From Pseudorhodobacter sp. (GTDB lineage: Bacteria > Pseudomonadota > Alphaproteobacteria > Rhodobacterales > Rhodobacteraceae), in NCBI GenBank assembly GCA_024642045.1, contig JAHEBX010000015.1:1-32837 (forward strand): 32,837 nt of DNA, written 5' to 3'. The notes under the pieces are model-generated. The model did not search any database and was not told the DNA's origin. It worked only from the letters and a program-made list of their open reading frames with translations. Shown in pieces: positions 1 through 32,837 of the stretch. Every line of letters starts with the position of its first letter. Within the stretch, counting starts at the first letter, position 1. The translations under genes and the position numbers were made by a program.

Positions 1-192
1 GATCTCATCGATCTTTTGCAGCCGCGGCAGGTCAAGGTGGCGCAGGAAAGGAAACACCTCGGCCATCGCCATGCCCGCTTTGCGATCAGCGGAAAGCGCG
101 ACAATCTTCATCGAGGGATGCGTGGCAATCAGTCGGACCATCTCGGCGCCGGTATAGCCAGATGCCCCAAGAATTGCGATCCGATGTGTCAT
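1..192 (-). CDS. argC: N-acetyl-gamma-glutamyl-phosphate reductase, N-terminal part
   Basis: ArgC makes the NADPH-dependent reduction of N-acetylglutamyl phosphate to the semialdehyde, the third step of arginine biosynthesis, in the cytoplasm. Only the first 64 codons are inside the window; the gene runs off the left edge. Visible is the Rossmann dinucleotide-binding start with the ArgC signature [13 protein letters not shown] (about residues 9-21), followed by the second strand and the HP and SADRKAG segments typical of the family. The start ATG (192-190) has an AGGAG about eight bases upstream. It is the last visible gene of a minus-strand series with murI, DUF533 and DUF1684; arginine and cell-wall genes are often neighbours in Rhodobacteraceae (recalled, not checked). 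Confidence 0.93.
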
Positions 193-196
193 GCCA

Positions 197-218
197 TGCT
201 CCTGTTTTTACTGGAGCA
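197..218 (-). promoter_or_regulatory. Small hairpin containing the argC ribosome binding site
   Basis: On the minus strand TGCTCC (218-213) and GGAGCA (202-197) are perfectly complementary around a 10-base A-rich loop. The second arm is the argC Shine-Dalgarno sequence, ending four bases before the ATG. Pairing would occlude ribosome access. The stem is only six base pairs, so it could be chance. Confidence 0.3.
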
Positions 219-260
219 GATGTGGCCCCTGTGGAGGCTGGATGCAAGGATAAACTCGAC

Positions 261-1010
261 CTAAGCGCGTATTCGCTCGCCCGCTTCGATGCGGAACGGC
301 AAGATATTTTCGCGTGGCGGCAGCGGGCAGATGGCGAAATCGGTAAAGCCGCAGGGGGGCGTGAAGGCGCGATTGAAGTCCAGTGTGATTTCGCCCTGCC
401 CCGCATCTTCGCCAATCAAAAACCGCGAAGCCGCATAGGTTTCGTGGCCCGAAGTCTGATCACGGATCACGAACATCGGCTTGTCGCCCTTCCAATGTGT
501 GGCGAGCAACATTACGGTCTGACCTGCGTGACTGAAATGGGCCGTGTGGGTCAGCTGCACCGTCGTGGTCGCGCCGCCTTTTTGATCAACCGCTTGTGGC
601 ACGGGGGTATCCAGTGCTTGCCAGCGGGCACGGATGATCCATGCGGGATCGGTGGGAAAATAATGCAGTTGCGCCTTGCGCGACCGCGAAAGATCCCGCA
701 CCCGCAGCGCAGGCTGGTTGTCGACAGTATGAAGCTCCAGCAACAAGCCCGCAGTCCGCAATTGCGGAAAACCACTGCTCGACGCGGCAAAGTCATGGGT
801 CTGCCCGTCAGGAGTGGTCAGGGTTTCACGCGCGGCATCAATCACGCCCAAGTCAGCGGGGCCGCAAGACAGCCGCACCTCTGCCCCCTGCCCCGAACCC
901 AGTGTTTGCAGAGCGCCCGATAGCTCGACCCGATCGGTGAGGTTCAGCCAGCCGTCTTCGGCTTCCAGGGCGGCAAGACGACGTTCGCGGTGGTCATCCA
1001 AGGACAGCAT
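261..1010 (-). CDS. DUF1684 family protein
   Basis: A 249-residue soluble-looking protein of the DUF1684 family, whose function is unknown to me. The family is recognised from its C-terminal block: residues near 210-249 contain DFNRAFTPPCGFT, then CPLPPREN and PFRIEAGE, the most conserved stretch of DUF1684. The middle holds a GET-like YAASRFL segment, also typical. An in-frame ATG lies further upstream (1112), but the ATG at 1010 has AGAGGAG eight bases before it and begins the conserved MLSLDDHRERR start, so I chose it. There is no signal peptide or membrane segment. It sits 67 bases upstream of argC and 135 bases downstream of the DUF533 gene on the same strand; a GC-rich hairpin between it and DUF533 suggests partly separate transcription. 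Confidence 0.85.
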   Translation of the reverse strand: MLSLDDHRERRLAALEAEDGWLNLTDRVELSGALQTLGSGQGAEVRLSCGPADLGVIDAARETLTTPDGQTHDFAASSSGFPQLRTAGLLLELHTVDNQPALRVRDLSRSRKAQLHYFPTDPAWIIRARWQALDTPVPQAVDQKGGATTTVQLTHTAHFSHAGQTVMLLATHWKGDKPMFVIRDQTSGHETYAASRFLIGEDAGQGEITLDFNRAFTPPCGFTDFAICPLPPRENILPFRIEAGERIRA

Positions 1011-1100
1011 TGCAGGCTCCTCTCGTTGCAAAGAAAGGATGCCTGTCTGCCAACTCAGCTGCAAGGCCTCACGCAAACTTGCGCCCAGTGCAAAACATCC

Positions 1101-1124
1101 GGGCGGGGTCACATGGCCCCGCCC
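1101..1124 (-). terminator. GC-rich hairpin after the DUF533 gene
   Basis: An eight-base-pair perfect stem (GGGCGGGG with CCCCGCCC, eight-base loop) starts about 20 bases after the DUF533 stop on the minus strand. It is followed by a weak T-run (GGATGTTTTG). It probably acts as a leaky terminator or RNA-stabilising 3' hairpin. Confidence 0.5.
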
Positions 1125-1145
1125 CGACTGAACGCTGTGCCAAGT

Positions 1146-2072
1146 TCAGGCATAAAGAGCAGGCACCCCCAGATGATCATGGATCTGGTTGACCGCCTGT
1201 TTGTTCAGGCCCAAAGCATGTGCAAGATCGTTGAGGTATTGCGCCTCGGACTGACTGTCGAGGTTGATCGCCATCAGCGACATTGTGTAAACCTGCGACT
1301 GCATCCCAGCGGGCACATGCGACACCAGCGTTGGTATCGACACCGGCGCGTTGATCTGCGCTTGAACGAAGGCCATTTCCTCGGATGTCGCACCATCAAG
1401 GTTGGACAACAGTTTCTGTTTTTCGTCGTCTTGGATCGCGCCGTCAGATTTCGCGGCCTGAATCATGGCCGCAATCATCAAGGCCGCAGCTGCGTTCTGA
1501 TGCGGGGTCGGCGTGACGTCTGGCTCGCCTTGATTAGAGAAAGAAGAGTTGAGAACTTCGCCAAAGCTTTGGTCATTGCCGGGCGCCGTCTGCCCCTCGG
1601 ACTGACCGCCGGTCAGAGCGCCCAAAAGCCCCCCCAAACCACCGGCGGCGGCACCGCCTCCCAAGAGTCCGCCAAGCATGTCGGCCAAGCCACCACCCGC
1701 TGCACCGCTCTGGGCTCCGCTTTGGGCAGACGGGCCGCCCATCAGGCCACCCAGCAGATCCCCCAGACCGCCGCCCGAACCTGATTGGCTTGCAGCCCCG
1801 CCCCCCATCAGGCCGCCCAGCAGGTCGCCAAGCCCACCGCCAGACTGTTGTCCGGTTTGCTGGCTCGTTTGCTGATCAAATAATCCGCCCAAACCCCCCG
1901 AAGCGCCTTGTGATGCGGGCTGGCCCCCTCCGAGCATCCCGCCCAACAGATCGCCCAAACCACCGCCTGCAGATCCCTGCGCGCCCGAAGCGCTGCCTTT
2001 GGCGAGCGACGACATACCTTTGGCCACGGCAACACCGATGGCGACTTTCGCAAGGGTTCCGACAAGGGACAT
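1146..2072 (-). CDS. Glycine-rich DUF533 (YebE/TerB-like) protein
   Basis: A 308-residue protein of the DUF533 family, related to E. coli YebE and the TerB-like fold. The N-terminus (residues 1-25) is an amphipathic or weakly hydrophobic segment, LAKVAIGVAVAKGMSSL. Residues 37-155 are repeated glycine/leucine modules of the form GGGLGDLLGGLLGGG separated by Ala/Ser/Gln spacers. Residues about 193-308 are the conserved alpha-helical DUF533 domain (AAALMIAAMIQAAKSDG ... YTMSLMAINLDSQSEAQYL). The ATG at 2072 has AGGAG eight bases upstream; an earlier in-frame start (2114) lacks support. The cellular role is unknown. The family is usually linked to membranes or envelope stress only by association, so I make no functional claim. 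The repeat number is likely to vary among strains. Confidence 0.85.
   Translation of the reverse strand: MSLVGTLAKVAIGVAVAKGMSSLAKGSASGAQGSAGGGLGDLLGGMLGGGQPASQGASGGLGGLFDQQTSQQTGQQSGGGLGDLLGGLMGGGAASQSGSGGGLGDLLGGLMGGPSAQSGAQSGAAGGGLADMLGGLLGGGAAAGGLGGLLGALTGGQSEGQTAPGNDQSFGEVLNSSFSNQGEPDVTPTPHQNAAAALMIAAMIQAAKSDGAIQDDEKQKLLSNLDGATSEEMAFVQAQINAPVSIPTLVSHVPAGMQSQVYTMSLMAINLDSQSEAQYLNDLAHALGLNKQAVNQIHDHLGVPALYA
1608..1964 (-). repeat. Degenerate in-frame glycine-rich repeats inside the DUF533 gene
   Basis: The DNA encodes five or six copies of a GGLGDLLGGLLGG-type module. Two neighbouring copies are close at the DNA level and start exactly 66 bases apart (CATCAGGCC at 1740 and 1806), giving a 22-residue unit. 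Others are more diverged, for example near 1938. Confidence 0.75.
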
Positions 2073-2157
2073 AACACACACTCCTGATGATTCGCCCTGA
2101 ATTGGGCTTGGCAAAAGGCTAGTGCGGATGTGTCATAGTGTTGCGGGGAAAAACCAC

Positions 2158-2174
2158 CGCCCGACCTCAGGGCG
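2158..2174 (-). terminator. Weak terminator candidate after murI
   Basis: On the minus strand, after the murI stop, CGCCC and GGGCG form a five-base-pair stem with a seven-base loop. A run of five T (2153-2149) follows five bases later. The stem is short, so this is a weak candidate. Confidence 0.28.
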
Positions 2175-2197
2175 CTGAGCCGGCCAATTCTTGCCGA

Positions 2198-3010
2198 TCA
2201 CGCGGCTTGGAACTTAACGCCGTGGCGCAGAAACTGCGTGGCTTTGTTGGAAACCGAAGCAGGATCACCCGTTGTGATGAATTTTGATGTCTTGCCTGTG
2301 CCCAACATTTCGGGTCGGCGGGTCAGGTAATCGGCAAGGGATTCTGCGACCAGATTGGCCTGACTATAGACCTTGACCTCTGGCCCAAGCGCATCGGCAA
2401 AGGTTTTCTCGACCAAAGGGTAGTGAGTGCAGCCCAAAACGGCGGCCTCTGGATGCGGCATGCGGCGTTTAAGCGCCTCGACATGGCTGCGCACAAGGGC
2501 TTCGGCCAAGATCTCGTCGCCCTGCTCAATGGCGTCAACGACACCGCCGCAGGGCTGCGCCTCGACATCGACACCGATGGCGCGGAAGGCAAGTTCACGC
2601 TGAAAGGCGCGGCTCGCGACTGTGGCAGGGGTCGCAAAGAGCGCCACATGTTTGACACCCACCTCGCGCGGAGGCGAGTTGTCGCCCCACTGGCGTTCGG
2701 TCAGCGCCTCGATCAGCGGCACAAAGACGCCGAGCACGCGCTTGTTCGGCGGCAACCATGTTTCCTGCATCCGCTTGAGTGCCGCGGCAGAGGCGGTGTT
2801 GCAGGCAAGGATGACCAGATCGCAGCCCTCGGCCCAAAGCCGCTCAGTCGCGGCACAAGTGAGGTTAAAGATATCATCGGCCGTGCGCACGCCATAGGGT
2901 GCATGAGCGTTGTCGCCATAATAGACGAAGGGCACATCCGGCAGACGCTTGGTCAGCGCGTCCAGCACTGTCAGGCCCCCGATACCGCTGTCAAACACCC
3001 CGACTGCCAT
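2198..3010 (-). CDS. murI: Glutamate racemase
   Basis: MurI interconverts L- and D-glutamate without a cofactor, supplying D-Glu for peptidoglycan precursors in the cytoplasm. The 270 residues match the family length. Seen directly: the N-terminal [11 protein letters not shown] (Asp7, Ser8), [10 protein letters not shown] near residues 31-40, the first catalytic cysteine in LACNTAS (Cys70) and the second in GCTHYPL (Cys194). The ATG at 3010 is preceded by AGGAGG with ideal spacing. The stop of the upstream acyltransferase gene is only 39 bases before the start, so the two are probably co-transcribed. Nothing unusual in sequence. Confidence 0.97.
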
Positions 3011-3049
3011 GCTGCCTCCTGCCTTCGCGCGGCAGGGTTGGCCCCCTGT

Positions 3050-3928
3050 TCAGCGCGATTTGTATTTCGCCTCGAATTCGTAGCCCAAAGCATAGGACTT
3101 TAGCGGACGGGGGGAAAGGGCATAGGTGCGCCGGCGCAGATCCTCCATCAGCGCGGTGGGATCGGATTTCAGCGCCGCAATGGCGGTTGCGGGCACTGGG
3201 TTGCCGATGACGACGCGAACTGGTTCGTCGATGCGCGACTTGAACTCTTTCAGCAGCAGTGCAAGGCGCAGATTGGAGTGAATATGGGAGGCGATCTGAA
3301 ACAGGCGCGAATTATGACCCTCAAAAAATATCGGCAGAACGGTTGCGCCGGATTTCGCAATCATCTTGGCCGTGAAATTGCGCCAGGATGGATCCATCGG
3401 GCGCGAAAACGCCTTGGCCGAGGTCGAAACGGTGCCGCCCGGAAAGACACCAATGGCACCGCCTTGGGCCAGATAGGTGAGAGCGGCATGACGGGTTTCA
3501 AGGTTGGTTTTTACCGCCTCTTTGGTTTCTTCAAACGAGATTGGCAGCAAGACGCGGTCCAGATCGCTGGCGCGGCGAAAGACAGAATTCGCCAGAATGC
3601 GGAAGTCCCCACGTTGTGCGTCCAGGATATGTCCCAACATCAGACCATCCAGAATGCCGTAAGGGTGGTTCGAGATCACCACCAAAGGGCCGTCTGCCGG
3701 AATATTGGACAACGTCCCGCCGACAATATCGAGGCCAAGACCATATCGTTCCGGCATCACCTGCCAGAACGAGCGCCCCTCAGCCACCTCACGCTCGTAT
3801 CCGGCGGCGCGGCGGATCAGGCCGTGGCGACCGCTGACGTTTTCCAAAAGCCGGATCAACATTTGCCCCGAACGGGTTCGGGCTGAACCCGCATAGGTGA
3901 TGTCACGCGTCAGGTTGGCAGTTTGCAT
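3050..3928 (-). CDS. Lysophospholipid acyltransferase family protein (PlsC/hemolysin-like)
   Basis: A 292-residue member of the glycerolipid acyltransferase (PlsC) superfamily, expected to move an acyl chain to a lysolipid at the inner membrane. Motif I is NHPYGILDG (residues 87-95), with His88 and Asp94 in the H-x5-D spacing used by the 'hemolysin' or ornithine-lipid-type branch rather than the classic H-x4-D. Motif III-like FPGGTVS lies at 162-168, and LPIFFEGHNS follows. I chose the ATG at 3928 because AGGAG lies eight bases upstream; a longer frame back to 4018 has no such site. The substrate cannot be told: phosphatidic acid synthesis and ornithine lipid synthesis are both possible. It is likely an operon with murI and is divergent from the LysR gene. 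Confidence 0.85.
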   Translation of the reverse strand: MQTANLTRDITYAGSARTRSGQMLIRLLENVSGRHGLIRRAAGYEREVAEGRSFWQVMPERYGLGLDIVGGTLSNIPADGPLVVISNHPYGILDGLMLGHILDAQRGDFRILANSVFRRASDLDRVLLPISFEETKEAVKTNLETRHAALTYLAQGGAIGVFPGGTVSTSAKAFSRPMDPSWRNFTAKMIAKSGATVLPIFFEGHNSRLFQIASHIHSNLRLALLLKEFKSRIDEPVRVVIGNPVPATAIAALKSDPTALMEDLRRRTYALSPRPLKSYALGYEFEAKYKSR

Positions 3929-4107
3929 TCGGCACGCTCCTGTATTTTGTGCCAATTTTAGCGGCGATTCTTGAATATTGCATGACAGCGCGCTCACCAC
4001 TTTGGCAAACCGCCCCAATTTTTGACCCGCAGCGCAGTTTACAGCAGGGTTTTAATCCTTAGAAGACTGACTATGTGGTAGTGTGCGCCGATTGGATTGG
4101 AGTGACG

Positions 4108-5013
4108 ATGGACTGGGACAAGCTTCGGATATTTCATGCGGTGGCTGATAAGGGCAGCTTGACCCATGCGGGTGAGGTGCTGCACTTGTCGCAATCCGCT
4201 GTCAGCCGACAGATCCGCGCGCTGGAAGAAAGCCTTTCTGTAACCCTTTTCCACCGCCATGCCCGCGGGCTGATCCTGACCGAACAAGGCGAATTGCTGT
4301 TTGACGCCACCCAGCAGATGGTCAAGCGGCTGGATGCCACAGCGGCACGGATCCGCGATAGCGAGGACGAGGTTTTTGGCGAGTTGCGCGTGACGACCAC
4401 GATGGGCTTTGGCACCATGTGGCTGGCTCCTCGTCTGCCAAAACTTTATAAGAAATACCCCAGCCTGAAAATCGACCTGATGCTGGAGGAACGTGTGTTG
4501 GACCTGCCGATGCGCGAGGCCGATGTGGCGATCCGGATGAAAGAGCCGTCTCAGGCCGATCTGATCCGCAAGCGGCTGATGAACATCAAAATGCGGCTTT
4601 ATGCGACGCAAGAGTATCTGGCCGAATTCGGAACCCCCACGACGATGGCGGATTTCTCGCAACACCGGCTGATTTGCCAGCATGCAGGCACCCCACAGGT
4701 ATCAGCGGGGGCCGATCTTGTGGCTGACCTAATGAGCCATGACATCCCTTCAAAGCTGACGGTGAACAACTATTTCGGTGTGTTGCAGGCAGTGCTGAAT
4801 CATCTGGGCATCGGCGTTTTGCCCGACTACATCACGATGGATTTCCCACATCTGGTGCGCGTGCTGCCCGAAACGGAAAGCGGAGAAGTGCCGGTGTTTC
4901 TCGCCTACCCCGAAGAGTTGCGCCATTCAAAACGTGTCGCCGCCTTTCGGGATTTCATAACCGAAGAGATCGTGGCGTTTCGCAAACAACACGCGGCGCA
5001 AGCCATCGGCTGA
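4108..5013 (+). CDS. LysR-type transcriptional regulator
   Basis: A 301-residue LysR-family regulator. Residues 1-62 form the winged helix-turn-helix (WDKLRIFHAVADKGSLTHAG, then LSQSAVSRQIRALEE and LFHRHARGLILTEQG). The rest is the periplasmic-binding-protein-like effector domain beginning at LRVTTTMGFGTMWLAPRL. The ATG at 4108 has GGAG five bases upstream; an in-frame start at 4075 would add 11 residues without a ribosome site. It stands alone on the plus strand, divergent from the acyltransferase. A T-N11-A palindrome of the LysR type lies 18 bases after its stop, in front of a small-RNA candidate, so it may control that RNA. The inducer is unknown. Confidence 0.93.
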   Translation: MDWDKLRIFHAVADKGSLTHAGEVLHLSQSAVSRQIRALEESLSVTLFHRHARGLILTEQGELLFDATQQMVKRLDATAARIRDSEDEVFGELRVTTTMGFGTMWLAPRLPKLYKKYPSLKIDLMLEERVLDLPMREADVAIRMKEPSQADLIRKRLMNIKMRLYATQEYLAEFGTPTTMADFSQHRLICQHAGTPQVSAGADLVADLMSHDIPSKLTVNNYFGVLQAVLNHLGIGVLPDYITMDFPHLVRVLPETESGEVPVFLAYPEELRHSKRVAAFRDFITEEIVAFRKQHAAQAIG

Positions 5014-5030
5014 TCATTGCTGCAGCAGCT

Positions 5031-5045
5031 ATGCGCCTGACGCAT
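5031..5045 (+). promoter_or_regulatory. LysR-type box upstream of the small RNA
   Basis: The palindrome ATGCG-N5-CGCAT contains the T-N11-A core of LysR operators (T5032, A5044). It continues as AACG. The same ATGCGnnnnACGCATAACG string recurs at 16636-16654 in front of the DUF1127 gene. It lies about 41 bases before a candidate -35 element. Confidence 0.55.
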
Positions 5046-5078
5046 AACGGCAATGCCGCAGGTGCAGCCTATTCATGA

Positions 5079-5107
5079 TTGAGACATACCAGCCATAGGT
5101 ATAGGAA
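5079..5107 (+). promoter_or_regulatory. Candidate promoter of the small RNA
   Basis: TTGAGA (5079-5084) can serve as -35. The -10 would be TATAGG (5100-5105, 15-base spacer) or TAGGAA (5102-5107, 17-base spacer). Transcription would start near 5112. The match is moderate; support comes mainly from its position between a LysR box and a structured RNA. Confidence 0.45.
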
Positions 5108-5111
5108 CACC

Positions 5112-5193
5112 GATGAGGCGGTAATTGAGTTCGCTCTTACCTTCTCATACCTCCCTGTTGGACTTGGCCGAGCGAAAGCTCGGCCTTTTTTTT
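5112..5193 (+). ncRNA. Small RNA candidate with anti-Shine-Dalgarno loop (suhB/alpha-r14-like)
   Basis: About 82 bases with the layout of a trans-acting regulatory RNA. The 5' hairpin has stems GGTAA/TTACC (5120-5124 with 5137-5141) and GAG/CTC closed by a TTCG tetraloop (5130-5133). A single-stranded, pyrimidine-rich stretch (5142-5165) contains ACCTCCCTGTTGGACTT, complementary to ribosome binding sites. A perfect eight-base-pair terminator follows. The CTCCCTGTTGGACTTGGCC segment resembles what I recall of the alphaproteobacterial suhB/alpha-r14 (MmgR) family, an approximately 77-base RNA tied to polyhydroxybutyrate control in Sinorhizobium. That family assignment is from memory and untested. 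The short open frames across it lack ribosome sites. The exact 5' end is a guess. Confidence 0.65.
5166..5193 (+). terminator. Strong intrinsic terminator
   Basis: GGCCGAGC (5166-5173) and GCTCGGCC (5178-5185) pair perfectly around a GAAA loop and are followed by eight T (5186-5193). It ends the small RNA and would also stop read-through from the LysR gene. Confidence 0.93.
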
Positions 5194-5237
5194 GATTTTC
5201 TGCACGGTTTTTTCTAACGCCTTGAAATGGGCAGTTT

Positions 5238-5257
5238 TTTTGACCGATGCGTCAAAA
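5238..5257. promoter_or_regulatory. Perfect dyad upstream of purL
   Basis: TTTTGAC and GTCAAAA form a perfect inverted repeat with a six-base centre. It resembles an FNR-type site (TTGAC-N4-GTCAA), but the spacer is two bases longer, so it is probably not FnrL. It lies between the small-RNA terminator and purL. The remaining DNA from 5194 to 5456 shows no gene; a GC-rich stretch, GGGGGCC..GGCCC near 5367-5385, may fold in the purL leader. Confidence 0.35.
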
Positions 5258-5456
5258 TTTGTGCAGGCTGAGTCTGATCGCTCGCCATCTCGCATTGACC
5301 CTACGCCGAAGATCGCAGCGCAAACGATTCGCCCCGAGAATCGCTGCGCGCGACAAAAATATGTTGAATGGGGGCCTCTGCGGCCCTCGCGCCCCTTTCA
5401 TATAAGCCTCGCCTGTCCTATGACGCGCGCATCCATATTACTTCGGGGAAAGCCGC

Positions 5457-7616
5457 ATGACCGAGCCCGCCATCACTCCTGAACTGGTTGCCAGCCACGG
5501 CATGAAGCCGGATGAATATGCCCGCCTGCTGGAAATCATCGGCCGTGAGCCGACATTTACCGAGCTTGGCATCTTTTCCGCCATGTGGAACGAGCATTGT
5601 TCTTATAAATCGTCGAAAAAATGGCTGCGCACGCTGCCCACGACGGGGCCGCAGGTGATTTGCGGGCCGGGTGAGAACGCAGGCGTCGTGGATATCGGTG
5701 ACGGCCAAGCGGTGATCTTCAAGATGGAGAGCCACAACCACCCCAGCTATATCGAGCCGCATCAGGGGGCTGCCACCGGCGTGGGCGGGATTTTGCGCGA
5801 CGTGTTCACGATGGGGGCACGGCCGATTGCGGCGATGAACTCGCTGTCGTTCGGCGTGCCAAGCCATCCCAAGACGGGCTATCTGGTCAAGGGCGTGGTT
5901 GAGGGCGTGGGGTCTTATGGCAATGCGTTCGGCGTGCCGACGGTGGGCGGCGAAGTGCGGTTCCACAAAAGCTATAACGGCAACTGTCTGGTCAATGCTT
6001 CTGCGGCGGGCCTCGCCGATACGGACAAGATTTTCCATTCGGTCGCCTCGGGTGTGGGCATGCCGGTGGTCTATCTGGGCGCCAAGACCGGACGCGATGG
6101 CGTGGGTGGTGCGACAATGGCCAGCGCCGAGTTCGACGATACCATCGAGGAAAAGCGCCCCACCGTGCAGGTTGGCGACCCCTTTACCGAAAAGCGTCTG
6201 CTGGAGGCGAGCCTTGAGTTGATGGCGAGCGGAGCGGTGATCTCGATTCAGGATATGGGGGCTGCGGGGCTGACCTGTTCGGCGGTCGAGATGGGCGACA
6301 AGGGCGGGCTTGGCATCCGGTTGCAGCTGGATGACGTGCCGCAGCGCGAGACACATATGAGCGCCTATGAGATGATGCTGTCAGAGAGCCAAGAGCGCAT
6401 GCTGATGGTGCTGAAGCCCGAGCTTGAGGATGTTGCGCGGGCGATTTTCGTCAAATGGGATCTGGACTTTGCGATTGTGGGCGAGACAATTGCCGAGGAT
6501 CGGTTCCTGATCCTGCACGGCAACGAGGTCAAGGCGGATCTGCCGCTGTCCAAACTGTCGTCGAGCGCACCGGAATATGACCGCCCTTGGGTCGAAACGC
6601 CTGCCGCGGCGCCCCTTGGCGCAGTGCCCGAGCTTGGCGCGATTGCGGGGCTGCGGGCGCTGATTGGCAGCCCGAACTATGCGCACAAAGCTTGGGTCTA
6701 CGAGCAATATGACAGCATGGTTGGCGCCGATACGGTGGTGGCGCCGGGGGCTGGCGCGGGTGTTGTGCGGGTGCATGGTTCGGGCAAGGCGCTGGCGTTT
6801 ACCTCGGACGTGACGCCCCGTTACGTAAAGGCGAACCCGTTTGAAGGCGGCAAGCAGGCGGTGGCGGAAGCCTATCGGAACTTGATAGCTGTTGGCGCCA
6901 AGCCCTTGGCCACGACAGACAATATGAACTTTGGCAACCCCGAGAAGCCCGAAATCATGGGGCAGTTTGTCGGCGCGATCAAGGGCATTTCAGCGGCCGT
7001 ATCGGCCCTCGATATGCCAATCGTGTCCGGCAACGTCTCGCTCTACAACGAGACCGACGGTGCGGGGATCCTGCCGACGCCGACAATTGGCGCGGTGGGA
7101 ATTTTGGCCTCGCTGGACGAGCTGATCGCAGGGCGGCCACACGCGGGCGACGTGGCGCTGGTCATTGGTGAAACCTTTGGCCATCTGGGACAATCGGCGG
7201 TTCTGGCGGAGGCTTTTGGTATCGAGGCGGGTGATGCGCCGAACGTCGATCTGGCTGCAGAGCGGCGCAATGGCGCGTTTGTCCTGGCACAGCGCAACGC
7301 ACTGCGGGCTTGCACTGACCTCGCCGATGGTGGGCTGGCGCTGGCGGCATTCGAGATGGCCGAGGGCGCAGGTCTCGGTGTGAGCCTTGACGCGAGCGAC
7401 ATCCCTGCCCTGTTTGGCGAGGATCAGGCGCGCTATCTTGTGGCCTGCGATGAGGCAGCGGCCAAGGCGATTGAGGCCGCGGCGTTGCTGACTGACGTGC
7501 CTGTGCAACGTGTTGGACGCTTTGGCGGTGATATGGTGGATCTGGGCGGCGACAAGGCCCCGCTGGTGGCGATGTCAGCACTTTACCGGTCAGCCTTTGC
7601 TGCCGCGGTTGATTAA
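5457..7616 (+). CDS. purL: Phosphoribosylformylglycinamidine synthase subunit PurL
   Basis: PurL is the ATP-dependent synthetase subunit of the PurS/PurL/PurQ complex, turning FGAR into FGAM in de novo purine synthesis. The 719 residues match the short bacterial form that needs separate PurQ and PurS. Seen: [15 protein letters not shown] near residue 40, [13 protein letters not shown] near 90, [13 protein letters not shown], the SNPS-type GMPVVYLGA segment, [10 protein letters not shown] near 263, [15 protein letters not shown] near 490 and the C-terminal [14 protein letters not shown]. The ATG at 5457 follows GGGGAAAG. It stands alone, with a long leader of over 250 bases after the small-RNA terminator, so it likely has its own promoter. 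Confidence 0.97.
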
Positions 7617-8073
7617 AGAGGAACCATTCCGGCAAAATATGGTGATGCGGCGCGGGCGACAGCCCGCGAGTGCCCGGTCAAACAGGTGAAGCCTGACCTT
7701 GCATCCCCCCGCTCAGAGGCAAGGTGGGGCATTCAATCCGGTCGGTTTACAGTGGCCCTTTAGCGCGTTGAGAGCACCTCGTTGGTGGTAAAACATCGCT
7801 TTTGATCTTGCGCCGTCCATTGCGGGTTTCGCAAAGCACGTCAGCGGCGAGACCGCGCGCGAGGTCTGAATTGAACATGCAATGTTGGTGGACCAAAATG
7901 GCGTCATAGGACTGACGCCGCTCTAATTGACAACCAAGCAGGGCAGATTTCGGCGATTTCTCGCCCGATGCGGCGGTAAAGGGGGCCGCTCCCGGCTTGC
8001 CACAACCTTTCACGTTGACGTGAAGTGAGAGTAATTTTACCCTTTTTCAGTATAGTTATTGAAAGGATTAAAC
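7617..8073. other. Gene-poor stretch between purL and the VPLPA-CTERM gene
   Basis: I find no supportable gene here. A perfect seven-base-pair GC hairpin with a GACA loop (CGCGGGC/GCCCGCG, 7651-7668) lies soon after purL and may mark its 3' end, though no T-run follows. Open frames on the minus strand (7713-8013) have no recognisable domain, ribosome site or family resemblance. A palindrome at 8009-8024 is listed separately. The region could be decayed DNA, but I cannot name a source. Confidence 0.5.
8009..8024. promoter_or_regulatory. Palindrome upstream of the VPLPA-CTERM gene
   Basis: TTCACGT-TG-ACGTGAA is a perfect 16-base dyad located 50 bases before the start codon. TATAGT at 8051-8056 is a possible -10. 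It is a candidate operator for an unidentified regulator. Confidence 0.4.
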
Positions 8074-8844
8074 GTGAACCTCATTGCCTCTTCTCTCTAT
8101 GCAAGCGGTTTTTGCCTTCTCGCCATAGCAGCCGATGCAAGCACCGTATCGCTGTCTTCACCCGATAGCACCCTTGGATATGCGACGGGGCGCTGTTCGG
8201 GCGATTGCCTTGTGTCGCAGTCTGATGGGTTCAACTTCACCACCAGCACTGCCTATAATTTTAATGGCCGTATGTATCTGCATGACGATGGGGGGGCCAG
8301 CAGCACCCAGCTTTGGCGCACCGATGGCAGCAGGATAGACGCGCAATCAATCACCTTTTCGGTCGGCGGAAACTGGTTTCGAACTGGACCCGCACCCTTT
8401 GTCTGGCCTGACCCCTCACAGGCAGATCCATTCGATCCCGACTTTATGGATTGGAGCATGTCTGGAACCGAACCAACCGACGATTATTTTTGGATCAGCG
8501 GTTATCGTGGCGGTCAAAAGGTTGCCAAAGTCGCGTTCAGCACTTTTGGGGGAACCTATACCTTTGATGATGCGTTCAAAAACATAGAGTATTTGAGTTT
8601 TGAACTCAGCAATCTTGGCGCAGAACGCTACTTTTTCCCCAATTTGGACACGCCCGCCAATACGCTCTGGTGCATGGATTATTGCGTCAGTGCTTTGGTC
8701 GATTCCATGACCTATACCCTGAGAATGCCGCCCGCGCCTGTGCCGCTGCCGGCATCCGGGATGGCTTTGTTGGCCGGTTTGATTGGGCTCGGTGCGCTCT
8801 GGCGGCGTCAGCAAGCTTTGGTTCTTCGCGCCGGGGCCAAATGA
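8074..8844 (+). CDS. VPLPA-CTERM sorting domain-containing exported protein
   Basis: A 256-residue secreted protein. The N-terminus (residues 1-24) is a short hydrophobic signal peptide ending near AADAST. The mature part is rich in Ser, Thr, Asp, Gly and aromatic residues, with two Cys pairs (RCSGDC and WCMDYC) that could form disulfides. The C-terminus has VPLPASGMALLAGLIGLGAL followed by WRR: the VPLPA signature, a membrane helix and a basic tail, as in PEP-CTERM/exosortase substrates of Rhodobacterales. The GTG at 8074 has AAAGGA six bases upstream; a TTG at 8059 would place the start before that site. The body is of unknown function. No exosortase gene is in the window. Confidence 0.85.
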   Translation: MNLIASSLYASGFCLLAIAADASTVSLSSPDSTLGYATGRCSGDCLVSQSDGFNFTTSTAYNFNGRMYLHDDGGASSTQLWRTDGSRIDAQSITFSVGGNWFRTGPAPFVWPDPSQADPFDPDFMDWSMSGTEPTDDYFWISGYRGGQKVAKVAFSTFGGTYTFDDAFKNIEYLSFELSNLGAERYFFPNLDTPANTLWCMDYCVSALVDSMTYTLRMPPAPVPLPASGMALLAGLIGLGALWRRQQALVLRAGAK

Positions 8845-8851
8845 ATTCGAC

Positions 8852-8880
8852 GCGGTGCAAAGCAAGGCCTCTTGCACCGC
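8852..8880 (+). terminator. 3' hairpin after the VPLPA-CTERM gene
   Basis: GCGGTGCAA (8852-8860) and TTGCACCGC (8872-8880) form a perfect nine-base-pair stem with an 11-base loop, starting eight bases after the stop. No T-run follows, so it may be a Rho-linked end or a stabiliser rather than a classic terminator. Confidence 0.45.
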
Positions 8881-8924
8881 CCATGCCTAGGTCCTAAATC
8901 TTGTGGTGAAGAACGGAGGACCTC

Positions 8925-9161
8925 ATGGCCATTGACGCCACTGCGATTGAAACGTTGATCCGGGCCAGCTTTCCTGAGGCCAGGATTACGGTTCAGGGAA
9001 ACGACGGTCAGCACTTTGCGGCCGAAGTCATTGATGCAAGTTTTCGTGGCATGAACCGTGTGCAGCAGCAGCGCGCCGTCTACGCCAGCCTCAAGGGGCT
9101 GATGGACGGCAACAATGGCGCACTGCATGCGCTCGCCCTTACGACGAAGGCACCAGAATAG
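8925..9161 (+). CDS. BolA family protein
   Basis: A 78-residue BolA-like protein. It has the alpha/beta class II KH-like pattern: IETLIRASFPEARITVQGNDGQHFAAEV, then FRGMNRVQQQRAVYASLKGLM and the C-terminal LHALALTTKAP. His68 of the LHAL segment is the invariant BolA histidine that helps hold an Fe-S cluster with a monothiol glutaredoxin; His30 lies in the variable loop. GGAGG sits five bases before the ATG. The monothiol glutaredoxin gene starts 69 bases after its stop, and such BolA/Grx4 pairs act together in Fe-S cluster trafficking and iron signalling (family knowledge). Confidence 0.93.
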   Translation: MAIDATAIETLIRASFPEARITVQGNDGQHFAAEVIDASFRGMNRVQQQRAVYASLKGLMDGNNGALHALALTTKAPE

Positions 9162-9230
9162 CGGCGCTCAGCAGGGCGCAGGACAACTTTGGCAGGCGCG
9201 ACGGGCGCGGCCAATCAGAAAGGAACTGAG

Positions 9231-9593
9231 ATGAGCGCGCAGGATCAAATCCGCGAATTGGTGCAGGGCAACGATGTTGTGCTGTTTATGAAGGGCGAAA
9301 AACTGATGCCGCAATGCGGTTTTTCATCCAAGGTCGCAGGCATTCTGAATTATCTTGGCGTCGACTATAAGGACGTGAATGTGCTGGCCAATGCCGATAT
9401 CCGTCAGGGCATCAAAGACTTTAGCGATTGGCCAACGATTCCACAGCTTTACGTCAAGGGTGAGTTTGTCGGCGGCTGCGACATTGCTATTGAAATGACT
9501 CTCTCAGGCGAATTGGACACGTTGCTCGAACAATCCGGCGTCGCTTTTGACAAGGCCGCAGCGGATAAAATTCGCGAAGCCAATCAAGGCTGA
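9231..9593 (+). CDS. grxD: Monothiol glutaredoxin, Grx4/GrxD type
   Basis: A 120-residue CGFS-type glutaredoxin that binds a [2Fe-2S] cluster as a homodimer or with BolA. It shows FMKGEKLMPQCGFSSKV with active-site Cys29 in CGFS, the WPTIPQLYVKGEFVGG stretch (the TIP cis-proline and GG that bind glutathione), and CDIAIEM. The ATG at 9231 follows AAAGGA with six bases between. An upstream in-frame start at 9189 would add 14 poorly conserved residues and lacks a ribosome site. It is second in a BolA-Grx pair and is closed by a strong terminator. Confidence 0.95.
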   Translation: MSAQDQIRELVQGNDVVLFMKGEKLMPQCGFSSKVAGILNYLGVDYKDVNVLANADIRQGIKDFSDWPTIPQLYVKGEFVGGCDIAIEMTLSGELDTLLEQSGVAFDKAAADKIREANQG

Positions 9594-9623
9594 ACCAGAC
9601 CAAGAGCTTGCGGTATCGATTCA

Positions 9624-9658
9624 TGCGAAACCGGGGGCCATACGGCCCCCTTTTCGCA
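9624..9658 (+). terminator. Intrinsic terminator of the bolA-grxD pair
   Basis: GGGGGCC (9633-9639) and GGCCCCC (9644-9650) pair around ATAC, followed by TTTT. Outer arms TGCGAAA (9624-9630) and TTTCGCA (9652-9658) can extend the stem. It lies between the convergent grxD and zapA genes. Confidence 0.85.
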
Positions 9659-9666
9659 CGTCCTAA

Positions 9667-10041
9667 TTAGTGCGCGATGCGTTCCTCGACCGACGCCGCA
9701 ACCGCTTCGGCGCGGGCAGCGAGCTCCGCAAGTGTTTCAAGCAGCGCCGGCGGCACGACCGGCACTTCCAGTTTCTCGCGCTCCACCGCCGGCCGCGCTT
9801 CGATGGCTGCGAGTTTAGCCTTAAGCTGACGGTTTTCGTCCTCGACGGCTGCGGTTTTGTCGGCCAGCATCAGCCCCGCCATCAACAACATGCGTGCTTC
9901 GGGAAGCCGACCCAGTTGCGCGACCAACGGTTGGGCTTCGACGTCCAGCATCTGGGCTGCGGCATTCAGGAAATGCTCTTCTCCCGACTGGCAGGAAACG
10001 GTAAAGCTGCGACCGCCAATGTTGATTTCAAGATCAGGCAT
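9667..10041 (-). CDS. zapA: Cell division protein ZapA
   Basis: ZapA crosslinks FtsZ filaments and tightens the Z-ring. The 124 residues begin with the typical beta-rich head (LEINIGGRSFTVSCQSGEE, then HFLNAAAQMLD), followed by the RLPEARMLLMAGLMLADK helix and a C-terminal coiled coil (about 60-120). Its ATG overlaps the end of the upstream coiled-coil gene by eight bases, so translation is probably coupled. It is convergent with grxD. Confidence 0.92.
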   Translation of the reverse strand: MPDLEINIGGRSFTVSCQSGEEHFLNAAAQMLDVEAQPLVAQLGRLPEARMLLMAGLMLADKTAAVEDENRQLKAKLAAIEARPAVEREKLEVPVVPPALLETLAELAARAEAVAASVEERIAH

Positions 10042-10540
10042 TCTGTTCGGCCTTTGTCACCAGAGGGGTCAGGGCAGCAACGATATCATCCAAAGCAGCA
10101 GCCTCTTCTTCGCGCGCGGCGCGCAGGGCTTCGACTTCGGTTTGCAAGGTGTGATTGATGAATTCAGGCTCGGTGACACCGCGTTCGGCCATACTGCGCA
10201 GATCGTCCAGATCGCTGGTCAGTTGTGCAACGGTTTCGCGCAGTGAAGCGAGCTCGCTGGCCTGATCCGAAAGCTGGGCGTTCAGATCAGATATCTCGCC
10301 CGTCAGTGCGGACTTCTCGGCACTGTGTTTATCATTCACCACGCGCAGCCGCTCGGTGAGTTGGGCATTGAGCATCCGCTCTTCGTCAAGGTTTTCGTTC
10401 AGTTTGGCAAAATCGCTTTCCGGCAGGAACGCCGTAGGTTCCCCATTTGGTTCCCCCAGAGCAGCGAGCCCCGCAACGCCGCGATCAATCCGCTCTAGCG
10501 CCGCGGTAAGCCGCCGTTCAAGTTCAGCGATGTCTTGCAT
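10034..10540 (-). CDS. Coiled-coil partner of ZapA (ZauP-like)
   Basis: A 168-residue, acidic, almost wholly coiled-coil protein (heptads over about 1-30 and 45-150; DISDLNAQL-type spacing), with no signal peptide or membrane segment. It lies immediately upstream of and overlaps zapA. In Caulobacter crescentus the coiled-coil protein ZauP is encoded next to ZapA and helps it focus the Z-ring, so by position and architecture this is probably its counterpart. Coiled coils give weak sequence evidence, so the name rests mainly on synteny. The ATG at 10540 has a modest purine-rich site (AAAGGGCGCAGG). It is divergent from tkt. Confidence 0.75.
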   Translation of the reverse strand: MQDIAELERRLTAALERIDRGVAGLAALGEPNGEPTAFLPESDFAKLNENLDEERMLNAQLTERLRVVNDKHSAEKSALTGEISDLNAQLSDQASELASLRETVAQLTSDLDDLRSMAERGVTEPEFINHTLQTEVEALRAAREEEAAALDDIVAALTPLVTKAEQNA

Positions 10541-10688
10541 AGGCCTGCGCCCTTTCTAGTCTTAACGGTCTGTCACAGCAGAGTGCGAATCGCATACATC
10601 CGCGTCAAGGTCGATCTTAGCCGATTGTTGCGCGCACAGTCTCCCCTTTATGTCCAAGGCCTTGCGAGCCGCGCTTGATCTTGCTGCC

Positions 10689-10707
10689 AAGGCTGTTATG
10701 CAGCCTT
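10689..10707. promoter_or_regulatory. Perfect dyad in the tkt leader
   Basis: AAGGCTG and CAGCCTT are perfectly inverted around TTATG, ending 18 bases before the tkt ribosome site. It could be an operator or a leader hairpin. The rest of the 10541-10737 divergent region shows no gene. Confidence 0.4.
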
Positions 10708-10737
10708 AACCCGAATTTCACAGACAGGACTTCGACA

Positions 10738-12753
10738 GTGGATATCCAGACCCTTCGCAAAGACCACCCCGATCATTGGATGCGGGCCGCCGCGATCCGC
10801 ACCTTGACGCTGGACGCTGTGGCGGCCGCCAATTCCGGCCATTCGGGCATGCCGATGGGGATGGCCGATGTGGCGACGGTTCTGTTTGAAAAGCACCTGA
10901 AGTTTGACCCCAAGGCGCCGCGTTGGGCGGACCGCGACCGCTTTATCCTGTCGGCGGGACATGGGTCGATGCTGATCTATAGCCTGCTGTATCTGACCGG
11001 CTATTCCGATATGACCCTCGAGCAGATCAAGAATTTCCGCCAGTGGGGCGCGATCACCGCAGGTCATCCGGAATACGGCCATGTTGCGGGCGTCGAAACC
11101 ACCACCGGCCCCTTAGGTCAGGGCATCGCCAATTCGGTCGGCTTTGCGATTGCCGAAGAGAACCTGCGCGCACGTTGGGGTGCCAAAGTGCAGGACCATT
11201 ACACCTATGTGATGGCGGGCGATGGCTGTCTGATGGAGGGTGTGAGCCAAGAGGCAATCGCGCTTGCGGGCAAGCAAAAGCTGAGCCGCCTGATTGTGAT
11301 GTGGGACAACAACGGCATCACCATCGACGGCAAGGTGTCGCTGTCGGATGTGACCGACCAGCGCGCGCGTTTTGCGGCGAGCGGGTGGAACGTGCTGCAT
11401 TGCGACGGGCATGATCCGGTTGATATTGATCGCGCGTTGACGGCGGCCAAGACCTCTGATCGCCCGACCCTGATTGATTGCAAGACCCACATCGCTTTGG
11501 GTCACGCAGCGCAAGATACCTCGAAGGGCCACGGCGCGTTGACGGATCCGGCGCAGATGGCTGCCGCGAAAGAGGCTTATGGTTGGACGTCGCCAGCCTT
11601 TGTCATCCCCGCAAAGATCAAGGCCGAATGGGAGGCTTTTGGCGCGCGCGGGGCTGCAGCACGGGCCGAGTGGGAGGGGCGTATGGCCGCCCTTTCGCCT
11701 GCCAAGCAGGCCGAATTCGCGCGGATTTTCGCGCTGGACGTGCCCAACAAGCTGGCGCAGACCATTCGCGCGGTGAAGAAAGCCGCCAGTGAAGCCGGCG
11801 CAAAGCTAGCCACGCGTTCGGCCAGCGAAAAGGTTTTGGCAGCGGTCAATCCGATCTTGCCCGAAACCATCGGCGGCTCGGCTGACCTGACCGGATCGAA
11901 CAACACCAAGACCGCTGATCTGGGCGTGTTTGGAGTCGAAGACCGCAAGGGCCGGTATGTCTATTACGGTATCCGCGAGCATGGCATGGCTTCGGCAATG
12001 AACGGCATGGTGCTGCATGGCGGCGTGCGGCCCTATTCGGGCACCTTCATGTGCTTTACCGATTATGCGCGCCCCGCGATGCGGCTTTCGGCGCTGATGC
12101 AGGTGCCGGTGGTCTATGTGATGACGCATGACAGCATTGGCCTGGGCGAGGATGGCCCGACACACCAGCCGGTCGAGCATCTGGCAATCAGCCGTGCGAC
12201 GCCGAACACCTATGTGTTCCGCCCCGCCGATCTGGTCGAGACGGCCGAGGCTTGGGAGATTGCCTTTACATCCAAGACCACGCCTTCGGTGCTGGCGCTG
12301 AGCCGTCAGAACCTGCCGACCGTGCGCAAGACCCACAACAACAACAACCTGACCGCCAAGGGGGCCTATGTGCTGGCCGAAGCCGAGGGCAAACGTCAGG
12401 TCATTCTGATGGCAACCGGGTCGGAAGTGGAAATCGCGCTGAAGGCCCGCGATATGTTGCAGGCCGAAGGGATTGGCTGCCGCGTCGTCTCGATGCCCTG
12501 CATGGAGTTGTTTGCTGCGCAGGACGAAGCCTATCGCAAGAAAATCCTGCCAGGGGGTGCGGTGCGCGTGGCGATTGAAGCGGGCGTTCGCATGGGTTGG
12601 GATCGCTGGCTTTTGGGCGAGCGCGGCCGTGACGGCAAGTGCGATTTCGTCGGCATGTCGAGCTTTGGTGCCTCTGCGCCGATGGAGCGGCTGTATAAAG
12701 AATTCGGCATCACTGCCGAGGCAACTGTGGCCAAGGTCAAAGCTCTGCTCTGA
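10738..12753 (+). CDS. tkt: Transketolase
   Basis: A thiamine-diphosphate enzyme that moves two-carbon ketol units between sugar phosphates in the pentose phosphate (and, if present, Calvin) pathway. Its 671 residues are full length. Seen: [11 protein letters not shown] near residue 31, [17 protein letters not shown] near 121, the ThDP motif from GDG (161-163) to NN (191-192), the catalytic Glu414 in YYGIREHGM, and [15 protein letters not shown] in the pyrimidine domain. I chose the GTG at 10738 since AGGA lies eight bases upstream and the resulting [21 protein letters not shown] start fits the family; an open frame from 10675 would cross a perfect dyad. No gap or calvin-cycle gene is adjacent, but two gap genes follow at 14319. 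Confidence 0.96.
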
Positions 12754-12775
12754 GCCAAGGCTGATCGGATCAAGG

Positions 12776-12804
12776 GGGGCTGCGCCGATTGCGCGGCCCC
12801 TTTT
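12776..12804 (+). terminator. Intrinsic terminator of tkt
   Basis: GGGGCTGCGC (12776-12785) pairs with GCGCGGCCCC (12791-12800), with one G-T wobble and a five-base loop, followed by TTTT. It touches the last bases of the convergent doxX-like gene. Confidence 0.85.
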
Positions 12805-13171
12805 ACGTTTTGGGGCGCAGGGCAAAGCGCCCTGCCCCATGTGCCGCGAGCACAAGGCAACCGCCTGCAATCGCCCAGTTTTTCACAAAGATCGACATCT
12901 GCCAGCCATCGCCTGGGATATAGTGAAAGAGGCTGGTGAGCGCGCAGTAAAGCGCCAAGCCAAAGGCTACGGGGCGGGTATAGACGCCCGCGATCAGGGC
13001 AATCCCCGCAGCAAGGTTGAACAGTCCTGCGGGCCAGATCAGCCAAAGCGGCCAGTTATGCGCGGCAAGCAATGCCTCGACCGCGGCGGGGTTGCCGGAT
13101 TTCTGCGCGGCCCCTGCGAGGAACAACGCGGCGATCAGAAGACGGCCCAGCAGCGTCAGAGCGTCAGACAT
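12803..13171 (-). CDS. DoxX family membrane protein
   Basis: A 122-residue integral membrane protein with four predicted helices, of the DoxX family. The pattern LLGRLLIAALFLAGAAQKSGN, then LAAGIALIAGVYTRPVAFGLALY and FVKNWAIAGGCLVLAAHGAG is the family signature. Its function is not settled; DoxX members have been linked to thiosulfate:quinone oxidoreductase or to redox balance at the membrane. It starts nine bases after the DUF808 stop, so it is probably co-transcribed with that gene. The GGGG/AAGG site lies close to the ATG. Confidence 0.88.
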   Translation of the reverse strand: MSDALTLLGRLLIAALFLAGAAQKSGNPAAVEALLAAHNWPLWLIWPAGLFNLAAGIALIAGVYTRPVAFGLALYCALTSLFHYIPGDGWQMSIFVKNWAIAGGCLVLAAHGAGRFALRPKT

Positions 13172-13180
13172 CCTTAGCCC

Positions 13181-14137
13181 CTATTTCCCCGTCACCCTTT
13201 GCCAGATAGGGCCAATCACCCGCGTGGCAATGGGGATCAGCACCAGACCGAGGCCGAGGCCAAACACACCGTCCAGCGCGGCCTTAACGATCCATTCCAC
13301 GCTCGCCCCGATCTGGGGCAGCACATGGCCCGCGGCAAGCGCCCAATCGTGGATCAAATGGCTAAGAGTGCCATAGCCCAATACTTCGAGCCCATGAAGG
13401 ATGATCGAGCCGCCGACCCAAAGCATCGCGGCAGTCCCCACGGTGGCGAGCAGCCACATCAATTTCGGCATTCCGATCACCAGCCCACGTCCCAGCGCGC
13501 GCGTGGCCGCAAGACGTGCATTGCGTGCAAGGTAGAGCCCGATGTCATCCATCTTCACGATCAATGCCACCGCGCCATAAACCCCCGCAGTGATCATGAT
13601 CGCAACCAAGGCAAGCGTAATCGCCTCGACCCAAAGCGCGCTTTCAGGGATAGCGGCCAAAGCGATAGTCATGATCTCGGCTGAAAGGATAAAGTCGGTC
13701 TTGATCGCGCCTGCGATTTTTTCTTCCTCAAGATGTTCAGGGTCTTTGGTGTCAAAATCGGCATCCACTTCGACATCATGATGTGGCGCAAGGCTGTGAA
13801 ACACCTTTTCGGCGCCTTCAAAGCATAGATAGCAGCCGCCCAGCATCAACAATGGCGTAATCGCTTGCGGCAGCAGTTCATTGAGCGCCAGTGCGGCAGG
13901 CAGCAAGATCACCAGCTTGTTGCGAACCGAGCCCAGAGCAATGCGCCAAATCACCGGCAATTCGCGTTTGGCCGCCAATCCATGCACATATTTCGGTGTC
14001 ACGGCGGTATCATCGATCACCACGCCTGCCGCCTTGGAGCCCGCTTTGGCGGCAGCACCTGCGATATCGTCAAGAGAGGTTGCGGCGACTTTTGCAATGG
14101 CTGCAACATCGTCCAGAAGGGCCAGAAGTCCGCTCAT
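13181..14137 (-). CDS. DUF808 (YedI-like) membrane protein
   Basis: A 318-residue inner-membrane protein of the DUF808 family, E. coli YedI type; function unknown. Typical features: the N-terminal GLLALLDDVAAIAKVAATSLDD, KAAGVVIDDTAVTPKYVHGL, ELPVIWRIALGSVRNKL, then about eight hydrophobic segments and the acidic loop HHDVEVDADFDTKDPEHLEEEK (near 118-139) before KTDFILSAEI. The ATG at 14137 has AGAGGA four bases upstream. It leads a two-gene unit with the DoxX gene and is divergent from gap1, sharing the operator region. Confidence 0.9.
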   Translation of the reverse strand: MSGLLALLDDVAAIAKVAATSLDDIAGAAAKAGSKAAGVVIDDTAVTPKYVHGLAAKRELPVIWRIALGSVRNKLVILLPAALALNELLPQAITPLLMLGGCYLCFEGAEKVFHSLAPHHDVEVDADFDTKDPEHLEEEKIAGAIKTDFILSAEIMTIALAAIPESALWVEAITLALVAIMITAGVYGAVALIVKMDDIGLYLARNARLAATRALGRGLVIGMPKLMWLLATVGTAAMLWVGGSIILHGLEVLGYGTLSHLIHDWALAAGHVLPQIGASVEWIVKAALDGVFGLGLGLVLIPIATRVIGPIWQRVTGK

Positions 14138-14196
14138 GTCATCCTCTTGATTTTTGCCCTTTTAGCGGTTTGCGCAGAGTTTGGCAAACCTGTGGT

Positions 14197-14212
14197 TTGT
14201 TAGCGCGAACAA
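14197..14212. promoter_or_regulatory. LacI-type operator, distal site of gap1
   Basis: TTGTTAGC-GCGAACAA is a 16-base palindrome with one mismatch and the central CG typical of LacI-family operators. It lies about 120 bases before gap1 and 60 before the divergent DUF808 gene. A related half-perfect site follows at 14216 and another precedes gap2. Confidence 0.6.
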
Positions 14213-14215
14213 GAA

Positions 14216-14231
14216 AAGTTTGCGCTAACAA
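14216..14231. promoter_or_regulatory. LacI-type operator, proximal site of gap1
   Basis: AAGTTTGC-GCTAACAA matches the ideal TTGTTAGC-GCTAACAA at 13 of 16 positions. Its centre is 19 bases from that of the first site. Both are upstream of a possible -10 (TATAGC, 14279-14284), a position that suits activation. Confidence 0.5.
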
Positions 14232-14318
14232 ATTGAAAATGTGTCGTTTTTCGACTTTCTGAATTGAGCCCTCGCCGATATAGCGATGGGAACGAAAGCG
14301 ATTGAAAGAGGGCTGCGC

Positions 14319-15317
14319 ATGATCACCATCGGGATTAATGGCTTTGGCCGGATTGGCCGTTGCACCTTGGCCCATATCGCGGAAAGCGCGCGCAACGATG
14401 TGCAGGTGGTGGCGATCAATGCAACGGGGCCGATCGAAACAAATGCGCATCTGCTGAAATACGATTCCGTTCATGGTCGCTTTCCTGGTGTGGTCAAGGT
14501 CAGTGGCAACGAGTTGGACCTTGGACGCGGACCGATGCGGGTGATGAGCACCTATAATCCTGAAGAGCTTGATTGGGAGGGCGTAGACGTGGTGCTGGAA
14601 TGCACCGGCAAGTTCAACGACCGTGACCGCGCGGCAGTGCATCTGGGGCGTGGGGCCAAGCGGGTGCTGGTGTCGGCGCCTGCCAAGCGCGCGGATAAGA
14701 CGGTGGTTTACGGGGTCAACCATCGCCAGTTGACGCCCGAGCATCGGGTGGTGTCGAACGCCTCTTGCACAACGAACTGTCTGGCCCCTTTGGCCAAGGT
14801 GTTGAACGATGCGATTGGCATTGAAAGCGGGATCATGACCACGATCCACAGCTATACCGGTGATCAGCCAACGCTGGACCGGCGCCACAAGGATCTGTAT
14901 CGCGCACGGGCGGCGGCGATGGCGATGATCCCGACCTCGACCGGAGCCGCCAAGGCGATTGGCGAGGTACTGCCAGAGCTTGCCGGAATTCTGGACGGAT
15001 CGGCGCTGCGCGTGCCGACGCCCAACGTCTCGGCGGTCGATTTGACCTTTATCGCCAAGAAATCGGTGACGGTGGCCGAGGTCAATCAGATCGTCAAAGA
15101 GGCGGCTGCGGGTTACATGGGCATGGTGATGTCTTATGATGAAGAACCCAAGGTTTCAATCGACTTCAATCACACGCCGTTCTCGTCTATCTTTGCGCCA
15201 GATCAGACCAAGGTGGTGGGCCGTTCGGTGCGCGTTTTGGCTTGGTATGACAACGAATGGGGCTTTTCCTGCCGTATGGCCGATGTGGCTGGGGTGATGG
15301 GACGGCTCCTCCAATAA
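14319..15317 (+). CDS. gap1: Type I glyceraldehyde-3-phosphate dehydrogenase, probably NADP-accepting
   Basis: A 332-residue GAPDH, converting G3P to 1,3-bisphosphoglycerate or the reverse. It has the NGFGRIGR Rossmann start, the active-site SNASCTTNC (Cys150), His177 in [10 protein letters not shown], and WYDNEWGFS near the end. The acidic residue that selects NAD by binding the adenosine ribose is replaced: INATGP (Ala35) where gap2 has INDLGP. Positions 188-189, near the 2'-phosphate site, are Arg-Arg. This resembles gluconeogenic GapB-type or photosynthetic NADP enzymes, so NADP(H) use is likely but inferred. The ATG at 14319 follows AGAGGG; an earlier ATG (14286) lacks a site. First of three genes with the 47-residue peptide and gap2. 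Confidence 0.93.
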   Translation: MITIGINGFGRIGRCTLAHIAESARNDVQVVAINATGPIETNAHLLKYDSVHGRFPGVVKVSGNELDLGRGPMRVMSTYNPEELDWEGVDVVLECTGKFNDRDRAAVHLGRGAKRVLVSAPAKRADKTVVYGVNHRQLTPEHRVVSNASCTTNCLAPLAKVLNDAIGIESGIMTTIHSYTGDQPTLDRRHKDLYRARAAAMAMIPTSTGAAKAIGEVLPELAGILDGSALRVPTPNVSAVDLTFIAKKSVTVAEVNQIVKEAAAGYMGMVMSYDEEPKVSIDFNHTPFSSIFAPDQTKVVGRSVRVLAWYDNEWGFSCRMADVAGVMGRLLQ

Positions 15318-15328
15318 CCGGAGGGGTC

Positions 15329-15472
15329 GTGACTGACCGAGTTGCACTTGTAATGGCGTTAGTGATTTTCGCCGCCATCGGGCTTGATCTGCTGCTCAAT
15401 CACGGCGCGGCTTTGCTGTTCTTGCTCAGAAAACTGGAAGATCTCATCATTTATGTGTCATTTTGGCGCTAA
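15329..15472 (+). CDS. 47-residue membrane peptide between the gap genes
   Basis: A tiny ORF with a GTG start and GGAGG four bases upstream, 11 bases after the gap1 stop. It encodes a single hydrophobic helix (residues 6-22, ALVMALVIFAAIGLDLL), the NHGAALLFLLRKLEDLI segment and an FWR ending. I recall similar unnamed peptides at the same place in other Rhodobacteraceae, which argues that it is real, but I could not check. It probably sits in the inner membrane. Its function is unknown; placement suggests co-expression with gap1. Confidence 0.72.
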   Translation: MTDRVALVMALVIFAAIGLDLLLNHGAALLFLLRKLEDLIIYVSFWR

Positions 15473-15511
15473 GCGAGACATCTTGACGTTGAATGTCACG
15501 CGAAATTCGTG

Positions 15512-15527
15512 ATGTTAGCGCTAGCAA
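15512..15527. promoter_or_regulatory. LacI-type operator of gap2
   Basis: ATGTTAGC-GCTAGCAA matches the palindrome TTGTTAGC-GCTAACAA at 14 of 16 positions. It overlaps the -10 (ATGTTA, 15512-15517) of a candidate promoter whose -35 is TTGAAT (15489-15494, 17-base spacer). That position suits repression. Confidence 0.6.
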
Positions 15528-15563
15528 TGCGCACGCGAGTCGCAATATTTTGAGGAGGTTTTC

Positions 15564-16565
15564 ATGACCGTCAAAGTCGCCATTAACGGATTTGGTCGTA
15601 TTGGCCGCAACGTTCTGCGCGGGATCATCGAATCCGGGCGCAAGGATATCGAAGTAATCGCCATCAACGATCTGGGTCCGGTGGAGACCAACGCGCATCT
15701 GTTGCGCTTTGATTCGGTGCATGGCCGCTTTCCGCACGAAGTAACCACTGGCGAAGATTGGATTGATGCGGGCCGTGGCAAAATGCGGGTGACCGCGCTG
15801 CGCAATCCCGCCGATCTGCCGTGGAGTGATGTGGATATCGTGATGGAATGCACCGGCATTTTTACCAGCAAGGAAAAATGTCAGGCGCATCTGGAGAACG
15901 GCTCTAAGCGCGTGCTGATCTCGGCTCCGGGTGATGGCGCGGACAAGACCATCGTTTACGGTGTGAACCACAGCACGCTGACCAAAGACGATATCGTCGT
16001 CTCGAACGCGTCCTGCACCACCAACTGCCTGTCGCCGGTGGCGCAGGTATTGAACGAGACCGTGGGCATCAAGCGCGGCTTTATGACCACCATCCACAGC
16101 TATACCGGCGATCAGCCGACGCTGGATACGATGCATAAGGATCTCTATCGTGCTCGCGCTGCAGCGTTGTCGATGATTCCGACCTCGACCGGCGCGGCCA
16201 AGGCCGTCGGTCTTGTGCTGCCAGAGCTTAAGGGCAAGCTGGACGGTGTGGCGATCCGCGTGCCGACGCCGAACGTCTCGGTCGTCGATCTGGTGTTTGA
16301 AGCGAACCGTGAGACGACCGTGCAAGAGATCAATGATGCGATCCGCGCTGCGGCGCTGGGCCGCCTCAAGGGCGTTTTGGGCTTTACCGATCAGCCGAAT
16401 GTCAGCTCTGACTTCAACCACGACCCGCATTCTTCGGTGTTCCATATGGACCAGACCAAAGTGATGGATGGAACAATGGTACGCATCCTAAGCTGGTATG
16501 ACAACGAATGGGGCTTCTCGAACCGCATGGCCGATACAGCTGTGGCGATGGGCAAGCTGATCTGA
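15564..16565 (+). CDS. gap2: Type I glyceraldehyde-3-phosphate dehydrogenase, NAD-type
   Basis: A second full-length GAPDH (333 residues). It has NGFGRIGR, Asp36 in INDLGP (the NAD-selecting acid), catalytic Cys151 in SNASCTTNC, His178 in [10 protein letters not shown], and [14 protein letters not shown]. It is therefore expected to be the NAD-dependent, glycolytic or Entner-Doudoroff enzyme. AGGAGG lies six bases before the ATG, the strongest ribosome site in this section, which fits high expression. It has its own promoter region with a LacI-type operator and ends at a strong terminator. It is clearly homologous to gap1 but well diverged, so the pair is not a recent duplication. Confidence 0.96.
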
Positions 16566-16586
16566 AATTACGATATTTCTGAGAAA

Positions 16587-16612
16587 GAGCGCCTTCGGGC
16601 GCTCTTTTTTTT
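16587..16612 (+). terminator. Intrinsic terminator of gap2
   Basis: GAGCGCC (16587-16593) and GGCGCTC (16598-16604) pair around a TTCG loop, followed by eight T. Flanking AAA/TTT may extend the stem. Confidence 0.93.
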
Positions 16613-16635
16613 GTTACGGCATTTCTGAATGAGCC

Positions 16636-16650
16636 ATGCGTTATACGCAT
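16636..16650 (+). promoter_or_regulatory. LysR-type box upstream of the DUF1127 gene
   Basis: ATGCG-N5-CGCAT with T-N11-A core (T16637, A16649), followed by AACG, identical in all defined positions to the box at 5031. Its centre is 30 bases before the -35 of the DUF1127 promoter, near -65 relative to the expected start, the usual LysR recognition position. An overlapping inverted repeat, GCGTTAT/ATAACGC (16638-16655), strengthens the dyad. Confidence 0.6.
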
Positions 16651-16672
16651 AACGCAGTCTTGTTAATGGCCG

Positions 16673-16700
16673 TTGTTGGGCCATGCGGCTTTCCTATATC
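16673..16700 (+). promoter_or_regulatory. Candidate promoter of the DUF1127 gene
   Basis: TTGTTG (-35, 16673-16678) and TATATC (-10, 16695-16700) with a 16-base spacer. Transcription would start near 16707, leaving a leader of about 55 bases. Confidence 0.55.
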
Positions 16701-16762
16701 CTGATCATGCGAAACGGGTGAGGCCATTCGGGCCAAACCAGCGCAGATGAAAAGGAAAGACC

Positions 16763-16924
16763 ATGAAATCGTTTATCGCACAGTTCCGTGACGCCGCCGC
16801 AAAACGCGCGCTATACCGTCGCACCCGTGATGAAATCGCGCATATGTCGCGCCGTGAAGCGCTTGATCTGGGGATCTTCCCTGAAGATGCTGCAAAGATC
16901 GCGCAAAAGGCTGTCTGGGGCTAA
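16763..16924 (+). CDS. DUF1127 small protein
   Basis: A 53-residue basic protein. The core RRTRDEIAHMSRREALDLGI is the DUF1127 (YjiS-like) signature, preceded by MKSFIAQFRDAAAKRALY. AAAGGAAAG lies three bases before the ATG. In Rhodobacter sphaeroides a DUF1127 protein (CcaF1) is an RNA-binding factor acting with CcsR small RNAs under stress, so an RNA-related role is possible here; that is family knowledge plus inference. It is monocistronic, between the gap2 terminator and its own terminator. Its promoter has the LysR-type box shared with the small RNA at 5112. Confidence 0.9.
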   Translation: MKSFIAQFRDAAAKRALYRRTRDEIAHMSRREALDLGIFPEDAAKIAQKAVWG

Positions 16925-16946
16925 CCCCGGCACCATACGACGTTTC

Positions 16947-16969
16947 GGGGGCCTCGCGGCCCCCTTTTT
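16947..16969 (+). terminator. Intrinsic terminator of the DUF1127 gene
   Basis: GGGGGCC (16947-16953) and GGCCCCC (16958-16964) pair around TCGC, followed by five T. It overlaps the last bases of the convergent carbonic-anhydrase-like gene. Confidence 0.9.
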
Positions 16970-17489
16970 ATTTGACCAAAGTGAGCCCTTTGGCGAAACG
17001 GCGGGCATTGGCCTGATAGCCGCGCGCCGACATCAGCAGCCGCGCCTGTGCCTCGTCGTCCAACATGCGGATCACTTTGCCTGGGGCGCCCATCACTAGG
17101 CTGCCGTCTGGGATTTCCTTGCCTTCGGTGATCAGGGCACAAGCGCCAATCAGACAGCCCTTACCGATTTTGGCACCGTTCAGGATGGTCGCGCCCATGC
17201 CGATCAGGCTGCCATCGCCAATCGTGCAGCCATGCAGCATCACCATGTGACCAATGGTGCAATTTGCGCCAATTGTCAGCGGATAGCCCATGTCGGTATG
17301 CAGAACCGCGTTTTCCTGCACGTTCGAGCCTTGGCCTATGCGGATTTCCTCGTTGTCGCCACGCAAAGTGGCCCCAAACCAGATGTTCGCCTCGGGTTCC
17401 AGCACCACGCGGCCAATGAGCACGGCGGTTTCGGCAACCCAGGCACTGGCTGCAATTTCGGGGGCGATGTCGTTCAGGGCGTAAATCAT
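16968..17489 (-). CDS. Gamma carbonic anhydrase family protein
   Basis: A 173-residue left-handed beta-helix (hexapeptide repeat) protein of the gamma-carbonic-anhydrase family (YrdA/PaaY/CaiE branch). Metal-ligand histidines are in place: His64 ([11 protein letters not shown]), His81 and His86 ([14 protein letters not shown]). The hexapeptide turns run from about 20 to 130, and the family ending GAPGKVIR is followed by a C-terminal helix. Many members of this branch have weak or no CO2 hydration activity, so I keep the family name. The ATG overlaps the gmk stop by four bases (ATGA), indicating coupled translation at the end of a yicC-gmk unit. Confidence 0.9.
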
Positions 17490-18118
17490 CTTGCCTCAAA
17501 CTCCTTATTCAAGCCTCGCACAAAATCCGACAGCGCCGGCTGGCGGTCGCGGCGCAGGCGCTCGGCCTGCAGGATAGTGATCAGATCGTTGAAAGCGGTA
17601 TCCAAATCGCGATTGACGATCACATAGTCATATTCCGCCCAATGGCTGATTTCATCGCGGCTTTTGGCCATGCGCCCCGCGATGATCTCCTCGCTGTCTT
17701 GCGCGCGGCCTCGCAGACGGCTTTCCAGTTCGGCAATCGAGGGTGGCAGGATAAAAATCGACACCACGTCGCGACCCAGCGCTGAGTTGCGGATCTGTTG
17801 GCCGCCCTGCCAGTCGATGTCGAACAGGGTGTCGCGGCCTTCGTGCATCGCGGTTTCGACCGGGGCTCGCGGCGAGCCATAGAGGTTGCCAAAGACTTCG
17901 GCATGTTCCAGCATATCACCGGTTTTCACCATAGATTCAAAGGCTTCACGGCTGCGAAAGTAATACTCGCGCCCGTCCGCTTCGCCTGCACGCGGCGCGC
18001 GGGTGGTGGCCGACACCGAAAAACGGATGGTCGGATCCCACGCCATCAGGCGCCGCGCCAGAGTCGATTTGCCAGCACCCGAGGGAGAGGAAAGGATAAG
18101 CAGAAGACCAAGGCGCAT
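17486..18118 (-). CDS. gmk: Guanylate kinase
   Basis: Gmk phosphorylates GMP to GDP with ATP; it is cytoplasmic and essential in most bacteria. The 210 residues include the P-loop [10 protein letters not shown] (10-19), [21 protein letters not shown] (GMP-binding Arg and Tyr, 34-54), [22 protein letters not shown] and [17 protein letters not shown]. The ribosome site before the ATG at 18118 is poor. The yicC stop ends only three bases upstream, so translation is probably coupled to yicC. YicC-Gmk adjacency is common in proteobacteria. Confidence 0.96.
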
Positions 18119-18121
18119 CTA

Positions 18122-19018
18122 TTATTCCACGTTTTGAACCTGTTCGCGCATCTGATCGATCACCGTCTTGAGGTCAAGCCCGATGCGGGTCAGCGCAAGG
18201 CTTTGCGATTTGGAACAAAGCGTATTGGCCTCGCGCATGAATTCTTGCGTCAGAAAATCAAATTTGCGCCCGACCGGCCCCATTTCGCCCAACAAGGCGC
18301 GGGCCGCAGCGACATGGGCCGTCAGGCGATCGAGTTCCTCGGTCACGTCGTTCTTTACCGCGATCAACGCAAGTTCCTGCGCAAGTCGATTGGGGTCAAG
18401 TCCCTCGGATGCCTCCATCAGCCGGGCAATTTGCGTGCGCAATGCGCCGGCGGCAGTCGCCTGACGGGCCTCGGCCTCGGCCTGTGCCTGCGGCAAGACA
18501 TCTGCAATCCGGTCAAGCTGAGCCAAGATTACCGCATTCAGGGCAGCCCCTTCGGCGGCCCGCATCGCTTTGAACTCGGCCAGAAGCGGATCAAGATCGG
18601 CCAACAAAGCAGCACGGATCAACACGGTGTCGGTTTCGGGCGCTGTGGCATCTATGATGCCACGCACTGCCAAAACGTCGGCGCCGGTCGGCTGGCCGAG
18701 TGTGACGCCCGCCGCCATCGCAGCGTCCTCGACCTGCTTCAATGCCGCAAGCACGCCCGCAAGAATGTTGGTATTAAGCCGTATAGCCTCTGCACCCAGA
18801 CTTTCGTCACGCGCAAGTTTCAGTGACAAGCTGACATTGCCGCGATGCAGTTTGGCCGCGAGTTCGGTCTTGAGCATATGCTCAAGACCATCAATCCAAT
18901 CGGGCACACGCAGCCGCACATCCAGCCCCTTGCCATTGACCGACCGCAGATCCCAAGTCCAGCTAAAGCCAGCCCCCTGCCCTTTGCGTGCCGCAAAGCC
19001 TGTCATCGAAACCGTCAT
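18122..19018 (-). CDS. YicC family protein (endoribonuclease)
   Basis: A 298-residue YicC-family protein. In E. coli, YicC takes part in degrading the small RNA RyhB and has been described as an endoribonuclease. Seen are the N-terminal signature MTVSMTGFAARKG, the SVNGKGLDVRLRVPDWID segment, and the C-terminal GRKFDFLTQEFMREANTLCSKSQS block, the most conserved part, with acidic residues thought to be catalytic. AAAGGA lies before the ATG at 19018. It is first of three genes (yicC, gmk, carbonic-anhydrase-like), divergent from the PAS gene. Confidence 0.93.
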   Translation of the reverse strand: MTVSMTGFAARKGQGAGFSWTWDLRSVNGKGLDVRLRVPDWIDGLEHMLKTELAAKLHRGNVSLSLKLARDESLGAEAIRLNTNILAGVLAALKQVEDAAMAAGVTLGQPTGADVLAVRGIIDATAPETDTVLIRAALLADLDPLLAEFKAMRAAEGAALNAVILAQLDRIADVLPQAQAEAEARQATAAGALRTQIARLMEASEGLDPNRLAQELALIAVKNDVTEELDRLTAHVAAARALLGEMGPVGRKFDFLTQEFMREANTLCSKSQSLALTRIGLDLKTVIDQMREQVQNVE

Positions 19019-19110
19019 ATCGTTCCTTTACAATGCGTTCCACTGCAGAGCCCCGTGGTGTTTACCAATTGAATAGAAAGTCCACACAATCGCAGCAAGC
19101 AGGTGTATGT

Positions 19111-19126
19111 TTAAGACATTCTTAAC
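19111..19126 (+). promoter_or_regulatory. CtrA-type binding site upstream of the PAS gene
   Basis: TTAA-GACATTC-TTAAC matches the full CtrA consensus TTAA-N7-TTAAC and is itself an inverted repeat (TTAAGA/TCTTAA). It lies 71 bases before the PAS start and about 95 bases before the divergent yicC start. I found no other full match in intergenic DNA of this window. Confidence 0.65.
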
Positions 19127-19196
19127 CGAACGAAACGGCGTGATGCCTTTTTCAGCTCGGGTTATCTTACGCGCCACCCATGCAAAGGGGCAATCA

Positions 19197-19835
19197 ATGT
19201 TGACGTTTTTTGGCAAGACTCCTTCAGAAAACCAGCCGTCTGAGCCGATGCAGCGCAATTTGCAACTGGTGCGCGGGTATTGGGAAGCTCTGCGGCGTGG
19301 CACGAACTTGCCACAGCGCGGCGATATTAACCCGCGCGGGTTTTCGGGCATGCTGGATAAGGTGTTCCTGATCGAACGGGTGGCCCAAGGCGTCGGAAGG
19401 TTCCGCCTGTCTGGGATGCATTTGCACGATCTGCTGGGCATGGATCCGCGCGGGATGCCACTGACCACGATGTTCGAGCCTGCCGCGCGCAAACGGCTGA
19501 GCGAAGCCTTGGAAACCGTGTTCGAAGCCCAAACGATCCTGCAGTTGCAGGTCGAGGCAGAGCGGAGCATCGGTCGCCCTGCCCTGAGCGGCTGGATGCA
19601 GCTATTGCCGTTGAACAATGACATCGGCGAACAAAAGCTGGTGCTGGGCTGTCTGTTGACCGAAGGCATTGTTGGCCGGCAGCCGCGCCGCTTTGCGATT
19701 GCCCAAGCGAACCACGAGGTGTTGAGCGGGCCAAGGCTTGTTCTGGTGCAAAATGCCGTCGTGCCCGAAATCGCGCACGCGCGGCGCCAACGCCCTGCAC
19801 TCCGCTTGGTCAGCTCACTGGGTGAGAAAGCCTAG
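19197..19835 (+). CDS. PAS domain-containing protein (PAS_5 family)
   Basis: A 212-residue protein with one PAS-like domain of the alphaproteobacterial PAS_5 family (PF07310 as I recall). Typical segments: LVRGYWEALRRGTNLPQRGDINP (residues about 24-46), GMLDKVFLIERV, GRFRLSGMHLHDLLGMDPRGMPL and the GWMQLLPL strand. No output domain, signal peptide or membrane segment is visible. The ATG at 19197 has AAAGGGG six bases upstream. A longer frame from 19107 would begin over the CtrA-type box, so it is unlikely. In Caulobacter the single-PAS protein MopJ works in the CtrA polarity network; whether this is related is untested. Confidence 0.85.
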   Translation: MLTFFGKTPSENQPSEPMQRNLQLVRGYWEALRRGTNLPQRGDINPRGFSGMLDKVFLIERVAQGVGRFRLSGMHLHDLLGMDPRGMPLTTMFEPAARKRLSEALETVFEAQTILQLQVEAERSIGRPALSGWMQLLPLNNDIGEQKLVLGCLLTEGIVGRQPRRFAIAQANHEVLSGPRLVLVQNAVVPEIAHARRQRPALRLVSSLGEKA

Positions 19836-19866
19836 AAAAAGGGACGGAGATTTCTCTCCGCCCCTT
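19836..19866 (-). terminator. Intrinsic terminator of the DAHP synthase gene
   Basis: CGGAGA (19845-19850) and TCTCCG (19855-19860) plus flanking GGG/CCC form a stem with one mismatch. On the minus strand five T follow (19840-19836). The hairpin may also serve the convergent PAS gene. Confidence 0.8.
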
Positions 19867-19888
19867 GCAAGCGTTACTTTGGCGGCGA

Positions 19889-21259
19889 TCAGAGTGCGAC
19901 GCGATGCGCTGCGGCACGCTGGGCTGACAACTCTTCTGAAACCAGAAACGCCAGTTCCAACGACTGCGACGCGTTCAGACGCGGATCGCAAGCCGTGTGA
20001 TAACGGTCGGCCAGATTTTCATCCGAAACGGCGCGCAAACCGCCTGTACATTCGGTCACGTCTTGACCGGTCATCTCGAAATGCACACCGCCGGGGATCG
20101 TGCCCTCGGCCTTGTGAATCTGGAAGAATTCGCGGACCTCGCGCAGAACTGATTCAAACGGGCGGGTTTTATAGCCCGAAGCCGCTTTGATCGTGTTGCC
20201 GTGCATCGGATCGCAAGACCAGACGACGTTTGCGCCCTCTTCCTGCACGGCCTTGATCAGGCGTGGCAGGTTGTCACCGACTTTGCCGGCCCCAAAGCGC
20301 GCGATCAGGGTCAGGCGACCGGCTTCGTTTTCGGGGTTCAGCTTGGCCATCAGCACTTTGAGATCATCGGCGGTGGTGGTCGGGCCGCACTTGAGGCCGA
20401 TCGGGTTCAGCACGCCGCGACAGAATTCGACATGCGCACCGTCAGGCTGACGGGTGCGGTCGCCGATCCAGATCATGTGGCCCGAGCCTGCAACAACCTT
20501 GCCGGTGATGCTGTCGACGCGGGTCAGCGCCTCTTCGTATTCCAACAGCAGCGCCTCGTGGCTGGTGTAGAAATCCACCATCGCGAGGTTTGGCGCGGAA
20601 TTGCTGTCAACGCCTGCCGCGTTCATGAAATCGAGCGCATCCGAGATACGGTTGGAGATTTCACGGTAGCGTTCGGCCTTGTCATGCTCGGCAAAGCCAA
20701 GGGTCCAAGAGTGGACGCGGTGGATGTCGGCAAATCCGCCTGTCGAGAAGGCGCGCAACAGGTTGAGCGAGGCCGCGGCTTGCGTGTAGGCCTGCAGCAT
20801 CCGCTGCGGATCGGGCACGCGCGCTTCGGTCGTGGCTTCAAAGCCGTTGATGATGTCACCGCGATAGCTGGGGTATTCGACCCCGCCGATCATTTCGGTA
20901 TTTGCCGAACGTGGCTTGGCAAACTGGCCCGCCATACGACCGACCTTGATGACCGGAACTTTGGCGCCATAGGTCAGCACGACCGCCATTTGCAGCATCA
21001 CGCGGAAGGTGTCGCGGATGTTGTCGGCTGAAAACTCGGCAAAGCTCTCGGCGCAGTCGCCGCCTTGCAGCAGGAAGGCTTTGCCCTCGGCCGCCAAAGC
21101 GAGTTGCTTTTTCAGCTTGCGCGCTTCGCCCGCAAAAACCAGCGGCGGATATTTGGCAAGCTGCGCCTCGACGCCTTTGAGGCTTGCGGCGTCCGGATAA
21201 TCAGGCATCTGCACACGCGGTTTTGCGCGCCAGTCCGATTTGTTCCAACCCTTGGTCAT
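19889..21259 (-). CDS. Class II 3-deoxy-7-phosphoheptulonate (DAHP) synthase
   Basis: It condenses phosphoenolpyruvate and erythrose 4-phosphate, the first step of the shikimate pathway to aromatic amino acids. At 456 residues it is the class II (plant/Mycobacterium-like) form, not AroFGH of E. coli. Seen: [21 protein letters not shown] near residue 65, [14 protein letters not shown] near 105, the long [11 protein letters not shown] stretch, [23 protein letters not shown] and [17 protein letters not shown]. The ATG at 21259 is preceded by GGAAGGGAAG. Upstream in-frame codons reach 21427 but overlap the divergent regulator and lack conservation. Its substrate erythrose 4-phosphate is a product of transketolase, encoded elsewhere in the window. 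Confidence 0.95.
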
Positions 21260-21277
21260 GGGAGCTTCCCTTCCGTT

Positions 21278-21289
21278 AGCGATATCGCT
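21278..21289. promoter_or_regulatory. Palindrome in the DAHP synthase leader
   Basis: AGCGATATCGCT is a perfect 12-base palindrome 18 bases before the DAHP synthase start. It could be an operator or chance. Just downstream GGGA-AGC-TCCC can fold over the ribosome site. The rest of the 155-base divergent region shows no gene. Confidence 0.3.
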
Positions 21290-21414
21290 CGGGGGTATAT
21301 GAAAATAATCCGGCATTGCAAAGGGTGAAAGGCGGCATTTCATAGCAGATCGCGCTTGCGGAGAGGCAAGATTCCTGTTTCCTTCGCGCAATAACGACAC
21401 ATATAGGTCGCAAG

Positions 21415-22434
21415 ATGTCAGCGCCATCGGCCAAAGCTACTCAAGTGAAAAAGGCCGTCGAGCCACGGCGCTTTGTTTTCTTGTTGTTGGACAAGTTCAC
21501 CATGATCAATTTCGCGGGCGCTATCGAGCCACTGCGGCTGGCAAATCATGTGTTGGGCTATCCGGTTTACACTTGGGCGCTGTGCGGCGAAGGCGGCGTT
21601 GAAAAAACCTGTTCGAACGGCGCGACGTTCAAATTGGATTTCGGGCTGGACGAGGTCGAGCGCGAAGACACCATTTTGGTTTGTGGCGGCATCGACATTC
21701 AAAAGACCAGCACCAAGGCTGTGTTGAACTGGTTGCGGCGCGAGGCGCGGCGCGGGGTTGCGATCGGGGGCTTGTGCACGGGGTCTTATGCCCTGGCCAA
21801 GGCGGGGCTGCTCGACGGTAAAAAGGCGACGATCCACTGGGAAAACCAGGATGGGTTTGCCGAGGAATTCGAAGATGTAAAGCTGACCAAATCGGTCTTT
21901 GTGATGGACGGAAACCGCTGGTCCACGGCAGGGGGTATTTCGTCAATTGATTTGATGCTCCGCCTGATCGCTTCAGATCATGGCGAGGATCTGGCGAATA
22001 ACGTGGCCGACCTGATGATCTATTCCACCATCCGCACCGATCAGGACACGCAGCGGCTGTCGATCCCCACGCGGATCGGGGTGCGTCACCCCAAGCTGTC
22101 TCAGGTCATCCAGATGATGGAGGGTGCCATTGAAGACCCCCTGTCGCCGGCTGATCTGGCCGAGGATGTCGGTATGAGCACGCGCCAATTGGAGCGGCTG
22201 TTCCGCCGCTATCTCAATCGCAGCCCCAAACGGTATTACATGGAGTTGCGGCTGCAGAAGGCACGCAATCTGCTGATGCAGACCGATATGAGCGTGATCA
22301 ACGTGGCGCTGGCCTGCGGCTTTGCCAGCCCGTCGCATTTTTCCAAATGCTACCGCAGCCACTACAGCACCACGCCCTACCGTGAACGCGGCACCCAAGG
22401 AATGCCCGGTCTGCCCGGCCGGCTCTCCATCTAG
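21415..22434 (+). CDS. GlxA family AraC-type transcriptional regulator
   Basis: A 339-residue regulator with a DJ-1/PfpI-like N-terminal domain (about 18-195), including the nucleophile-elbow [15 protein letters not shown] with Cys121, and a C-terminal AraC-type double helix-turn-helix (about 228-325: [19 protein letters not shown], then [24 protein letters not shown]). This architecture is that of GbdR, CdhR, SouR and ArgR, which respond to glycine betaine, carnitine, sarcosine or arginine in Pseudomonas (family knowledge). It directly precedes the ABC transporter genes on the same strand, and a dimethylglycine-dehydrogenase-like gene lies further on, so it may govern both. The ribosome site before the ATG is weak. 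Confidence 0.92.
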
Positions 22435-22490
22435 GGTTGATAGGTGTCGTCAGCTTGACCTAAGGGAAAGGCAACAGACCACGTTTTGCG

Positions 22491-22513
22491 GCGTCGCAAG
22501 ACGCTTTTCTTTT
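22491..22513 (+). terminator. Terminator after the GlxA-type regulator
   Basis: GCGTC (22491-22495) and GACGC (22500-22504) pair around a GCAA loop, followed by TTTTCTTTT. It separates the regulator from the transporter operon, which therefore needs its own promoter in 22514-22560. Confidence 0.75.
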
Positions 22514-22569
22514 CAATTGCACCACACTAGGCTGCCGCGCAGGATTGCGATCCAACAAGGGAGATAACA

Positions 22570-23760
22570 ATGAAAAAACTACTTCTTGCCACTGCAGCTT
22601 CGGCGCTGATGGTTGGTGCTGCTTCGGCAGAAGACGTCAAGATCGGCATTCTGATCGGCTTTACCGGCCCGATTGAATCGCTGACAGGTCACATGGCAAA
22701 TGCAGCCGAAGAAGCGATGAACGAAGTGAACGCTTCGGGCAAGGCGCTGAACGGATGGAACTTCGTGTCCGACCGTGGCGACTCGACCTGCGGCGATTCG
22801 GCTGCGGCTGTTTCGGCGGCAGAGCGTTTGGTCACCGCTGATGGCGTCAAAGGCATCATGGGCGCTGACTGCTCTGGGGCAACCGGCGCTGTGCTGCAAA
22901 ACGTGGCGCGTCCGAATGGTATGGTGATGATCTCGCCGTCGGCGACCTCGCCTGCGCTTTCGACCGCGGAGGACGACGGTCTGTTCTTCCGCACCGCGCC
23001 TTCCGATGCGCGTGAAGGCGAAGTCATGGCGGATGTTCTGATGGAACATGGCGTCAAGTCGATCGCGCTGACCTATACCAACAACGACTATGGTAAAGGT
23101 CTGGCCGAAGCGATTGCATCGTCGTTCACCGCCAAAGGCGGCGTTGTGACGATCAACGCAAGCCACGAAGACGGCAAGGCCGACTACTCGGCAGAAGTCG
23201 CATCGCTGGCAGCGGCTGGCGGCGATCTGTTGGTGGTTGCGGGCTATCTGGATCAGGGCGGCAAAGGCATCATCCAAGCCTCGCTCGACTCGGGTGCGTT
23301 CAGCAAGTTCGGCCTGCCGGGCGGCATGGTCGGCGACAGCCTGCCCGCAGCGATTGGCCCTGCTTTGAACGGATCTTATGGTCAGGTGGCGCAGTCGGAT
23401 TCGGCCGGTGCAGCAGCGCTGATCGAAATGGGCAAGAACAACACCCCGGCTTGGGATGGCACCTCGCCCTATTCGATGGAAAGCTATGACGCGGCAGCTC
23501 TGATCATGCTGGCGATGCAGGCCGCCAATTCGACCGACCCCAAAGTCTATAAGGACAAGGTCATGGAAGTGGCCAACGCTCCGGGCGAGAAAATCGGACC
23601 CGGTGAATTGGGCAAGGCGATGGAGCTGATCGCGGCCGGCAAAGACATCGACTATGAAGGTGGTTCCGCCGTCGAGCTTATCGGACCCGGCGAAAGCGCT
23701 GGTCGGTATCGCGAGTTCGAGATCAAAGACGGCAAATATGAAACCGTCAAGTTCCGTTGA
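22570..23760 (+). CDS. Branched-chain amino acid-type ABC transporter, substrate-binding protein
   Basis: A 396-residue periplasmic binding protein (Peripla_BP_6, LivJ-like). Residues 1-20 are a signal peptide (MKKLLLATAASALMVGAASA, cleavage before EDVKIG). The mature start VKIGILIGFTGPIESLTG is typical; Cys pairs near 72-100 may form a disulfide. GGGAGA precedes the ATG with normal spacing. It heads the transporter operon and is separated from the ATPase genes by a strong hairpin that probably makes it the most abundant product. The substrate is not known: LivJ-like proteins also bind amides, urea, or modified amino acids, and the nearby dehydrogenase hints at an N-methylated compound. Confidence 0.93.
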   Translation: MKKLLLATAASALMVGAASAEDVKIGILIGFTGPIESLTGHMANAAEEAMNEVNASGKALNGWNFVSDRGDSTCGDSAAAVSAAERLVTADGVKGIMGADCSGATGAVLQNVARPNGMVMISPSATSPALSTAEDDGLFFRTAPSDAREGEVMADVLMEHGVKSIALTYTNNDYGKGLAEAIASSFTAKGGVVTINASHEDGKADYSAEVASLAAAGGDLLVVAGYLDQGGKGIIQASLDSGAFSKFGLPGGMVGDSLPAAIGPALNGSYGQVAQSDSAGAAALIEMGKNNTPAWDGTSPYSMESYDAAALIMLAMQAANSTDPKVYKDKVMEVANAPGEKIGPGELGKAMELIAAGKDIDYEGGSAVELIGPGESAGRYREFEIKDGKYETVKFR

Positions 23761-23783
23761 TCTGATCTGACACTTAGACGGCG

Positions 23784-23806
23784 CGGCCCGAGGGTTCCTC
23801 GGGCCG
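23784..23806 (+). other. Intercistronic hairpin between the binding-protein and ATPase genes
   Basis: CGGCCCGAGG (23784-23793) and CCTCGGGCCG (23797-23806) form a 10-base-pair perfect stem with a GTT loop and no T-run, 24 bases after the binding-protein stop. Such hairpins stabilise upstream mRNA or cause partial termination, raising the binding protein over the membrane parts. Confidence 0.7.
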
Positions 23807-23862
23807 TTGCCACAAAGGCCCGTCGCAGCTGCGAACAAGAGGCCAGAGGACAGGGGAAACCG

Positions 23863-24651
23863 ATGATCGTTGTCGAAAACCTGCACAGGCATTTCGGCGG
23901 ATTTCATGCCGTCGATGGAGCATCCTTGCAGATAAAGGCGGGATCAATCACCGGATTGATCGGGCCGAATGGAGCGGGAAAAACCACGCTTTTCAATGTC
24001 ATTGCTGGACGTTTACCACCAACATCAGGCCGTGTTCTGATGGCGGGTGAGGATATCACCGGACTTCCGCCGCATCAGCTTTTTACCAAGGGCCTGCTGC
24101 GCACATTTCAGATTGCGCATGAGTTTGGCTCGATGACGGTGCGGGAAAACCTGATGATGGTGCCGGGCGGGCAAGCGGGTGAAAGCCTGTGGAACGCCTG
24201 TTTTCGGCGTGGCAATGTAGCCGCCGAAGAGCGCCGTATCCGGGAAAAGGCCGACGAGGTGCTGGAGTTCCTGACCATCAGCCATCTGGCCGACAGCCGC
24301 GCCGCCAATATCTCGGGCGGGCAGAAAAAGCTGTTGGAGCTGGGCCGCACCATGATGGTGGATGCGAAAATGGTGTTTCTGGACGAGGTGGGCGCGGGCG
24401 TGAACCGCACGCTGCTCAACACCATCGGGGACGCAATCATGCGGCTGAACCGCGAGCGCGGCTACACCTTTTGTGTCATCGAGCACGACATGGACTTCAT
24501 CGCACGCATTTGCGATCCGGTGATTTGCATGGCCGAAGGCAAGGTTTTGGCGCAAGGCACGGTAGATGAGGTTAAGAACAACGAAAAAGTCATCGAAGCC
24601 TATCTGGGCACTGGTTTGAAAAACAAGGTGAAGGGCGCGGCACATGTCTGA
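23863..24651 (+). CDS. ABC transporter ATP-binding protein, LivG type
   Basis: A 262-residue ATPase of the branched-chain amino acid family. Walker A is GPNGAGKTT (near 34-42), the long LivG-type insertion follows RTFQIAHEF, the signature is SGGQKK (near 148), and the switch His is in CVIEHDMDF. Walker B reads MVFLDEVGAG: the catalytic Glu is kept, but the Pro that usually follows (DEP) is Val. AGGGGAAA precedes the ATG. The stop overlaps the next ATPase gene by eight bases. It would pair with LivF beneath the two permeases. Confidence 0.93.
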   Translation: MIVVENLHRHFGGFHAVDGASLQIKAGSITGLIGPNGAGKTTLFNVIAGRLPPTSGRVLMAGEDITGLPPHQLFTKGLLRTFQIAHEFGSMTVRENLMMVPGGQAGESLWNACFRRGNVAAEERRIREKADEVLEFLTISHLADSRAANISGGQKKLLELGRTMMVDAKMVFLDEVGAGVNRTLLNTIGDAIMRLNRERGYTFCVIEHDMDFIARICDPVICMAEGKVLAQGTVDEVKNNEKVIEAYLGTGLKNKVKGAAHV

Positions 24652-25354
24652 TCCCTTTTTGATTGGCGAAGCAATGACGGGCGGCTATGGCGCGGTCGAT
24701 ATTCTGCACGACTGTACGATTGCAGTCGAAAAGGGTCAGATCGCGGTGATCGTGGGCCCCAATGGCGCGGGAAAATCGACGGCGATGAAGGCTGTCTTTG
24801 GCATGCTGAATCTGCGCGGCGGGCGGGTGTTGCTGGACGGCGAGGATATCACCAAGCTCAGCCCACAGGCGCGGGTGCGCAAGGGTATGGGCTTTGTGCC
24901 GCAGACAAGCAATATTTTCACCTCGATGACGGTTGAGGAAAACCTCGAGATGGGGGCCTTTATTCGCGAGGATGATATCAGGGGCACCATGGAACAGGTC
25001 TATGAACTGTTCCCGATCCTGAAGGACAAGCGCTATCAGGCGGCGGGCGAGCTTTCGGGGGGCCAGCGCCAACAAGTGGCCGTGGGGCGGGCGCTGATGA
25101 CGCAGCCCAAGGTGCTGATGCTGGACGAGCCTACGGCAGGCGTCTCGCCCATCGTGATGGACGAGCTTTTTGACCGCATCATCGAGGTGGCGCGCACGGG
25201 GATTTCCATTCTGATGGTTGAGCAGAACGCGCGACAAGCGCTTGATATCGCAGATAAAGGCTATGTTTTGGTGCAGGGAGCCAACCGGTTTACCGACACT
25301 GGCCAAGCGCTTTTGGCAGACCCCGAAGTCCGCCGTTCGTTCCTGGGGGGCTGA
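24644..25354 (+). CDS. ABC transporter ATP-binding protein, LivF type
   Basis: A 236-residue ATPase, the second nucleotide-binding subunit. It has Walker A GPNGAGKST (near 39-47), Q-loop FVPQTSNIF, signature LSGGQRQQ, Walker B VLMLDEPTAG and the switch-region SILMVEQNARQAL typical of LivF (Gln in place of the usual switch His context). Its start overlaps the LivG-type gene and its stop is three bases before the permease start, so the genes form one tightly packed transcript. Confidence 0.95.
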   Translation: MSDPFLIGEAMTGGYGAVDILHDCTIAVEKGQIAVIVGPNGAGKSTAMKAVFGMLNLRGGRVLLDGEDITKLSPQARVRKGMGFVPQTSNIFTSMTVEENLEMGAFIREDDIRGTMEQVYELFPILKDKRYQAAGELSGGQRQQVAVGRALMTQPKVLMLDEPTAGVSPIVMDELFDRIIEVARTGISILMVEQNARQALDIADKGYVLVQGANRFTDTGQALLADPEVRRSFLGG

Positions 25355-25357
25355 CCG

Positions 25358-26362
25358 ATGGACATTCTGAACGCGCTTGTCGCCTTTCTGAACTATGTTT
25401 TTGTGCCGGGACTAGCCTATGGCAGCCAACTTGCGCTGGGAGCGTTGGGGCTGACGCTGGTCTTTGGCATCCTGCGGTTTTCCAACTTTGCCCACGGCGA
25501 CACCATGGCCTTTGGCACCATGTGGGTGATCCTGATCACGTGGTGGTTTCAATCCATGGGGATTACGGCAGGCCCCCTGCCCACGGCGCTGCTGGCTTTG
25601 CCGTTTGGCATCGCGATAACTGCAGCCTTCGTTCTGGCTACGGACCGCGCGGTTTACAAGTTTTACCGCGATAAGAAGGCGGCCTCGATCATTTTGGTTA
25701 TTGTCTCGACCGGCGTGATGTTCATCACCAACGGGCTGACGCGGATCATCATCGGCCCTCAGGAGCAGAATTTTGCCGACGGCGCGCGATTTGTGATCTC
25801 GGCGCAAGGATTCAAGGATGCGACGGGGCTGAGCGAGGCTTTGGTGATCAAATCGACAACCGCGATCACGGTGATCACGGCCGCGATTTGTGTGGCGGTG
25901 CTGTTCTGGTTTCTGAACAAGACCCGCACTGGAAAATCAATGCGGGCCTTTTCGGACAACGAGGATCTGGCGCTGCTGTCGGGCATCAATCCTGAACGGG
26001 TGGTAATGGTGACATGGATCATTGCCAGCGCCTTAGCCGTGATTGCAGGCACGCTTTATGGTCTGGATAAGTCCTTTCGCCCGTTCATCTATTTCCAGCT
26101 TTTGCTGCCGATTGCGGCATCGGCTGTCGTGGGCGGCTTGGGCAATCCGTTGGGCGCGATTGCCGGTGGGTTCATCATCGCCTTTTCCGAAGTGTTTGTG
26201 ACCTATGCGTGGAAAAAGGTGGTGGGCTATCTGGTGGTGCTGGATCTGGAACCCACAACGCTGCTGCAGCTTTTGTCGACCGATTACAAATTCGCGGTCA
26301 GCTTTACCATTCTAATTATCGTGCTGCTGTTCCGCCCGACCGGTATTTTTAAGGGGAAATGA
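25358..26362 (+). CDS. ABC transporter permease, LivH type
   Basis: A 334-residue inner-membrane permease with about eight hydrophobic helices. The LivH pattern is visible: GLAYGSQLALGALGLTLVFGILRFSNFAHGD near the start, then MRAFSDNEDLALLSGINPERV (the cytoplasmic coupling loop that meets the ATPases) and GGLGNPLGAIAGGFIIAFSE. It is followed one base later by the second permease. Residues 110-140 (ASIILVIVSTGVMFITNGL) form a typical helix pair. Confidence 0.94.
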   Translation: MDILNALVAFLNYVFVPGLAYGSQLALGALGLTLVFGILRFSNFAHGDTMAFGTMWVILITWWFQSMGITAGPLPTALLALPFGIAITAAFVLATDRAVYKFYRDKKAASIILVIVSTGVMFITNGLTRIIIGPQEQNFADGARFVISAQGFKDATGLSEALVIKSTTAITVITAAICVAVLFWFLNKTRTGKSMRAFSDNEDLALLSGINPERVVMVTWIIASALAVIAGTLYGLDKSFRPFIYFQLLLPIAASAVVGGLGNPLGAIAGGFIIAFSEVFVTYAWKKVVGYLVVLDLEPTTLLQLLSTDYKFAVSFTILIIVLLFRPTGIFKGK

Positions 26363-26363
26363 G

Positions 26364-27662
26364 ATGACACGGAACCTTTCCCTATTCGGAGCCGTCGGCG
26401 TGTTGTTCCTGCTGACCGGCTTTATGCAAAGCTGGAACCTGAGCCTGAGCATCCTGAACATCGGGGTGCTGAGCGCGATCATGGCTTTGGGTGTCAACAT
26501 GCAATGGGGCTACGCGGGCCTGTTTTCGACCGGCATCATGGGCTCTGTCGCCTTGGGCGGTCTGGCGGTGGTGATCGTCTCGGGCAAGCCCGTGCCTGAA
26601 GGTTGGGCCGCAGGCGGCCCGCGTTTGCTGTTCGGGCTGGCTTTTGGCGTGGCGGTTTTGTTGGCGTCAATCTTCATCTATCGACGGATGAAACCGGGGC
26701 GGACGCGGGGCTGGACGATCACGGCGATCCTTGTGCTGGGCTTTTTTGCCTACCGCGCGATTTTCGATCCTGCGGCCAATGCGATTGAGGCGTTTAATCC
26801 GGCAACGGCGGGCAATATTGGCGGATTTGGCCTGCCTTCGCTGTTGTCATGGCCTGTGGGCGCGCTGTTTGCTGGCGTTGCAGCTTGGGCGATTGGCAAG
26901 ACGGCGCTTGGCTTGCGCTCGGACTATCTGGCGATTGCGACGCTTGGTATTGCCGAGATCGTGCTGGCGGTAATGAAGAATGAGGATTGGCTGGCGCGGG
27001 GTGTCAAGAACATCATTGACCTGCCGCGTCCTTGGCCGGTGCCTTATGAGGTTAACCTGCAGCAGGATGCAGGCTTTCTGCAAACGGTACAGGATTGGGG
27101 GATGGATCCGACCCAAGCCTCGACCATTCTGGTCAAACTGTTGTATCTGCTGGTTTTCACCTTGGTTTTGCTGGCGGTAGTCTGGATGTCGGAACGCGCG
27201 CTTCACAGCCCTTGGGGGCGGATGATGCGGGCGATCCGTGACAACGAGGTTGCGGCAAGTGCGATGGGCAAGGATGTCACCGCGCGACATTTGCAGATTT
27301 TCATCATCGGCTCTGCCGTTGTGGGGCTTGCAGGGGCGATGCTGACCTCGATGGAAGGCCAGCTGACGCCCGGCAACTATACGCCGCTGCGGTTCACCTT
27401 TCTGATCTGGGTGATGGTGATCGTTGGCGGGTCGGGCAACAACTGGGGCGCGGTGTTGGGCGGTTTGCTGTTGGGCTGGCTGTGGTTGATCGTCGAGAAC
27501 GCGGGGCCTGTGGCGATGGGCTATATCACCATGCCGCTGCCCGATGGCGCGCTCAAGGCGCATCTGATTGACGCGGCCCCGCATTTGCGACTGGTGACGC
27601 TGGGATTGGTTCTGCTCTTGGTGCTGCGATTCAGTCCAAAGGGACTTATTCCCGAGAAATAG
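26364..27662 (+). CDS. ABC transporter permease, LivM type
   Basis: A 432-residue permease, longer than LivH as usual. It shows LNIGVLSAIMALGVNMQWGYAGLFSTG near residue 30, a mid-protein extension (about 75-150) with extra helices, GLRSDYLAIATLGIAEIVLAV near 185, the coupling loop GRMMRAIRDNEVAASAMGKD near 290 and the VGGSGNNWGAVLGGLLLGW helix. It is the last transporter gene. Its final 17 bases overlap the convergent glycosyltransferase gene on the other strand, so no intrinsic terminator separates them. Confidence 0.94.
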   Translation: MTRNLSLFGAVGVLFLLTGFMQSWNLSLSILNIGVLSAIMALGVNMQWGYAGLFSTGIMGSVALGGLAVVIVSGKPVPEGWAAGGPRLLFGLAFGVAVLLASIFIYRRMKPGRTRGWTITAILVLGFFAYRAIFDPAANAIEAFNPATAGNIGGFGLPSLLSWPVGALFAGVAAWAIGKTALGLRSDYLAIATLGIAEIVLAVMKNEDWLARGVKNIIDLPRPWPVPYEVNLQQDAGFLQTVQDWGMDPTQASTILVKLLYLLVFTLVLLAVVWMSERALHSPWGRMMRAIRDNEVAASAMGKDVTARHLQIFIIGSAVVGLAGAMLTSMEGQLTPGNYTPLRFTFLIWVMVIVGGSGNNWGAVLGGLLLGWLWLIVENAGPVAMGYITMPLPDGALKAHLIDAAPHLRLVTLGLVLLLVLRFSPKGLIPEK

Positions 27663-29187
27663 CGTCCGCGGGCCATAGTCCCCAATCCTGCGCCATGAAC
27701 GGGAAAACCTCTGTCGGCGGAATGGTCAGAGGGCTTTCAGCGACGCGACCAAAGGCAATGCCTTGAGGATGGGCTTTGGCCCATTCGGTCAGGCTGGCGA
27801 GGTCTGGCGTGAGGGCGACTGGCGTGGTCAGACGGCCTAGAAAGTTTACTTCGGCGTTGTATTCAACGTTCGTCACGGCAAGCCCCTGCCTTTCCGAAGC
27901 CGCCAGACGCGTCGCGAGGGCTTGCCCATCGTAGGCTGGGTAAAGTGCTGTGAAAACGATCACCATGTGTACCGCCAGAGCGACACCTACGCCGGCAGTC
28001 AGATTGCCCGCAAGCCGCGAGCCGCGCCACTGCGAGAGCGCCAGCCCCAACAGGGTCAAACCAAAAAGGGTCAACGGCCAGAGCGGTGTCAGCGCCGCCA
28101 TATCGGGGCCAAGCGGCAAGTGCCCGCTTCCAGCCGCGAGGGCAAGAAATCCGACAAGCACCAGCGGCAACGCGGCAAAACTGGTATGACGCTTAGCCGT
28201 GGCAAAGCCGAACATCAGCGCCACGGCGGGATAGGCGGGCAGCAGGTAATGCACTTGCTTGCCCGAAATCAGCGAAAACAACGCAAATGCAGACACCGCC
28301 CAAAGGGCGCAGAACCGCAGCGCAGGCTCGGCGCGCCACTGCGCCGAAATCTCGCGCCACAGGCCCCACGACCAGCCCCAAGGAAACAGGATCAGCGGCA
28401 AGAGCGCGAGCAGGAACCAAACCGGACGATCATGCGCCATGCCACCTGCGACGCGGGCGGCGGACTGAGTCCAGAGCAATTCCTTGATGAAAGCGGGCGG
28501 TGCGGTCGCAAGGGTTGGCACAAGCCACAGTGCAACCAGCGCAAGCGTGACGAGAAGGGCAAGGCCAAACCCCTTTGCGCCAGCGCCAAGGTGTGGCGGT
28601 TCGGGGGCCCAAAGTCGCATCCCCAACAAAAGCGGCAGCAGAAACACAAAGATCACCGGCCCTTTGGCATAGATACCAAAGGCAAGGGCTAGACCTAGAC
28701 CAATCCAGACGCGACGGCCGTGATCGCCCTGCCCGATCCGCCAGATCGTCGCAGCCCCCCCCAAAACCCCCAAGGCAAGAAGTGCGTCGAACATCGTGGC
28801 AGAGCCGTAGATCAGAAACACTGGAAAGCCGATCAGGACCAGCATGGCGCGCGGCGCAATCGCAGGGTCTTGCGGCCAGAGTCTGCGCGCCAAAAGGCCC
28901 GTTCCGGCCACCATTGCGACTGCACAAGCGGGCCCCACCAATCGAGCGGAAAATTCGCTTACGCCCGTGACCAGCCAGACCAGATTGATCATTACGAACA
29001 ACAGCGGCGTCTTGTGAGTATACATCTCGCCGTTCTTGGTCAGATGAACGGGGTCGTGCGAGAGCCACATCTCCCATGCGACAGAGAGATAGCGCGTCTC
29101 GTCAATCGGTAGCAGCGGGCGCATCGCAACCAAGGCCGCCAAGAGCACTGCCGTTACGCCCAGAATGGCCCAGAATGTCTTGCTCAT
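27646..29187 (-). CDS. Glycosyltransferase family 39-like integral membrane protein
   Basis: A 513-residue membrane protein of the ArnT/PMT superfamily, which transfers sugars from polyprenyl-phosphate donors on the periplasmic face. The N-terminal helix is followed by LLPIDETRYLSVAWEMW, whose Asp29-Glu30 is the conserved catalytic-site acid motif of the first periplasmic loop. HKTPLLFVMINLVW and about eleven further hydrophobic segments follow, with a C-terminal soluble part from about 425. The acceptor is unknown: lipid A, a surface glycan or a protein are all possible. It is monocistronic, convergent with the transporter and divergent from the dehydrogenase gene. Confidence 0.88.
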   Translation of the reverse strand: MSKTFWAILGVTAVLLAALVAMRPLLPIDETRYLSVAWEMWLSHDPVHLTKNGEMYTHKTPLLFVMINLVWLVTGVSEFSARLVGPACAVAMVAGTGLLARRLWPQDPAIAPRAMLVLIGFPVFLIYGSATMFDALLALGVLGGAATIWRIGQGDHGRRVWIGLGLALAFGIYAKGPVIFVFLLPLLLGMRLWAPEPPHLGAGAKGFGLALLVTLALVALWLVPTLATAPPAFIKELLWTQSAARVAGGMAHDRPVWFLLALLPLILFPWGWSWGLWREISAQWRAEPALRFCALWAVSAFALFSLISGKQVHYLLPAYPAVALMFGFATAKRHTSFAALPLVLVGFLALAAGSGHLPLGPDMAALTPLWPLTLFGLTLLGLALSQWRGSRLAGNLTAGVGVALAVHMVIVFTALYPAYDGQALATRLAASERQGLAVTNVEYNAEVNFLGRLTTPVALTPDLASLTEWAKAHPQGIAFGRVAESPLTIPPTEVFPFMAQDWGLWPADAISRE

Positions 29188-29357
29188 CTTGCTCTCCGCT
29201 GCCTATCGACTTGGTATAGCAGCTTCCGTGTTTGGTCCATGCGGTATCGCACGGCCAAAACCGACGCTTCTTTGTCGCAAATCCTGCGGAAGCTGGTTGA
29301 AAACCCATTAATCTGACAGAAATGATCCCGCGCCCGGCGCTTTGGAAGGAATTTGTA

Positions 29358-31781
29358 ATGAAAACCCATACCCGCGTTGTGGTGATTGGCGGCGGTGTCG
29401 TTGGTTGTTCTGTTCTTTATCATTTGACCAAACTGGGGTGGTCGGACGTGATGTTGATCGAACGCTCGGAACTGACAAGCGGCTCTACATGGCACGCAGC
29501 GGGCGGCTTTCATACTCTGAACGGCGATACCAATATGGCGGCGCTGCAAGGCTACACCATCCGTCTCTACAAGGAACTGGAAGCGATTACCGGCATGTCC
29601 TGCGGTCTGCACCATGTCGGCGGGATTACTTTGGCCGATAATAAAGAACGGTTTGACCAGTTGAAGGCCGAACGCGCCAAACACCGCTATATGGGTTTGG
29701 ACACCGAGATCTTGGGGCCGGAAGAGATCCAGAAATTCACCTATGGCATGGTGAACCTCGAGGGTATCGTTGGCGCGCTTTATGATCCGCTGGACGGGCA
29801 TCTTGATCCGTCGGGAACGACACATGCCTATGCCAAGGCGGCACGCATGGGCGGCGCCGAGATCGTGCTGCACAACCGCGTGCTAGAGACCAATCCTACC
29901 GCCGAGGGATGGGAAGTGGTCACTGAAAAGGGCACGGTTTATTGCGAACATCTGGTCAACGCAGGCGGGCTCTGGGCGCGCGAAATTGGCGCGATGGCAG
30001 GGGTGTACCTGCCTTTGCTGCCAATGGCGCACCAGTATCTTGTCACCGACGATATCCCTGAAATCATGGATATTCTGAAAACGGGCAAAGAATTTCCGCA
30101 TGTGATGGATCCGGGAGGTGAAAGCTATCTGCGACAGGAAGGTCGCGGGCTGTGCATCGGTTTTTACGAAAAACCCTGCGAGCCTTGGTCGGTCGATGGC
30201 ACGCCGTGGACCTTTGGTCATGAGTTGTTGAACGAGCAATTCGACAAGATCGAAGATTCGGTGAATTTCGCCTACCGTCGATTCCCCGTGTTGGAAAAGA
30301 CCGGGGTCAAGCGGGTGATCCACGGGCCGTTTACCTTTGCGCCCGACGGCAACCCGCTGATCGGGCCGGTGCAGGGCTTGCGCAACTATTGGTCGGCCTG
30401 TGCTGTGATGGCGGGCTTTAGTCAGGGCGGCGGCATGGGCCTCGCACTTGCTCAGTGGATGATCGAGGGCGAGGTCGAACGCGATCCGCGCGGCTTTGAC
30501 GTCAGCCGGTTCGGCAAATGGACATCGCCCGGTTATACCGTGCCAAAGGTGATCGAGAATTATCAGATGCGCTTCTCGGTCGGATATCCGAACGAGGAAC
30601 GCCCTGCGGCACGGCCTTTCCGTGTCACACCGATGTACGACAAATTTACCGAGATGCGCGCGGTTTGGGGTCAGCAATACGGGCTTGAGGTTCCGAACTA
30701 TTACGCGCTGCCGGGTGAACCTGTGTATGAGACGCCGACCTTCAAGCGATCAAACGCTTGGGAGGCGACGCGGCAAGAGGTGATGGCGGTGCGTGAAGGC
30801 GTCGGCATCAATGAGGTGCAGAACTTCGGCAAGTATATTGTTCGGGGACCGAATGCGCGTGCCTGGCTTGACCGGATCATGGCGGGCAATATCCCCAAGG
30901 TTGGACGTCTGAGCCTGACACCGATGCTGGCCCATTCGGGCAAGATTTTCGGTGACTTCACCGTTTCTTGCCTGAGCGAAGAAGAATTCCAACTGACCGC
31001 GAGCTATGGCGCGCAGGGTTGGCATCAGCGTTGGTTTGAACAAAACATGATGGAAGGGGTGAGTGTCGAGAACGTCTCGGACGCCCGCTCGGGCTTTCAA
31101 ATCGCAGGTCCAAAGGCGCGCGAATTGCTGGCCCGTGTCACGCGCTCGGACGTGTCGGCCGAGGGTTTCAGATTCATGGACGTCAAACGCATGACTGTGG
31201 GCATGGCCAACTGCATCGTGCAGCGCGTCAGCTATACCGCCGATCTTGGGTACGAGATCTTCACAGATCACATGTCGGTGCGGCATTTGTGGGATGTGCT
31301 GAACGCAGCCGGCGCCGATCTGGGGCTGCGGGCGTTCGGAATGCGCGCGATGATGTCGCTGCGCCTCGATAAATGGTTCGGCTCCTGGGGTCGCGAATTC
31401 AGTCCTGATTACACCCCCTGTGAGACGGGTCTGGACCGGTTCATACGTTGGAACAAGGATGCGGACTGGATCGGCAAGGCACCAGCAATGGCGGAAAAGG
31501 CCGCGGGGCCAAAGCGGCGGCTGGTCAGTTTCGTGGTCGACGCCAAAGACGCCGATGTCGTGGCATGGGAGCCGATCTGGCTCAGGGGTGAGGTTGTCGG
31601 ATTCTGCACCTCGGGCGGCTATTCGCACTTCACCCAAAAGTCAGTCGCAATGGGATTTTTGCCTTCTGATCAAGTTATTGACGGGTTGGAATGCGAGATC
31701 GAGATCCTCGGCGAACGGCGGCGTGCGACGGTGCATCTGGCCCCACTTTGGGACGCGGATGGCACAAGGATGCGGGGCTAA
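29358..31781 (+). CDS. FAD-dependent dimethylglycine/sarcosine dehydrogenase-like protein with GcvT domain
   Basis: An 807-residue two-part enzyme. Residues 1-380 are a DAO-type FAD domain: VVVIGGGVVGCSVLYHL with the dinucleotide motif at 11-16, and SGSTWHAAGG with His46 at the position where dimethylglycine dehydrogenase binds FAD covalently. After an FAO_M linker, about residue 450 onward is a GcvT/aminomethyltransferase domain that would pass one-carbon units to tetrahydrofolate (RGPNARAWLDRIMAGN, then GYEIFTDHM and GLRAFGMRAMMSLRLDK). AAGGA lies seven bases before the ATG at 29358; a start at 29322 lacks a site. The likely reaction is oxidative N-demethylation; the exact substrate is unknown. 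It is cytoplasmic and stands alone. Confidence 0.9.
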   Translation: MKTHTRVVVIGGGVVGCSVLYHLTKLGWSDVMLIERSELTSGSTWHAAGGFHTLNGDTNMAALQGYTIRLYKELEAITGMSCGLHHVGGITLADNKERFDQLKAERAKHRYMGLDTEILGPEEIQKFTYGMVNLEGIVGALYDPLDGHLDPSGTTHAYAKAARMGGAEIVLHNRVLETNPTAEGWEVVTEKGTVYCEHLVNAGGLWAREIGAMAGVYLPLLPMAHQYLVTDDIPEIMDILKTGKEFPHVMDPGGESYLRQEGRGLCIGFYEKPCEPWSVDGTPWTFGHELLNEQFDKIEDSVNFAYRRFPVLEKTGVKRVIHGPFTFAPDGNPLIGPVQGLRNYWSACAVMAGFSQGGGMGLALAQWMIEGEVERDPRGFDVSRFGKWTSPGYTVPKVIENYQMRFSVGYPNEERPAARPFRVTPMYDKFTEMRAVWGQQYGLEVPNYYALPGEPVYETPTFKRSNAWEATRQEVMAVREGVGINEVQNFGKYIVRGPNARAWLDRIMAGNIPKVGRLSLTPMLAHSGKIFGDFTVSCLSEEEFQLTASYGAQGWHQRWFEQNMMEGVSVENVSDARSGFQIAGPKARELLARVTRSDVSAEGFRFMDVKRMTVGMANCIVQRVSYTADLGYEIFTDHMSVRHLWDVLNAAGADLGLRAFGMRAMMSLRLDKWFGSWGREFSPDYTPCETGLDRFIRWNKDADWIGKAPAMAEKAAGPKRRLVSFVVDAKDADVVAWEPIWLRGEVVGFCTSGGYSHFTQKSVAMGFLPSDQVIDGLECEIEILGERRRATVHLAPLWDADGTRMRG

Positions 31782-31812
31782 AGACCCCACCATCCAGGCG
31801 TTGAACAAACAA

Positions 31813-31838
31813 AAGGGGCCGGATCAATCCAGCCCCTT
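31813..31838 (+). terminator. Hairpin after the dehydrogenase gene
   Basis: AAGGGGC (31813-31819) and GCCCCTT (31832-31838) form the outer stem, with GGAT/ATCC inside. Only a split T-rich tract follows (CAAACCTTTT), so termination may be incomplete. Confidence 0.55.
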
Positions 31839-31952
31839 CAAACCTTTTGAGAGATACGGCTTACGACCGAAACAACGTTTGGCGAAATCATGCTGCCCCC
31901 CTAGACTGCGGCACGTTCCAAGCGCGACTTGTACCCAATCAAAGGAGCCAAG

Positions 31953-32540
31953 ATGCTCACCATGCGACTGCTTCTGCTTGCGGCAGGCTCTGCTACGCGA
32001 ATGCGCGGCGGTGACAAGCTGTTGGAACGGGTCGACGGCGCGCCTTTGCTGCGCAGGCAAACGGAAATCGCAATTTCATGCTGCACCGATGTCTGTGTAA
32101 TGCTGCGCAGCGAAGATGCAGCAAGACGGGCGGTATTGGCGCGTCTGAGCTGCCGCATCATCGAGGTTTTGGACGCAAAAGAGGGAATGGCAGCTTCGAT
32201 CCGTGCGGGAGTAGCGGGGGCGACGGGGGCTATTATGGTGCTGCCTGCCGATATGCCGGAAATCGACAGTGCCGATCTGCAGCACCTGATGGCGGCTTTT
32301 GAACGCGAGCCGGGTTCGATCTGGCGGGGCTCCAGCGCTGATGGGATTGCCGGTCATCCGGTGATCTTTCCGGGCGATCTGAGGGATGAGCTGCTGAGGC
32401 TGCAGGGCGACAGTGGCGCGCGCGAAGTTTTGCTGCGCCATAGCTCACGTTTGCGACTTTGCCCCCTGCCCGATCAACACGCTTTGACCGATCTGGATAC
32501 ACCCGAAGACTGGCAAGCCTGGCGGGCGATCACGCGCTAA
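31953..32540 (+). CDS. MobA/MocA-like nucleotidyltransferase
   Basis: A 195-residue protein of the NTP-transferase (MobA-like) superfamily, near MocA, which adds CMP to molybdenum cofactor. It starts with the nucleotide-binding LLLLAAGSATRMRGGDKLLE, continues with GMAASIRAGVAGATGAIMVLPADMPEID (metal-binding Asp in PADMP) and has GIAGHPVIFPGDLRDELLRL and LTDLDTPEDW typical of the group. AAAGGAG precedes the ATG at 31953. No molybdoenzyme gene is nearby in the window, so the specific nucleotide and acceptor stay open. Its stop overlaps the convergent Hint gene by 11 bases. Confidence 0.87.
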   Translation: MLTMRLLLLAAGSATRMRGGDKLLERVDGAPLLRRQTEIAISCCTDVCVMLRSEDAARRAVLARLSCRIIEVLDAKEGMAASIRAGVAGATGAIMVLPADMPEIDSADLQHLMAAFEREPGSIWRGSSADGIAGHPVIFPGDLRDELLRLQGDSGAREVLLRHSSRLRLCPLPDQHALTDLDTPEDWQAWRAITR

Positions 32541-32837
32541 GCAGCACCCGCGCTTCGTGCGCCTTGAGCGACAGCCGGGCGGCAGGATATTCATGTTCCA
32601 AGGTCAACATTTCAGGAAAAAGGGCCTCGATCTCAGTGCGTTGTGCAGCATCCAGCGCATCAATCATCCGCGCTGCAGGTTGGAAGCTTTCGGTCCAGGA
32701 CCCGTTGGCACAAATGATTTCATGCCGGTCTAGCAGCACATGAATATAGCTGACCCCCGGCGTCAACACCTGCTCGACGCCCGCAAGGCTTTGCAGATGC
32801 GTGGCTGCGACCAAGACTTCGGCCTCGCCAAACAGCA
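32530..32837 (-). CDS. Hint domain-containing protein, C-terminal part
   Basis: The last 102 codons, opening at the right edge without a start. The segment GVSYIHVLLDRHEIICANGS followed by WTESFQPAARMI and IEALFPEM matches the C-terminus of the Hint_2 (hedgehog/intein-like) proteins common in Rhodobacteraceae, often found at the end of large secreted or calcium-binding proteins. LFGEAEVLVAATHL precedes it, as in that family. The N-terminal part lies outside, so the full architecture is unknown. Confidence 0.75.
   Translation of the reverse strand, partial: LFGEAEVLVAATHLQSLAGVEQVLTPGVSYIHVLLDRHEIICANGSWTESFQPAARMIDALDAAQRTEIEALFPEMLTLEHEYPAARLSLKAHEARVLLSA

Follow-up and report, generated by a model that had tools for sequence, protein, structure and literature searches.

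Two identical palindromic boxes occur in the 32,837-nucleotide stretch of Pseudorhodobacter sp. DNA analysed here (hereafter, the window). They are best explained as sites bound by the LysR-type regulator encoded immediately before the first of them, an apparent ortholog of LsrB/VtlR of rhizobia and Brucella, which would activate a SorY-type small RNA, a DUF1127-like gene and further targets; we put the probability of this reading at about 0.85. The regulator is predicted to recognise, ahead of the -35 element, the dyad GCYATGCR-N5-YGCATRRCGG, and to switch on two separate short transcripts in the window, the SorY-type sRNA and the DUF1127-like gene located behind gap. Elsewhere in the genome, its probable targets are a CcaF1-CcsR-like operon, another DUF1127 gene with a 2-mismatch box and an efp/DUF6280 pair. 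The model is based on conservation, orthology, synteny, box distribution and promoter spacing, and activation as the direction of regulation is suggested by analogy with the published LsrB/VtlR.

Two boxes in the window

The sequence ATGCGnnnnACGCATAACG is present in exactly two copies in the window, at 5031 and 16636, and the core of each box is the dyad ATGCG-N5-CGCAT with T-N11-A. The 19-base pattern ATGCGNNNNACGCATAACG is matched exactly by positions 5031-5049 and 16636-16654, which are its only 0-mismatch matches across the 3.49 Mb genome assembly (95.9% complete). When as many as 3 mismatches were allowed, 5 matches were found in the window, where shuffles averaged 1.41 (5 or more in 1 of 100 shuffles), the 3 extra ones being the same two palindromic places on the opposite strand. 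Box 1 (5028..5050, + strand; core dyad 5031-5045) has 0 mismatches to the 23-base pattern GCYATGCRNNNNNYGCATRRCGG and is placed between the LysR gene, whose stop codon is at 5011-5013, and the SorY-type sRNA; its core begins 18 bases past the gene. Box 2 (16633..16655, + strand; core dyad 16636-16650) has 1 mismatch and precedes the DUF1127-like gene. Box 1 is followed by a second, weaker dyad (5053..5070, + strand; consensus cATGCtGCAnntGCgGcat in 42 aligned loci), possibly an activation half-site.

The earlier note on this DNA had described identical boxes about 11.6 kb apart with T-N11-A cores, the first of them 18 bases after a LysR gene, a short terminator-bounded transcript behind each, and box-to-minus-35 distances differing by about 11 bases; all of this was borne out, and the window holds no other exact copies. 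The 19-base pattern, with its four free positions, had been picked out visually in 33 kb of sequence, and a chance repeat of a palindrome might be suspected on that account; given that the box is enriched family-wide, clustered at particular genes and conserved in orthologous promoters, as detailed below, such a coincidence is extremely improbable.

LysR-type regulator

The regulator (301 aa; 4108..5013, + strand) has an HTH_1 and a LysR substrate domain and is in reciprocal best match with rhizobial LsrB; unnamed in the earlier note, it is, as judged from sequence, the LsrB/VtlR ortholog. When the LysR protein of a Rhizobiaceae genome (G499) was searched back against this genome, the window gene was the best match (1.3e-69), followed by an 85%-identical copy on contig C252 (2.4e-69) and then by a match at 1.1e-39. 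Matches to the gene at E<=1e-55 were present in 87 of 144 alphaproteobacterial genomes, singly in 83 and as two in 4. Of 41 Rhizobiaceae genomes, 39 had exactly one match at E<=1e-50 and two had none. The second lysR of this genome, on the 3.8 kb contig C252 (locus L151), has its own 3-mismatch box and SorY-type sRNA; it may be a genuine duplicate, or C252 may have strayed into the 265-contig assembly.

In the phylogenetic tree, Rhizobiaceae rows grouped together (100/100), as did Rhodobacteraceae rows (93/82). Assignment of the lineage from the tree alone was rejected, as eight paralogs of this genome were found in two places on end branches of 2.2-9.7 changes per column; because these long branches leave the root unsettled, orthology was deduced from reciprocal matches, copy number and synteny. 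With regard to the latter, an adjacent trxB has been described as a Rhizobiales feature of lsrB in the literature accessible to us, and a trxB motif was detected upstream of lysR in 28 of 29 Rhizobiaceae and 22 of 25 other alphaproteobacterial loci; directly upstream of the window gene there is no trxB, the place being taken by an acyltransferase on the other strand. One of the papers, in its available part, calls LsrB unique to Rhizobiales, which the ortholog found here argues against, and another reports VtlR/LsrB from many Alphaproteobacteria (PMC7486931).

Identity to the G499 protein amounts to 45/62 positions in the DNA-binding (HTH) part versus 65/231 in the remainder, suggesting that the target-reading half is conserved and the sensing half much less so. 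LsrB of Agrobacterium is reported to be a thiol switch in which C144 and C273 are conserved (PMC11975290, accessible text). The columns taken for these residues were assigned by context, the Agrobacterium protein itself being outside the alignment; of the 30 rows from Rhizobiaceae, 23 had Cys at each column, compared with 1 and 0, respectively, of 25 other rows and none of the 84 from Rhodobacteraceae (the window gene counted twice). The window protein is thus classed as an ortholog rather than as a redox switch, and its signal is therefore probably other than the rhizobial C144-C273 thiol switch.

SorY-type small RNA behind lysR

The sRNA downstream of box 1 (5116..5193, + strand) contains CCTCCC at 5150-5155 and ends with the terminator hairpin GGCCGAGC followed by T8 (5166-5193), both on the same strand. 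Its predicted promoter (5079..5105, + strand) consists of a -35 element TTGAGA (5079-5084), assigned by TTG spacing, and a -10-like TATAGG (5100-5105), assigned by eye. The Rfam SorY model (RF02651) scored 52.9 bits (E 4.5e-10), under its gathering score of 111, and the sRNA at the same position in Luteovulum azotoformans (L041) reached 111.4 bits, over it; hence the designation SorY-type.

Rfam first indicated SorX, with 47.0 bits just over the cut-off of 46.6. We rejected this name, since SorY aligns over the full model without long gaps, the L. azotoformans counterpart passes the SorY cut-off, and this genome has a far better SorX match (79 bits) on contig C132, behind an OmpR-type gene. 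The two families have the core ACCUCCCUGUUGGA in common, and among eight lysR loci scanned with Rfam, that of L. azotoformans passed SorY, four passed SorX only and three passed neither. The SorX on C132 has no box, the best candidate having 6 mismatches; a second SorX-like hairpin RNA is found about 120 bases further on (locus L152). No AbcR (ar15, RF02345) was detected in this genome at E<=1e-4 under stricter filters, nor at the window sRNA at E<=1.

Downstream of lysR the box is widely retained. In 80 loci (the window plus 79 of 80 named loci, with 250 bases of downstream sequence; L084 was too short and was dropped), GCYATGCRNNNNNYGCATRGCGG was found with 0, 1 and 2 mismatches in 21, 24 and 15 loci, i.e. 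in 60 of 80, an in-sample count because the pattern had been refined on the same loci; the other 20 had 3-7 mismatches, and none of 800 single-base shuffles came within 2. Furthermore, CCTCCC was located at +108 to +125 in 42/42 alignable loci.

DUF1127-like gene behind gap

The 53-aa product of the second transcript (16763..16924, + strand) scored 22.4 bits (E 1e-4) against PF06568, narrowly below the cut-off of 23.3, and is therefore called DUF1127-like. The predicted promoter (16673..16700, + strand) has a -35 element TTGTTG (16673-16678), with the TTG at +40, and a -10 element TATATC (16695-16700), read by eye. The ORF is bounded by the gap terminator on one side and on the other by its own terminator-like hairpin, read from the sequence (16944..16972, + strand). 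A match to this protein was found in 9 of 14 same-genus relatives searched, and all 10 cases, the window included, retain the core dyad with no more than 1 mismatch, placed between -125 and -128 relative to the match start; among nine more distant matches the dyad was kept in 6 and not in L355, L362 and L363.

Several features of these surroundings are worth recording. Two different gap genes stand in tandem in the window (14286-15317 and 15564-16565). A TTAGCGCTAAC-like palindrome, possibly the operator for a carbon regulator of LacI type, lies over the -35/-10 spacer of many DUF1127 promoters (L346-L354, L361) and, in the window, before gap (15513-15525). Other LysR genes adjoin other DUF1127 matches of this genome on contigs C216 and C254.

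Distribution of the box among genomes

With at most 1 mismatch, GCYATGCRNNNNNYGCATRRCGG produced 272 matches in 99 of 120 Rhodobacteraceae genomes (at least 90% complete; a full dyad may count on both strands), against 8 for the reversed pattern. The 21 genomes lacking such a box speak against the regulon reading. Among the matches listed, 129 sites were considered after the two readings of each dyad had been merged, the non-SorY sites of this genome being examined apart, and about 87 of these are at DUF1127, lysR-sRNA, efp/DUF6280 or RSP_7527 genes. The suggestion of the earlier note that boxes would cluster at DUF1127 and small-RNA loci and be conserved in orthologous promoters is hence upheld, and its proposal of a joint LysR regulon of an sRNA and a DUF1127 protein gains support from this clustering, from the orthologous conservation and from the adjacency to lysR.

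As for the individual classes among the matches listed, a DUF1127 ORF was found within 500 bases of 37/129 sites, to which L229 and L100 were added by eye; the profile used was seeded with five proteins of this genome and iterated on matches, and Pfam's own model recovered 33 of these 39 sites at E<=0.01. In L092 and L235 the DUF1127 gene is further off, or the box in that direction is poor. A lysR gene precedes the box at 31/129 of the listed sites, with the CCTCCC-terminator motif in 30 of the 31. The efp gene adjoins 9/129 of them, plus L285, read as lying beside a DUF6280-like gene; L299, with an efp fragment more than 500 bases away, was kept out of this count, and the Pfam check of DUF6280 covered the protein of this genome. 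An RSP_7527-type gene follows 7/129 of the listed sites, 3 passing NCBIfam NF046098 and 4 recognised by eye. About 42/129 of the listed sites are outside the four gene classes, many inside an ORF of at least 150 codons in some frame, and this too counts against the regulon reading; they include lpd (3), pdhA, lipA, carD and a CoA transferase, identified by eye except for lipA. The boxes near lpd, pdhA and lipA (L231, L259, L265, L303, L095) are at parts of the pyruvate dehydrogenase pathway.

In the genome studied here, sites with at most 1 mismatch are those of SorY, the gap-side DUF1127-like gene, a DUF1127 gene on contig C24 (1 mismatch), the efp/DUF6280 intergenic region on C142 and one inside a coding region on C176, the last taken as chance. 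A third DUF1127 gene, on C254, has a 2-mismatch box, and the DUF1127 matches on C210, C216 and C254 (at 27722) have none with 3 mismatches or fewer.

Co-occurrence with the regulator gene

Class-wide, the 87 genomes with a lysR ortholog yielded 82 box matches (control 11) and the 57 without one at E<=1e-55 yielded 15 (control 5), corresponding to 0.257 and 0.137 per Mb. A box with at most 1 mismatch was located 18-181 bases past the 3' end of the lysR match in 16 of the 87 lysR-bearing genomes (list compiled by hand). Since matches exceed the control also in genomes without lysR, co-occurrence was rejected as a strict test and the link is a quantitative one. The expectation in the earlier note that boxes would accompany this LysR gene thus stands as far as the box beside lysR in many families is concerned; class-wide it holds in a quantitative sense only.

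Other alphaproteobacterial lysR loci (25 read out of 27, two having given no ORF by the rule used) had the core dyad with at most 1 mismatch downstream in 20 of 25 cases versus 14 of 500 shuffles. SorX-model matches at E<=0.05 adjoined lysR in 13 of the 27, none over the cut-off. In one locus, L180, trxB-lysR is followed by three tandem SorX-model matches, all under the cut-off. For Rhizobiaceae, locus sequence was obtained for 30 of 39 matches; 9 of the 29 readable ones carried the core dyad downstream, and 10 the published GCAT-N3-TG-N3-T. Box 1 agrees with 6 of the 7 fixed positions of this motif and box 2 with only 4, which weighs against the regulon reading, as do the missing trxB neighbour and redox cysteines of the window gene. 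Averaged over 61 loci, the published 15-mer in fixed register scored 10.5/15, and shuffled motifs 3.9/15. The gene order in G499 is trxB-lysR-abcR1-abcR2-arsR (protein names read from ORFs); the two tandem ar15 (AbcR) sRNAs scored 127 and 119 bits, and this genome has a third at another place. A near-identical box, ATGCGGACAGCGCATAAC, precedes abcR1 in G499, in the stretch ATGCGGACAGCGCATAACTGGCATGC, close to box 1 of the window. The order trxB-lsrB/vtlR-abcR has been described (PMC7486931, PMC8844928), as has the binding and activation of PabcR1 by LsrB (PMC8844928), in the accessible text of these papers.

The boxes might instead be occupied by a different dimeric regulator controlling both genes, with the LysR neighbour being incidental, a reading to which the excess of matches in genomes without lysR and the second palindrome in many DUF1127 promoters lend something. 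We regard it as quite unlikely, with the box directly downstream of the lysR ortholog in many families, its near-identity to the box in front of abcR1 in a trxB-lsrB-abcR locus, the conserved HTH and the published LsrB-PabcR1 binding all pointing to the LsrB/VtlR ortholog.

Promoter geometry and mode of action

Measured from where the 23-base box begins, the -35-like TTG of the window stands at +51 in the SorY promoter and at +40 in the DUF1127 promoter, a difference of 11. The same range, +34 to +56, was searched in both promoter classes: SorY-side loci had TTG at +50/51 in 68 of 69 and at +40/41 in none. Of the 37 DUF1127 loci among the matches listed, 31 had it at +40/41 and one at +50/51. 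The one-turn difference is therefore a property of two promoter classes, in which nature has set up a comparison of helical phasing for LysR activators. In rhizobial promoters behind lsrB, TTG was at +40 or +41 in 10/10, and the SorY spacing looks derived.

A site upstream of -35 at a fixed phase is the usual place for LysR activators. This placement, as well as the activation of sRNA and DUF1127 targets by LsrB/VtlR published for rhizobia and Brucella (PMC7486931, PMC12595884, PMC8844928; available text), disfavours a regulator acting from the boxes mainly as repressor or modulator, with RpoHI/RpoHII sigma factors setting expression. That alternative draws upon the assignment of SorY, ccaF1-CcsR and RSP_7527-udsC to RpoH-type sigma factors in R. 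sphaeroides (accessible parts of papers including PMC10253847 and PMC9779115), which also weighs against the regulon reading, and we consider it unlikely.

As SorY occupies the place of the rhizobial AbcR1, a circuit of lsrB, sRNA and DUF1127 probably goes back to the ancestor of the Alphaproteobacteria. In a broader reading, which we favour with some reserve, LsrB/VtlR would be ancestral to the class and would throughout it activate regulators that act after transcription, both sRNAs of the CUCCC type and small DUF1127/RSP_7527 proteins. For Rhodobacteraceae, it would supply the transcription factor so far lacking for SorY, CcaF1-CcsR and RSP_7527-UdsC, acting through two promoter layouts that differ by one helical turn; the thiol redox switch would be a later rhizobial addition.

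Relation to known systems

LsrB/VtlR has so far been studied mainly in rhizobia and Brucella, and stress RNAs of Rhodobacter are well studied; the accessible literature places the latter under alternative sigma factors and names no LysR regulator. Our search, with most subscription papers outside its reach, revealed no paper joining VtlR with SorX, or LysR with CcsR and R. sphaeroides, and the available text on LsrB and DUF1127 makes no link to Rhodobacter. If the model holds, one LysR regulator would join SorY, CcaF1-CcsR, other DUF1127 proteins and RSP_7527-UdsC, the RSP_7527 mRNA being the described parent of UdsC (PMC9779115, accessible part); the Rhodobacter stress-sRNA network would gain a defined transcription factor and be tied to a regulator that serves symbiosis and virulence in rhizobia and Brucella.

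The window sRNA resembles R. sphaeroides SorY in sequence and terminator, with the L. azotoformans sRNA at the same position passing the Rfam cut-off; unlike it, the window copy is under that cut-off, and the regulators named for R. sphaeroides SorY in the literature accessible to us are sigma factors. The CcaF1-CcsR1-4 (CIN1) locus, an arrangement described in PMC10253847, has its likeness in a small DUF1127 gene followed by tandem CCUCCUCCC stem-loops in L. azotoformans (L329; 71 aa) and on C24 of this genome (about 72-75 aa). The parallel with CcaF1 and CcsR drawn in the earlier note is thus close to literal, the DUF1127 gene, CcsR-like stem-loops and 1-mismatch box being present in the same genome; the locus differs from the published one in that the available text of PMC10253847 mentions no LysR-type box ('LysR' occurs 0 times).

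The VtlR/LsrB-AbcR-DUF1127 regulon of Brucella, Agrobacterium and Sinorhizobium, which in Brucella melitensis places AbcR2 and three DUF1127 genes under VtlR (PMC12595884, accessible text), differs from the system described here in several respects: the sRNA here is SorY-type and not ar15/AbcR, trxB is not adjacent, the redox cysteines are absent, the SorY box is one helical turn further from -35, and RSP_7527 (in other genera), efp/DUF6280 and CcaF1-CcsR are extra candidate targets. Both systems have in common an orthologous LysR gene with a CUCCC-bearing sRNA directly downstream, and DUF1127 genes with a box of the same dyad that precedes the sRNA.
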